Shown: in pieces, positions 1 through 46,413 of the stretch
Position numbering within the stretch: the first letter of the stretch is position 1
Layout of the letters: every line of letters starts with the position of its first letter
Translations under genes and position numbers: made by a program
Source of the DNA: Armatimonadota bacterium
Lineage (GTDB): Bacteria; Armatimonadota; UBA5829; DTJY01
Length of the DNA: 46,413 nucleotides
NCBI GenBank assembly: GCA_025358205.1
Contig: JANYKG010000094.1
Coordinates: forward strand, 1-46,413
Direction: 5' to 3'
Notes under the pieces: model-generated
Databases searched by the model: none
What the model was told of the DNA's origin: nothing
What the model saw: the letters and a program-made list of their open reading frames with translations, nothing else

Positions 1-1866
1 GCGGGGATGGCAGTGGCTCTGTCATTGCTGGGCGGGCATCCGCAGATCGCCTTCTACTGTTTGCTTACCGTCGCTCTCTACTGGATATTCCTGGGGCTGA
101 CGGGCAAATGTGTCACTTCGCCATTCAGAAGCCTTGTACTCGCCTGCTTCACGTTCGCTTTCGGCGTGTGTCTTGCAGCGCCTCAACTACTGCCAGCCAT
201 CGAACTCGCCCAGCTTTCGCACAGAGGCGGCACGATTCCTACCGCTGAGGGGTATGCTGCCTACTCCGCGCTTGCCATGCCGTGGCAGTACCTGGTTTCG
301 CTGTTCATGCCGCACTTCTTCGGCGATCCTGCAAAAAGCGCGCAGACCAGTTTTGCAGAGTACTGCGGCTACGTCGGGGTGATTCCGCTTATACTTATCG
401 GCGCGGCGTACCGTCGGAAGTCCACAAATCCGCACGTGTGGTTCTTCTCCGGGCTGTTGGCACTGTCGCTGCTCATGGCATTGGGAACCGGTATCAACAG
501 GGTTTTCTACTTTTGGACGCCGGGCTTTGCGAACTCCGGGTCGCCCGCCCGTGTGCTGTTTTTGTTCTCATTTGCAGCTATCACGCTCGCCTCATTCGGG
601 CTGGACCATCTGCCAACCCCCCGGAAAGACTCAAGAAGCATTTCGTCGAAAGTGGGTGTCTGGCCGGCGTTGCTGCTGCTCGGCGGGTATGGCCTTGCTT
701 ATGCTATTCTTCGCAGCGTGAACAGTCAGGCCGGCGGCGCAGAGTTGCTGAGTGCGGTCGCTAGCCAAATCAGGGTTTTTGTTGTCGTACTACTACTCGG
801 ATGTGCAGTCCTGTTTGCCTTCCTGACGCGTCAGATACCCCGCGACACGACGGTAGCCATCCTCCTGGTCATTTTGTGCGCCGACCTGCTCGCGTTTGGC
901 ATCTCCTACAACCCGGTCTCTTCGCGCTCCCGGGTATACCCGAGAACTGCGACGGTGGACTTTCTTCAGCAGGAGTCCAATGGTGGGCGGATCATGCCGC
1001 TGAACGACCAGTGGAGCCTTTCCGAGTTTCCTGCCGCTGTCCTCCCGCCGAACGCCGCTACAGCCTATGGTCTGCGTGATGTGCAAGGATATGACGCTCT
1101 CTATCCGGTGCGATACAAGGCGCTACTGGACGCGGCAGCCGGACGAGATTCATGCCCTCCCGAAAACGGCAACATGGTCTTCGCGCGCAACCCGGAGTCT
1201 CCAGTGTATGACATTCTGGGCGTGAAGTGGTTTGTTTCCACTCAGCCGATGCCGGATGCCCGAAGGTTGACCGATGGCTGCTACGTCGCCGAGAACAAGA
1301 ATGCCCTGCCCAGGGCGTTTTTGGTTCACACAATCGAGTATTCAAACGACAAGACAGACGCCGTGCGCCTTACTGCTGGTGATTTTGATCCCAGGGCCGT
1401 GGCGCTGGTGACGGCTGAGGAAACCCAGAAAGTGGATTTGTGGCTGTCAACTCCATCCGGCAACACAGATTCCGCGCCCGCAGAGGATGACGTGACCATC
1501 GTCCACGACGGTCTGAATGCAGTCAGCCTTACTGTAGCCGCCAGGAAGTCAGGCGTGCTGGTGCTGGCCGATCAGTATTACCCCGGCTGGAAGTGCAGTG
1601 TGGACGGCAAAGAGGTCGAGGTTGCGCGGGTGGACTATGTGCTGCGTGGTGTGGCGCTGTCCGCAGGTCGCCACAAGGTGGACTTCATATTTGCGCCTGA
1701 TTCTCTGGATCAAGGGATGCGGCTACTGAAGGCAGCGATTATCGTCATTATCTGCATAATGATCTACTTGTTTGTCAGGTGGCTGGAAGCGCGAAGGCCT
1801 CAGCCGATTGTGGAACCGGAGCCTGAAATGTACCCTGAGGATTCGGATTTTGAAGATGGTGATTGA
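1..1866 (+). CDS. YfhO-family polytopic membrane protein (5' end outside window)
   Basis: The open frame runs in from the window edge, so the ATG at 7 is probably internal and the true N-terminus lies upstream. The first visible residues (GGHPQIAFY) match the loop and helix typical of the YfhO family, large membrane proteins with a GT-C-like architecture thought to act in cell-surface glycan or glycolipid modification. About ten hydrophobic helices fill residues 1-300, with one more near 570-590. Between them is a soluble domain ending in the family hallmark YYPGWKCSVDGK (about residue 520) and an acidic tail. The stop overlaps the next membrane-protein gene by 11 nt, so the two are probably translationally coupled. 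The family call is good; the substrate is unknown. Confidence 0.8.
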   Translation, partial: AGMAVALSLLGGHPQIAFYCLLTVALYWIFLGLTGKCVTSPFRSLVLACFTFAFGVCLAAPQLLPAIELAQLSHRGGTIPTAEGYAAYSALAMPWQYLVSLFMPHFFGDPAKSAQTSFAEYCGYVGVIPLILIGAAYRRKSTNPHVWFFSGLLALSLLMALGTGINRVFYFWTPGFANSGSPARVLFLFSFAAITLASFGLDHLPTPRKDSRSISSKVGVWPALLLLGGYGLAYAILRSVNSQAGGAELLSAVASQIRVFVVVLLLGCAVLFAFLTRQIPRDTTVAILLVILCADLLAFGISYNPVSSRSRVYPRTATVDFLQQESNGGRIMPLNDQWSLSEFPAAVLPPNAATAYGLRDVQGYDALYPVRYKALLDAAAGRDSCPPENGNMVFARNPESPVYDILGVKWFVSTQPMPDARRLTDGCYVAENKNALPRAFLVHTIEYSNDKTDAVRLTAGDFDPRAVALVTAEETQKVDLWLSTPSGNTDSAPAEDDVTIVHDGLNAVSLTVAARKSGVLVLADQYYPGWKCSVDGKEVEVARVDYVLRGVALSAGRHKVDFIFAPDSLDQGMRLLKAAIIVIICIMIYLFVRWLEARRPQPIVEPEPEMYPEDSDFEDGD

Positions 1867-3445
1867 CAATCGCGAATACCGTTTGGCATTCTGGATCGCG
1901 TTTGCGATTATGCTCCTGGCGAGTTTGCCGTACATTTTCGGTTACGCCATTGCGCCGTCGGGTTACAGATTCATCGGGTTTACGTACAACGTGGACGATG
2001 CGTGCGTCTACATGTCATGGATGCGCCAGGCCGCCGATGGGCATTTCTTCCTCAGAAATCTCTTCACTACCGAACCACAAAGCGCGCATGGTTTCAACCT
2101 GCTTTTTCTGGCGATGGGCTGGTTCGGGCGCATCACGCACATGCCGTTGGTCGGGGTCTTTCATCTCTTTCGCGTGATCTTTGGGATGGCGCTCCTGCTT
2201 TCTATCTATGCGCTCTCAGGCATCTGGTTGAAGGACGAGCGCGCAAAACGGCTGTGTCTGCTGGTAACCGGTCTGTCCGCTGGGCTTGGCTGGATTCTAC
2301 CGATGAACCAGGCGGTGAACCACTCGCCGGATACCTGGCAGCCGGAATCCATAACCTTTCTCAGTGCATATCTCAGTCCGCTGTATACTTTTCCCACTCT
2401 CCTTATGCTGTGGGCGGTCTATTGTCTGCACAAGCTGGACGAATCGCGAGAGTGGAAGTATGCGGTGCGCGCCGGGCTGCTGCTTCTGGTTCTGGCCAAT
2501 GTCCACACTTACGATCTGATAACCGTGGCTGTGCTCTGGGCGCTCTATGCCGCTGTCGCGCTTACCAAACGAAGCAGCAGACCCGCGCTGGGCGGTTTGA
2601 TCGCGGCGGGCATAGCGCTGCCACTCGCGGCTTACCAGGTCTATTTCTACTACACGGAGCCGATATTTCGGATGCGCGCTGCGGTACCCACTACGACGCC
2701 GGCGTTCTACTGGTACATCATGGGCTACGGGCTGCTTGTGCCGTTCGCTATGCTGGGAGTGTGGCGGGCGATCAAGGAGCGGAAGGATGTTATGCTGCTG
2801 GTCTGCTGGGCGCTGGCCGGGTTCATCGCGATATATCTGCCGGTGAGCTTCCAGAGAAAACTGATCATGGGGACTCACATCCCGTTGAGTATTCTGGCTG
2901 CAATCGGCCTGGCCGGTTTTGCCAGAGGACGCTTGCCGTTTCTCAGGTCAATGGCCATTGCCGCGTGCGTGCTGGTAATGATGGCAACCAACATCCGTTT
3001 CCTTGCGCGCGATATGGACAGCGCAATGAAAAACGAGTCCCAGACGGTCGCGCATGTGCCGTTCATTTCGGACGACGAATCAGCCGTGTTCGACAATCTG
3101 CACACGGACCTCGGGCCGGACGCTGTGATCCTTGCTCCACCCGGAACGGCCTACGTCATTCCTGGATACACGGGCCATACCGTATACGCGGGCCATTGGG
3201 GCGAAACCGCGGACTACGAGCAGAAACTGCTTGCATTGGTGCGCTTCTATCAGCCGGATGCGCAGGACTCCTACCGCCGGCAGTTCTTGAAGGATGCGGG
3301 GATAGACTACGTAGTGGGCTATCACAACATGGGTGGGGCGCAGACGGATGTGTATGATTTCCGCGAGAAGCCTCTGCCGTACCTTCGCAATGTATTCGAC
3401 CGCCCGGAGATCAGCGTTTACGAGGTACTGCGCGACCGGCTCTAG
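1856..3445 (+). CDS. Polytopic membrane protein, GT-C-like
   Basis: About 529 residues with roughly ten transmembrane helices and a soluble C-terminal third. I chose the ATG at 1856 because residues upstream of it (frame open from 1772) are charged and overlap the end of the YfhO-like gene, whereas from 1856 a short basic start leads straight into the first helix (LAFWIAFAIMLLASLPYIFGY). The first extracytoplasmic loop carries a paired-Asp motif (NVDDACVYMSWMRQAADG), the usual position of the acidic catalytic motif of GT-C glycosyltransferases. No glycosyltransferase family could be assigned by eye. Position and coupling to the YfhO-like gene suggest a joint role in surface glycan or lipid-linked sugar metabolism. 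Confidence 0.65.
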   Translation: MVIDNREYRLAFWIAFAIMLLASLPYIFGYAIAPSGYRFIGFTYNVDDACVYMSWMRQAADGHFFLRNLFTTEPQSAHGFNLLFLAMGWFGRITHMPLVGVFHLFRVIFGMALLLSIYALSGIWLKDERAKRLCLLVTGLSAGLGWILPMNQAVNHSPDTWQPESITFLSAYLSPLYTFPTLLMLWAVYCLHKLDESREWKYAVRAGLLLLVLANVHTYDLITVAVLWALYAAVALTKRSSRPALGGLIAAGIALPLAAYQVYFYYTEPIFRMRAAVPTTTPAFYWYIMGYGLLVPFAMLGVWRAIKERKDVMLLVCWALAGFIAIYLPVSFQRKLIMGTHIPLSILAAIGLAGFARGRLPFLRSMAIAACVLVMMATNIRFLARDMDSAMKNESQTVAHVPFISDDESAVFDNLHTDLGPDAVILAPPGTAYVIPGYTGHTVYAGHWGETADYEQKLLALVRFYQPDAQDSYRRQFLKDAGIDYVVGYHNMGGAQTDVYDFREKPLPYLRNVFDRPEISVYEVLRDRL

Positions 3446-3520
3446 CCCGCATTATTCACGAAGAACGTGAAAAATGCGCAGGAGGCCCTGGATTTATTCA
3501 TGGAGCGAATAATCCAGGCT
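3444..3520 (-). repeat. Double-hairpin element, copy 1
   Basis: Read on the minus strand this has the same layout as the copies at 4465-4538 and 45108-45181. Hairpin A (arms 3507-3518 and 3487-3499, one bulged A) carries the GGATTAT/ATAATCC-type core. A GGCCT-containing linker follows, then hairpin B (arms 3466-3478 and 3448-3460, one mismatch), ending in the shared TGAATAATGCGG motif. The element starts within the stop codon of the membrane protein gene, so it may also act as a transcript end. Confidence 0.75.
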
Positions 3521-3595
3521 AGAACGGCGAAACGGCCCGCAGCCCAAGAGCCGCAGACCGTCTCCACCTTTTGTTTTTAAGCGCTCACGCTTGTA

Positions 3596-4171
3596 CTAGA
3601 CAAGCAGAGGGCGCTGCTCCTCAGGCTTCGCAGCGTGTACAAAGGCGTCCAATTCGCTTCGGGTCAAGCTGTTCAGCCTGCCGAACTCAATTTCCACCTT
3701 GTATCTGATAGTGTCCTCGCCAACGGTGCGGCTTATGTTGCGCACGGTGCCGCGAATCGGAAGCGGTTCACGGTCCTGGGTGAGGAACAGTTCCAGGTCG
3801 CTGGTAGCGCCTGCGGTGAAATCCAGAGTACACGGAAGCGAGAGTACAAGTCCCTTATGTCCGATAGCGTCGCACCCGCAGAGCAGCTCCACAGTCTCGC
3901 CTTTGCGGGACGTGCGGACTCTTACAAGCAAGGAACGCTTAAGACGGACAAACTTCTCTCGCTGAGCGCGAATCTGCTCGCAAATCTCTATTGGTGGAAC
4001 AACCCACCCGCTCGTGGCATCTGCATACACGCCGGTCATGTACTCAAGGCCCATACCCGCGTCATACATAGTCGTCGAGCGATTACCCTTCATGGACATC
4101 GGCAGTTCGGGTGCAGCAGCAACCGACCTTACCTGCCCGTTTTTAAGTTTATGCTCGCCTGCTAGGCTCAT
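3596..4171 (-). CDS. PilZ-like domain protein
   Basis: 191 residues. An open frame continues upstream to an ATG at 4270, but that start has no Shine-Dalgarno, whereas the ATG at 4171 is preceded at 4 nt by GGGGAG, so the shorter form is preferred. The C-terminal two thirds read like a PilZ beta-barrel: a basic stretch (VRLKRSLLVRVRTSRKG), a degenerate D-x-S-x-x-G position (CDAIGHKGLVLSL) and a closing strand and helix (YKVEIEFGRLNSLTRSELDAFVHA). PilZ domains bind cyclic di-GMP through RxxxR and (D/N)xSxxG; here both are imperfect, so nucleotide binding is doubtful. It stands alone, divergent from the trp operon. Confidence 0.5.
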   Translation of the reverse strand: MSLAGEHKLKNGQVRSVAAAPELPMSMKGNRSTTMYDAGMGLEYMTGVYADATSGWVVPPIEICEQIRAQREKFVRLKRSLLVRVRTSRKGETVELLCGCDAIGHKGLVLSLPCTLDFTAGATSDLELFLTQDREPLPIRGTVRNISRTVGEDTIRYKVEIEFGRLNSLTRSELDAFVHAAKPEEQRPLLV

Positions 4172-4419
4172 TTTCTCCCCCAAAATGTAACTATCAGTCA
4201 AGCCCCGACTGGCCGCCTCAGCCGCGTACTTCGCGGTCCCTGCAGCCTCCGATAACCGGAGTAAGTACATTAAGGATTATCGCCCTGCACGAGGGTGAAG
4301 CTAAGTTGATAAAACTACCAGTTTCCTCTTGGGTCGGCGGGAGAGACGAACATAGAACGTCAAACGAGATGTGGCAACCGCTGACGAACTTGGCTGACCG
4401 CGAAACTGTCCGGGAAACA

Positions 4420-4449
4420 TTGACCTCTTCGCGCCGTTCTTGTTACAAT
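4420..4449 (+). promoter_or_regulatory. sigma70-type promoter of the trp operon
   Basis: TTGACC (4420-4425) and TACAAT (4444-4449) are separated by 18 nt, predicting initiation near 4456. That gives a leader of about 137 nt before the trpE ATG at 4593. It is one of the best promoter matches in the window. Confidence 0.75.
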
Positions 4450-4464
4450 ATATTCACATTCCGG

Positions 4465-4538
4465 CTTGGATTATGCAGGAAGTGCATAATCCAAGGCCTT
4501 CTCTGCAGCATTCAGTCTGTTTTTGAATGATGCAGACC
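4465..4538 (+). repeat. Double-hairpin element, copy 2, inside the trpE leader
   Basis: Hairpin A is a perfect 13-bp stem (4465-4477 with 4483-4495) around a GGAAG loop. The linker is GGCCTTCTCTG (4495-4505). Hairpin B pairs 4503-4514 with 4524-4535 with one mismatch, followed by GACC. The arrangement matches copies at 3444-3520 (minus) and 45108-45181, with different but still complementary bases at the stem ends. Confidence 0.8.
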
Positions 4539-4540
4539 AG

Positions 4541-4569
4541 GGAGGGACCCGCAAGGGCTCTCCTTTTTT
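4541..4569 (+). terminator. Leader terminator (attenuator) upstream of trpE
   Basis: GGAGGGACCC (4541-4550), a GCAA tetraloop and GGGCTCTCC (4555-4563) form a stem with one bulged A, followed by six T (4564-4569). It lies between the trp promoter and the trpE ATG. The 5' arm can alternatively pair with the linker at 4495-4505: eleven pairs with 4538-4549 and the same A bulged out. The two structures exclude each other, the signature of transcription attenuation. No Trp-codon-rich leader peptide or T-box UGG bulge was found. Confidence 0.7.
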
Positions 4570-4592
4570 CAGAAATGGGGAGCGTTCCAGAC

Positions 4593-6074
4593 ATGTACTA
4601 TCCGACAAAAGATGAGTTCGTACGCCGTTCTCAGTCGGGGAACCTCGTCCCGGTCTATCGCGAGATTCTTGCAGACATGGAGACACCCGTCTCCGCATAC
4701 CGCAAGATCGCGCGCGGCAAGTATTCGTTCCTCCTCGAAAGCGTGGAGGGCGGAGAGCGCCTTGCCCGGTACTCGTTCCTTGGCACCGATCCGTTCCTTG
4801 TCTTCAAAAGCAAGGGCAGGGATGTTCAGGTAGTCAAGGGTTGGCGGGCGGACAAACATATTCTGGAGGACAGCCGTGACCCGCTGGACATCCTGAAAGG
4901 TTTGCTGGCCGAGTACAAGTGGGTTGACGATCCCGATCTTCCGCGGTTCTGCGGAGGCGCGGTCGGCTACATAGGCTATGATGCGGTCAGGTTCTTCGAG
5001 AACCTGCCGGACAGCACGACCGATGATCTGAATGTACCGGACTCGTATTTCGTGTTCACGAACATTATTCTCATCTTTGATCACGTGAAGCACCGGATCA
5101 AGGTTGTCTGCACGCCGGAGGTCGGTTCCGATCCCGGCACGACTTACGACCTGGCATGTGAGAAGATTGACGAGATGGTAGAGCGTCTTCATCAGCCGCT
5201 GCCTGCTGCTGCACCAAAGACCGGCGACGGCAAGGCCGCCACGCCCGTCTCGAACATGACCAAAGAGCAGTATATGTCCATGGTGGACGCGGCGAAGGAG
5301 TACATCAAGGCCGGCGACATCATCCAGATCGTGCCGTCGCAGAGGTTGTCCGTGCCGCTGCAGGCTGATCCGTTCGATGTATACCGGGCGTTGCGGTCTG
5401 TGAACCCGTCGCCCTACATGTACTACCTGAACTACGATGACATGAAGCTGATCGGCACCTCGCCTGAGATTCTAGTGACCGAGGACAGGGGAGTCGTCAC
5501 GACCAGGCCTATCGCAGGCACCCGCCGCAGAGGGAACAACGAGGCAGAAGATCAGGCGCTTGAGAAGGAACTACTCGCCGACGAGAAGGAACTGGCCGAG
5601 CACATCATGCTCGTTGACCTGGGCCGGAACGACCTTGGACGCGTGTGCAAGTACGGCACCGTGGAGGTTGACCAGTTGATGGTCATCGAGCGCTACTCGC
5701 ACGTGATGCACATCGTCTCGAACGTTCGCGGCGAGCTTGCAGAGGGCAAGGACCAGTTCGACGTACTGCGGGCGACTTTCCCGGCAGGCACTGTCTCCGG
5801 CGCTCCGAAGATTCGGGCGATGGAGATCATAGACGAGCTGGAGCCGACGAGGCGCGGGACCTACGCCGGTGCGATTGGCTACTTCAGCTTCTCGGGCAAC
5901 ATGGACACGTGCATCACCATCCGCACCATACTGGTGAAGGATGGGGTCGCGTACATGCAGGCCGGCGGCGGTGTGGTTGCCGACTCCGTGCCCGAGAGTG
6001 AGTACCAGGAGAGCATGAACAAAGCCGGTGCGCTGCTCAAAGCGATTGAGATGGCGCAGGTGGGATTGGACTGA
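4593..6074 (+). CDS. trpE: Anthranilate synthase component I
   Basis: 493 residues, the usual length. It converts chorismate to anthranilate using ammonia passed from TrpG, the first step of tryptophan synthesis. The frame is open from 4527, but the start at 4593 (MYYPTKDEF) matches family N-termini and has a GGGGAG ribosome site at 4577-4582. The N-terminal domain has the LLES motif (47-50) that lines the tryptophan feedback site. The C-terminal chorismate-binding domain shows AGTRRRGNN, HIMLVDLGRNDLGRV and GTVSGAPKIRAME (about 400-411), and ends with QAGGGVVADS. First gene of the operon, behind a leader with an attenuator-like structure; 112 nt of repeat-like spacer separate it from trpG. 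Confidence 0.96.
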   Translation: MYYPTKDEFVRRSQSGNLVPVYREILADMETPVSAYRKIARGKYSFLLESVEGGERLARYSFLGTDPFLVFKSKGRDVQVVKGWRADKHILEDSRDPLDILKGLLAEYKWVDDPDLPRFCGGAVGYIGYDAVRFFENLPDSTTDDLNVPDSYFVFTNIILIFDHVKHRIKVVCTPEVGSDPGTTYDLACEKIDEMVERLHQPLPAAAPKTGDGKAATPVSNMTKEQYMSMVDAAKEYIKAGDIIQIVPSQRLSVPLQADPFDVYRALRSVNPSPYMYYLNYDDMKLIGTSPEILVTEDRGVVTTRPIAGTRRRGNNEAEDQALEKELLADEKELAEHIMLVDLGRNDLGRVCKYGTVEVDQLMVIERYSHVMHIVSNVRGELAEGKDQFDVLRATFPAGTVSGAPKIRAMEIIDELEPTRRGTYAGAIGYFSFSGNMDTCITIRTILVKDGVAYMQAGGGVVADSVPESEYQESMNKAGALLKAIEMAQVGLD

Positions 6075-6176
6075 TCAGGGACCAAGGGGTCTAGGGACCA
6101 AGTGCCCGAGGCGAACAGAGAGCCAGCTTTCTGTATTTCCCTTGAACCCTTGAACCCTGGATCCCTCGGACCCTTT
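6075..6176. repeat. Degenerate word-repeat spacer between trpE and trpG
   Basis: The left part repeats GGGACCAAG-like words and the right part CTTGAACCC/GGATCCC-like words, so the halves are roughly complementary and could fold into a long imperfect hairpin. No coding potential. It belongs to the locus-specific word-repeat class seen at many spacers in this window. Confidence 0.6.
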
Positions 6177-6186
6177 GGAGAAAACA

Positions 6187-6756
6187 ATGATACTCATGAT
6201 TGACAATTACGATAGCTTCACATACAACCTCGTTCAGTACCTTGGTGAGATGGGCGAGGAATTGCAGGTATACCGAAACGATAAGATCACCATTCAGGAG
6301 ATCGAGAAACTGGGTCCGGACAAGATCGTCATCTCGCCCGGACCGTGCTCGCCGAAAGAGGCGGGGATATCACCGGATGCCATGAAATACTTCGCAGGCA
6401 AGGTGCCTATCCTGGGCGTTTGTCTCGGCCATCAGACCATCGGCTACGCGTTCGGTGGCAACGTCGTCCGCGCGGGCAGGCTGATGCACGGCAAAACCTC
6501 CATGATCCAGCATGATAACAAGGGCATCTTCAAGGGTATGCCGCAGCCGTTCCAGGCGATTCGATACCATTCCCTTCTTATCGAGCGCGAGAGCATCCCG
6601 GACTGCCTGGAGATCAGCGCGGAGACCGACATCGGCGAGATAATGGGCGTCCGGCACAAGGACTACTGCATTGAGGGCGTGCAGTTCCATCCCGAGTCCA
6701 TCCTCACGCAGGACGGTAAGCGGATACTGCGCAACTTCCTGGATATGCAGGTGTGA
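6187..6756 (+). CDS. trpG: Anthranilate synthase component II, glutamine amidotransferase
   Basis: 189 residues; class I glutamine amidotransferase that releases ammonia from glutamine for TrpE. The N-terminus [21 protein letters not shown] is the family signature and fixes the ATG at 6187, with GGAG at 6177-6180; a TTG at 6175 is less likely. The catalytic triad is visible: Cys79 in [10 protein letters not shown], and His168 and Glu170 in VQFHPES. A stand-alone TrpG with no fusion to TrpE or TrpD. Its TGA shares one base with the trpD ATG. Confidence 0.95.
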
Positions 6757-7790
6757 TGATGATCAGAGACGCTATACGCAAAGTAGTAGAGCGAGAAGAC
6801 CTGACCGAGGCTGAGGCCGTTGCGGTCATGACGGAGATCATGGACGGCGAGGCGACTCCCGCACAGATCGCAGGCTTTGTCACTGCGCTGCGCATGAAGG
6901 GCGAGACGGTTGACGAGATCACAGGGTTTGCTCGGGTTATGCGTGAGAAGAGCATCAAGATACCGACCTCCAGCAAGCCGACCGCGATGATAGATACCTG
7001 CGGAACCGGCGGCGACCATCTCGGCACTTTCAATATCTCCACCACCGCGGCGTTCGTCGTGGCAGGCGCAGGAGTGCCGGTCGCCAAGCACGGCAACCGC
7101 GCCATGTCCAGCAAGTGCGGAAGCGCGGACGTGCTGGAGGCGTTAGGCGTAGCGCTCACCCTCTCGCCGGAGCAGGTGGGTCAGTGCATAGACGAGGTCG
7201 GCATCGGCTTCATGTTTGCCCCTGCGCACCATCCTTCCATGAAGCATGCCGTCGTCCCGCGCAAGGAGATCGGCATACGGACAGTGTTCAACATCCTCGG
7301 CCCGCTGACGAATCCTGCAGGCGCAAAACGGCAGCTCATCGGGGTGTGCGATACGCATCTTACTGATCTGATCGCGGGTGCGCTGAAGAACCTGGGCAGT
7401 GAGCATGCGATGGTTGCGCACGGTGTTGACGGCATTGATGAGCTTTCCACCGTCGGTCGTACGAAGATTGTTGAGCTTAAGGGTGGTGAACTCAGCGCTT
7501 ATGAGATAGTGCCTGAGGACGTCGGCCTGAAAACCGCTAGTGTCCAGCATCTGAAGCAGGGCGATGACCCGTCGGAGAGCGCAAGAATCGCGGAGTCGGT
7601 CCTCACCGGCACACCAGGCGCATGCAGAGAGATAGTGCTGCTGAACGCAGGTGCGGCACTGAAGGTCGCGGGCATCGTACACACGCTGCAGGAAGGTATT
7701 ACCCTCGCGGAGAGTTCCATTGATACCGGCAAGTCTCTCGCCGCACTGAACGGCCTCAGGAAATTAACACAGAAACTGGCAAAGATTTGA
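6756..7790 (+). CDS. trpD: Anthranilate phosphoribosyltransferase
   Basis: 344 residues. Transfers the phosphoribosyl group of PRPP to anthranilate. The N-terminal helical bundle is followed by the PRPP/Mg site DTCGTGGDHLGTFNISTTAAFV and KHGNRAMSSKCGSADVLEALG, both textbook TrpD motifs; NILGPLTNPAGAKRQLIGV follows. The ATG at 6756 overlaps the trpG stop (TGATG). A GTG at 6753 and an ATG at 6759 are alternatives that change little. It overlaps trpC by 4 nt, so coupled translation is likely. Confidence 0.95.
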   Translation: MMIRDAIRKVVEREDLTEAEAVAVMTEIMDGEATPAQIAGFVTALRMKGETVDEITGFARVMREKSIKIPTSSKPTAMIDTCGTGGDHLGTFNISTTAAFVVAGAGVPVAKHGNRAMSSKCGSADVLEALGVALTLSPEQVGQCIDEVGIGFMFAPAHHPSMKHAVVPRKEIGIRTVFNILGPLTNPAGAKRQLIGVCDTHLTDLIAGALKNLGSEHAMVAHGVDGIDELSTVGRTKIVELKGGELSAYEIVPEDVGLKTASVQHLKQGDDPSESARIAESVLTGTPGACREIVLLNAGAALKVAGIVHTLQEGITLAESSIDTGKSLAALNGLRKLTQKLAKI

Positions 7791-8590
7791 TCCTCGACAA
7801 AATACTCGCTGACAAACGGATAGAAGTGCAGGAACGGCAGTCCCGCATACCTCTCGCGGACCTGAAGCGAATGGCGACAGACACTCCGCCTCCGCGCGAC
7901 TTTGCGGCTGCTCTGGGTTCCGGCCATTCCGCACTCCGCATTCCGCGTTCCGAAATAAGACTGATCGCTGAGGTCAAGAAGGCTTCACCGTCGAAGGGCC
8001 TTATTCGCGCGGATTTCGATCCGGTGTGGATAGCGAAAACCTACGAAGCAGCGGGCGCTTCGGCGATCTCCGTGCTCACGGACGAGAAGTACTTCCAGGG
8101 CAAACTCGAATATCTGACCGCCGTTCACCAGGCAGTGAGCATACCGTGCCTGCGAAAAGACTTTACTGTGGATCAGTATCAAGTCTTTGAGGCGCGAGCG
8201 GCTCATGCGGACGCCATTCTGCTGATAGCCGCCGCCCTGTCGAAATACGAAATAGCCGACCTTCTGTCGCAGTCTAATCAGTTGGGAATGGCCTCACTAG
8301 TAGAGGTGCATACCGAGGAAGAACTTGATACCGCGCTGGAGATAGGTGCGCGGATAATAGGTGTGAACAACCGGAATCTGCAGACGTTCGAGACGTCGCT
8401 GAATATGACTATATCACTCGCGGCCAGGGTGCCGGGTGACAAGGTGTTGGTCAGCGAGAGCGGGATAGCTACTCGTGCGGACGTAGAACAGCTCTTGGCC
8501 GTCGGCGTGGACGCGATTCTCGTCGGCGAGAGCTTGATGCGCGTTCCAGACCCGGGCGTCAAGGTCCGCGAGCTTCTGGGCGTGAGCTGA
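7787..8590 (+). CDS. trpC: Indole-3-glycerol phosphate synthase
   Basis: 267 residues, starting at a TTG that overlaps the trpD stop. Closes the indole ring from CdRP. TIM barrel with LIAEVKKASPSKG (59-71, catalytic Lys), CLRKDF, VNNRNLQTF and ESGIATRADV all present. The stretch GSGHSALRIPRSE (about 44-56), just before the first barrel strand, is longer than in typical TrpC. It is encoded by a tandem of ATTCCG/CTCCGC-like words, the material found in nearby spacers, so it looks like an in-frame repeat insertion in a tolerant loop. The catalytic residues are unaffected, so the enzyme should be active. Confidence 0.94.
   Translation: MILDKILADKRIEVQERQSRIPLADLKRMATDTPPPRDFAAALGSGHSALRIPRSEIRLIAEVKKASPSKGLIRADFDPVWIAKTYEAAGASAISVLTDEKYFQGKLEYLTAVHQAVSIPCLRKDFTVDQYQVFEARAAHADAILLIAAALSKYEIADLLSQSNQLGMASLVEVHTEEELDTALEIGARIIGVNNRNLQTFETSLNMTISLAARVPGDKVLVSESGIATRADVEQLLAVGVDAILVGESLMRVPDPGVKVRELLGVS
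7916..7954 (+). repeat. Word-repeat insertion inside trpC
   Basis: Four to five tandem variants of a 7-8 nt TTCCGCA-like word lie in frame between the N-terminal segment and the first beta strand of TrpC. Flanking sequence is normal trpC. Confidence 0.6.
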
Positions 8591-8596
8591 GAGACG

Positions 8597-9220
8597 ATGA
8601 CCAGAGTCAAGATTTGCGGGATTACGAATATGCAGGACGCGATGGCGGCAGTCGAGGCCGGTGCGGATGCGCTCGGGTTTGTCTTTGCCGAAAGCCCTCG
8701 GCGCGTGGATGCGTTGGCAGTGTCAGCCATAGTCGAGGAACTGCCGGACAGCGTTCTGACCGTCGGGGTTTTTGCCGGCCAGTCCGTGGATCAAGTCATC
8801 GGCATCATGGAGCGCACCGATCTGAACTTCATGCAGGTTCATGGAACGATAGATCTGGCGCTGGCTGACTCACCGTGGGGCATCATGCGCGCGGTGCGAG
8901 TCAAGTCGGCGGATGACATAGAGGCCGCGAAGAGCGATCCGTTGGTCGCGCTGGCCGATGCGGTTGTGCTGGACAGTCATGTGGAAGGCGTAATGGGCGG
9001 CAGCGGCCGGACATTCGACTGGGACTTGGCGGTGAATGCGCGGGCGCTGGGCAAACCGATTGTCCTGGCTGGTGGGCTGACCCCGGACAATGTGGTGTCG
9101 GCCATCAGACGAGTGAGTCCGTATGCGGTTGATGTGTCCAGCGGTGTGGAAATCTCGCCGGGCAAGAAAGATCACGAGAAGATCAGGGAGTTCATACGAA
9201 ATGTCAGAGAATGCGAATAA
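8597..9220 (+). CDS. trpF: Phosphoribosylanthranilate isomerase
   Basis: 207 residues. Amadori isomerase converting PRA to CdRP. It begins [10 protein letters not shown], with the general-base Cys7 in the family signature, and continues [15 protein letters not shown]. The barrel closes with [26 protein letters not shown] and VDVSSGVE, which cover the catalytic Asp and phosphate-binding loops. Six nt follow the trpC stop. The end overlaps trpB by 20 nt. Confidence 0.95.
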
Positions 9221-10424
9221 TCTACCGGACCCGACCGGGCACTTCGGGGAGTTCGGCGGCAGGTTCGTGCCGGAGACGCTGATTCCGGCACTGGACGAGC
9301 TGACCGAGGTCTACGAGAAAGCAAAGGCCGATCCGGAGTTTCATAAGGAATTGGACTACTATCTGCGCGAGTACATCGGTAGACCGACGTCCCTGTACTT
9401 CGCCGAGCGCATGACCCGTGAACTTGGCGGCGCGAAGGTGTACATCAAGCGTGAGGACCTGTGCCACACCGGCGCGCACAAGATGAACAACACAATGGGC
9501 CAGATACTGCTCACCAGGCGCATGAGCAAGCCGCGCGTCATCGCGGAGACCGGCGCAGGGCAGCACGGAGTCGCAACCGCCACGGCCTGCGCGCTCTTCG
9601 GCTACAAGTGCGAGGTCTACATGGGCGAGGAAGACGTGCATCGCCAGGCGTTGAACGTCTTTCGGATGCAACTCCTGGGCGCAAAGGTGAACTCAGTTAC
9701 ATCGGGCACAAGGACGCTCAAGGATGCCATGAATGAGGCCATGCGCGACTGGGTTACGAACATTGACGACACACACTACATCATCGGCAGCGTGGCTGGA
9801 CCTCATCCATATCCAATGATGGTAAGGGACTTCCAATCGGTCATAGGTAAAGAGACAAAGCGTCAGATACTAGAGAAAGAGGGCCGTCTTGCCGATTATA
9901 TGATTGCATGTGTAGGTGGTGGAAGCAACGCCATGGGCCTGTTCCACCCGTTCATAGGCGACTCGGAAGTCGGGCTGATCGGGGTCGAGGCAGCCGGCAG
10001 GGGAATCGAAACCGGAGAGCATTCCGCAACACTGGTCGCGGGTTCCACCGGCGTGCTGCACGGATCGCGCAGCTTTGTGCTGCAGGACAAGGATGGGCAG
10101 GTGATGCCCACTCACTCGATCTCGGCGGGGCTGGACTACCCAGGGGTAGGGCCGGAGCACAGCCACTTGAAGGCGACGGGCCGCGCGCAGTACGTGGCGA
10201 TAACCGATGACGAGGCGCTGGAGGCGTTCCAGTACCTGGCGCGAATCGAGGGGATTATCCCCGCGCTGGAATCGTCGCACGCAATAGCGTATACGATGAA
10301 GCTTGCCCCAACGTTGGGCAAGGACAAGATAATAGTGGTGAATCTTTCGGGCAGGGGCGACAAGGACGTGGAGTCCGTGCTGCAGTATCTGCCCCACATA
10401 GCGAAAGGTGGGGCGGCCCAATGA
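9201..10424 (+). CDS. trpB: Tryptophan synthase beta chain
   Basis: 407 residues. PLP enzyme that condenses indole and serine. The ATG at 9201 ([19 protein letters not shown]) gives a standard N-terminus and is preceded by AGGGAG; the frame is open from 9123 inside trpF. The PLP lysine is Lys94 in [13 protein letters not shown]. The [15 protein letters not shown] segment, the GGGSNAMG phosphate-binding loop and NLSGRGDKD are present, typical of TrpB1 rather than TrpB2. It overlaps trpA by 4 nt (ATGA), consistent with the alpha-beta complex. Confidence 0.97.
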
Positions 10425-11218
10425 GCAGGATAGACGAGTCTTTTGCCCGATTGAAGGCTTCCGGTGAGAAAGCGTTGGTATGCTTCGTCACCGCCGGAGA
10501 CCCGGACCTTGAAACAACCAAGCGCGTCGTGCTGGCAATGGACAAAGCAGGCGCAGATATTGTGGAATTGGGCGTGCCGTTCAGCGATCCTATAGCTGAT
10601 GGCCCCAGCATTCAGGCGGCATCTATGCGCTCCCTGGAAGCCGGTACGAACATGCCGAAAGTCTTGGACTTGGTGCGGGAGATTCGGAAAACCACCGAAC
10701 TTCCGCTGGTGCTGATGACCTACTACAACCTGGTGGAGCATTACGGGCCGGAGCGGTTTGCGAAGGACGCGGCGGAGGCCGGTGTAGACGGCACCATACT
10801 GAGCGACCTCATACCAGAGGAAGCTCAGACCTGGAAAGCGGCGGCGGATGCTGCCGGCCTGAGTACCATTTTTCTGCTGGCTCCGACGAGTACGGAGGAG
10901 CGGGTGCGACGGGTGGCCGATGTGGCAACCGGGTTCATCTACTGCGTGTCTCGCACTGGCGTGACAGGCGCGCAGATCAGCATGGCGAAGGGCATAGGCG
11001 CTCTGGTCGCCAGAATTCGCGAGGGAAGCGATCTTCCCATCGCGGTTGGGTTCGGTATCTCGAATGCGGATCATGTCCGCGAGGTGTGTGAGTACGCGGA
11101 TGGAGCGGTCGTGGGCAGCGTCTTCGTGAACCTGATAGCGGAGAAAGCGCAGTCACCGAACCTGCTGAATGAAGTGAGTGATCTGGTCTCCGCGCTGAAA
11201 TCCGGAGCCAGATCATAA
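10421..11218 (+). CDS. trpA: Tryptophan synthase alpha chain
   Basis: 265 residues. Releases indole from indole-glycerol phosphate and channels it to TrpB. Glu49 and Asp60, the catalytic pair, are exactly placed in [15 protein letters not shown]. The segments [12 protein letters not shown] and [15 protein letters not shown] (phosphate loop) and [11 protein letters not shown] are typical. Last trp gene of the operon; deoC follows after 23 nt with no terminator between. Confidence 0.97.
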
Positions 11219-11241
11219 ATTGTTGATCGGGGGTAGTACAG

Positions 11242-11955
11242 TTGTATACGAAACAGCAGCTAGCGAAACTTATAGACCTGACGAATATCAAGCCGACCGC
11301 AACGGCGGATGACATAATCCTATTGTGCGAGCATGCCAGACAACATCACTTTGCGACGGCGGTGGTGCTGCCCTACTGGGTGCCGCTGGCGGTCAGCGAA
11401 CTTGAAGGCACAGACGTGAAGGTCTGCACCACCGTGGGATTCCCTCACGGCGCGGCCACTCGTTCCACCAAGGTTCACGAGGCCCGAAACGCTGTGAGCA
11501 ACGGCGCGGAGGAGTTGGACGTTGTGATGAACATCGGCGCGTTGAAGTCCGGCGATACCGATTTCGTGCGCCGCGAACTGACCGATATAGTCAGCGCCGC
11601 CGGTCTGTCCGGCATAACTCAGGACGCCAAGCGCACGTTGGTCAAGGTTATCATCGAGACGCCGTATCTGACCAAGGATGAGAAGATTCTGGCGTGCAAG
11701 ATAGTTGTGGACAGCGGGGCGGACTACGTAAAGACATCCACCGGCACGGCGTTGAACGGCTCACAGGTGGAAGATGTGAAGCTCATTCGCACAGTTGTCG
11801 GCTCGTCCATGGGCGTAAAGGCTGCGGGCGGAATTCGCACGATAGAGTATGCGATGGATCTGCTGGATGCTGGTGCGTGTCGCCTGGGTACGAGCAGCGG
11901 TGTGAGCATATTGCAGGCTTACGATCCAGACGAGATGCTCAAAGCCGTGCGCTGA
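11242..11955 (+). CDS. deoC: Deoxyribose-phosphate aldolase
   Basis: 237 residues from a TTG start with GGGGG about 9 nt upstream. Cleaves 2-deoxyribose 5-phosphate to glyceraldehyde 3-phosphate and acetaldehyde. Schiff-base Lys164 is in YVKTSTGTA and the assisting Lys193 in VKAAGGIRT; ELDVVMNIG carries the conserved Asp. It lies 23 nt after trpA and ahead of the only terminator seen here, so it is probably cotranscribed with trp, an unusual link between tryptophan synthesis and deoxynucleoside catabolism. Confidence 0.93.
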   Translation: MYTKQQLAKLIDLTNIKPTATADDIILLCEHARQHHFATAVVLPYWVPLAVSELEGTDVKVCTTVGFPHGAATRSTKVHEARNAVSNGAEELDVVMNIGALKSGDTDFVRRELTDIVSAAGLSGITQDAKRTLVKVIIETPYLTKDEKILACKIVVDSGADYVKTSTGTALNGSQVEDVKLIRTVVGSSMGVKAAGGIRTIEYAMDLLDAGACRLGTSSGVSILQAYDPDEMLKAVR

Positions 11956-11984
11956 GCAGTTGCGGTTCAACCAAAGTTGATCTG

Positions 11985-12022
11985 AAGTCCGTCGGGCGTT
12001 ATACTCGGCGGGCTTTTGTTTT
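11985..12022 (+). terminator. Intrinsic terminator of the trp-deoC operon
   Basis: AAGTCCGTCG (11985-11994) pairs over ten positions, three of them G-U, with CGGCGGGCTT (12006-12015), followed by TTGTTTT. It lies 30 nt after the deoC stop. Confidence 0.7.
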
Positions 12023-12118
12023 GGGAGCGCGGGCGTCCTCGTCCGCTCCGAGAAAGGGACGCGGACGAGGACGTCCGCGCTCCCGCCCACACTCCCATAC
12101 TCCCGTACTCCCATACGT
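12023..12118. repeat. 24-bp hairpin plus tandem CTCCCATA-like words upstream of recO
   Basis: Arms 12023-12046 and 12061-12084 are complementary at 23 of 24 positions plus one wobble, around a 14-nt loop. From 12085 a tandem of CTCCCATACTCCCGTA-like words follows. The left arm core GGGAGCGCGGGCGTCCTCG recurs at 41856-41874. Confidence 0.85.
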
Positions 12119-12198
12119 CCTCTGTTGACGCTCCGACGCGCCGTGCAGTACACTGGATTGAAATCTGGTTCACGTATCACTCATCACGAGGCGTCTCC

Positions 12199-12963
12199 GT
12201 GCCGACTTACAACACAAACGCCATAGTCCTGCACAGGCTCAACTTCAGCGAGACCGACCGCATCGTCAGGCTCTACAGCCGTGAGCGCGGGAAGATCGCC
12301 GGTATCGCCAAAGGTGCGCGCAAGCCCGTAAGCCGACTCGCAGGCGCTACGGAGGTCCTCACATACGGCAGGTTCCACCTCGCCGAAGGGAGGAATCTGG
12401 ACATCATATCGCAGGTAGAGGTCAAGGAGTCGTTCCCGCGCATCCACCAGGACCTGTACCGCATCGCCTATACTACCTACATCGCCGAGCTTGTGGACAA
12501 GATGCTGGAAGAGCATGAGCCGAACCCGGACGTCTTCGATCTGATGCTGTCCGCGCTGTATCTGACCGAGCGCCCGAACGACCCGGAGAAGATCGCGCAC
12601 ATGTTCGAGCTGCAGTTCATGAAGGAGCTTGGGTATGAGCCTGAGTTGGAGAAGTGCCTGCGCTGCCGTTCGCCGCTGGTCGCCGATGAGCTCCAGTTCA
12701 GCCCTTCGCTCGGCGGAACGATGTGCGGTGCGTGCGGCCCTCTGCCGGAGGATGCAGTTCAGATTTCTCATGCGGCACTGGAGGCAATGCAGAAGCTTCT
12801 TATCACCGAAGCCCCTGAAGTCGAGCGGATGGAGATCCCGCCGGACGCGATGGACCAGATCGCCCGCGTCATGCGCTGGTACGTCCGCTACCGCTCCGAG
12901 CGCGAGCTGAAAAGCCTCGCTTTCCTCCAGACCCTGAAACTCGGCACGCCTAAGGAGCAGTGA
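12199..12963 (+). CDS. recO: DNA repair protein RecO
   Basis: 254 residues from a GTG with GAGG at 12187-12190; the longer open frame from 12016 runs through hairpin and word-repeat DNA and is not credible as protein. RecO loads RecA on SSB-coated DNA with RecR. The N-terminal OB fold (NAIVLHRLNFSETDRIVRLYSRERGKIAGIAKGARK) is followed by a helical domain and a zinc site Cys153-Cys156 / Cys176-Cys179. The C-terminus LKSLAFLQTL is duplicated in a diverged copy at 18509-18553. Confidence 0.92.
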   Translation: MPTYNTNAIVLHRLNFSETDRIVRLYSRERGKIAGIAKGARKPVSRLAGATEVLTYGRFHLAEGRNLDIISQVEVKESFPRIHQDLYRIAYTTYIAELVDKMLEEHEPNPDVFDLMLSALYLTERPNDPEKIAHMFELQFMKELGYEPELEKCLRCRSPLVADELQFSPSLGGTMCGACGPLPEDAVQISHAALEAMQKLLITEAPEVERMEIPPDAMDQIARVMRWYVRYRSERELKSLAFLQTLKLGTPKEQ

Positions 12964-13094
12964 ATGCAGATATCCTCTCGCCTGCACATCTCTCCGAGAC
13001 CGGTCCTTAGCAAACGTCCAGGCTGAGTCAATACTGCATTAGGAAGAGTCGAAGATAGACCAGAGCGCCGGACAACCTGGCTGCCTTTAGGTTT

Positions 13095-14531
13095 ATGGAA
13101 GTTCCCGCAATGGAAGATCTGACAAACGCGCCCGTGCCTGGAACCGCCGATATCCCAGCTATTGTTCCGCGGGATAGCGGAGGCCATCAGTTCGTATGCT
13201 ACGCCGATAGCTGCTCAGGAGTGCCCGGCGCGCCGGAGGAGCACGCCTTTGCCAGTGTCAATGCCGTCGTCCAGCGACTCCGACCTCAGCCGCAGTACAT
13301 CTGTTTTCCCGGCGACGAGATCATCGGGCTTACGAACAATGAAGAAGACTTGCTCGCTCAATGGCGATTCTGGCATGAGAAAGAAGTCGCATGGCTGGAC
13401 AAGTCGGTTCCGCTATACCACACCACCGGCAACCATACGGCCTACGACATCGCCAGCGAGAAGGTCTTCCGAGAGACTCTGGCGCATCTGCCTCGGAACG
13501 GGCCGTCTGGTCAAGAGGGCTTGACGTATTTCGTTCGACGCGACGACCTGCTTCTCGTGTTCGTCAACACCACTTGGTCAGGGCTTGGCGGGGAAGGGCA
13601 CGTGGAGACCGCATGGCTGGATCGGACGCTCACCAGTCACGCCGATGCGAGGTTCAAGCTGGTAATAGGGCATCACCCGGTTCATCCGGTCGGTGGGTGC
13701 TCTTCGCCATACGCGCTTGAGATCGAGGCAGATAACGGCAGGGAGTTCTGGCAAGTGCTCGTCAAGCACAAGGTGATGGCCTATATCTGCAGTCACCTCC
13801 TGACCTTCGATGTGCAGGTGCACCAGGGCGTACTGCAGATTCTGACTGCGGGAGCGGGGAGAGCGCCGCACGCTCTGCACTGCCTCCAGGCCGCTCTCGA
13901 CGCGCACGGCTTGCGATATCAGGCGCTGGACACCAATGGTCAGATCAGGAACTGGCTAGAATGGCCGCTGAACATCCCATCGTCCGAGACATGGTCGGCG
14001 TTCCGGTCCTTGGGTGACTCGCTGGTTCATGTCGGCAGTGACGGAGCCGACGCGACGGCCGATCTCGCGGTCTGGCGGTTCTCTGGGACCAGTTCGCCGG
14101 CGGATGGAGGGGACGCTCAGACACTGCTGTGCGGATGGAATGAATCTGCGGTACAGGCCTCGCTCTGGATTGGGTTGCTTGGTCGCGAACGGAGGCTCTG
14201 TGTCCTGATGAGTCCGGTCCCAGGCAGGAGTCCGAGCTACTGGCACGGTCCGGCGCTTCACGCGGACGAACGGTTCGATATCCAGATTGCGATGCAAACA
14301 GGCATGGGACCAGGCGGTCTGCTGTGGCGGTGGGGCGACGGGGAGCCGTGGTCTTCCTTGGCGACTGCTTCATCGTGGGGCGCTGAGCGACTGCCCGTGC
14401 CGAACTCCTGGGGCATTGGTCACGGGCAGCAAGGACCTGCGGATCGACCATTCCGGGGTGGCGCTCTGCGGATCACCTGTCACCAACAGCAGTTGGCTCT
14501 GTGCCGCGGCAATGATGAGCAACAGGGCTAA
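13095..14531 (+). CDS. Calcineurin-like metallophosphoesterase with LamG-like C-terminal domain
   Basis: 478 residues. The N-terminal 270 residues show metallophosphoesterase motifs: DSCSGVPGAPEEHAF, FPGDEI, TTGNHTAYD and IGHHPVHP. The last GHxH-type motif reads CSHLLTFDVQ and is degenerate. Residues about 300-475 look like a beta-sandwich of the concanavalin/LamG type (VWRFSGTSS, LWIGLLGRERRL, FDIQIAMQTG, GALRITCH). No signal peptide is obvious. It is the first gene after recO in the stretch bounded by the two recO tails, 150 nt ahead of the radical SAM gene. The substrate is unknown. A second ATG at 13110 is possible. Confidence 0.65.
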   Translation: MEVPAMEDLTNAPVPGTADIPAIVPRDSGGHQFVCYADSCSGVPGAPEEHAFASVNAVVQRLRPQPQYICFPGDEIIGLTNNEEDLLAQWRFWHEKEVAWLDKSVPLYHTTGNHTAYDIASEKVFRETLAHLPRNGPSGQEGLTYFVRRDDLLLVFVNTTWSGLGGEGHVETAWLDRTLTSHADARFKLVIGHHPVHPVGGCSSPYALEIEADNGREFWQVLVKHKVMAYICSHLLTFDVQVHQGVLQILTAGAGRAPHALHCLQAALDAHGLRYQALDTNGQIRNWLEWPLNIPSSETWSAFRSLGDSLVHVGSDGADATADLAVWRFSGTSSPADGGDAQTLLCGWNESAVQASLWIGLLGRERRLCVLMSPVPGRSPSYWHGPALHADERFDIQIAMQTGMGPGGLLWRWGDGEPWSSLATASSWGAERLPVPNSWGIGHGQQGPADRPFRGGALRITCHQQQLALCRGNDEQQG

Positions 14532-14681
14532 GCGCCTCACGACACGAGGGCGGACACTCCCTCTGTCTCCACAGCCACTTTGCGTGTGATTCTCGGAACT
14601 TGAGGGTATTTCTCTGCGCCTACTCCGGCAGTTAGCCATAGCTGTTTAGGTCAGATAGGACGCGGGTATACAAATCAGCAT

Positions 14682-16100
14682 ATGAAAGTTCTAATCATCG
14701 CAACGAATCGAGAGAGATCACCGCAAACGCTGATTCCTCTTGGCGCGTGCTGCATCGCGTCGGCTGCGGAGGTGGCGGGATATGATGTGCGCCTCCTCGA
14801 CCTATGCTTCTCAAGGCAACCGGTGGCTGATGTCGAGAGGGCTGTCAGGAAGATGCGGCCTGATATCATCGGCTTGTCAGTGCGCAATCTAGACAATTGC
14901 GATTCCATGAGACCACGAAGCTATCTCCCGGAGATCAAGCAGGTAGTCGCCGCCTGCCGAAAATGCAGTGAAGCAGAGATAGTGCTCGGCGGATCAGCAA
15001 TCAGTCAGTCGCCGAGAGAGATCGCGCGTTATCTGGGGTGCAGGATATCTGTGATGGGAGAAGGGGAAGTCTCCTTCGTCGGACTTCTTCGGGCCATTGA
15101 GCGAGGTGAAGACCCGGCTCGCGTTCAAGGCGTGCTGATGACCGACGATCTACCTGACGTCGCCCCACATGCCTCCTCGCCAGCCGCCCCAGGAGCGCTC
15201 CCGGAACTCGACTTAGGTAGGTGGGTGGACCTGCGCAGATACGCTGCTTGCGACGCCTCTATGCCGATTCAGACGAAGCGCGGCTGTGAGTTCCACTGCA
15301 GCTACTGCACATATCCCCTTCTCGAAGGGCACATATTTCGGCTCTATGATCCCGATCAGGTTTCCAGACAAGCAACGGCAGCGGGGATAGCCGGCATGAG
15401 GGGAATTGAGTTCGTGGACAGCATTTTCGGTTTGCCTCAGGACCACGCCATCGCATGCTGTGACTCGGTAGCCCGTACCTTGCCGCGAGGGATGGCTGTC
15501 ACCTGTCTTGACCTCAACCCACGCGCGTGTACGCCCGAACTGATAGACGCGATGAACTCCGCCGGATTCACGACTGTCGGCGTGACGGCTGAGAGCGGCT
15601 CCGATGTGGTGCTGGAGAGCATGAACAAGGGCTTTTCGAGTGATGACCTGCGAACCGCAGAACGAAACCTTCGCAGCCTTCATGCTGCAAAGATGTGGGT
15701 TTTCATGTTCGGCGCACCGGGCGAGACCGAGCAGACGGTCCGTGAGACCGTCAACTTCATGGAAAGCCTGCCTCGTACAGACCTGGTGATGATCACGCAT
15801 GGGGTCAGAGTATATCCCAGGACCGCGCTAAGGCATAGGCTGGTGAGCGAGGGGCTGATCGATCCCCAGGATGATCTTGTAGATCCCAAATTCTACTACT
15901 CACCGCACGTGACCCCCGACCGGGTAAACCGCATGATTGCGGTCAGTTCGTTCCCGGCAAATAACATCGCCACTGTCACGGACTGCGGGCATCAGCTCGC
16001 ACCTATGCTGCAGAGGGCGGCATCGGCGCTCGGAATGACGCCTCCATACTGGCGAGGTCTGCCCGCCATCAACAAGGCCAGGAGGATACTGAGAGTATGA
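14682..16100 (+). CDS. B12-binding-domain radical SAM protein
   Basis: 472 residues. Residues 1-140 form a cobalamin-binding-type Rossmann domain (LIPLGACCIASAAEVAGYDVRLLDL, RPDIIGLSVRN, AEIVLGGSAIS), but the classic DxHxxG cobalamin ligand is not evident. The radical SAM core follows, with Cys202-Cys206-Cys209 (CEFHCSYC) and a GVTAESGSD region. The class includes methylases, ring-forming and lipid-modifying enzymes. Its last four bases overlap the cyclase-like gene (ATGA), placing it in a four-gene coupled operon with a ketosynthase and a methyltransferase. A TATACA box at 14667-14672 lies 9 nt before the ATG. Confidence 0.8.
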   Translation: MKVLIIATNRERSPQTLIPLGACCIASAAEVAGYDVRLLDLCFSRQPVADVERAVRKMRPDIIGLSVRNLDNCDSMRPRSYLPEIKQVVAACRKCSEAEIVLGGSAISQSPREIARYLGCRISVMGEGEVSFVGLLRAIERGEDPARVQGVLMTDDLPDVAPHASSPAAPGALPELDLGRWVDLRRYAACDASMPIQTKRGCEFHCSYCTYPLLEGHIFRLYDPDQVSRQATAAGIAGMRGIEFVDSIFGLPQDHAIACCDSVARTLPRGMAVTCLDLNPRACTPELIDAMNSAGFTTVGVTAESGSDVVLESMNKGFSSDDLRTAERNLRSLHAAKMWVFMFGAPGETEQTVRETVNFMESLPRTDLVMITHGVRVYPRTALRHRLVSEGLIDPQDDLVDPKFYYSPHVTPDRVNRMIAVSSFPANNIATVTDCGHQLAPMLQRAASALGMTPPYWRGLPAINKARRILRV

Positions 16101-16579
16101 GCAAAGATCTCGTGAGAACAGTTGATGATATTCTCATATATGCGGACCAGGACTCCATCTACCAACTCGCTGCAGATGTGGAGCGATGGCCGGAGATTCT
16201 GCCTCACTATCGGTGGGTCAATGTCCTTGAATCGCGCGATGGGCAGCGAACGGTCGAGATGGCCGCATTGCGGGGTTGGATACCGGTGAAATGGACCTCG
16301 CTGCAGGAGGTTGACCCTGTTCGTCGTCGAGTCACCTACCGTCACACCGGCGGCGCAACACGGGGGATGGACGTTGAATGGAAACTTGAGCAAGAGGGAG
16401 ATGCCGTCCGCGTAACCATCGTCCATGAAATGAACCTGACCATGCCGGTGGTGCGGTCACGGATCGGACGCCGGATTGTTGGGCAGTTCTTTGTACACCA
16501 TATAGCCGGTAGAACTCTACGCAAGATCAAAGAGCTATCAGAGCAAGAGAGGATACCATTATGCGCCGCGCAGTCATAA
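16097..16579 (+). CDS. SRPBCC (START-like) aromatase/cyclase-type protein
   Basis: 160 residues. The pattern DSIYQLAADVERWPEILPHYRWVNVLE followed by alternating strands and a long C-terminal helix is characteristic of the SRPBCC fold in polyketide aromatase/cyclases and Coq10-like lipid-binding proteins. It overlaps the radical SAM gene by 4 nt and the ketosynthase gene by 19 nt. Next to a ketosynthase it probably binds or cyclises an acyl or polyketide intermediate; a plain lipid-carrier role cannot be excluded. Confidence 0.75.
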   Translation: MSKDLVRTVDDILIYADQDSIYQLAADVERWPEILPHYRWVNVLESRDGQRTVEMAALRGWIPVKWTSLQEVDPVRRRVTYRHTGGATRGMDVEWKLEQEGDAVRVTIVHEMNLTMPVVRSRIGRRIVGQFFVHHIAGRTLRKIKELSEQERIPLCAAQS

Positions 16580-17799
16580 CAGGTCTGGGGCCGCTGACGC
16601 CCATCGGTACAGGAGTAGAGCAATTCTGGGCAGGACTTGTCGGTGGTGAGTCGGCAGTAAGGCGGATAACCTGCTTCGATCCGTCCCAGTTCGGATCGCA
16701 GATTGCGGCAGAGGTAAGAGGCTTTGATCCGGCGGACTACCTAGAGCGCAAGGCCGTGAAGAGGATGGACAGGTTCTCACAGTTCTCGGTGGTAGCAGCA
16801 CGCTTGGCTCTCCAGGATGCCGACCTGGATGCTGAGCACATGGAGAGCGATCGCACCGGCGTATGTATCGGCTCGGCACTGGGAGGCATAGGCTGTGCGG
16901 AGAAGCAAGCAGGAGTCTATGCCACTGAAGGAATCCGCGCAGTAGACCCGTCTCTGGCGTTGTCCGTGTTCACCGGGGCGGGGAGTTGCAACATCGCTAT
17001 GCATGTTGGGTGTACCGGACCGGCAACAGCCAACTCAAATAGTTGCGCATCCGGGACAATAGCGCTCGGCGAGGCGTTGGAGTTCATCAGAACTGACCGG
17101 GCCGATATTGTTCTAGCGGGTGGATCAGAGGCGCCTCTGTCGCCACTCTGCTTCGGCGCATTCTCGATTATCCGGGCAATGAGTTCTCGGAACGATGAAC
17201 CTGAACAGGCGTGTCGGCCATTTGATGCAAGCAGAGACGGCTTCGTCATGGCAGAAGGCGCGGCGGTTTTGGTCGTAGAGGAACTAGAGCACGCACTCAG
17301 TCGAGGCGCTCATATCTACGCCGAGATAGCGGGCCACAGCCTCACGAACGACGCCTACCACATGACTGCACCTCGACCGGATGGTTCGAGCGCTTCCCGG
17401 GCGATGTCGCAGGCGCTTACCGATGCAGGCGTTTCACCGGAAGCTGTTGACTACATCAACGCGCACGGAAGCTCGACTCCGCTGAATGACAAGAGCGAGA
17501 CATTGGCCATAAAGCGAGTATTCGGCGACCGTGCCAGCCGGATACCGATAAGCAGCACCAAGGGGCATCATGCGCACGCGCTTGGGGCAACGGGTGCATT
17601 CGAGGCTGCGGCATGTGCCCTCGCCATTGAACGTGGATTTGTGCCGCCGACGCTGAATCTAGACACACCTGACCCGGAGTGCGATCTGGACTATACTCCT
17701 AACGAGGGTCGCACAGCAGAATTGCACACTGTACTCTCGAACAGCTTCGGGTTCGGAGGGATTAACGCCTGCCTGGTACTGAGGGGAATGGCATCCTGA
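16561..17799 (+). CDS. Beta-ketoacyl-ACP synthase (KAS II/FabF-type)
   Basis: 412 residues, normal FabF length. The catalytic residues are complete: Cys162 (NSNSCASGT), His302 (INAHGSSTPLND), Lys334 and His339 (SSTKGHHAHALGATG). The Lys-His loop differs from housekeeping FabF (SxKSxxGHxxGAAG), which points to a specialised KS. The entrance and GFGG loops (NSFGFGGINA) are standard. It is coupled to a cyclase-like protein upstream and a methyltransferase downstream (TGATG). No ACP, ketoreductase or dehydratase lies nearby, so it must borrow these. Probably part of an unusual fatty-acid or polyketide pathway. Confidence 0.85.
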   Translation: MRRAVITGLGPLTPIGTGVEQFWAGLVGGESAVRRITCFDPSQFGSQIAAEVRGFDPADYLERKAVKRMDRFSQFSVVAARLALQDADLDAEHMESDRTGVCIGSALGGIGCAEKQAGVYATEGIRAVDPSLALSVFTGAGSCNIAMHVGCTGPATANSNSCASGTIALGEALEFIRTDRADIVLAGGSEAPLSPLCFGAFSIIRAMSSRNDEPEQACRPFDASRDGFVMAEGAAVLVVEELEHALSRGAHIYAEIAGHSLTNDAYHMTAPRPDGSSASRAMSQALTDAGVSPEAVDYINAHGSSTPLNDKSETLAIKRVFGDRASRIPISSTKGHHAHALGATGAFEAAACALAIERGFVPPTLNLDTPDPECDLDYTPNEGRTAELHTVLSNSFGFGGINACLVLRGMAS

Positions 17800-18512
17800 T
17801 GGTGGCGTCTTTCAGCCGGCGGATCTCCGCTGACGAGATGATAGATCAGCCGGAGACATCTGCCGAGGATATACGCAACAATCTGCGTGACCTGGCGGCG
17901 ATTAACCGGTGGCTGGGAGGCGCGCAGGCCGTGATGTCGCATGCTCTGCCTCTGCTTAAGACATGCGCGTCTGATCCGATCCGCGTGCTGGACGCGGCTT
18001 GCGGCGGTGGAGACCTGTCTCGGCGTGTAGTGGACGAGGCGCGATTACTTAGGAAACGGATAGAGGTTACTGCTCTCGATCTCAGTGCCAGAGTCCTCGG
18101 CTGTGCGCAGGAGCTTTCCTCGAGCTATCCCGAGATCGCCTTCATCCAGGCTGATGCATTGAATCCTCCGTTTGGGCGCGGTCACTTCGACATAGTTATT
18201 CTCGCGACATTCGTTCACCACCTTGAGCCGGAGCAGGTGGTCACTGCTCTCCAAGTGGCGAAGCACGTTTGCAGGGGGTACGTGATTGTTGCCGATCTCG
18301 TGCGTGTACCTTGGGCTTACTTGGGCTACTGCATCCTGTGTCGGCTCGTCCGCTTCAGTCCCGTGACTACACATGATGGGGCGATCTCGATTCGTCGTGC
18401 CTACACCCCGGCAGAACTGTCGGACCTTGCTCTTCGCTCAGGCATCAAGGACTGGAAGCTCTGCCGGCACCTTCTCTATCGGATGACCCTCGTATATGAA
18501 GGCGTAAAGTGA
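17799..18512 (+). CDS. Class I SAM-dependent methyltransferase
   Basis: 237 residues. The SAM motif I reads VLDAACGGGD (63-72), followed by VTALDLSARVLGCAQE and IVILATFVHHLEPEQV. The N-terminal pattern DEMIDQPETSAEDIRNNLRDLAAINRWLGG resembles methyltransferases that accompany polyketide or alkylresorcinol-type synthases. The ATG shares one base with the ketosynthase stop. Its own stop codon lies at the start of a recO-tail-like sequence (18509-18553), so the C-terminus may have been set by a recombination junction. Confidence 0.8.
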   Translation: MVASFSRRISADEMIDQPETSAEDIRNNLRDLAAINRWLGGAQAVMSHALPLLKTCASDPIRVLDAACGGGDLSRRVVDEARLLRKRIEVTALDLSARVLGCAQELSSSYPEIAFIQADALNPPFGRGHFDIVILATFVHHLEPEQVVTALQVAKHVCRGYVIVADLVRVPWAYLGYCILCRLVRFSPVTTHDGAISIRRAYTPAELSDLALRSGIKDWKLCRHLLYRMTLVYEGVK

Positions 18513-18553
18513 AGAGCCTGGCTTTCCTGCAGACGTTGCGTCTCGACCAGTAA
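18509..18553 (+). pseudogene. Diverged duplicate of the recO 3' end
   Basis: Reading GTG AAG AGC from 18509 gives VKSLAFLQTLRLDQ and a stop. Intact recO ends LKSLAFLQTLKLGTPKEQ. The nucleotide differences are mostly in third codon positions (AAA/AAG, CTC/CTG twice, ACC/ACG), so this descends from a real recO of a relative rather than from a recent copy. It directly follows the island of five genes and overlaps the methyltransferase stop. Confidence 0.7.
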
Positions 18554-18656
18554 TCCGCAGCGCTATCCAGTACCTCATTTCTCTGCTCATCTGAAGGTAG
18601 CAGTTCGTCTCAATGTGGGTACAATGGGGTCGTAAGTACACTTCGGAGGAGGTAAT

Positions 18657-19475
18657 ATGCGACAACTCACATTCATACTGGCGGCGATCTTTCTGGCATC
18701 AGGCATGGCGCTCGCGGCGAATGCCCCGAAGAGCATCAGCTTCGGTCTGAAAGGCAAATATGACGGGTTCTTCGCCCCGGGGCAGGGTCAGGCGCTTCCC
18801 GGCATCGTCATGATTCACGAGTGGTGGGGGCTTAATAGCAACATACAGCGCGAGGCCAAGGAGTACGCAGCCCGCGGATACAATGTCCTGGCGGTTGACC
18901 TGTTTGGCATGACGACGAGCGATCCTACTCACGCCATGACCATGGTGAAGGATCTGGATCAGAAGTCTGCGACAGACGAACTGCTGTCCGCTGCTCAGTA
19001 CCTGCGAACTCTGCCGAACTCGAACGGCAAGGTGGGGAGCCTGGGCTGGTGCTTCGGCGGCGGGCAATCGCTGAACCTGGCGATCAACGATTCCAAGCTG
19101 AACGCGGCTGTGATCTACTACGGTCAGCCGGTGACCGATCCCGCGCAGTTGTCCAAGATCAAGGGCGCGATTCTGGGGTTGTACGGCGAAGAGGATAAGT
19201 CTATCCCGCTCGCGAAGGTCCACGAGTTTGACGCGGCACTGACGGATGCAGGGGTCGAGCATGAGATCCACACGTACCCTGGTGCGGGACATGCCTTCGC
19301 CAATCCGACGAACAGCGCGGCATACAAACCCGAGGCCGCGAAGGACGCCAACGCGCGGGCAATTGCTTTTCTTGCAGAACACCTGAAGGCCACAAGATCA
19401 GGCGAGCTTACGACTCTTCCATCATCTCCGCCTGCCGGCGGTGAACATGTCGCGGATGAGGTTGGGACTTTCTAG
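18657..19475 (+). CDS. Secreted dienelactone hydrolase-family protein
   Basis: 272 residues with a signal peptide (residues 1-20, cleavage near LAANA). Alpha/beta hydrolase of the DLH family: nucleophile Cys132 in GWCFGG, Asp180 in GEEDKSI and His212 in GAGHAF form the triad; MIHEWWGLN is the oxyanion-region signature. A strong GGAGGAGG site lies just upstream. The C-terminal 25 residues are low-complexity (TLPSSPPAGGEH). Convergent with the YhfC-like gene, overlapping it by 4 nt. Confidence 0.88.
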   Translation: MRQLTFILAAIFLASGMALAANAPKSISFGLKGKYDGFFAPGQGQALPGIVMIHEWWGLNSNIQREAKEYAARGYNVLAVDLFGMTTSDPTHAMTMVKDLDQKSATDELLSAAQYLRTLPNSNGKVGSLGWCFGGGQSLNLAINDSKLNAAVIYYGQPVTDPAQLSKIKGAILGLYGEEDKSIPLAKVHEFDAALTDAGVEHEIHTYPGAGHAFANPTNSAAYKPEAAKDANARAIAFLAEHLKATRSGELTTLPSSPPAGGEHVADEVGTF

Positions 19476-20725
19476 CTGGAAAAATGCGAGTCCCACCGCG
19501 CCCTGAGCAGCAACAGGATTGGGATGCCGATATACGCGAACGGACCGAAGTATGTCAGTTCCACAAACCAGGGCCTCGACGCGAGGAGATCATGCCCGGC
19601 TAGTAGCAGGTATGCCGCGACGGCATCCACTCCACTCTTGTAGGCAAATGCGAAGATGAGCCAGCCCCATTTGCGGCGGGTGACCGCGTATATGGCCGCT
19701 GTGGTGGCAGCCATGTGGATGAAGATAGTGATGAGTCTTTCGAACGGAGCGACGAACGTGCTCATCTCTCCGGCCTTGCCCACTGCGACGACAACGGCCA
19801 TCCCGATGCCGAGCAAAATGGCCTCGATTGCCCCGAATCCGACTCCCACGGATACGGCATCCGTCCAAGTCCACTGCCGACGCTGGAACCACTTGGTCAT
19901 GGCGAGGAAGATTCCGACCTCCGTCACACCGGTGAGCAGGCCGATGAATATCCAGAAGAGCACATCTGCCTGATGCCTGGAGAGCGCATGATGCAGTGCG
20001 GCGGACACAGGCTTGTTCAATGCAAGTGCCAGGGCGGCTTTGAACGCCACCGAGATTACCCACAACAACGCGCCCAGCCAGAACAGCCGCAGAGGCGTCT
20101 TCCACATTCGCTTGCAGATAATGACGGATAGCACTCCGACCAGTATCATCAACTGAGCGGGGATGAGTAGTACGAGCTTCTCTTTGCTCATGCCCGGGGA
20201 CTGCGGCTTTCCGAAGCCCTTCGGCAGCGGGCTGCCAGTCACCTCTATCTCGACGGACTTGATGACGAGGGCCGCCTTACTGCCGGGTAGATGCGTGAAT
20301 CGGAAGTAAGCCATACCGGTCTTCTTCGCCGCTTGCCTGCTTTCCGCATTGAGTCCGCTGCCATCGTAGGTCATCCGCTCGGGCTGCTCCTGCGTATGCG
20401 GGAAGTTCACCACGACCGACCACTTTCGCCCGTCCGGCGAGAACTTCAGCGAATGGGAGACCATATTGATGTTGTAATGGACATTCTGAACCGAGCACTC
20501 TCCTACGGGAATGCGGTAGGTGACGTATCCTCCACCCTTAACGATCACCCGAGCACCCTCGCGCACGTCGGCATCTCGTTGATCGGAGATGAACCCTCTC
20601 TCGGCGGCTGAGCCGTCGCATTTGATGGAGAGCACTCCCTTGTCCGCACACGCGCCGGGGCAGAAGCTCAATGTCAGAAGCGCCGTAAGCATAACCATCA
20701 GGATCAGGATGCCGTTCCGTTTCAT
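19472..20725 (-). CDS. YhfC-family putative membrane peptidase with extracytoplasmic N-terminal domain
   Basis: 417 residues from the ATG at 20725; the frame stays open to 21073, but the signal peptide (MKRNGILILMVMLTALLTLSFCPGACA) and the 4-nt overlap with the gene before it fix the start. A beta-rich domain (about 30-180) is followed by eight helices carrying YhfC (DUF2324)-like motifs: LTGVTEVGIFLAMTKWF, GVGFGAIEAILL and FERLITIFIHMAATT. This family resembles CPBP-type intramembrane metalloproteases. Third gene of an ECF-sigma operon, so it may cleave or respond to an envelope signal for that sigma factor. Confidence 0.65.
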   Translation of the reverse strand: MKRNGILILMVMLTALLTLSFCPGACADKGVLSIKCDGSAAERGFISDQRDADVREGARVIVKGGGYVTYRIPVGECSVQNVHYNINMVSHSLKFSPDGRKWSVVVNFPHTQEQPERMTYDGSGLNAESRQAAKKTGMAYFRFTHLPGSKAALVIKSVEIEVTGSPLPKGFGKPQSPGMSKEKLVLLIPAQLMILVGVLSVIICKRMWKTPLRLFWLGALLWVISVAFKAALALALNKPVSAALHHALSRHQADVLFWIFIGLLTGVTEVGIFLAMTKWFQRRQWTWTDAVSVGVGFGAIEAILLGIGMAVVVAVGKAGEMSTFVAPFERLITIFIHMAATTAAIYAVTRRKWGWLIFAFAYKSGVDAVAAYLLLAGHDLLASRPWFVELTYFGPFAYIGIPILLLLRARWDSHFSS

Positions 20726-21294
20726 CTGTCCACCCCTTCTTGGCATTTCGCCATGAGAGCGAGTTGGAGCTTTATCTCCAGCATCTCTTCGCGCCTGGAC
20801 AGTTCCGCCTGGGCGATCAGGTGAGCTATCCAGCCTGTGCAGAAGACGATGATGCCGAGCAAGAGCGGGAAGAACATGATAATGAGTGTATCCACCGAGA
20901 GCCCGATCTTGTCCGCCCTGAATACGCACGCGAACCACAGTCCGATCACGACGACGTAGTAGGCCATGCCTATCTGCCACTTGGTAGACTTCCTTCGATC
21001 TGATTGACCATGTCGCGTGATCAACGCGAGTCTGACGCCTATCACGGCGGAGTATATGCCCAACGACACGCACATCAGGCTGAAGGTTATGTCCAGGAAC
21101 TCCAGGCGAACGGCGGCGAACCCGAAGACGATCGTGAGCAGCACGCTGATGACGGACGCCATGCCGTACAGCCGTTTCTCGCGAGGACGCAGTTTCCGGT
21201 AGATCATGTCCTTCAGTTCGGATTCATACTGCTCCCGGAGGCCCGCGTCAACCGGACCGGCGGAAAGCAGCCGTTCTTTGAGATTGTCATTCAT
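20722..21294 (-). CDS. Membrane protein of ECF operon 1, possible anti-sigma factor
   Basis: 190 residues: a cytoplasmic N-terminus of about 45 residues (MNDNLKERLLSAGPVDAGLREQYESELKDMIYRKLRPREKR), four probable helices and a C-terminal coiled-coil-like segment (AQAELSRREEMLEIKLQLALMAKCQEG). It overlaps the sigma gene by 4 nt and the YhfC-like gene by 4 nt. No zinc-type ZAS motif is visible. The anti-sigma role is inferred from position only. Confidence 0.6.
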   Translation of the reverse strand: MNDNLKERLLSAGPVDAGLREQYESELKDMIYRKLRPREKRLYGMASVISVLLTIVFGFAAVRLEFLDITFSLMCVSLGIYSAVIGVRLALITRHGQSDRRKSTKWQIGMAYYVVVIGLWFACVFRADKIGLSVDTLIIMFFPLLLGIIVFCTGWIAHLIAQAELSRREEMLEIKLQLALMAKCQEGVDR

Positions 21295-21836
21295 CCTATG
21301 CCCTCCTGACGCAGAACAGCCCTAAGCGCTCGTTTGGCGAAATGGAGCCGCGACTTGATTGTGCCGGTCGGCGATCCGAGCACTTCCGCGATCTCATCTA
21401 TCGAGAGGTCCTCCATGAAGAAGAGGATCAGCACTTCCCTGTGCGCCAGCGTGAGTTTGCCCAGTGCGGAGTTGATCGCATCCGCATCCTCGAAGGAAAA
21501 ATCTTCATCGGCGGCCACGGACTCCAGGCTGTCTTCGCACTCAAGACGCTGCCTGTCCCTGATGGTAGAGCGAATGTGAATGAACGCCCTGTGCCGAGCG
21601 ATGGTGTACAGCCAAGTCGCCAGGGCCTTCGGATCCCGTAGCGTCCCGATGTCGCGGACGACGCGCAGCCAGGTCTCCTGCAGGACATCCCAAGTGTCCT
21701 GCTCCTCGTTCACCAGTCCGCGAATGTAGTAGAAGATCTGCCTTTCCCAGCGCCGGACCAATTCCTCCATGGCTCCGGGATCGCCCCTCTGGCACCGCAG
21801 GACCAGCAATTCGTTGTATATCCGTCTCTCGTCCAC
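21291..21836 (-). CDS. ECF sigma factor 1
   Basis: 181 residues from a GTG preceded by AGGAG. Sigma region 2 covers MEELVRRWERQIFYYIRGLVNEEQDTWDVLQETWLRVVRDI, and region 4 covers LTLAHREVLILFFMEDLSIDEIAEVLGSPTGTIKSRLHFAKRALR. It is clearly paralogous to ECF sigma 2 (shared ELLxLRCQxGD start and VQETW/LQETW). Its upstream TGAACC-18-CCTAT sequence resembles that of the paralogue, suggesting autoregulation. Confidence 0.92.
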   Translation of the reverse strand: MDERRIYNELLVLRCQRGDPGAMEELVRRWERQIFYYIRGLVNEEQDTWDVLQETWLRVVRDIGTLRDPKALATWLYTIARHRAFIHIRSTIRDRQRLECEDSLESVAADEDFSFEDADAINSALGKLTLAHREVLILFFMEDLSIDEIAEVLGSPTGTIKSRLHFAKRALRAVLRQEGIG

Positions 21837-21870
21837 TCAGTTCTCCTGCACCTGAACTCGCATTCATATG

Positions 21871-21899
21871 ATAGGCACGGCATGTGCGCAAAAGGTTCA
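21871..21899 (-). promoter_or_regulatory. Candidate ECF-type promoter of sigma 1 operon
   Basis: On the minus strand TGAACC (21894-21899) is followed after 18 nt by CCTAT (21871-21875). The same pair, 19 nt apart, precedes ECF sigma 2. The GAAC core resembles -35 elements read by ECF sigma factors. Confidence 0.5.
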
Positions 21900-21932
21900 A
21901 AAAAGAATCCCCCGATGCGGCGAGGGATTCCC
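21899..21932 (-). terminator. Intrinsic terminator between the two ECF modules
   Basis: On the minus strand GAATCCC pairs with GGGATTC around an 11-nt loop and is followed by TTTTTT. It ends the transcript of module 2 immediately before the promoter of module 1. Confidence 0.7.
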
Positions 21933-21988
21933 ACGGCGTTGGCCCGAACAGCCTCCGCCCGCAGTATAGCATGCATCACAGCCGGCTG

Positions 21989-22384
21989 CTATGCGTCAAC
22001 CGGCGACTGCTGCTCCCTTGGTTCCAGCTTCTGAGACAAATCGGCGATCTGAAGCTGTAGTTCCGCTATCTCCTTTGCCGTCTTTAGTCTCGCGCTTGCC
22101 TGTGCGTACCACAGCTTCATCAGAACCGTTGACTCATACGATGCCAGCGCCAGTGCCGCGAAGGCGATCAGCGACTTGGTATCCGTGGCCACCTCAAACG
22201 CGCTGATGAACACAATAATCAACAGCGCTTCGAACGCCAGACACCCCCACGTCATCCACCTAATGCGCTTCAGCTTGTCGTCATACATCTTAAGCGCCTC
22301 CTTCCGCACGTCATAGCTTCTTTGCTTATCGTATTGTCCCCGGTTGCCCAACGCCTGCCCGAGGTTCTTCTCAAACTCGTCCAT
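21989..22384 (-). CDS. Small membrane protein of ECF operon 2
   Basis: 131 residues: a charged cytoplasmic N-terminus (FEKNLGQALGNRGQYDKQRSYDVRKEALKMYDDKLKRIR), two transmembrane helices (about 43-90) and a C-terminal coiled coil (KTAKEIAELQLQIADLSQKLEPREQQ). The architecture parallels the membrane protein of module 1, though that one has more helices. It starts 4 nt after the sigma 2 stop. Probably a regulator of sigma 2 activity, inferred from context. Confidence 0.6.
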   Translation of the reverse strand: MDEFEKNLGQALGNRGQYDKQRSYDVRKEALKMYDDKLKRIRWMTWGCLAFEALLIIVFISAFEVATDTKSLIAFAALALASYESTVLMKLWYAQASARLKTAKEIAELQLQIADLSQKLEPREQQSPVDA

Positions 22385-22388
22385 ATCT

Positions 22389-22907
22389 TTACTCCATCAA
22401 CTTTCGGAGCCGCTCGCGCGCGGCAGACAGCCGTGACTTCACGGTGCCCTCGGGGATACCGAATATCTCAGCTATCTCGCCCATGTCATATCCGTCAGAA
22501 TAATGCAGGGCCAGCAGCGCTCTGGTCACGCCGGGCAGACGGGTTAGCGCTTCTTCCAAGGATAGCACTGTGTCGTTCACCGCCTCATCTTCCGCAGACG
22601 CCGATTCTTCTTCAACCCGGCGCTGCCTCTGCCGGGTGCGAATCTGGTCGGCGCACTTGTTCGAGACTATCCGGTAGACCCACTTCGGAAATGCCCGAAG
22701 GTCTTCCAGCTTCTTGATGCCCTTGACAACGGCGATCCATGTTTCCTGAACGGCATCCCAGGCCCCGTCGTTCTCGCCTATCAGGTTGAAGGCGTAGCGC
22801 CACAAACGCTCCTGCCACCGCCCTGTCAGTTCGTCGAAGGCGGCGGAATCGCCGGTCTGGCACCTCAGTATGAGCAGTTCGTCCTTTAGTTGGTCGTGAG
22901 TCTTCAT
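22389..22907 (-). CDS. ECF sigma factor 2
   Basis: 172 residues from the ATG at 22907; the frame is open further upstream through non-coding repeat DNA. Region 2 is DELTGRWQERLWRYAFNLIGENDGAWDAVQETWIAVVKGI, and region 4 is LPGVTRALLALHYSDGYDMGEIAEIFGIPEGTVKSRLSAARERLRKL. Paralogue of ECF sigma 1, with the same gene order relative to a membrane protein. The predicted promoter puts the transcript start within about 7 nt of the ATG. Confidence 0.92.
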   Translation of the reverse strand: MKTHDQLKDELLILRCQTGDSAAFDELTGRWQERLWRYAFNLIGENDGAWDAVQETWIAVVKGIKKLEDLRAFPKWVYRIVSNKCADQIRTRQRQRRVEEESASAEDEAVNDTVLSLEEALTRLPGVTRALLALHYSDGYDMGEIAEIFGIPEGTVKSRLSAARERLRKLME

Positions 22908-22920
22908 CGTGCTTCCACAT

Positions 22921-22950
22921 ATAGGTCGTTCGCGCCGTCGTTTTGGTTCA
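22921..22950 (-). promoter_or_regulatory. Candidate ECF-type promoter of sigma 2 operon
   Basis: TGAACC (22945-22950) and CCTAT (22921-22925) on the minus strand, 19 nt apart, resemble the arrangement ahead of ECF sigma 1. Confidence 0.45.
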
Positions 22951-22960
22951 CCTGCATTCT

Positions 22961-23047
22961 GATGAGTGACTAGTGATACGTGAGCTGTCTCGATAGAATG
23001 CAATAACCCGGAAATGCAGTTCACTCATCACTTTTTCACTCATCATC
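22961..23047. repeat. GTGATGAGTGA-type word inverted repeat
   Basis: The left part holds TGATGAGTGACTAGTGATACG-like words and the right part CACTCATCAC/TTCACTCATCATC words; the two are largely complementary. It sits between ECF sigma 2 and aroK and may close both transcripts. Confidence 0.65.
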
Positions 23048-23111
23048 CCACAGGAATCCGGCCCCGCGCCATCGAATAGACCTCCTGTATATCAACACGC
23101 ACGGAGTCACC

Positions 23112-23621
23112 ATGGAAGACAACATTATACTCATCGGACCGCCGGGGGTTGGGAAGAGTACCGTCGGCGTACTGCTGGCGAAGGCGCTCTCGAAGCCGTT
23201 CGTTGATACCGACATCATCATCCAAGCCGTGGCCGGTCGCCGCTTGCAGGACATCCTGGATACCCAGGGCGTTGAGGCCTTTCGCCGGATCGAGGAGGAG
23301 TGCATCCTCAACCTCGGTGTGTCGAACTACGTCATCGCAACGGGAGGCAGCGTGGTCTACAGCCCGAAAGCGATGGTACACCTCAAGTCGAGCGGCATCA
23401 CCGTCTATCTCAGCCTGTCCTGTGACGTTCTGCTCGACCGCATCGAGGCAAATCTCGACACCCGCGGCGTGGTGCTTCCCTCAGCGCAGAGCTTTGAGGA
23501 GATGTACGAAGAGCGCCGGCCGCTTTACCGAAGGTGCGCCGATGTGGAGGTTGACTGCACCGGCCTGAACCACGAGCAGGTGGTGATGCGCATCGCCGCC
23601 GCGCTAGGTTACGAGATATGA
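23112..23621 (+). CDS. aroK: Shikimate kinase
   Basis: 169 residues. Phosphorylates shikimate at the 3-OH, feeding chorismate to TrpE. Walker A is GPPGVGKST (9-17); Asp32 and Asp34 of VDTD bind shikimate and magnesium; the ATGGSVV and RRPLY motifs complete the family pattern. The usual lid Arg segment reads DTRGVVLPSAQSFEEMYEERRPLYR. It overlaps the adenosine deaminase gene by 4 nt. Confidence 0.92.
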   Translation: MEDNIILIGPPGVGKSTVGVLLAKALSKPFVDTDIIIQAVAGRRLQDILDTQGVEAFRRIEEECILNLGVSNYVIATGGSVVYSPKAMVHLKSSGITVYLSLSCDVLLDRIEANLDTRGVVLPSAQSFEEMYEERRPLYRRCADVEVDCTGLNHEQVVMRIAAALGYEI

Positions 23622-24607
23622 CAGCGCCCCAAGGGATAGACCTGCACCGCCACCTGGAGGGCGCGGTCCGTCCCGCCACGGTCGCCGATATCTGCCGCGC
23701 GCATCGCATCGAGCTGCCGACCTACGACCCGGATGAGCTTGCCGAACTGCTGACCGTGCGCAAGCCCGTCGCTGACCTTGCCGGTTTCCTAGTGCCGTTT
23801 CGCACGATCAAGCTTTGTTTTGTGAACAAAGAGGCTGTCGCGCGCATCGCGTATGAGGCGGTCGAGGACGCGTTTGCCGATAACGTGCAGTACGTGGAAC
23901 TGCGCTTCAGCCCGGAGTTCATGGCCTTCTACCACAAGGTGCCGCTGACCGATGTCATGGACGGCATTGTCCAGGGCGTTGACCTGGCCGTGGGCCGGAT
24001 GCCTGTCACCGCCAAGCTAGTCGTCAGCATCAGCCGCGACCTGAATCCGGATACCATGCAGATGCCCTGGCCCTCGCCGGTTGAGCTTGCGCGGCTGGCG
24101 GTGGAGTACGCGGATAGGGGCGTGGTCGGGCTGGACCTGGCGGGCAAGGAGAACGGCTATCCGCCCGCTCTGTTCGCCGAGCCTTTTCGGATTGCGAGGG
24201 ATGCGGGACTGGGGATTACGGTTCACGCAGGTGAAGACGCCGGGCCGGAGAGCGTTCGAGAGGCGGTTGAACATCTGGGGGCGACCCGCATCGGTCACGG
24301 CGTGCGGATTGTCAGTGACCCGGAGGTGGTTGCGCTGGTTCGTGATCTCGGCGTGACCCTGGAGACCTGCCCGACCAGCAACGTGCTGACCCGCGCGGTG
24401 GAGTCGCTGGCCGCGCATCCCGTTCGCACGCTCTTCGATATAGGCGTCCGCGTGACGGTGAACAGCGATGACCCCACGGTCTGCGGCATCAAGCTCAGCG
24501 ACGAGTACGCCCTCGTCGTGCGCGAGTTCGGCTTCACCCCGGACGAATTGCGCACCCTGATCCGCAACGCAGAGGAAGCGGCTTTCGCGCTTCCCCATTC
24601 CCTGTAA
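23618..24607 (+). CDS. add: Adenosine deaminase
   Basis: 329 residues, normal length. Zinc TIM-barrel deaminase of adenosine/deoxyadenosine. Metal ligands His10 and His12 (DLHRHLEGAVRP) are followed by the catalytic HAGEDAGP motif, RIGHGVRI and VNSDDPTVCG (zinc Asp). YVELRFSPEF is also typical. Translationally coupled to aroK. A close relative acting on another aminopurine is possible. Confidence 0.9.
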   Translation: MTAPQGIDLHRHLEGAVRPATVADICRAHRIELPTYDPDELAELLTVRKPVADLAGFLVPFRTIKLCFVNKEAVARIAYEAVEDAFADNVQYVELRFSPEFMAFYHKVPLTDVMDGIVQGVDLAVGRMPVTAKLVVSISRDLNPDTMQMPWPSPVELARLAVEYADRGVVGLDLAGKENGYPPALFAEPFRIARDAGLGITVHAGEDAGPESVREAVEHLGATRIGHGVRIVSDPEVVALVRDLGVTLETCPTSNVLTRAVESLAAHPVRTLFDIGVRVTVNSDDPTVCGIKLSDEYALVVREFGFTPDELRTLIRNAEEAAFALPHSL

Positions 24608-24615
24608 GAAAGTGG

Positions 24616-24646
24616 TATAATGACACCATGGAGGTGCTGTATCAAT
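24616..24646 (+). promoter_or_regulatory. -10 box and ribosome site of the MNT gene
   Basis: TGG precedes TATAAT (24616-24621). The first ATG follows after 6 nt and opens a 12-codon reading frame (to 24666) that contains the GGAGGTG site used by the MNT ATG at 24647. The transcript may begin at or next to that first ATG. Confidence 0.45.
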
Positions 24647-24946
24647 ATGGCGGCACAATCGTGTGATCTCCTGCTCGCCGAACTGAAGATCTTCATAGAA
24701 CGGCACGGCGACGAGTATGGCCTGCGGTCGCTGGGCATCTTCGGCTCGTTCGCCCGCGGAGAGGCTGGGGATGAGAGCGATGTGGACATTGTGTTCGAGA
24801 CCAACTCTCCGAACCTTTTCCGAACTGCGCGGATGAGGCAGGAACTGGAGCAGTTGCTTGCCCGCCATGTGGATGTCGTTCGCCTGCGTGACAACATGAA
24901 CCCGCGCCTGAAGAAGCGGATAATGGAGGAGGCGCGCTTTGTCTGA
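24647..24946 (+). CDS. MNT-type nucleotidyltransferase (MntA-like), orphan
   Basis: 99 residues from the ATG with GGAGGTG 10 nt upstream. The motif GSFARGEAGDESDVDIVFE holds the GSxxRG and two catalytic Asp of the minimal nucleotidyltransferase fold. Members usually pair with a HEPN protein as a toxin-antitoxin system that AMPylates the partner. No HEPN gene is present on either side; a repeat-like spacer and surE follow. Either the partner has been lost or is elsewhere. Confidence 0.8.
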   Translation: MAAQSCDLLLAELKIFIERHGDEYGLRSLGIFGSFARGEAGDESDVDIVFETNSPNLFRTARMRQELEQLLARHVDVVRLRDNMNPRLKKRIMEEARFV

Positions 24947-24947
24947 C

Positions 24948-24972
24948 CATCCGACCATCTGACCATTTCCCC
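24948..24972. repeat. CCATCCGA-type word repeat
   Basis: Tandem variants of GACCATCCGACCATCTGACC. Almost the same string recurs at 41948-41971. Lies between the MNT gene and the surE promoter. Confidence 0.6.
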
Positions 24973-24981
24973 GAACTCGCC

Positions 24982-25010
24982 TTGCCTTCGATCATCGGCT
25001 CTAGTATAAT
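24982..25010 (+). promoter_or_regulatory. Promoter of surE, probably giving a leaderless mRNA
   Basis: TTGCCT (24982-24987) and TATAAT (25005-25010), spacing exactly 17. The ATG lies 6 nt after the -10 box, so initiation is expected at or next to the start codon; no ribosome site can fit. Confidence 0.75.
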
Positions 25011-25016
25011 CTAGCC

Positions 25017-25793
25017 ATGACCAACCCAACCCGACCGCGCATACTTATCACGAACGACGACGGTATCCACGCCGAAGGAATCCTCGCGGTGAAGGCCGCG
25101 CTGGACGCGGTCGGCGAGGTGTTCGTCGTCGCTCCCGAACGACCTCGCAGTGCGTGCGGTCATTCCATCACTCTGCACAAACCCCTGCGCATCAACCGCG
25201 TGCGACTTGCGGACGGCACATTCGCCCACGCCGCCAGCGGCACACCGACCGACTGCGTGTCACTTGGCGTACTTGCGGTTATGGAAGAACGGGCCGATCT
25301 GGTCGTTTCCGGCATCAACCACGGGCCGAACCTGGGTTGGGACCTGACCTATTCCGGTACGGTATCCGCCGCCATGGAGGGCGTGGTCATGGGCATCCCG
25401 GCGATAGCGGTTTCGGTGTTTTCGTACACGGATGAGGCGGTGTATGACTTCGCCGCGAAGTTCACCGCGCACCTGGCGCGCATGGTGATCGAGCACGGCC
25501 TGCCGTCCGACACACTTCTTAACGTGAATGTACCGAACCTGCCGGGCGCGGATATCAAGGGAATCGAGGTTACTCGTCAGGGCCGCCGCAGGTACGCGGG
25601 AAAGCTGGAGAAGCGGGCAGACCCGAGCGGTCGGGCCTACTACTGGCTGGGCGGCGATGAAGCGATAGACGATCTTGAAGAGGGCACCGACGTGAAGGCC
25701 GTAGCTGACGGCAAGGTTTCGGTTACACCGGTGCATATGGACCTTACCGGCTACTCCTCGCTCGATGAAATCCGGGCGTGGGGAATCGAGTAA
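25017..25793 (+). CDS. surE: 5'/3'-nucleotidase SurE
   Basis: 258 residues. Metal-dependent phosphatase on nucleoside monophosphates and polyphosphate. The ITNDDGIHAEGI motif holds metal ligands Asp14 and Asp15; VVAPERPRSACGHSIT carries the conserved Ser, and VVSGINHGPNLG the conserved Asn; YSGTVSAAMEG is standard. No Shine-Dalgarno precedes it; the promoter suggests leaderless translation. Confidence 0.95.
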   Translation: MTNPTRPRILITNDDGIHAEGILAVKAALDAVGEVFVVAPERPRSACGHSITLHKPLRINRVRLADGTFAHAASGTPTDCVSLGVLAVMEERADLVVSGINHGPNLGWDLTYSGTVSAAMEGVVMGIPAIAVSVFSYTDEAVYDFAAKFTAHLARMVIEHGLPSDTLLNVNVPNLPGADIKGIEVTRQGRRRYAGKLEKRADPSGRAYYWLGGDEAIDDLEEGTDVKAVADGKVSVTPVHMDLTGYSSLDEIRAWGIE

Positions 25794-25815
25794 CACCTTG
25801 AACTGAGGAACCAGT

Positions 25816-26550
25816 ATGTCCCAGGCAATTCAGATAATAGACGTAAACACGATGATTGGCATGTATCCCACGCATCGGTTCGATATGACCGTCGAGCGGC
25901 TGACGCGGGATATGGACGCGTATAAGATCGCGGCTGCGGTGGCCGTCTCCACAATCGGCATTTTCCACGATCACACGCTGGGCAATGCCGCTACGGCGGA
26001 GGCAGCTAAGGGCAACAACCGCATAGTGCCCGCCGCGACCGTCAACCCGACGCGGTTCTTCGGCGGGATAGAAGATCTGACCGCGCTTAGGCAACAGGGT
26101 TTCAGAATAGCGCGTATCTTCCCGGTCGAGCAGGGCTGGCGCACAGACTCGCCGCTGTTCGATCAGTTGCTCACGGGTCTATCGGCGGCCAAGATGCCGG
26201 TCATGGTGGACATCCGCAACCCCGGGGACGCCGCGGACATCGCGCGCAGGGCGGCCTCGTATCCCGCGCCTGTTATACTTGGCGGGGTGGCGCTGGAGAA
26301 CCTGGGCGAGGTGGTGGCGGCGGTTTCTTGTACACCGAACCTGATGATAGAGACTCACGCGCTGTGGGCGCCGGGCGTATTGAACGTGCTGTGCGTCAGG
26401 GTGGGGGCCGACCGGGTGATATTCGGCTCAGGCGCGCCCAGGAGTTCGGCGGCAGCCGCGCTCCAGTACGTGTTTAGCTCCACCATATCCGACGATGACA
26501 AGCAGAAGATCCTCGGCGCGAACATCAAGAGCATTCTGGAGGCGGCATAA
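25816..26550 (+). CDS. Amidohydrolase-2-like TIM-barrel protein A
   Basis: 244 residues. The pattern of an N-terminal DVNTMIGMYP, central barrel strands (VPAATVNP, GFRIARIFP, MPVMVDIR) and a late VIFGSGAPR suggests the amidohydrolase-2 family (metal-dependent hydrolases, decarboxylases). The usual HxH at the first strand is replaced by NxM, and the final FGSD by FGSG, so metal binding is doubtful. The next gene begins directly after the stop and has the same fold, so the two products may form a heteromer. Confidence 0.6.
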   Translation: MSQAIQIIDVNTMIGMYPTHRFDMTVERLTRDMDAYKIAAAVAVSTIGIFHDHTLGNAATAEAAKGNNRIVPAATVNPTRFFGGIEDLTALRQQGFRIARIFPVEQGWRTDSPLFDQLLTGLSAAKMPVMVDIRNPGDAADIARRAASYPAPVILGGVALENLGEVVAAVSCTPNLMIETHALWAPGVLNVLCVRVGADRVIFGSGAPRSSAAAALQYVFSSTISDDDKQKILGANIKSILEAA

Positions 26551-27270
26551 ATGGCTATTGACGCGAGAGTGACACTAAGGCGGCAGGATTTCCTCGGCAT
26601 GCCGTTCGGGCCGGAAGCCATCCTCAAAGCGATGGAAAGGTACCGCATAGATACGGCGGTGGTCTGCTCAGGCATGGCAGTGGACGCCGATTTCCGGCGG
26701 GGCAATGCAGAGCTTATCGAAGTAATCAACGCCGATCCTCGGCTCTACGGTTGCGTGGTCCTGAATCCCGCATACCCCGAGGAGTCCGTGGAGACGATGC
26801 GCGCGCTCATGAACAAATCGCGAGTGGTGGCGATGGGGCTGTTCATCGGCGCGTCCAGGCCGCATCCGAACATAGACGACTGCCGCGACATGCTGAACTC
26901 CTACCGCCGGTACACCAAACCGGTGATGCTCCACACGCCAAATGCCGCAGCGGTGGTTGCAGCCGCTGAGATAGCGAAGGAGTTCCCAGGCATCAAGTTC
27001 ATACTTGGGTCAATGGGCGGCGCGGACTGGCCGTCCGTTCTGCCGTTCGCCAAGCAACTCAATCTCGTGCCGGAGACGTCCGGGTCGTTCGATTCCGAGA
27101 AGATCGCGGCGGTGGCTGAGGCATATGGTCCGCATCGGGTCATATTTGGCAGCGACTTTCCGAGGTCGGACATAGCGGCGATGCTGGCGCTGGTGCAGAG
27201 CAGCGGACTGCCCAAGGAATCGCTGGCGATGATCGTGAATGATAACGCAAAGAAGCTTTTCGGCATATGA
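26551..27270 (+). CDS. Amidohydrolase-2-like TIM-barrel protein B
   Basis: 239 residues, with the ATG immediately after the stop of gene A. Barrel motifs AVVCSGMAVDADF, YGCVVLNPAYPEES, KPVMLHTPN and VIFGSDFPRSD match amidohydrolase-2 proteins. It keeps the last-strand Asp (FGSDFP) and a His in MLHTPN but lacks the N-terminal HxH. It retains more of the metal site than A, so it is the likelier catalytic partner. No substrate can be proposed beyond the carbohydrate context downstream. Confidence 0.65.
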   Translation: MAIDARVTLRRQDFLGMPFGPEAILKAMERYRIDTAVVCSGMAVDADFRRGNAELIEVINADPRLYGCVVLNPAYPEESVETMRALMNKSRVVAMGLFIGASRPHPNIDDCRDMLNSYRRYTKPVMLHTPNAAAVVAAAEIAKEFPGIKFILGSMGGADWPSVLPFAKQLNLVPETSGSFDSEKIAAVAEAYGPHRVIFGSDFPRSDIAAMLALVQSSGLPKESLAMIVNDNAKKLFGI

Positions 27271-27322
27271 AAGCCTGCCCAGTCTCAGGCATCGGAGTAG
27301 CTGAACGGAAGGAGTTTCCGAA

Positions 27323-30049
27323 ATGCGAACACTCGTAAAGTTGTTGCTCATCATGGTAGTTGCTGTTTCCGTCGTACCCGCAAACGCGGCCATCAAGACG
27401 CTGGCGGAGTGGAACTTCGATTCGGTGTCAGACACCGCTGGTTGGCAGGTAGGCAGCGGTGTGGACGGGTTGGCAGTGAACAACGGCAATCTGACAGGCA
27501 GAGTCACCGGCGGCGATCCATCAGTGGCAGGTCCGCAGTTCGAGATCGCTGCATCCCCTTACCAGTTCGTAGAAATCCGCATGAAGAACTCAGCGGGCGG
27601 CAGCGGTGAACTCTTCTGGGCGAACACCACTGCGGAACCTTATGGAGGTTTTCGCCCCGAGCAATTCAAGCGGATCGAGTTCAAGGCAGGCGATTTCCAG
27701 GTTTACCGCATATTTCCTTTCTGGCAGGACCTTGGCAAGATCATCCGTCTGCGCATAGATCCGCCGCAGAAGTCCGACTTCGAGATAGATTACGTGCGCG
27801 TGATGGAGATGGACGCGGCGCCTTCTTCCGGCCTGGCGTTTGACTTCTCAAAGCCCGGTCAGGCCTGGCTATCACCCGGTACGGCGACAGTGCAAGGCGC
27901 GGACGGGTTGACGATTGCCCAGCCCGGCGAGTGGATGCTGGCGTCACCCCGGCTGGATGTGAAAGCAGATGGACTTCCCTACCTGAATCTGCAGATGAGA
28001 TCGGTCGGCGCTGATTTGGCGACGCTCCAGTGGGTAGGCGCGACTGCCGAGGGCGCGAAGAGTTGTCCGCTGAGGCTGAACCCGGACGGACGCTGGCACA
28101 ACTACAACGTGCTTTTGGGCGACCTGTCGGGCTGGACCGGTACGGTTTCCACCATTCTTATCAGTGGTTCTCTAAAGGAAGGTCAGCAGATTCAGATACG
28201 CTCGGCCGGGGTTTCGGCGAAACCAACCGGGCCTGCGGAGTTTCAGATCACGAGTTTTGGACTCGTGCGGCCCGTGAACCGCATTGGCGAGGCGACTCCT
28301 TCGATCATCAAGGTTGTACTCATGAACACAGGTGGAGAGCCGGTCAAACACGAGATTACCGCGCGCTTCAACGTCAGCCCTGGTAACAAGCTTAACATAA
28401 GCGAGCGTGAACTGCCCTCCGTCATGGGCCTGAAGCCGGGCGCATCGGTCACAATGCTTTTCAACGTTGTCCCTAGCCAGGCAGTCCCGGTGGACGTGCT
28501 GTTCACGGCGGAGATTGGCGACTCATCCGCAACGGCCTCGTCTACGTTGAGGTGGTATCCGCCGCTAAGTGCAAGCGTTGCCGATTATGTGCCTGCGCCG
28601 AAGTCTGTGCGCGGTGACATTGACGTGGGTGTGTACTATTTCCCTGGTTGGAGTACATACCGCGCGTGGTCCGTGCTCGATGCGTTCCCCGAAAGAAAGC
28701 CGCTTCTGGGCTACTACCGCGAGGGCGATCCGCAGATTGCGGACTGGCAGATCAAGTGGATGACAGAGCACGGCATCACGTTCATCGCCTATGACTGGTA
28801 CTGGTCCGCCGGTTCCCGGTCGCTGGATCATGCCCTTCATCAGGGTTTGTTCAACGCCCGCTACAAAGACAAGATCAAGTTCTGCCTGCTTTGGGCGAAT
28901 CACAACGCCGCCGGCACGTCGTCCGCTGATGACGTGGCGAACGTGACGAACTACTGGCTGGACAACTACTTTTCGCGGCTCGAATACTACAAGATAGACG
29001 GCAAACCGGTGGTCATTATCTTCTCGCCGCAGCGTTTGACCGAGGATATGGGCGTTGACGGCGTGAAGCAGGCGTTCGACAAGGCGCGCGCGGCTGCCAA
29101 AGCTCGCGGACTGGCAGGCATCTACTTTATGGCCTGCACCTATCCGACCAACACGAAGCCTATGGAGCAGGAAGGCTACGATGCTTTCACCGGCTACAAC
29201 TACCCATCAGCGGGTTCCAACGGTCAGAATGTCGAACCGTATGCCGACAACGTGAAGGGGTATCTCGATTTCTGGAATAGGATTGCAGATGGATCGAGCG
29301 TGCCGTATGTGCCGGTTACGGACCCTGGATGGGATTCAAGGCCGTGGGGTGGGGCAAACGCGCGCCAGTGGACCGGCAAGACCACCGATCTCTTCAAGCA
29401 AATGCTGGAGAACGCGAAGAGCTTTGTGGAGAAACATCCCGCCAATCCGAAGGTGGTGATGGCGGAGGCTTGGAACGAGTTTGGCGAGGGCGATTACATT
29501 GAGCCGAACGCCGGGTTCGGTTTCGGACACCTGGATGCCATACGCGAGGTGTTCACCCCCGCGCCGAAAGAGCATGACGATATCGTGCCTGCCGATGTGG
29601 GTCTGAGCAGCGTCGAGATGGAAAAGCCCAAGCCGGCCACTTCCTGGGAGTTCGACGATCCTAAATCCGTTGGCTGGGATGCCATGATGGGCATTCAAGG
29701 GTTCGGCGCGGCAAACGGTATTCTGACCATGACCGCGACCGGCAACGACCCGGCGCTGACCGCGTGGATCGGCGAGTTGGACACGTCGAAGTTCGGCTCA
29801 GTCGAGATTCGGATGAAGTCGGACAAGGGCAAGCAGGCGCAGATTTTCTGGCAGACGCCGCTGTGGGCGATCAACGAGGACGCGAGTGTGCGCTTCGATC
29901 TGAACTCTGACGGCGAGTTCCACGTCTATCGTGTTGACCTGAGGAAAATCACATCCTGGCGCTCGAAGGTCAATGCGCTTAGGTTTGACCCGACAGATAC
30001 TGCAGGCGCGGTCGTCGCCGTGGACTATATACGTTTTCTCAAGCGGTAG
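27323..30049 (+). CDS. Secreted GH99/WbsX-like protein with flanking sugar-binding-like modules
   Basis: 908 residues. Signal peptide 1-22 (VVPANA). Two beta-sandwich modules (about 26-160 and 165-300), a CARDB-like domain (about 310-415), a catalytic-type TIM barrel (about 430-745) and a C-terminal module (about 775-908). The barrel has VGVYYFPGWS, ITFIAYDWYW and AEAWNEFGEGDYIEPN (about 714-729), the signature of the WbsX/GH99-like group. The N- and C-terminal modules share EIRMK, FW, VYR and DYxRxx patterns, so they look like copies of one domain on either side. Preceded by GGAAGGAG. Likely polysaccharide breakdown outside the cytoplasm. Confidence 0.75.
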   Translation: MRTLVKLLLIMVVAVSVVPANAAIKTLAEWNFDSVSDTAGWQVGSGVDGLAVNNGNLTGRVTGGDPSVAGPQFEIAASPYQFVEIRMKNSAGGSGELFWANTTAEPYGGFRPEQFKRIEFKAGDFQVYRIFPFWQDLGKIIRLRIDPPQKSDFEIDYVRVMEMDAAPSSGLAFDFSKPGQAWLSPGTATVQGADGLTIAQPGEWMLASPRLDVKADGLPYLNLQMRSVGADLATLQWVGATAEGAKSCPLRLNPDGRWHNYNVLLGDLSGWTGTVSTILISGSLKEGQQIQIRSAGVSAKPTGPAEFQITSFGLVRPVNRIGEATPSIIKVVLMNTGGEPVKHEITARFNVSPGNKLNISERELPSVMGLKPGASVTMLFNVVPSQAVPVDVLFTAEIGDSSATASSTLRWYPPLSASVADYVPAPKSVRGDIDVGVYYFPGWSTYRAWSVLDAFPERKPLLGYYREGDPQIADWQIKWMTEHGITFIAYDWYWSAGSRSLDHALHQGLFNARYKDKIKFCLLWANHNAAGTSSADDVANVTNYWLDNYFSRLEYYKIDGKPVVIIFSPQRLTEDMGVDGVKQAFDKARAAAKARGLAGIYFMACTYPTNTKPMEQEGYDAFTGYNYPSAGSNGQNVEPYADNVKGYLDFWNRIADGSSVPYVPVTDPGWDSRPWGGANARQWTGKTTDLFKQMLENAKSFVEKHPANPKVVMAEAWNEFGEGDYIEPNAGFGFGHLDAIREVFTPAPKEHDDIVPADVGLSSVEMEKPKPATSWEFDDPKSVGWDAMMGIQGFGAANGILTMTATGNDPALTAWIGELDTSKFGSVEIRMKSDKGKQAQIFWQTPLWAINEDASVRFDLNSDGEFHVYRVDLRKITSWRSKVNALRFDPTDTAGAVVAVDYIRFLKR

Positions 30050-30119
30050 GCTCCCAGGGGATTCGTCGCTTTGATCTCCCTGTTCTTCGGGTTGACATAC
30101 ATGGTAAACTGGTAGTGGT

Positions 30120-30184
30120 GTTCAGCGTTCATGGCTCAGCACACCGGTTTGCTGCTCACCTGAAACCTGAAACCTGGAACCACG
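30120..30184. repeat. CTGAAACCTGGAACC-type word repeat
   Basis: The left part has GTTCAGCGTTCATGG-like words and the right part tandem CCTGAAACCTGAAACC words. It lies upstream of the MFS gene; related words occur at 33425-33512. Confidence 0.55.
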
Positions 30185-30188
30185 TGTT

Positions 30189-31379
30189 ATGCCGTATTAC
30201 CGCCGAAATCTGTACGTTCTTTCGACCACGATCTTCCTCACGTGCGTGAGTTGGAACCAGGTTATGCCCTTCCTGCCGAAGTTCATGCAGCAGATGGGCA
30301 TCACCGACAAGCATGTCATGAGCCTGTGGCTCGGCTGGGTTTTTGCGCTCCAGTCCGTGGCCAGTATTGTGACCATGCCTTTCTGGGGCAAGCTCGGCGA
30401 CAAGTACGGACGCAAGCCAATGGCTGTACGCGCCGGAGTATGTCTGGCCGGCATCTACTTCGGCATGGCAGTATGCCAGACGCCGCTCCAACTCGTGATA
30501 CTTCGGTTTCTCAACGGCGCGCTGACAGGATTTATACCGTCGTCCATGGCGCTGATCGCCACCAACACGCCGGAGAGTGAAGCGCCGAAGTCTCTTGCCA
30601 CAGCGCAGGTAGCCAATTCGTCCGGGCTGATTATCGGCCCTGCGATAGGCGGGTGGCTGGCGTCTCTGATCGGCTATCGTGGTTCAATGGTGTTGTCGGG
30701 ATCGCTGGTAATGCTTGCCACCATAGCGGTGTTGGTGTTGGTTCAGGAGCGGAACAAGGCTCCTGTGGTAGAGCAAACCAGCCTCATCCAGGATTTTGCC
30801 CAATCACTGCGGTCACCGGTGCTTGGGTCCATCATGTTCACCGTGATGGTGACCGGCGTGTTTGGCGCGGCGCTCAGTCCGATCCTGGTGTTGCACCTGT
30901 CCGGGCTATACCACGGCCTGCCGGACTGGGCGAGCGGCACGGTCTTCTCGCTCTCACCGCTGGCGTTGGCGCTCACAGCGCACTCATGGACGCGTGGTGG
31001 TGAACGCTGGGGATTCCATCGCTCCATTCAGATCGGGCTGACCGGTGGCGCAATCACCGCAATGATACTCACGTTCATGTCGGGTATCTGGAGTTTCGCG
31101 GCGGCCTTCTTCGTTAATGGCATGTTCATGGCTGCAATCCTTCCTTCGACGAGCGCGCTTATCTGCACAAAGGTAGACAACGCCTTCAGAGGAAGAGCAT
31201 ATGGAATGCAGTCATCGGCGACAATGATCGGCACGGTGGTCGGACCGTTCATCGGCACCAGGGTGGGGGACATCTACGGAACGCAGTACGTGTTCCTCGT
31301 CACCGGCGCGATCATGCTGCTGGGCGCGATCGGTTTCGCCTCGCTTGCCGGACGATGGAATGCTGCAACCTCTGCATAG
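30189..31379 (+). CDS. Major facilitator superfamily transporter
   Basis: 396 residues with twelve predicted helices. The loop 2-3 signature GKLGDKYGRKP is the MFS A-motif; GPAIGGWLASLIG in helix 5 resembles the antiporter motif C of drug-efflux members. Its position between a glycan-degrading protein and a sugar ABC transporter fits sugar uptake or efflux, but the sequence resembles the DHA1 drug/H+ type as much. The substrate is unknown. Confidence 0.85.
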   Translation: MPYYRRNLYVLSTTIFLTCVSWNQVMPFLPKFMQQMGITDKHVMSLWLGWVFALQSVASIVTMPFWGKLGDKYGRKPMAVRAGVCLAGIYFGMAVCQTPLQLVILRFLNGALTGFIPSSMALIATNTPESEAPKSLATAQVANSSGLIIGPAIGGWLASLIGYRGSMVLSGSLVMLATIAVLVLVQERNKAPVVEQTSLIQDFAQSLRSPVLGSIMFTVMVTGVFGAALSPILVLHLSGLYHGLPDWASGTVFSLSPLALALTAHSWTRGGERWGFHRSIQIGLTGGAITAMILTFMSGIWSFAAAFFVNGMFMAAILPSTSALICTKVDNAFRGRAYGMQSSATMIGTVVGPFIGTRVGDIYGTQYVFLVTGAIMLLGAIGFASLAGRWNAATSA

Positions 31380-31433
31380 GAATTCGGTCTGGGTGTTTAT
31401 CAGTTGAATTACGGCAGAAAATGTGTATAACCG

Positions 31434-31468
31434 TTGCGATTCATGCACATTTGTGGTACAATATGAAT
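31434..31468 (+). promoter_or_regulatory. vapBC promoter and inverted-repeat operator
   Basis: TTGCGA (31434-31439) and TACAAT (31457-31462) are spaced by 17. ATTCAT (31439-31444) and ATGAAT (31463-31468) form an inverted repeat bracketing the -10 box, a likely site for VapB autoregulation. The ribosome site GGAGG precedes the vapB ATG. Confidence 0.6.
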
Positions 31469-31491
31469 GAATCCTGCGGAGGAACTAACAC

Positions 31492-31704
31492 ATGCGCACA
31501 AACATTGTGATTGATGATGGATTGATGAAAGCCGCACAGGAAGCGAGTGGTCTGAAGACCAAGAAGGCCGTCGTAGAGGAAGGACTCCGGCGTATTGTCA
31601 GGTTGAAGAGGCAGGTCGATGCCATAGAGAAACTCAGTGGCGCGGCCGACTGGGAGGGCGACTTGAGGGCGATCAGGGAGAACAGGGATATCGGGGGATG
31701 GTAA
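31492..31704 (+). CDS. vapB: VapB-type antitoxin
   Basis: 70 residues. The N-terminal RTNIVIDDGLMKAAQEASGLKTKKAVVEEGLRRIV is the ribbon-helix-helix of VapB (type II TA, VapB11-like) antitoxins; the C-terminal tail, WEGDLRAIRENRDIGGW, is the kind of segment that blocks the toxin active site. It overlaps vapC by 7 nt. Confidence 0.9.
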   Translation: MRTNIVIDDGLMKAAQEASGLKTKKAVVEEGLRRIVRLKRQVDAIEKLSGAADWEGDLRAIRENRDIGGW

Positions 31705-32087
31705 TCGTTGATAGTTCCGTGTGGATAGACGTACTTCGGAAACATGAGACTCCCGGGACAACTGCCTTCAAGAGTCTCGCATCCAAAGAGGAAATCGGAT
31801 TGGGAGACCTGATCCTCTACGAGGTTCTTCGTGGGGTAACACCTGCCGACAGGGCGGAGAAGGTAACCTCATACATGTTGACCTTCGATGTGTTCACCAT
31901 GGGTGGCCGTGATCTGGTACTGGAAGCTGTTCACAATGCCCGAGTTCTACGATCTCATGGGGTTCAAGCGGCCTTGGTGGACTGTCTGATTGCGACGTTC
32001 TGCATAATATCCGGAAGCCGACTGCTCAGTTCGGACCACCACTTCCAGCCATTTGTGGACCACCTCGGTCTTGTAATGGCTGGTTAG
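31698..32087 (+). CDS. vapC: VapC-type PIN-domain toxin
   Basis: 129 residues. PIN-domain ribonuclease: Asp5 in IVDSSVWIDVLR, the Glu in LILYEVLRG, and the Asp in ALVDCLIATFCI and SSDHHFQPF give the acidic metal site. VapC toxins cleave tRNA or rRNA when VapB is degraded. The pair sits between the MFS and ABC genes in what is otherwise a sugar locus. Confidence 0.9.
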   Translation: MVIVDSSVWIDVLRKHETPGTTAFKSLASKEEIGLGDLILYEVLRGVTPADRAEKVTSYMLTFDVFTMGGRDLVLEAVHNARVLRSHGVQAALVDCLIATFCIISGSRLLSSDHHFQPFVDHLGLVMAG

Positions 32088-32145
32088 TGTCAGAAGCAGT
32101 TTCCGCCATGCAGGTATCTCGCTCCTCAGCGCCTAACCTCTAGTC

Positions 32146-33423
32146 ATGTTTCGCCACTCCACAATTCTGATACTGGCTGCCACGGTGTTCATCTGTCTGG
32201 GCGGATGCGCACATCGGGACAGCGGCAAGGTGACCATACGCTACATGGCTTGGGGCAATGCCGATCATCTGGCAGTTGAGCAGGCGATCATTGATCGGTT
32301 CGAGAAAAGTCATCCGAATATCCACGTCAAGCTCTTCATGGTACCGGACTCCGCTTACCATCAGAAACTCCAGATCATGCTCGCAAGCAGGTCCGCTCCC
32401 GATGTCATGAAGGTGGACCTGTACTTCTTCCCGGCGCTGGTGCGAAAGGGCTACTTTCGCAGCATCCAGCCCTTCATTGATGCCGATCCGACCTTCGATG
32501 AGGCCGATTTCTTCCCGCAGGCGCTGGAAGAGTGCCGATACAAGGGCCAACTCTATGGTCTGAATGTCGCATTCGGCGGACACGTCATCTACTACAACAA
32601 AACGATGTTCAAGAACGAAGGCATTCCCGACCCCTATGAGCTATACAAGCGTGGAGAGTGGACCACCGACAAGTTCGTTGAGGTAGCGAGCAAACTGACG
32701 AAGAAGGATAAGAACGGCCGGTACACGCAATTCGGCACGAACATGCCGCACTGGTGGACTGCCGTGTGGCTCTTTGGCGGCGACTTCTTGAGCAAGGATT
32801 TCAAGCGCTGCACGCTGGACACACCGGAGGCTATCCGCGGGCTTCAATGGATGAAAGACCTGCGCTGGAAGTACCATGTCACGCCGCAGCCGTCGGAATC
32901 CTCAATGTCCGCGTTCTCCTTCCAGTCAGGTAAGTTGGGCATGTATTCGGCTTGGTCGGGCATGACGCCGGTCTTCCTGAAACAGGCAACGGGTTTCGAG
33001 TGGGACATTGCGCCTGAGCCAAAAGGCCCCGCTGGTAGGTTCACGCCCATGAAGGGTAACCAACTTACCGTCTATGCCGAGAGCGAGCATCCCAGGGAGG
33101 CATACGAGTTCATCAAGTTCGTTACGAGCGCGGAAAACGAGATGTGGGTTTGCGGTCAGCTTCGCCGTTCGATCACGACTCACAAGAGCGTGGCGCGTAA
33201 TCCCGAATACTTGAAGGCGTACACGCCGCCCTACCAAACCGATGTTTTTCTGCATGAGATGGACTATGGACGGCAGATACCGATCAACTACAGGTATCAG
33301 GCGTGGTACGAGGAGTTCATTTCCGGCCTCGATCTCATGCTCACGAACGAGATGGACGCGAAAGAGGCCGTGAAATGGATGGTCCCGCGCATCAATCAGG
33401 CACTACAAGAAGAGGATTGGTAA
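32146..33423 (+). CDS. Sugar ABC transporter substrate-binding lipoprotein
   Basis: 425 residues. A lipoprotein signal with lipobox LGGC (Cys21) is followed by an extracellular solute-binding protein family 1 fold: VTIRYMAWGN, FEKSHPNIHVKL, DVMKVDLYFFPALVRKGYFRSIQPFI, LYGLNVAFGGHVIYYNKTMFKNEG and FTPMKGNQLTVYAES. Typical of CUT1 transporters for oligosaccharides. Two permease genes follow in the same direction. Confidence 0.92.
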   Translation: MFRHSTILILAATVFICLGGCAHRDSGKVTIRYMAWGNADHLAVEQAIIDRFEKSHPNIHVKLFMVPDSAYHQKLQIMLASRSAPDVMKVDLYFFPALVRKGYFRSIQPFIDADPTFDEADFFPQALEECRYKGQLYGLNVAFGGHVIYYNKTMFKNEGIPDPYELYKRGEWTTDKFVEVASKLTKKDKNGRYTQFGTNMPHWWTAVWLFGGDFLSKDFKRCTLDTPEAIRGLQWMKDLRWKYHVTPQPSESSMSAFSFQSGKLGMYSAWSGMTPVFLKQATGFEWDIAPEPKGPAGRFTPMKGNQLTVYAESEHPREAYEFIKFVTSAENEMWVCGQLRRSITTHKSVARNPEYLKAYTPPYQTDVFLHEMDYGRQIPINYRYQAWYEEFISGLDLMLTNEMDAKEAVKWMVPRINQALQEEDW

Positions 33424-33424
33424 G

Positions 33425-33512
33425 GCGGAGAGGTTTCAGTTGCCAGGTTTCTGGTGACAGGCGGACCCGAAACCTGAAACCCGACACTTGGAACCTGAAA
33501 CCCGACACCATG
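33425..33512. repeat. AACCTGAAACC-type word inverted repeat
   Basis: The left part (GGTTTCAGTTGCCAGGTTTC-like words) is roughly complementary to the right part (CCCGAAACCTGAAACCCGAC, repeated). Lies between the binding protein and permease genes and could cause partial termination. Confidence 0.65.
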
Positions 33513-33519
33513 ATCGGAT

Positions 33520-34494
33520 ATGCAAACGATGAGTAACAAGATAAGAAAACCGCTAACGCATCGGGCCTCGTTCTGGGGCTTCATATTCATTTGTCCCTGG
33601 CTGTTAGGGTTCATCATTTTCACAGCCGGGCCGATGCTCGCATCTCTGGTTCTCAGTTTTTGCAAGTACGACCTGAAAAGCGTCACTTTCATCGGCGCGG
33701 GCAACTATCACCGCATGTTCGTCGGCAGCGAGCATGAGTATTTCTACAAGTCGTTGACGAACACCGCGCTTTACGTGCTGTTTTCCGTGCCAATGGGCCT
33801 GACCGGTTCGCTGCTTTTGGCTGTTTTGCTCAACCAAAAAGTCAAAGGCGTTGCGGTTTTTCGCACACTTTACTATCTGCCGTCACTCACCCCGGCAGTT
33901 GCATCCGCGCTGGTCTGGATGTGGGTTTTCCATCCGGAGTACGGTATCCTGAACAGCTTTCTTACGATCAACCTGCCGTTCCCCACGCTGGGCGATCAGG
34001 GGATTGGTTTCGCGTTCCGACCGATGATCGCTCATCCGCCTGACTGGTTGCAGAGCAGCGCTTGGGCGCTTCCGGCGCTCATCCTGATGAGCCTATGGGG
34101 AATCGGCGGGCAGCGGATGATCATCTTCCTCGCGGGCCTTCAGGGGATATCGGACGAGTATTACGAAGCGGCGCGCATTGACGGGGCCGGTGCGTGGCAT
34201 CAGTTCAGGCACATCACAATTCCGCTTCTCACGCCGACGATCTTCTTCAATCTCATACTCGGAATAGTCGGCGCGTTTCAGGTGTTCACGGCAGCCTATA
34301 TCATGACCGGCGGCGGACCGAACAACGCGACGCTTTTCTATGTGCTGTACATCTATCGGCATGCGTTTGAGCAATTCCACATGGGCTACGCGGCAGCGCT
34401 GGCCTGGGTGCTGTTCATCCTGCTGTTCACTTTCACACTCATTCAGTTCAAGCAATCAAGCCGGTGGGTTCACTATGAAGGGGAAACCAAGTAG
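33520..34494 (+). CDS. Sugar ABC transporter permease 1 (UgpA/MalF-like)
   Basis: 324 residues, six transmembrane helices. The cytoplasmic EAA loop reads EAARIDGAGAWHQFRHITIPLLTP, the contact with the ATPase. RASFWGFIFICPWLLGFIIFTAGPM is the typical first helix. An alternative ATG at 33529 would remove three residues. No ATPase gene lies in this cluster. Confidence 0.93.
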   Translation: MQTMSNKIRKPLTHRASFWGFIFICPWLLGFIIFTAGPMLASLVLSFCKYDLKSVTFIGAGNYHRMFVGSEHEYFYKSLTNTALYVLFSVPMGLTGSLLLAVLLNQKVKGVAVFRTLYYLPSLTPAVASALVWMWVFHPEYGILNSFLTINLPFPTLGDQGIGFAFRPMIAHPPDWLQSSAWALPALILMSLWGIGGQRMIIFLAGLQGISDEYYEAARIDGAGAWHQFRHITIPLLTPTIFFNLILGIVGAFQVFTAAYIMTGGGPNNATLFYVLYIYRHAFEQFHMGYAAALAWVLFILLFTFTLIQFKQSSRWVHYEGETK

Positions 34495-34563
34495 GTGGTT
34501 GGTGTTAGTTGTTTGGTGTTAGGGTGGACTGTCTACCACCTACCACCAAACACCTAACACCCA
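34493..34563. repeat. GGTGTTAGG-type word inverted repeat
   Basis: Left words GGTGGTTGGTGTTAGTTG and right words CCACCTACCACCAAACACC form a long imperfect hairpin between the two permease genes. Confidence 0.7.
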
Positions 34564-34587
34564 AGCATTTGGGAATAGGTCTAGACA

Positions 34588-35418
34588 ATGACAGGCAGAG
34601 TTCTCAGTAGAATAGCATTGTACTTCGTCTTGATCTTGGGCGCGTGCATCGTGACCATCCCGTTCATTTGGACGGTCAGCACTGCACTGAAGACCCCTGA
34701 ACAGGTGTATTTGCTGCCGCCCAGATGGATACCCAGCCCGATCTCGTTCGCCAACTTCGCGAAGGCGTGGACCGCCCTGCCGTTCGCGCTCTTCCTGCGA
34801 AACACGATGTTCGTGACGGGCATGTGCCTCATCGGCCAGTTGTTTTCGGCGTCGCTGGTGGCCTATGGGTTCGCGCGTTTCAAGTTCACCGGCAAGACCG
34901 CGCTATTCTACATGCTGCTGGGTACCATGATGCTGCCGGGCCAGGTCACCATGATCCCGACCTTCCTGATCTGGCGCAACTTCCGACTGATAGACACGTT
35001 CTATCCGCTCATTGTCCCGGCGTACCTGGGCGGCGGAGCGTTCACCATCTTCCTGCTCAGGCAGTTCTTCATGAGCATCCCGCGCGATCTCGACGAGGCG
35101 GCGATGATAGACGGATGCTCCTACTTCGGCATCTGGTGGCGGATCATCCTGCCGCTTTCCAAGCCCGCGCTTACCACCGTGGTTATTTTCTCGTTCCTCA
35201 GCCACTGGGACGAGTTTATGGGGCCGTTGATATACCTTCAGTCCATGGAGAAGTACACGGTCTCCATCGGCCTGCGCTTGTTCCAGGACCAGTACGGCGC
35301 GCAGTTGGATTTGTTGATGGCCGCGTCGCTGATTCACATCCTGCCGTGCATCATTCTGTTCTTCGTGGCACAGAGGTATTTCATCAAGGGTATTGTCATG
35401 TCCGGCATCAAGGGTTAG
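34588..35418 (+). CDS. Sugar ABC transporter permease 2 (UgpE/MalG-like)
   Basis: 276 residues, six helices. The EAA loop reads EAAMIDGCSYFGIWWRIILPLSKPA, and the C-terminus AQRYFIKGIVMSGIKG is the hallmark of the MalG-like permease. Partner of permease 1. As in many CUT1 systems, a shared ATPase (MsmK/UgpC type) encoded elsewhere is expected. Confidence 0.93.
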   Translation: MTGRVLSRIALYFVLILGACIVTIPFIWTVSTALKTPEQVYLLPPRWIPSPISFANFAKAWTALPFALFLRNTMFVTGMCLIGQLFSASLVAYGFARFKFTGKTALFYMLLGTMMLPGQVTMIPTFLIWRNFRLIDTFYPLIVPAYLGGGAFTIFLLRQFFMSIPRDLDEAAMIDGCSYFGIWWRIILPLSKPALTTVVIFSFLSHWDEFMGPLIYLQSMEKYTVSIGLRLFQDQYGAQLDLLMAASLIHILPCIILFFVAQRYFIKGIVMSGIKG

Positions 35419-35426
35419 AGGTCAAC

Positions 35427-35456
35427 TTGACAGTTTAGCCTCGCTAGGCTTACGAT
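35427..35456 (+). promoter_or_regulatory. sigma70-type promoter upstream of the FGE-like gene
   Basis: A perfect TTGACA (35427-35432) and TACGAT (35451-35456), spacing 18. GGGAGGAG at 35475-35482 then serves the ATG at 35491. A new transcript can therefore start after the permeases. Confidence 0.6.
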
Positions 35457-35490
35457 TATGCTATCAGGTAGTTCGGGAGGAGTTTTCGTA

Positions 35491-36351
35491 ATGCGATTGA
35501 GATTGATGGGTTGCATGCTTGTTCTTTCGTTGATCGCGTGTGTCGGTGCATCCGATGCGGTTGTAAAGCCAAAGACAAAGAATACCACTAAACCGGTTAC
35601 GGCGAAGGTCACCGACAACCGCCCCGCCAACTTCACTGAATCCATATCCGGCTCGCTGGTGAAATTCGACATGGTCGGCGTTCCCTCGGGCGAGATAGCG
35701 ATGACCGATCCCGCCAAGACTGGCTCAACAGTCAAGGTAAAGGTGTCTGCCATGTGGTTCGGCAAGACCGAGGTCACCTGGGACGAGTACGATGTATTCG
35801 TGTTTCGGCTGGACGAACCGGGCGGCGGTACTCCCGCGACGGGCCAGGACGCTCTCTCACGCCCCAGCAAGCCGTATGGCGCGTCTGACCGGGGGTATGG
35901 ACACAAGGGCTTTCCCGCTATCAACCTCTCGTCACTAGGTGCGCAGAAGTACTGCGAATGGCTCTCCAAGAAGACCGGCAAGAAGTATCGCCTGCCGACC
36001 GAAGCCGAGTACGAATACGCCTGCCGCGCCGGTCAGCCGCTTCCGGTCAAGGACAAGCTGGCATCGTACGCATGGTACTGGCAGGAGAAGACCCAGCCGG
36101 TGGGCAAGAAGCTCCCCAACGCTTGGGGTCTTTACGATACCCTGGGGAACGTGGGCGAATGGTGCATGGACCTGAGCGGCAAGCCGGTGGTATGCGGCAG
36201 CGCGTTCGACGACACCGCGGAGAAGACCACCCCGACACTGCGGCGCTATGACAATCCCGAGTGGCACGCGAACGATCCTCAGGACCCCAAGAGCAGATGG
36301 TGGCTGTCCGATGGGACGTTCGCCGGGTTCAGAGTAGTATGTGATCAGTGA
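35491..36351 (+). CDS. Secreted formylglycine-generating-enzyme-like (SUMF1/FGE) protein
   Basis: 286 residues from the ATG with GGGAGGAG 8 nt upstream; the frame is open from 35458. Signal peptide MRLRLMGCMLVLSLIACVGASDA. The FGE-sulfatase domain shows MVGVPSGEIAM, WFGKTEVTWDEYDVF, FPAINLSSLGAQKYCEWLSKKTGKKYRLPTEAEYEYACRAG, WGLYDTLGNVGEWCMD and FAGFRVV. The paired active-site cysteines of true FGE are not apparent, and no sulfatase gene is nearby, so a binding or structural role is likelier than sulfatase maturation. Confidence 0.85.
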   Translation: MRLRLMGCMLVLSLIACVGASDAVVKPKTKNTTKPVTAKVTDNRPANFTESISGSLVKFDMVGVPSGEIAMTDPAKTGSTVKVKVSAMWFGKTEVTWDEYDVFVFRLDEPGGGTPATGQDALSRPSKPYGASDRGYGHKGFPAINLSSLGAQKYCEWLSKKTGKKYRLPTEAEYEYACRAGQPLPVKDKLASYAWYWQEKTQPVGKKLPNAWGLYDTLGNVGEWCMDLSGKPVVCGSAFDDTAEKTTPTLRRYDNPEWHANDPQDPKSRWWLSDGTFAGFRVVCDQ

Positions 36352-36377
36352 TTTGATGAAACCGAAAGGATAGAATC

Positions 36378-37556
36378 ATGGGAAAGTTGGATGAACTGCG
36401 GGTCGGCGTTATCGGCTGCGGCGGACGTGGAACAGGCGCGGCTGGCGATTGCATCAAGAGCTCGCCGGGCGTGAAGATCGTCGCGATGGGCGATCTCTTC
36501 CAGGATCGAGTCGAGGGCAGTCTCGACCGGTTGTCCACAAACGACGAGTTGAAGGCCAACGTAGATGTCCCCAAGGACCGCGTTTTCTGGGGCTTCGACA
36601 ACTACAAGAAGGTGATTGACTCCGACGTTGACATGGTAATAATGGCATCGCCTCCCGGTTTCCGCCCGGAACACGTCAGGTATGCCGTCGAGAAGGGCAA
36701 GCACGTATTTATGGAGAAGCCGGTAGCTGTGGACGCGCCGGGGGTAAGGATGATTCTCGAAGCCGGGGAGCTTGCCAAGCAGAAGAACCTGGGCATCGTC
36801 ACCGGCACCATCAAGCGTCACTCGGCGAACTATATCGAGACCATCAAGCGAATTCATGACGGCGAGATCGGCAAGATTCTCGCGGCTCAGTGTTATTTCA
36901 ACACCAGCGAGCTGTGGAATCACGGACGTCAGCCGGAGTGGAGCGACATGGAATGGCAGTGCAGGAACTGGCTGTACTTCACCTGGCTCTCCGGCGACCA
37001 CATAGTTGAGCAGCATATCCACAATCTGGACGTCATCAACTGGGCGCTCCAGGCTCATCCTGTGAAGTGTGTGGCGCTCGGCGGGCGGCAGAAGCGCACT
37101 GATCCCGCCTACGGTTCTATCTTCGACCACTTCACCGTGGACTACGAATATCCCGACGGCGTGCGAGTGATGAGCATGTGCAGACAGCAGGACGGCACTA
37201 CCAGCAACGTGTCCGAACGGGTCGTCGGTACGAAGGGCTACGCGAACTGCGCAGGTTCCATCGGCTTCAAGAACAAGCAGCTATGGAAGTACGAGGGTCC
37301 GAATCCCGGGCCGTATGTCCAGGAGCACACCGACCTGATCACCAGCATTCGCGCAGGCAAACCTCTGAACGAAGCTCAGCAGATTGCTGAGAGCAGCCTG
37401 ACCGCCATCATGGCCCGAATGTCCGCCTATACCGGCCAGGAAATCACGTGGGATCAGGCCATGAACTCGAAAGAGAATCTCATGGTTGATAAGCTTGAGC
37501 TTGGTCCGCTGCCTGTAGCTCCCGTAGCAGTTCCGGGGAAGACACCGTTTGTATAG
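36378..37556 (+). CDS. Gfo/Idh/MocA-family oxidoreductase, cytoplasmic
   Basis: 392 residues. NAD(P)-binding VGVIGCGGRGTG (9-20) at the N-terminus, EKP motif at 113-115 (HVFMEKPVAVD), and C-terminal domain with GDHIVEQHIHNLDVINWAL and LGGRQKRTDPAYGSIFDHF. No signal peptide. The next gene encodes a close paralogue with a Tat signal, so the two probably act on the same sugar derivative on either side of the membrane. Members oxidise or epimerise sugars and inositols. Confidence 0.9.
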   Translation: MGKLDELRVGVIGCGGRGTGAAGDCIKSSPGVKIVAMGDLFQDRVEGSLDRLSTNDELKANVDVPKDRVFWGFDNYKKVIDSDVDMVIMASPPGFRPEHVRYAVEKGKHVFMEKPVAVDAPGVRMILEAGELAKQKNLGIVTGTIKRHSANYIETIKRIHDGEIGKILAAQCYFNTSELWNHGRQPEWSDMEWQCRNWLYFTWLSGDHIVEQHIHNLDVINWALQAHPVKCVALGGRQKRTDPAYGSIFDHFTVDYEYPDGVRVMSMCRQQDGTTSNVSERVVGTKGYANCAGSIGFKNKQLWKYEGPNPGPYVQEHTDLITSIRAGKPLNEAQQIAESSLTAIMARMSAYTGQEITWDQAMNSKENLMVDKLELGPLPVAPVAVPGKTPFV

Positions 37557-37586
37557 TCATTTGACATAATAGGAGAGGACAGATAG

Positions 37587-38876
37587 ATGAAGAAACTGGA
37601 CGAGATTGGTTTGATATCACGCAGGGATTTTATTAAGTCATCGGTTGCCTCAGCCGCACTTCTCGGAGTGGGCGCACTTTCGGTCGGCCAGGGGGCGTAT
37701 GCCGCCGGGTCGGATGAGTTCAAGGTGGGCGTTGTCGGCTGCGGCGGACGAGGTAGCGGCGCGGCGATGGACTGTATCAAGAGTTCCCCAGGCATGAAGA
37801 TTGTTGCGCTAGGCGATCTCTTTCAGGATCGCATGGACGGGCTGTACAACAACCTCACCGGCAATCCGGATCTCAAAGCTATGGTTGACCTCAGCAAGGA
37901 CAAATGCTTCACCGGCTTTGATGCGTACAAGAAGGTGATTGACAGCGGCGTGGACTTGGTGATCCTCGCCTCGCCTCCCGGCTTCCGACCGACTCACCTG
38001 AAATACGCGGTGGAGCAGGGCAAGCATGTGTTCATGGAGAAGCCTGTCGCGGTTGATGCCACCGGCGTGCGAATCGTGCTGAACTGCGCGTATGAGGCTG
38101 CCCGTAAGAATCTGGGCGTTGTTTGTGGCACCCAGCGCAGGCATCAGTTGGGTTATGTCGAGAACATGAAGCGCATACATGACGGCGCGATCGGCGAGAT
38201 CGTTTCCGCTCAGTGCTATTGGAATCAGGGCGGTCTGTGGAACCACGGACGCAAGCCGGAGTGGACGGACATGGAGTGGCAGGTTCGCAACTGGCTGTAC
38301 TTCACCTGGCTTTCCGGCGACCACATATGCGAGCAGCATGTACACAATATTGACGTTATCAACTGGGCGCTAAACGGTCACCCTATCAAGTGCGTAGGCC
38401 TGGGCGGACGGCAGGTGCGCACCGATCCGGCTTACGGCCATGTCTTCGACCACTTTGCCGTGGAGTTCGAGTATCCCAACGGCGCTCGACTGATGAGCAT
38501 GTGCCGCCAGATTGACGGCTGTGTCAGCAACGTCTCAGAGCGAGTCATCGGCACCAAGGGTGTTTCCGGCTGCGGTGGATGGATCAAGGGTGGCAAGGCT
38601 GACTGGAAATACGATGGTCCGAACCCCGGCCCGTATCAGCAGGAGCACGCCGATCTGGTCGCCAGCATCCGCGCGGGCAAGCCGCTGAACGAGGCCAAAC
38701 GCATCGCGGAGAGCTGCCTGACCGCCATCATGGGCCGCATGTCCACGTACACCGGACAGGAGGTTTCATGGGAGCAGGCTCTGAACTCCAAGGAAAACCT
38801 GATGCCCGCGAAGCTGGAGCTTGGTCCGCTGGCCGTCGCGCCGGTAGCGATCCCGGGGAAGACACCGTTGATCTAG
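37587..38876 (+). CDS. Gfo/Idh/MocA-family oxidoreductase with Tat signal
   Basis: 429 residues. Twin-arginine signal SRRDFIKSSVASAALLGVGA (11-30), then VGVVGCGGRGSG and EKP at 151-153. It is closely similar to the preceding gene along the whole mature length (GCGGRG, KCFTGFDAYKKVIDSGVD, NHGRKPEWTDMEWQVRNWLYFTWLSGDH), so the pair arose by tandem duplication and one copy differs by the exported N-terminus. Tat export implies folding with the nicotinamide cofactor in the cytoplasm. Confidence 0.9.
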   Translation: MKKLDEIGLISRRDFIKSSVASAALLGVGALSVGQGAYAAGSDEFKVGVVGCGGRGSGAAMDCIKSSPGMKIVALGDLFQDRMDGLYNNLTGNPDLKAMVDLSKDKCFTGFDAYKKVIDSGVDLVILASPPGFRPTHLKYAVEQGKHVFMEKPVAVDATGVRIVLNCAYEAARKNLGVVCGTQRRHQLGYVENMKRIHDGAIGEIVSAQCYWNQGGLWNHGRKPEWTDMEWQVRNWLYFTWLSGDHICEQHVHNIDVINWALNGHPIKCVGLGGRQVRTDPAYGHVFDHFAVEFEYPNGARLMSMCRQIDGCVSNVSERVIGTKGVSGCGGWIKGGKADWKYDGPNPGPYQQEHADLVASIRAGKPLNEAKRIAESCLTAIMGRMSTYTGQEVSWEQALNSKENLMPAKLELGPLAVAPVAIPGKTPLI

Positions 38877-38963
38877 TTGGTCGGTAGATCAATACATCAG
38901 TTAGTCAGTTAGCGAGCAAATCAGTCCGGCTGAAATACTGATTAGCTGATGAACTGACATACT
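38876..38963. repeat. CAGTTAGTCAGTTAG-type word inverted repeat
   Basis: Left words ATCAGTTAGTCAGTTAGC and right words CTGATTAGCTGATGAACTGAC are partly complementary. Lies between the Tat oxidoreductase and the isomerase-like gene. Confidence 0.6.
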
Positions 38964-38978
38964 TCAGGAGAACGTGTA

Positions 38979-39857
38979 ATGAAACTGAACCGCCGTGAGA
39001 TGATAACAATGGGTGCGATGGGTGCGGCTGCTCTGGCCGTAAACGCCACCGCCGAGGCAAAAACGAAAATGCCGAAATCTGAACTCAAGATATCCAGCCA
39101 GGAGGGGATCGTTCCCGGCAAAGACCTGCCGGAAAAGCTGGCGAAAATGGAGAAATGGGGCATCGTGGGTCTTGAGGTCGGTGGACGCGGGCTTCACGGG
39201 CGCGTTGCCGAGATCAAACGCGCGTTGCTCGATTCCAAGATTAAGGTCAGCGCCATCTGCGCCGGGTTCGAGGGCGCGTTGTCCAGTGACGACGAGACGG
39301 TTCGCCAGAAATGCCGCGACAGCATAAAGCCGATACTTGAGGCGGCGGGCGAGATAGGCTCCACCGGCGTCATTTTCGTCCCCGCTTTCAACGGCCAGAC
39401 GAAGCTGAGCAATGTCGAGGCGCGCAAGATACTCATTGACCAGCTTCCCGATCTGTGCGAGTTTGCCGTTCAGCACAAGACCCGCCTGCTATTGGAGCCG
39501 CTGAACCGAAAAGAGGCGTGGTTCGTGCGCCAGGTCGCCGATGCCGCTTCCATTGCTCGCGATGTGAACCATCCGGGCATGGCGGTGATGGGTGATTTCT
39601 ACCACATGTACATCGAGGAAACCAGCGATATGGGCGCGTTTATATCCGCCGGCCCGTTCCTCCACCATGTACACTTGGCCTCCATCAAGCGGAACCTGCC
39701 CGGCCAGGACGAGCGCGATTACACAAACGGCTTCAAGGGCCTGAAAATGATCGGCTACCAGGACTACTGCAGCTTTGAATGCGGAGTCATCGGTGACCGT
39801 GATGTGGAGATTCCGAAGACGGTCAAGTTCCTGAACGACCAGTGGAGGAAAGCCTAG
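38979..39857 (+). CDS. Sugar phosphate isomerase/epimerase-like TIM barrel, exported
   Basis: 292 residues. The N-terminus KLNRREMITMGAMGAAALAVNATAEA is a Tat-like signal. The mature part follows the xylose-isomerase-like/AP-endonuclease-2 TIM barrel: WGIVGLEVGGRGL, VSAICAGFEG, GSTGVIFVPAFNG, TRLLLEPLNRKEAW (metal Glu), GVMGDFYHMYIEE-like Asp/His and HHVHLASIKR. Tat export together with the neighbouring oxidoreductase points to a periplasmic sugar-modifying pathway. Preceded by GGAG. Confidence 0.85.
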   Translation: MKLNRREMITMGAMGAAALAVNATAEAKTKMPKSELKISSQEGIVPGKDLPEKLAKMEKWGIVGLEVGGRGLHGRVAEIKRALLDSKIKVSAICAGFEGALSSDDETVRQKCRDSIKPILEAAGEIGSTGVIFVPAFNGQTKLSNVEARKILIDQLPDLCEFAVQHKTRLLLEPLNRKEAWFVRQVADAASIARDVNHPGMAVMGDFYHMYIEETSDMGAFISAGPFLHHVHLASIKRNLPGQDERDYTNGFKGLKMIGYQDYCSFECGVIGDRDVEIPKTVKFLNDQWRKA

Positions 39858-39892
39858 GAAGTCATCGGTAATCGGTGATCAGTGATCAGTAG

Positions 39893-39929
39893 GGGCCGGG
39901 TCCGCCTCGGCGGATACCGGCCCTTTCTC
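39893..39929 (+). terminator. GC-rich hairpin with T-tract before the GDPD gene
   Basis: GGGCCGG (39893-39899) pairs with CCGGCCC (39917-39923), and inside it CCGCC pairs with GGCGG. TTTCTC follows. The ATG of the next gene is only 18 nt away, so it could terminate the upstream operon or attenuate GDPD. Confidence 0.55.
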
Positions 39930-39941
39930 GTGGAGATAGCA

Positions 39942-40730
39942 ATGATCATTCAATCGCACAGGGGCGCGGGTAATCTCGCGCCGGAGAACACCCTGGAGTC
40001 GTTCGAACTCGGCTGGCAGATGGGAACCATCCCCGAGGCGGATGTGCGCGTCACGAACGACGGTGTTACCTGCGCGTTCCATGATAATGACTTCACGCGC
40101 CTCGCACCGGACGCACCTGAGGCGATTCGCGGCCTTCCCATCCAGGAGCTATCCTGGACTGACATCCGCGATCTGGATGTAGGTGCATACAAGGGCGAGC
40201 AGTTCAAGGGCCAGCGCATTCCCAAGTTCACCGACGTATTCGCAGCTATGGCTGGGGTCCGGGAGCGCATGCTGTACGTGGACTTCAAGTACATCTCGCT
40301 CGAGCAGCTTGCCGAGATGGCGCGCGAGTATGGAATCACCCCCCAGATCATCTTGACTTCGACAGTCTATCAGCACCTACTGGACTGGATGGAGTTGGTT
40401 CCCGAGGGCCTCACCATGCGCTGGATGGGCGGAACCGAGGAGAGCCTGCGCGAACGGATGGATGCTCTGCGGGCCAACGATTTCAAGGCGATCACGCATC
40501 TGCAGATTCACGTGCGGCTCAATGAGGACGGCTCGTTCAACCCATCGTCGGAGTTTCTGCAGGAGGTCGGTAATGAACTCAAGCCGCGCGGAATCCTGTT
40601 CCAGTCGCTGCCGTGGGGCGTGGCCGAGGTTTCCGTCTATCACCGGCTGATGGACCTGGGCGTTGAGTCGTTCGCGACCGACGAGCCGCTGATAACACTG
40701 GAGGCTGCGCGGACATACGCGGGGAGATGA
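39942..40730 (+). CDS. Glycerophosphodiester phosphodiesterase
   Basis: 262 residues from the ATG with GGAG at 39932-39935; the frame is open from 39882. Hydrolyses glycerophosphodiesters to glycerol 3-phosphate. SHRGAGNLAPENTLESF (catalytic His and Glu) opens the GDPD domain; EADVRVTNDGVTCAFHDNDFTRLA gives the E-x-D metal site and second His; YVDFKY and FATDEPL complete the barrel. The usual position of Glu in the E-D-V motif is kept. No signal peptide, so cytoplasmic. Confidence 0.92.
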   Translation: MIIQSHRGAGNLAPENTLESFELGWQMGTIPEADVRVTNDGVTCAFHDNDFTRLAPDAPEAIRGLPIQELSWTDIRDLDVGAYKGEQFKGQRIPKFTDVFAAMAGVRERMLYVDFKYISLEQLAEMAREYGITPQIILTSTVYQHLLDWMELVPEGLTMRWMGGTEESLRERMDALRANDFKAITHLQIHVRLNEDGSFNPSSEFLQEVGNELKPRGILFQSLPWGVAEVSVYHRLMDLGVESFATDEPLITLEAARTYAGR

Positions 40731-40773
40731 GTGATAAGTGATGAGTGACCATTCTCGTACTCTTACTCGACAC

Positions 40774-41799
40774 ATGAGAGCATTTGCCCTGGTCATCCTC
40801 TCCATTCTTGCGGCGGCATCTTCCGCCCAATCCGCCCAACGCTTCGAGTATTCCGAAGTCGCCATGGGCGTTCGCGCGAGGATCGTTCTGTACGCTCCAA
40901 CCCAGACCGCCGCCGAGAAAGCCGCTCGCGCCGCGTATGACCGCATCGCCTACCTCGAGCAGATCATGAGCGACTACCGGCCGGACAGCGAGTTGAACCT
41001 CCTTTGCGCCAAAGCGGGAGGCGAGCCGGTCAAGGTCAGCCCGGAGCTTCTGTTCATCCTCAGCAAGTCCAGTGAGCTTGCCCGCCGTTCGGACGGCGCG
41101 TTCGATCCCACCGTCGGCCCGGTCGTCAGGCTCTGGCGGAAGGCGCGGAAGTCCGGCGTTCTTCCGACCCCGCAGGAAATTGAGGCCGCGAAGTACCTCG
41201 TCGGCTGGCACAAGATGCGCATTGACGCGCGGGCATCCACGGTGCGGCTTGAGACCCCCGGTATGCAACTTGACCTCGGAGGCATCGCGAAGGGATATGC
41301 CTGCGATGAGGCTCAGCGGGTTCTGAAGGGGCAGGGGATCGCCTGCGCGCTCGTGGAGATGGGCGGCGATATTGTTGTCAGCGGCGCTCCACCAGGGAAG
41401 AACGGATGGGAGATCGCAGTGCCGAACATCCAACATCCGACATCGAACGTTCAACATTCAACGCCCAACGTCCAACGTCCGGGGACCACTGTTCACCGTA
41501 CACCGTTCACTGTTCACGGCTCAGGAGTCGCTACGGCAGTGCTCGCGGATTGTGCGGTTTCTTCATCCGGCGATACGGAGCAATTCGTGGAGATCGGCGG
41601 GGCGCGCTACTCGCACATCGTGAACCCGAAGAACGGCCTCGGCCTGACCGACCGCATCGCCGTCACTATCATCGCCCCGAACGGCACGACCTCAGACGGC
41701 CTCTCCACCGCCGTCAGCGTCCTCGGCGCTAAGTGCGGACGAACCCTCGCAAGCGCCTTCCCCGATGTCTCTGTCTACATCCGCACAGCACGAGACTAG
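40774..41799 (+). CDS. apbE: ApbE-family FAD:protein FMN transferase
   Basis: About 341 residues from the ATG at 40774, where a signal peptide begins (MRAFALVILSILAAASSAQSA); GTG/ATG starts at 40738/40741 are alternatives. It flavinylates Thr/Ser in target redox proteins. EYSEVAMGVRARIVLYA, YLEQIMSDYRPDSELNLL, RSDGAFDPTVGPVV, LDLGGIAKGYACDEA and DGLSTAVSVLGA fit the family. Between NGWEIAV and the TAVLADCAVSSSGD strand lies an in-frame insert of about 33 residues (positions 41424-41525) made of CAACATCC- and GTTCAC-type words; this matches spacer repeats and sits in a loop. Confidence 0.85.
   Translation: MRAFALVILSILAAASSAQSAQRFEYSEVAMGVRARIVLYAPTQTAAEKAARAAYDRIAYLEQIMSDYRPDSELNLLCAKAGGEPVKVSPELLFILSKSSELARRSDGAFDPTVGPVVRLWRKARKSGVLPTPQEIEAAKYLVGWHKMRIDARASTVRLETPGMQLDLGGIAKGYACDEAQRVLKGQGIACALVEMGGDIVVSGAPPGKNGWEIAVPNIQHPTSNVQHSTPNVQRPGTTVHRTPFTVHGSGVATAVLADCAVSSSGDTEQFVEIGGARYSHIVNPKNGLGLTDRIAVTIIAPNGTTSDGLSTAVSVLGAKCGRTLASAFPDVSVYIRTARD
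41424..41525 (+). repeat. Word-repeat insertion inside apbE
   Basis: Tandem AACATCCAACATCCGACATCG-like words are followed by GTTCACCGTACACCGTTCAC-like words, without stop codons in the apbE frame. It encodes a Gln/His/Pro/Thr-rich stretch foreign to ApbE. Confidence 0.75.
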
Positions 41800-41854
41800 C
41801 AACAAAATAGTCAGGATGAAAAGGATATGGGAGAAGATGACTCCAGGATTTCCC

Positions 41855-41972
41855 TGGGAGCGCGGGCGTCCTCGCCTGCTTCTTTCCGGAGAAGGAGCGG
41901 GCCACCGTTCTACCAATACCTTCTGTCGAACAGGGATGACCATTCGCGCCATCCGAGCCATCCGACCATTTC
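41855..41972. repeat. Repeat-rich spacer with second GGGAGCGCGGGCGTCCTCG copy
   Basis: The 5' part repeats the core of the hairpin arm at 12023 and then forms a weaker stem with the GAAGGAGCGGGC segment. The 3' part holds CCATCCGAGCCATCCGACC words almost identical to 24948-24972. Confidence 0.65.
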
Positions 41973-43442
41973 CTACAGCGACCCTATCAACCGCCAGAAG
42001 GCTTCGCAGGAGGAGGCGATGCTCTCGCGCGGCCAGATTACCATCGGGCCGTTGAAGCTTCTGCAGCGGAGGATGGAGATCAGCTCCTTCACTTCGCCGT
42101 TGCCCAGTCCAAGCTCTGTCGGTGTGCCGTCGAACATGCCGTCTTTGACGTAGAGTTGCCGGACAATGCTCTTGGGGATGCCGTGATAGTAGACCTGAAG
42201 GAAGGGCATTTCACCAACCGCGGCGAACTCCGCCGGGTCGAACGCCAGCCCTGCTCCGGCGCCCTTGAGTACACCCACCGATACCGAGGCACTGACCTTG
42301 CTGTGTCTGTCATTCCGCACCAGAAGCGAAAGCCTGTGTCCTGACGCAGCTTCGGATGCTCTTGTGAACTGGCCGCCGGTGTTCGGGGCAATCACCAGCC
42401 TTGAACATTTAAGCGCTTTCGCAGTGGCAACGGTGGTGTACACAGATCTAATTCCAGTTACGTCAACGCTTGTGACGGACAGGCCGACATCAGCGATCTC
42501 TCGCGAGGCAGCGTCAATACCCACCGCGATGATATGCTTCAGCCAGGTCGGGCCGACCTCAACGGCGGTGATCCCGAATCGCCAGAGCAGCGAGGCCAAT
42601 GCCTTCAAGTCAGGTACATCGTTCACGCGCACCGACAGTGTGAAATCTTCCTTATCCAGGAAAGCCTTGCGGACAAATCCTCGCTGTCGAACACAGTCAG
42701 CGCAGGCCGGGTTGTCACATAGTGCGGTGGACGGGTCTGCCTTCAGCGCTTCCGTGGCAATTCGGACGGTTTCGCCTGCGTCCATCAACCGGCAGACAGC
42801 CTTTCCGATCTTACCAACCTTCATTATCCCGGCCTTGCGGAAAAGTGGATCGAGGCCAATGAAGTTCCGGTGCGGGCCGGGGAACCTGTCGAGGGTGATC
42901 TTCTTGATGTCGCCGACAAGTGGATCGCGATACCTGAACGTGCGCTCCGCCAGGAACGCGCAGTCCGCGTAGTCCTCAGCCGTGTGGAGCAGCGTATTGC
43001 GGTCCTGGTCCACGCCCATGAGCAGAACCTTCCCGCCCCATTCAGCCAGGCGACCGAACGGAGTATCCGCTCCGCAGGCGGTCGGCGCTTTCGCGTGGTC
43101 GCGGATCAGGTCACCTGCGCGCGCACCGTAAGCCGCAGTCGGATGAGTGGGGTGCAGGCTGCGAACGACGCCTGGCCGGGTGCGGAACACCTCTGTGATG
43201 ACGCCCATATCAGAGGGTGAATCCTTCACATCGAAGACTGCGTCATCGGTGATGCACGGAGGGTAGAGAGTCGGCATGGCGATGGTTCCTGTCGGTCCGA
43301 CTGCTTCGATGAGCGCGTCAATAACCGCATTCGCGCCGCCTTCCACCCGCCCCAGGCTGGACAGCGCGCTGTGAACCATGATGATGTCGCCATCCTGCAC
43401 GCCAAGTTCTCTTATGCCGTGAATGATATCGTTCTTAGTCAC
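41973..43442 (-). CDS. AAC(3)-like acetyltransferase fused to TIM-barrel-like domain
   Basis: 489 residues. Residues 1-265 match the AAC(3)/YokD aminoglycoside N-acetyltransferase family: MVHSALSSLGRVEGGANAVIDALIEAVGPTGTIAMPTL, SLHPTHPTAAYG (active-site His) and LLMGVDQDRNTLLHTAED. A cysteine pair (CDNPACADC) sits at the junction. Residues about 268-489 (FTLSVRVNDVPDLKALASLLWRFGITAVEVG, VTSVDVTG, CSRLVIAPNTGG, FLQVYYHGIP) look like a sugar-phosphate-isomerase/AP-endonuclease-2-like barrel. No frameshift separates them. The N-terminal family includes both resistance enzymes and sugar or amino-sugar acylases; the fusion argues for the latter. Confidence 0.7.
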   Translation of the reverse strand: MTKNDIIHGIRELGVQDGDIIMVHSALSSLGRVEGGANAVIDALIEAVGPTGTIAMPTLYPPCITDDAVFDVKDSPSDMGVITEVFRTRPGVVRSLHPTHPTAAYGARAGDLIRDHAKAPTACGADTPFGRLAEWGGKVLLMGVDQDRNTLLHTAEDYADCAFLAERTFRYRDPLVGDIKKITLDRFPGPHRNFIGLDPLFRKAGIMKVGKIGKAVCRLMDAGETVRIATEALKADPSTALCDNPACADCVRQRGFVRKAFLDKEDFTLSVRVNDVPDLKALASLLWRFGITAVEVGPTWLKHIIAVGIDAASREIADVGLSVTSVDVTGIRSVYTTVATAKALKCSRLVIAPNTGGQFTRASEAASGHRLSLLVRNDRHSKVSASVSVGVLKGAGAGLAFDPAEFAAVGEMPFLQVYYHGIPKSIVRQLYVKDGMFDGTPTELGLGNGEVKELISILRCRSFNGPMVIWPRESIASSCEAFWRLIGSL

Positions 43443-43486
43443 ATCGTACTCCTACTCTTACACTTACTCGCCACTCAGTCTCTCAA
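43443..43486. repeat. ACTCTTACACTTACTC-type word repeat
   Basis: Short tandem variants of ACTCCTACTCTTACACTTAC lie directly upstream of the minus-strand fusion gene. Similar words occur at 40750-40770. Confidence 0.5.
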
Positions 43487-43561
43487 GTAAATCTACTGAC
43501 ACTAGTTTACATCCAAGCCATCGCCGTGTAAAGGGCTGCCGGGCGCGGTGCGGTGTTTCTG

Positions 43562-43570
43562 TGATATAAT
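43562..43570 (+). promoter_or_regulatory. Extended -10 promoter of mpg
   Basis: TGATATAAT is an extended -10 element; no -35 match is present. The ATG at 43579 begins 8 nt later and has no ribosome site, so the mRNA is probably leaderless. Confidence 0.55.
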
Positions 43571-43578
43571 CCGGTGTC

Positions 43579-44166
43579 ATGGTTGAGAGAATTGAGCACA
43601 ACCTTCCGCGTGAGTTCTACCTGCAGCCGACGATAGAAGTCGCAAAGGCGCTCCTGGGCAAGGTACTGTTCCATCGTCATGAGCGCGGCATTATCTCCGG
43701 TAGGATTGTTGAAACCGAGGCGTATCTGTGTGATGATCCTGCGTGCCATTCATCTAGGGGGATGACCGCCAGGAATGAGACGATGTTCGGCGAACCGGGC
43801 AGAGCATACGTCTACTTCATCTACGGGATGTACCACTGTTTCAACACGGTTACAGGGCCGGTGGGTGTTGGCGAGGGCGTGCTGGTGCGCGCGCTTGAGC
43901 CGTTGGACGGCCTCGAACTCATGAAGGAGAACCGTGGTACCCACGCGCTTGCCAATCTTACAAGCGGCCCGGGGAAGCTGTGTCAGGCACTGGGTTTGGA
44001 CCTGCTGCATAAGGGTCTGGACCTGACCGGCAGCGAACTGGTGATAGTGGATGACGGCATGCAGGTCGCGGAGATAGTCGAAGCGCCGAGAGTGGGAATA
44101 ACCCTAGCTGCGGACAAGCAATGGCGTTTCTACATCCGCGGGAACAGATTCGTTTCTCGGAAGTAA
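43579..44166 (+). CDS. mpg: 3-methyladenine DNA glycosylase (AAG/MPG family)
   Basis: 195 residues. Removes alkylated purines. LPREFYLQPTIEVAKALLGKVLFHR, IVETEAYLCDDPACHSSRGMTARNETMFGEPGRAYVYFIYGMYHCFN (catalytic Glu and DNA-intercalating Tyr region) and SGPGKLCQALGLD are all family hallmarks; length is normal. Single gene, apparently expressed from a leaderless transcript. Confidence 0.95.
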   Translation: MVERIEHNLPREFYLQPTIEVAKALLGKVLFHRHERGIISGRIVETEAYLCDDPACHSSRGMTARNETMFGEPGRAYVYFIYGMYHCFNTVTGPVGVGEGVLVRALEPLDGLELMKENRGTHALANLTSGPGKLCQALGLDLLHKGLDLTGSELVIVDDGMQVAEIVEAPRVGITLAADKQWRFYIRGNRFVSRK

Positions 44167-44235
44167 GCGAACAATAAGCGCTTTCTTGCGTCCATGATAG
44201 TATCACGGAATATCATTGTAGAGTTGGAGATCATT

Positions 44236-45072
44236 TTGTTAGTCAAGCCTTCAGTCATCATCCCCATTGTCATTTCAGTCATGGTTTTCTCAGGCGTTGA
44301 AGCCGCAGATTTGCCCGCGACGTCAGCGAGTCAGCCGCCAGCAGTAACGGCGACTGCACCAGCAGCAAATCCCGAAGCCGAACCATCACGGACGGTCACG
44401 TTCAAGCCATCTGTTACGCGGACACTGGATACTCAATTGAGCGGATTCACCTCCCAGGACGCCGAGCAGTTGTTCGCCCGATTGGCGCTGCAGGAAACGC
44501 GCAAGAAGCAGAACTGGTTCGTCAGGGGTTCGCTGGCCAAAACCAAGACCATAAACGGAAAGAGCACTGCCAGCGTACTAACCAGTCGGTTGGATTCGCG
44601 GCTTGAGCACATGACTTCGCCGAACTCCTACACGGTGTTGACGGGAGTTTTGAGCAGGCGTGACAGAAATTACTCGAAACGAAAGGACCAGGAGTCCGGC
44701 TACCAGTTCATGTCCTATGGAGTCGGCAAGCCCCTTGGCCCCAAAGCTAAGGGTGATATCGGCTTGGGTTTCATCGAGATATTCGAAGAGTCACGAGGCA
44801 TCAGTCCGTCCGCAATGGTCTCCTTGCGCGGATCACGGCCGCTGGGCAAGACTCTGACGTTGGAGAGCGATCTGCTTGTGCTGCAGCCGTTGACACGCAT
44901 ACGAGACACGAAGATTGACTCTGAAATCGGTTTGGCGCACGCCTTGTCTCCAGGCCTGTCTCTCCGTCTGACTTGGTCGCTGAACAATCTTGTGCGGTCA
45001 ATCAACACCAACCGCGAATGGGATTCGGGTATTCGCGTGAGCATATCCTATCGGCATACGTCCACGAAATGA
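44236..45072 (+). CDS. DUF481-like outer-membrane beta-barrel protein
   Basis: 278 residues from a TTG at 44236 with GGAG six nt before; this start gives a clean signal peptide (MLVKPSVIIPIVISVMVFSGVEA). An ATG at 44194 is possible but adds 14 residues and has no ribosome site. After a Pro/Ala/Thr-rich linker the second half alternates strands (SYTVLTGVLSRRDRNYSKRKDQESGYQFMSYGVGKPL, GDIGLGFIEIFEES, SLRLTWSLNN, SGIRVSISYRHTS), as in DUF481/YdiY proteins. It implies an outer membrane. Confidence 0.65.
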   Translation: MLVKPSVIIPIVISVMVFSGVEAADLPATSASQPPAVTATAPAANPEAEPSRTVTFKPSVTRTLDTQLSGFTSQDAEQLFARLALQETRKKQNWFVRGSLAKTKTINGKSTASVLTSRLDSRLEHMTSPNSYTVLTGVLSRRDRNYSKRKDQESGYQFMSYGVGKPLGPKAKGDIGLGFIEIFEESRGISPSAMVSLRGSRPLGKTLTLESDLLVLQPLTRIRDTKIDSEIGLAHALSPGLSLRLTWSLNNLVRSINTNREWDSGIRVSISYRHTSTK

Positions 45073-45107
45073 TGAGTCGTGCCATATCCTGGGTATACTA
45101 GCTCTAG

Positions 45108-45181
45108 CGCGGATTATGATTGTCCTGCATAATCCGCGGCCTTCAGAGCATAATTCATGTCTTTCATGAATAATGCGGACC
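45108..45181 (+). repeat. Double-hairpin element, copy 3, ahead of the thioredoxin-reductase-like gene
   Basis: Hairpin A: 45108-45118 with 45128-45138, perfect 11 bp. GGCCTTC linker. Hairpin B: 45148-45159 with 45165-45176, one mismatch, then GGACC. A TATACT box (45094-45099) lies just upstream and the ribosome site directly downstream, so it would form nearly the whole 5' UTR. Confidence 0.8.
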
Positions 45182-45196
45182 AGTGAGGTGAAGACT

Positions 45197-46132
45197 ATGA
45201 AGGATGTCATTATCATTGGCGGCGGTCCGGCTGGCATGACTGCGGCAATCTATGCGGCACGGAAAGCCCTCGATCAGGTGTTCATTAGTCCGTATCTTGG
45301 CGGGCAGGCGGCCTGGGCGGGCCAGATAGAAAACTTCCTCGTATATCCATACGTTACCGGCACCGACCTGGCGCTGCAGTTTCAGGATCATATTGATCAC
45401 TTCAACGTCAATCACGTGGCCGACACGGTATCCGGGATTGTGAAGAACGGCCAGACTTTTATCGTGACCACCGAGGGTGGGGAGCAGTTTGAAGGCAAGT
45501 GCGTCATTGTTACTGCGGGGCGAACGGCGCGCACACTCGGCGTGCCGGGCGAACAGGAGTTCAAGGGGAAGGGCGTATCCTACTGCGCCACCTGTGATGC
45601 ACCGCTCTACAAGGGGAAGGATGTTGCGGTAGTGGGCGGTGGGAACGCCGGTGTGGATGCTGCCATCCAGCTCGCCAGAATAGCGAATCACGTCTACCTC
45701 ATCGAATCAACCCCCCGCCTCAATGCTGACAAGAAGTACCAGGAGAACCTGGGCGCGGACTCGAACGCGACTCTGATGCTTCGCACTGAGGTGAACTCGA
45801 TGCATGGAAACCAGTTCCTGGAGTCCATTGTTGTCAGAAACCTGGATACAGACGAACAGCAGTCCATCCCCGTGGGCGGGATATTTGTGGAGATCGGGTC
45901 TATGCCGAGCGTTCATTTTCTGCCGCCGGAGGTTGAGGTCAACAAACGCGGCGAGATCGTTGTGGACTGCGAGTGCCATACCAACCTGGATGGGTTGTTC
46001 GCTGCCGGTGACGTCACCAGCATTCCGTTCAAGCAGATCATCATCGCTGCGGGTGAGGGCGCAAAGGCTCTCTTGTCGGCAAACAGCTATCTTATCCGCA
46101 CATTCCCACGTCGCCCCCTATCGTCGTCCTGA
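45197..46132 (+). CDS. trxB: Thioredoxin reductase-like FAD/NAD(P)-binding protein
   Basis: 311 residues from the ATG with GAGGTG 6 nt before; frame open from 45173. FAD-binding VIIIGGGPAGMTAAIYAAR at the N-terminus, redox cysteines Cys130 and Cys133 (CATCDAPLYKGKDVAV), NADPH-binding VVGGGNAGVDAA, and the FAD GLFAAGDVTS motif: the complete class II thioredoxin reductase layout. Low-molecular-weight relatives acting on other disulfide proteins (AhpF- or NrdH-linked) are possible. Its 3' end overlaps a minus-strand open frame that stops at 46087. Confidence 0.9.
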   Translation: MKDVIIIGGGPAGMTAAIYAARKALDQVFISPYLGGQAAWAGQIENFLVYPYVTGTDLALQFQDHIDHFNVNHVADTVSGIVKNGQTFIVTTEGGEQFEGKCVIVTAGRTARTLGVPGEQEFKGKGVSYCATCDAPLYKGKDVAVVGGGNAGVDAAIQLARIANHVYLIESTPRLNADKKYQENLGADSNATLMLRTEVNSMHGNQFLESIVVRNLDTDEQQSIPVGGIFVEIGSMPSVHFLPPEVEVNKRGEIVVDCECHTNLDGLFAAGDVTSIPFKQIIIAAGEGAKALLSANSYLIRTFPRRPLSSS

Positions 46133-46281
46133 TTGCGCAGGTTGCTTGTATAATAGGGGATACACAAGGCTCCCTCCTCTGCAACAAACGGCACAAAAGG
46201 CCGATAACCGTAGTAACCGGTGATTCCATCGGCGTTTGCGGTACCGGCGCTTAACGCCCACTTTCCGGTATCACCGAGATG
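46087..46281 (-). pseudogene. Possible 3' remnant of a gene cut by the IS element
   Basis: On the minus strand, 64 codons are open from the IS boundary to a TAG at 46087 with no start codon: LGDTGKWALSAGTANADGI, then TGYYGYRPFVPFVAEEG and IPYYTSNLRNQ. The composition is protein-like up to about residue 50, but the last part overlaps the end of trxB. It may be the tail of an interrupted gene or chance. Confidence 0.25.
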
Positions 46282-46413
46282 TGATCCTCCCCCGATTTTG
46301 TGGACACCCTAGCTATGCAGCTTGACGCTGCTGAATCCACTGCTTCTCAAAGTCTGCCGGACTCATTGACCCCAGGCTCGAATGACGCCTCTGTCTGTTG
46401 TAGAACACTTCGA
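46282..46413 (-). mobile_element. IS3-family element, right end
   Basis: A terminal inverted repeat of about 25 bp begins at 46282 with TGATCCTCCCCCG and ends GTGGACA. Seven nt further in, an IS3-type transposase terminates. The element continues beyond the window. Confidence 0.8.
46313..46411 (-). CDS. IS3-family transposase (OrfB), C-terminal end only
   Basis: Reading the minus strand, the last 32 residues are EVFYNRQRRHSSLGSMSPADF followed by EKQWIQQRQAA and TAG. YNxxRRHSSLGxxSPxxFE is the conserved C-terminus of the DDE integrase-like OrfB of IS3 elements. The rest lies outside the window. Confidence 0.88.
   Translation of the reverse strand, partial: EVFYNRQRRHSSLGSMSPADFEKQWIQQRQAA

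Follow-up and report, generated by a model that had tools for sequence, protein, structure and literature searches.

The window, the whole stretch of 46,413 nucleotides that was analysed, contains three copies of a dispersed double-hairpin element, located at 3442-3522 on the minus strand and at 4461-4540 and 45104-45183 on the plus strand. All three had been located by the first-pass annotation; their true extents are a few bases longer than given there. The common order described at that time was confirmed and consists of hairpin A, a linker starting with GGCCT, hairpin B and G(G/A)CYAG. The changes reported between the copies in hairpin A (CTT/AAG, CGC/GCG and CCT/AGG) are real. The 73-bp core of copy 1 (3446-3518) lies, as read from the sequence, between a left CTAG at 3519-3522 and a right CTAG at 3442-3445. 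The outer arm of its hairpin A (3487-3518, minus strand) is the left terminal repeat, CCTGGATTATTC, and the outer arm of its hairpin B (3449-3477, minus strand) is the right terminal repeat, CCCGCATTATTC read inward. Copy 2 has a 72-bp core (4465-4536) with hairpins A and B placed by folding at 4465-4495 and 4505-4533 on the plus strand; its flanking tetranucleotides are CCGG and CCAG, a duplication that is no longer identical. In copy 3 the 72-bp core (45108-45179) is flanked by CTAG and CCAG, and folding gave hairpins at 45108-45138 (A) and 45148-45176 (B), also on the plus strand. Copies 1 to 3 score 82.0, 84.0 and 87.6 bits, respectively, with the covariance model R1, which was built from 27 copies of the genome that contains the window (G000). 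Folded as single strands and compared with shuffles, the three copies gave z values of -3.7 to -5.0 as RNA and -5.8 to -8.4 as DNA.

The gene context noted earlier for the two leader copies was upheld. Copy 2 is located in the leader of trpE, whose product (Anth_synt_I_N and Chorismate_bind domains) starts at 4593, 3' of the copy, and copy 3 ends 13 bases upstream of the start (45197) of a TrxB-like Pyr_redox_2 protein. The trpE leader (4420-4593) begins with a promoter-like site, TTGACC-18-TACAAT, at 4420-4449, followed by copy 2. Folding, but not the consensus scan, revealed a terminator-like hairpin with a T run at 4541-4569, between the copy and trpE. With this order of promoter-like site, element and terminator-like hairpin, attenuation is possible. 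Copy 1 had been described as following a stop codon. The adjacency holds, but the two are not merely adjacent: the TAG stop (3443-3445) of the open reading frame 1772-3445 belongs to the right flanking CTAG of the copy. Elsewhere in the window, a tandem duplication of about 1.3 kb was observed at 36386-38877, with related open reading frames of 392 and 429 aa and 70-79% identity of the DNA, and short repeats of the ACCTGAAACCTGGAACC type are found at 30158-30181 and 33472-33509.

The genome search with a covariance model, proposed in the first-pass annotation, yielded at least 150 copies in G000 (151 among the matches listed), and blastn with one copy found dozens more in the same genome. Further copies therefore exist, and paired stem changes were found over 93 of them, so that the description as a dispersed double-hairpin family with covarying stems was right. 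The same model detected at least 76 copies in G008, a distant relative from another family of the same class. The core of about 72 bp is non-coding, contains no transposase gene and is shorter than 500 bp, as expected of a MITE. Both ends carry short, imperfect terminal inverted repeats of 12 bp, about CCCGSATTATKC, also written as CCCGSATTATTC. Each of the two terminal repeats has an inverted copy of itself after it, and this gives rise to the two hairpins. The arms of hairpin A in G000 are of three main types, CGYGGATTATGC, CYTGGATTATKC and CYTGCATTATGC, and the linker between hairpins A and B reads GGCCTTCWGA. Conservation among the G000 copies starts sharply at the left CTAG and stops sharply at the right C(T/C)AG, with random flanks beyond; neighbouring copies in tandem have one CTAG in common. 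Almost all copies (49 of 53) lie clear of predicted genes, although coding sequence makes up 85% of the DNA; the gene calls, from a simple codon-usage script, are rough. A palindromic hairpin present in high copy number between genes is also what is expected of a REP/BIME-like family. Orientation relative to the flanking genes is mildly skewed (38 versus 21, p 0.04). A stop codon is present in the flank of 24 of 93 G000 copies; no enrichment is claimed, as CTAG sites in general end long open reading frames about equally often.

The element is flanked by a target-site duplication of 4 bp that mostly reads YTAR. Of 46 copies from G008 and G006, the latter from the same genus as G008, 31 have the same tetranucleotide on the left and on the right, compared with a mean of 8.7 and a maximum of 18 after shuffling. 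When CTAG was excluded, 21 were identical (shuffled mean 3.9, maximum 11). The matched types in these two genomes are CTAG, CTAA, TTAG, TTAA, CTGG, TATA, TGTA, TAAA and TGAA. One G008 copy (L130:10943-11022) has the structure TATA-72 bp-TATA, and the orthologous DNA of G006 contains TATA once; this is the one clean orthologous empty site that was aligned. For a second G008 copy, the orthologous gaps of G023 and G022, which could be aligned roughly, contain no counterpart. A 98-bp repeat of G008 with CTAA/TTAG ends was found both empty and carrying an insertion of the element at one or the other end, and these ends are targets of the element. The repeat itself (CTAAGCAATTTACGGTCAGTAAATTGC...ACCAACCGTGATTTACTTAG, e.g., L130:10740-10837) is present many times in G008 and also occurs in G006 and G026. 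In G000, identical flanks were found in 16 of 93 copies (shuffled mean 9.1, maximum 17), and outside CTAG in 5 versus 2.5, which is not significant by itself. The G000 copies look older, with duplications that are mostly eroded, and G008 is rich in young copies. Copies with eroded duplications also pair less well (91% Watson-Crick versus 97% in copies with identical duplications), which fits decay after insertion. On the right side of G000 copies, CCAG is frequent irrespective of the left tetranucleotide, which erosion of a matched duplication does not explain.

The dispersed double hairpin is thus very probably a MITE, a 72-bp non-coding element whose transposase would be supplied from elsewhere. 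The copies, their sharp ends, the duplication and the empty site carry this reading; the transposase would be of the DDE type and act in trans. Such an enzyme, encoded elsewhere, would cut out or copy the element and insert it at a staggered 4-bp cut, the origin of the four-base duplication; YTAR sites are preferred, CTAG most of all. As TAR is a stop codon, an insertion at Y-TAR at the end of a gene re-creates the stop; the window has an example at 3443-3445. Within the hairpins of elements that still transpose, template switching or arm exchange would generate paired changes, which would then spread as subfamilies.

The first-pass annotation had considered a REP/BIME-like family. In such a family a RAYT spreads pairs of REP units in inverted orientation, and each unit is a hairpin with a tag. 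REPs are palindromes that carry a GTAG or CGTC tag; those of the GTAG kind are associated with RAYT transposases (PMC3733652, PMC8266576). The element resembles such REPs and BIMEs in its inverted pair of hairpins, the tetranucleotide at the outer foot, the high copy number between genes and the subfamilies with paired stem changes. However, its tetranucleotide is a target duplication that varies and is present on both sides, without a fixed GTAG or CGTC tag, and the G008/G006 comparison includes an empty site. In insertion of the IS200/IS605 type the right end derives from the element and no duplication is formed, unlike here. A further resemblance to REPs is seen in solo hairpins of about 33-36 bp, which consist of the two outer arms with YTAR-like flanks and occur in three genomes: L266, L267, L268 and L032:1994-2031 in G000, L261 in G008 and L193 in G022. 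These solo hairpins, though REP-like, appear to be shortened MITEs.

The recommended look-up of a RAYT-type transposase gave four Y1-type genes in G000, whose matches to the NCBIfam REP transposase model fall short of the cut-off. None of them is bounded by ends of the element; just upstream of one of them, L032, lies a solo hairpin of the family. The genes at L031 and L032 are flanked by GGGGACAGACACAATT repeats, the one at L033 by GGGAGCGCGGGTGTCCTC repeats and the one at L034 by a long direct repeat. Together with 19 Y1 matches from relatives, these loci contain no full element, and no ends of this type were found at the PF01797 (Y1) loci, including those of G008, G006 and G022. Mobilization by a RAYT was rejected, the Y1_Tnp genes of G000 and of eight related genomes being flanked by other repeats or by none. 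A REP/BIME origin is accordingly considered highly improbable. The RAYT-like genes of L031 and L032 (G000 contigs C117 and C128) are near-identical and bounded by inverted GGGGACAGACACAATT; they are apparently mobile units of their own. In L034 (1201-2060) the RAYT-like gene lies between two long direct, not inverted, repeats (CTGCGAGGGCTTCCCGCATAT...). A GGGAGCGCGG-GTCC hairpin repeat at 12023-12084 of the window is similar to those that surround the RAYT-like gene of L033 (L033 1400-2200) and represents a separate REP-like family.

Covariation was analysed over 93 copies. Both sides of a pair had changed in 191 cells, compared with 58 in shuffles and 8-38 when the partners were slid. The first-pass annotation read such covariation as pointing to selection on structure, either in a repeat family or in a structured RNA. 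The latter could be a leader, an attenuator, a terminator or an mRNA-stability hairpin. Strong folding and strong covariation agree with an RNA, as do the two window copies in mRNA leaders, of which that of trpE is directly 5' of the terminator-like hairpin. Against this, no Rfam family matched the window at the gathering score, and the copies are scattered over unrelated genes. Their insertions are marked by duplications, one of them missing at the aligned site in G006 and another from the gaps of G023 and G022. RNA selection should favour G-U over A-C mispairs; in the 59 copies between co-directional genes, the gene-sense strand has 40 G-U and 34 A-C (p 0.56), and so gives no sign of it. A structured RNA under selection is hardly tenable, and the element may serve the host as a leader or terminator hairpin in occasional cases at most.

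The loops point to events in DNA. Hairpin A loops that are reverse complements of each other form 27 pairs in G000 and 9 in G008, compared with 1.7 and 0.24 for letter-shuffled loops; six G008/G006 copies, for example, have the loop GCTTCCC and four have GGGAAGC. The natural reading of such flipped loops would be inversion of the whole hairpin or template switching between its arms, either of which may copy a change from one arm to the other. With loops in both orientations far above chance and arm exchange or template switching available, covariation alone does not show selection on structure. The flipped loops and the lack of a G-U excess on the gene-sense strand suggest that events in the DNA, template switching or arm exchange, are the most likely source of the paired changes in the stems. 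The main rival on the source of the covariation accepts a MITE origin and holds that the stems are kept by selection for hairpin ends in transposition, since the transposase or host factors would need cruciform or hairpin ends. Substitutions per base are 0.066 in stems versus 0.205 in unpaired positions (linker included), and one-sided changes number 55 in outer versus 78 in inner arms (p 0.06), as such selection would predict. Yet loop inversion offers a mutational source, and MITEs of the relatives G022, G026 and G017 share the terminal repeats but lack terminal hairpins, so that terminal hairpins on both sides are not a general requirement. Stem selection of this kind is judged unlikely, while keeping an appreciable chance.

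Among the loci examined in these draft, fragmented assemblies, no gene-bearing element was found between ends of this type. DDE_5 (PF13546, IS701-type) is absent from G000, G008, G006 and G022. DDE_Tnp_1 (PF01609, IS5-family) has no match in G000, and its one match in G008 and two in G006 are without these ends, as are the rve (PF00665) genes; the PF13701 (IS1380-type) transposase is absent. Unpaired terminal repeats in G014, G008 and G000 were inspected as possible edges of an autonomous element and proved to be fragments, solo hairpins, interrupted MITEs or ordinary genes between two copies.

Related MITEs occur in further genomes of the class. Those of G022 and G026 are 67-74 bp long, with CCCGCATTATTC ends and YTAR-type duplications but different interiors. 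In G017, from a third family of the class, the MITEs are 194-310 bp long and have the same ends and duplications (L225-L244), again with different interiors. Many G017 contigs end inside these MITEs, which are therefore probably near-identical and recent. The search of G001-G004, members of the same family as G000, gave no copies, so that the distribution is patchy. No other carriers were found by pattern scans (two in genome_contigs, one in viral_contigs) or by blastn against plasmids and phages; records close to G000 may be missing from these collections. A literature search with the end sequence returned unrelated papers only.

A 4-bp duplication of the YTAR type is also made by the IS701 family, of which the DDE_5 transposase was missing from the four genomes named above. 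The IS5 duplication is likewise YTAR (PMC10359306); the 4-bp length and the target preference agree with the present element, but G000 has no PF01609 gene and the ends differ from those of MITEPsy1. MITEPsy1 of Pseudomonas syringae is a non-coding element of 100 nt that targets CTAG or YTAA and duplicates four bases; its 18-nt ends, GGAAGGTCTGAAAAAGCC, are thought to derive from ISPsy2 (PMC3189936). Both elements are short and non-coding, with terminal inverted repeats and a four-base duplication of the CTAG type, whereas the present one has 12-bp CCCGSATTATKC ends, each with a hairpin, in place of the longer ends and ISPsy2 parent of MITEPsy1. Correia, Chunjie, QMITE and other prokaryotic MITEs are small and intergenic, with terminal and direct repeats, stable stem-loop transcripts and degenerate copies similar to REPs (PMC10969869), features in which they agree with the present element; the present element differs from Correia, Chunjie and QMITE in its 72 bp with two independent hairpins, its ends and its target. 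The MITE family is new and its double-hairpin build unusual, but its kind is ordinary.

The CCCGSATTATKC ends and YTAR duplications in three families of one class allow a wider, rather doubtful proposal. The MITEs would form a superfamily moved by a trans-acting transposase of a new or untried kind, no longer located between such ends, much as RAYTs act on REPs, and hairpin ends whose loops flip would be part of the movement of the 72-bp form.

Mobile palindromic DNA can produce strong covariation over dispersed repeats, which can be mistaken for that of a structured RNA. Two simple tests distinguish them, namely matched flanking tetranucleotides and the ratio of G-U to A-C mispairs on the gene-sense strand. 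The element, with its high copy number and, in one genome, young insertions, also provides a system for the study of hairpin-loop inversion.
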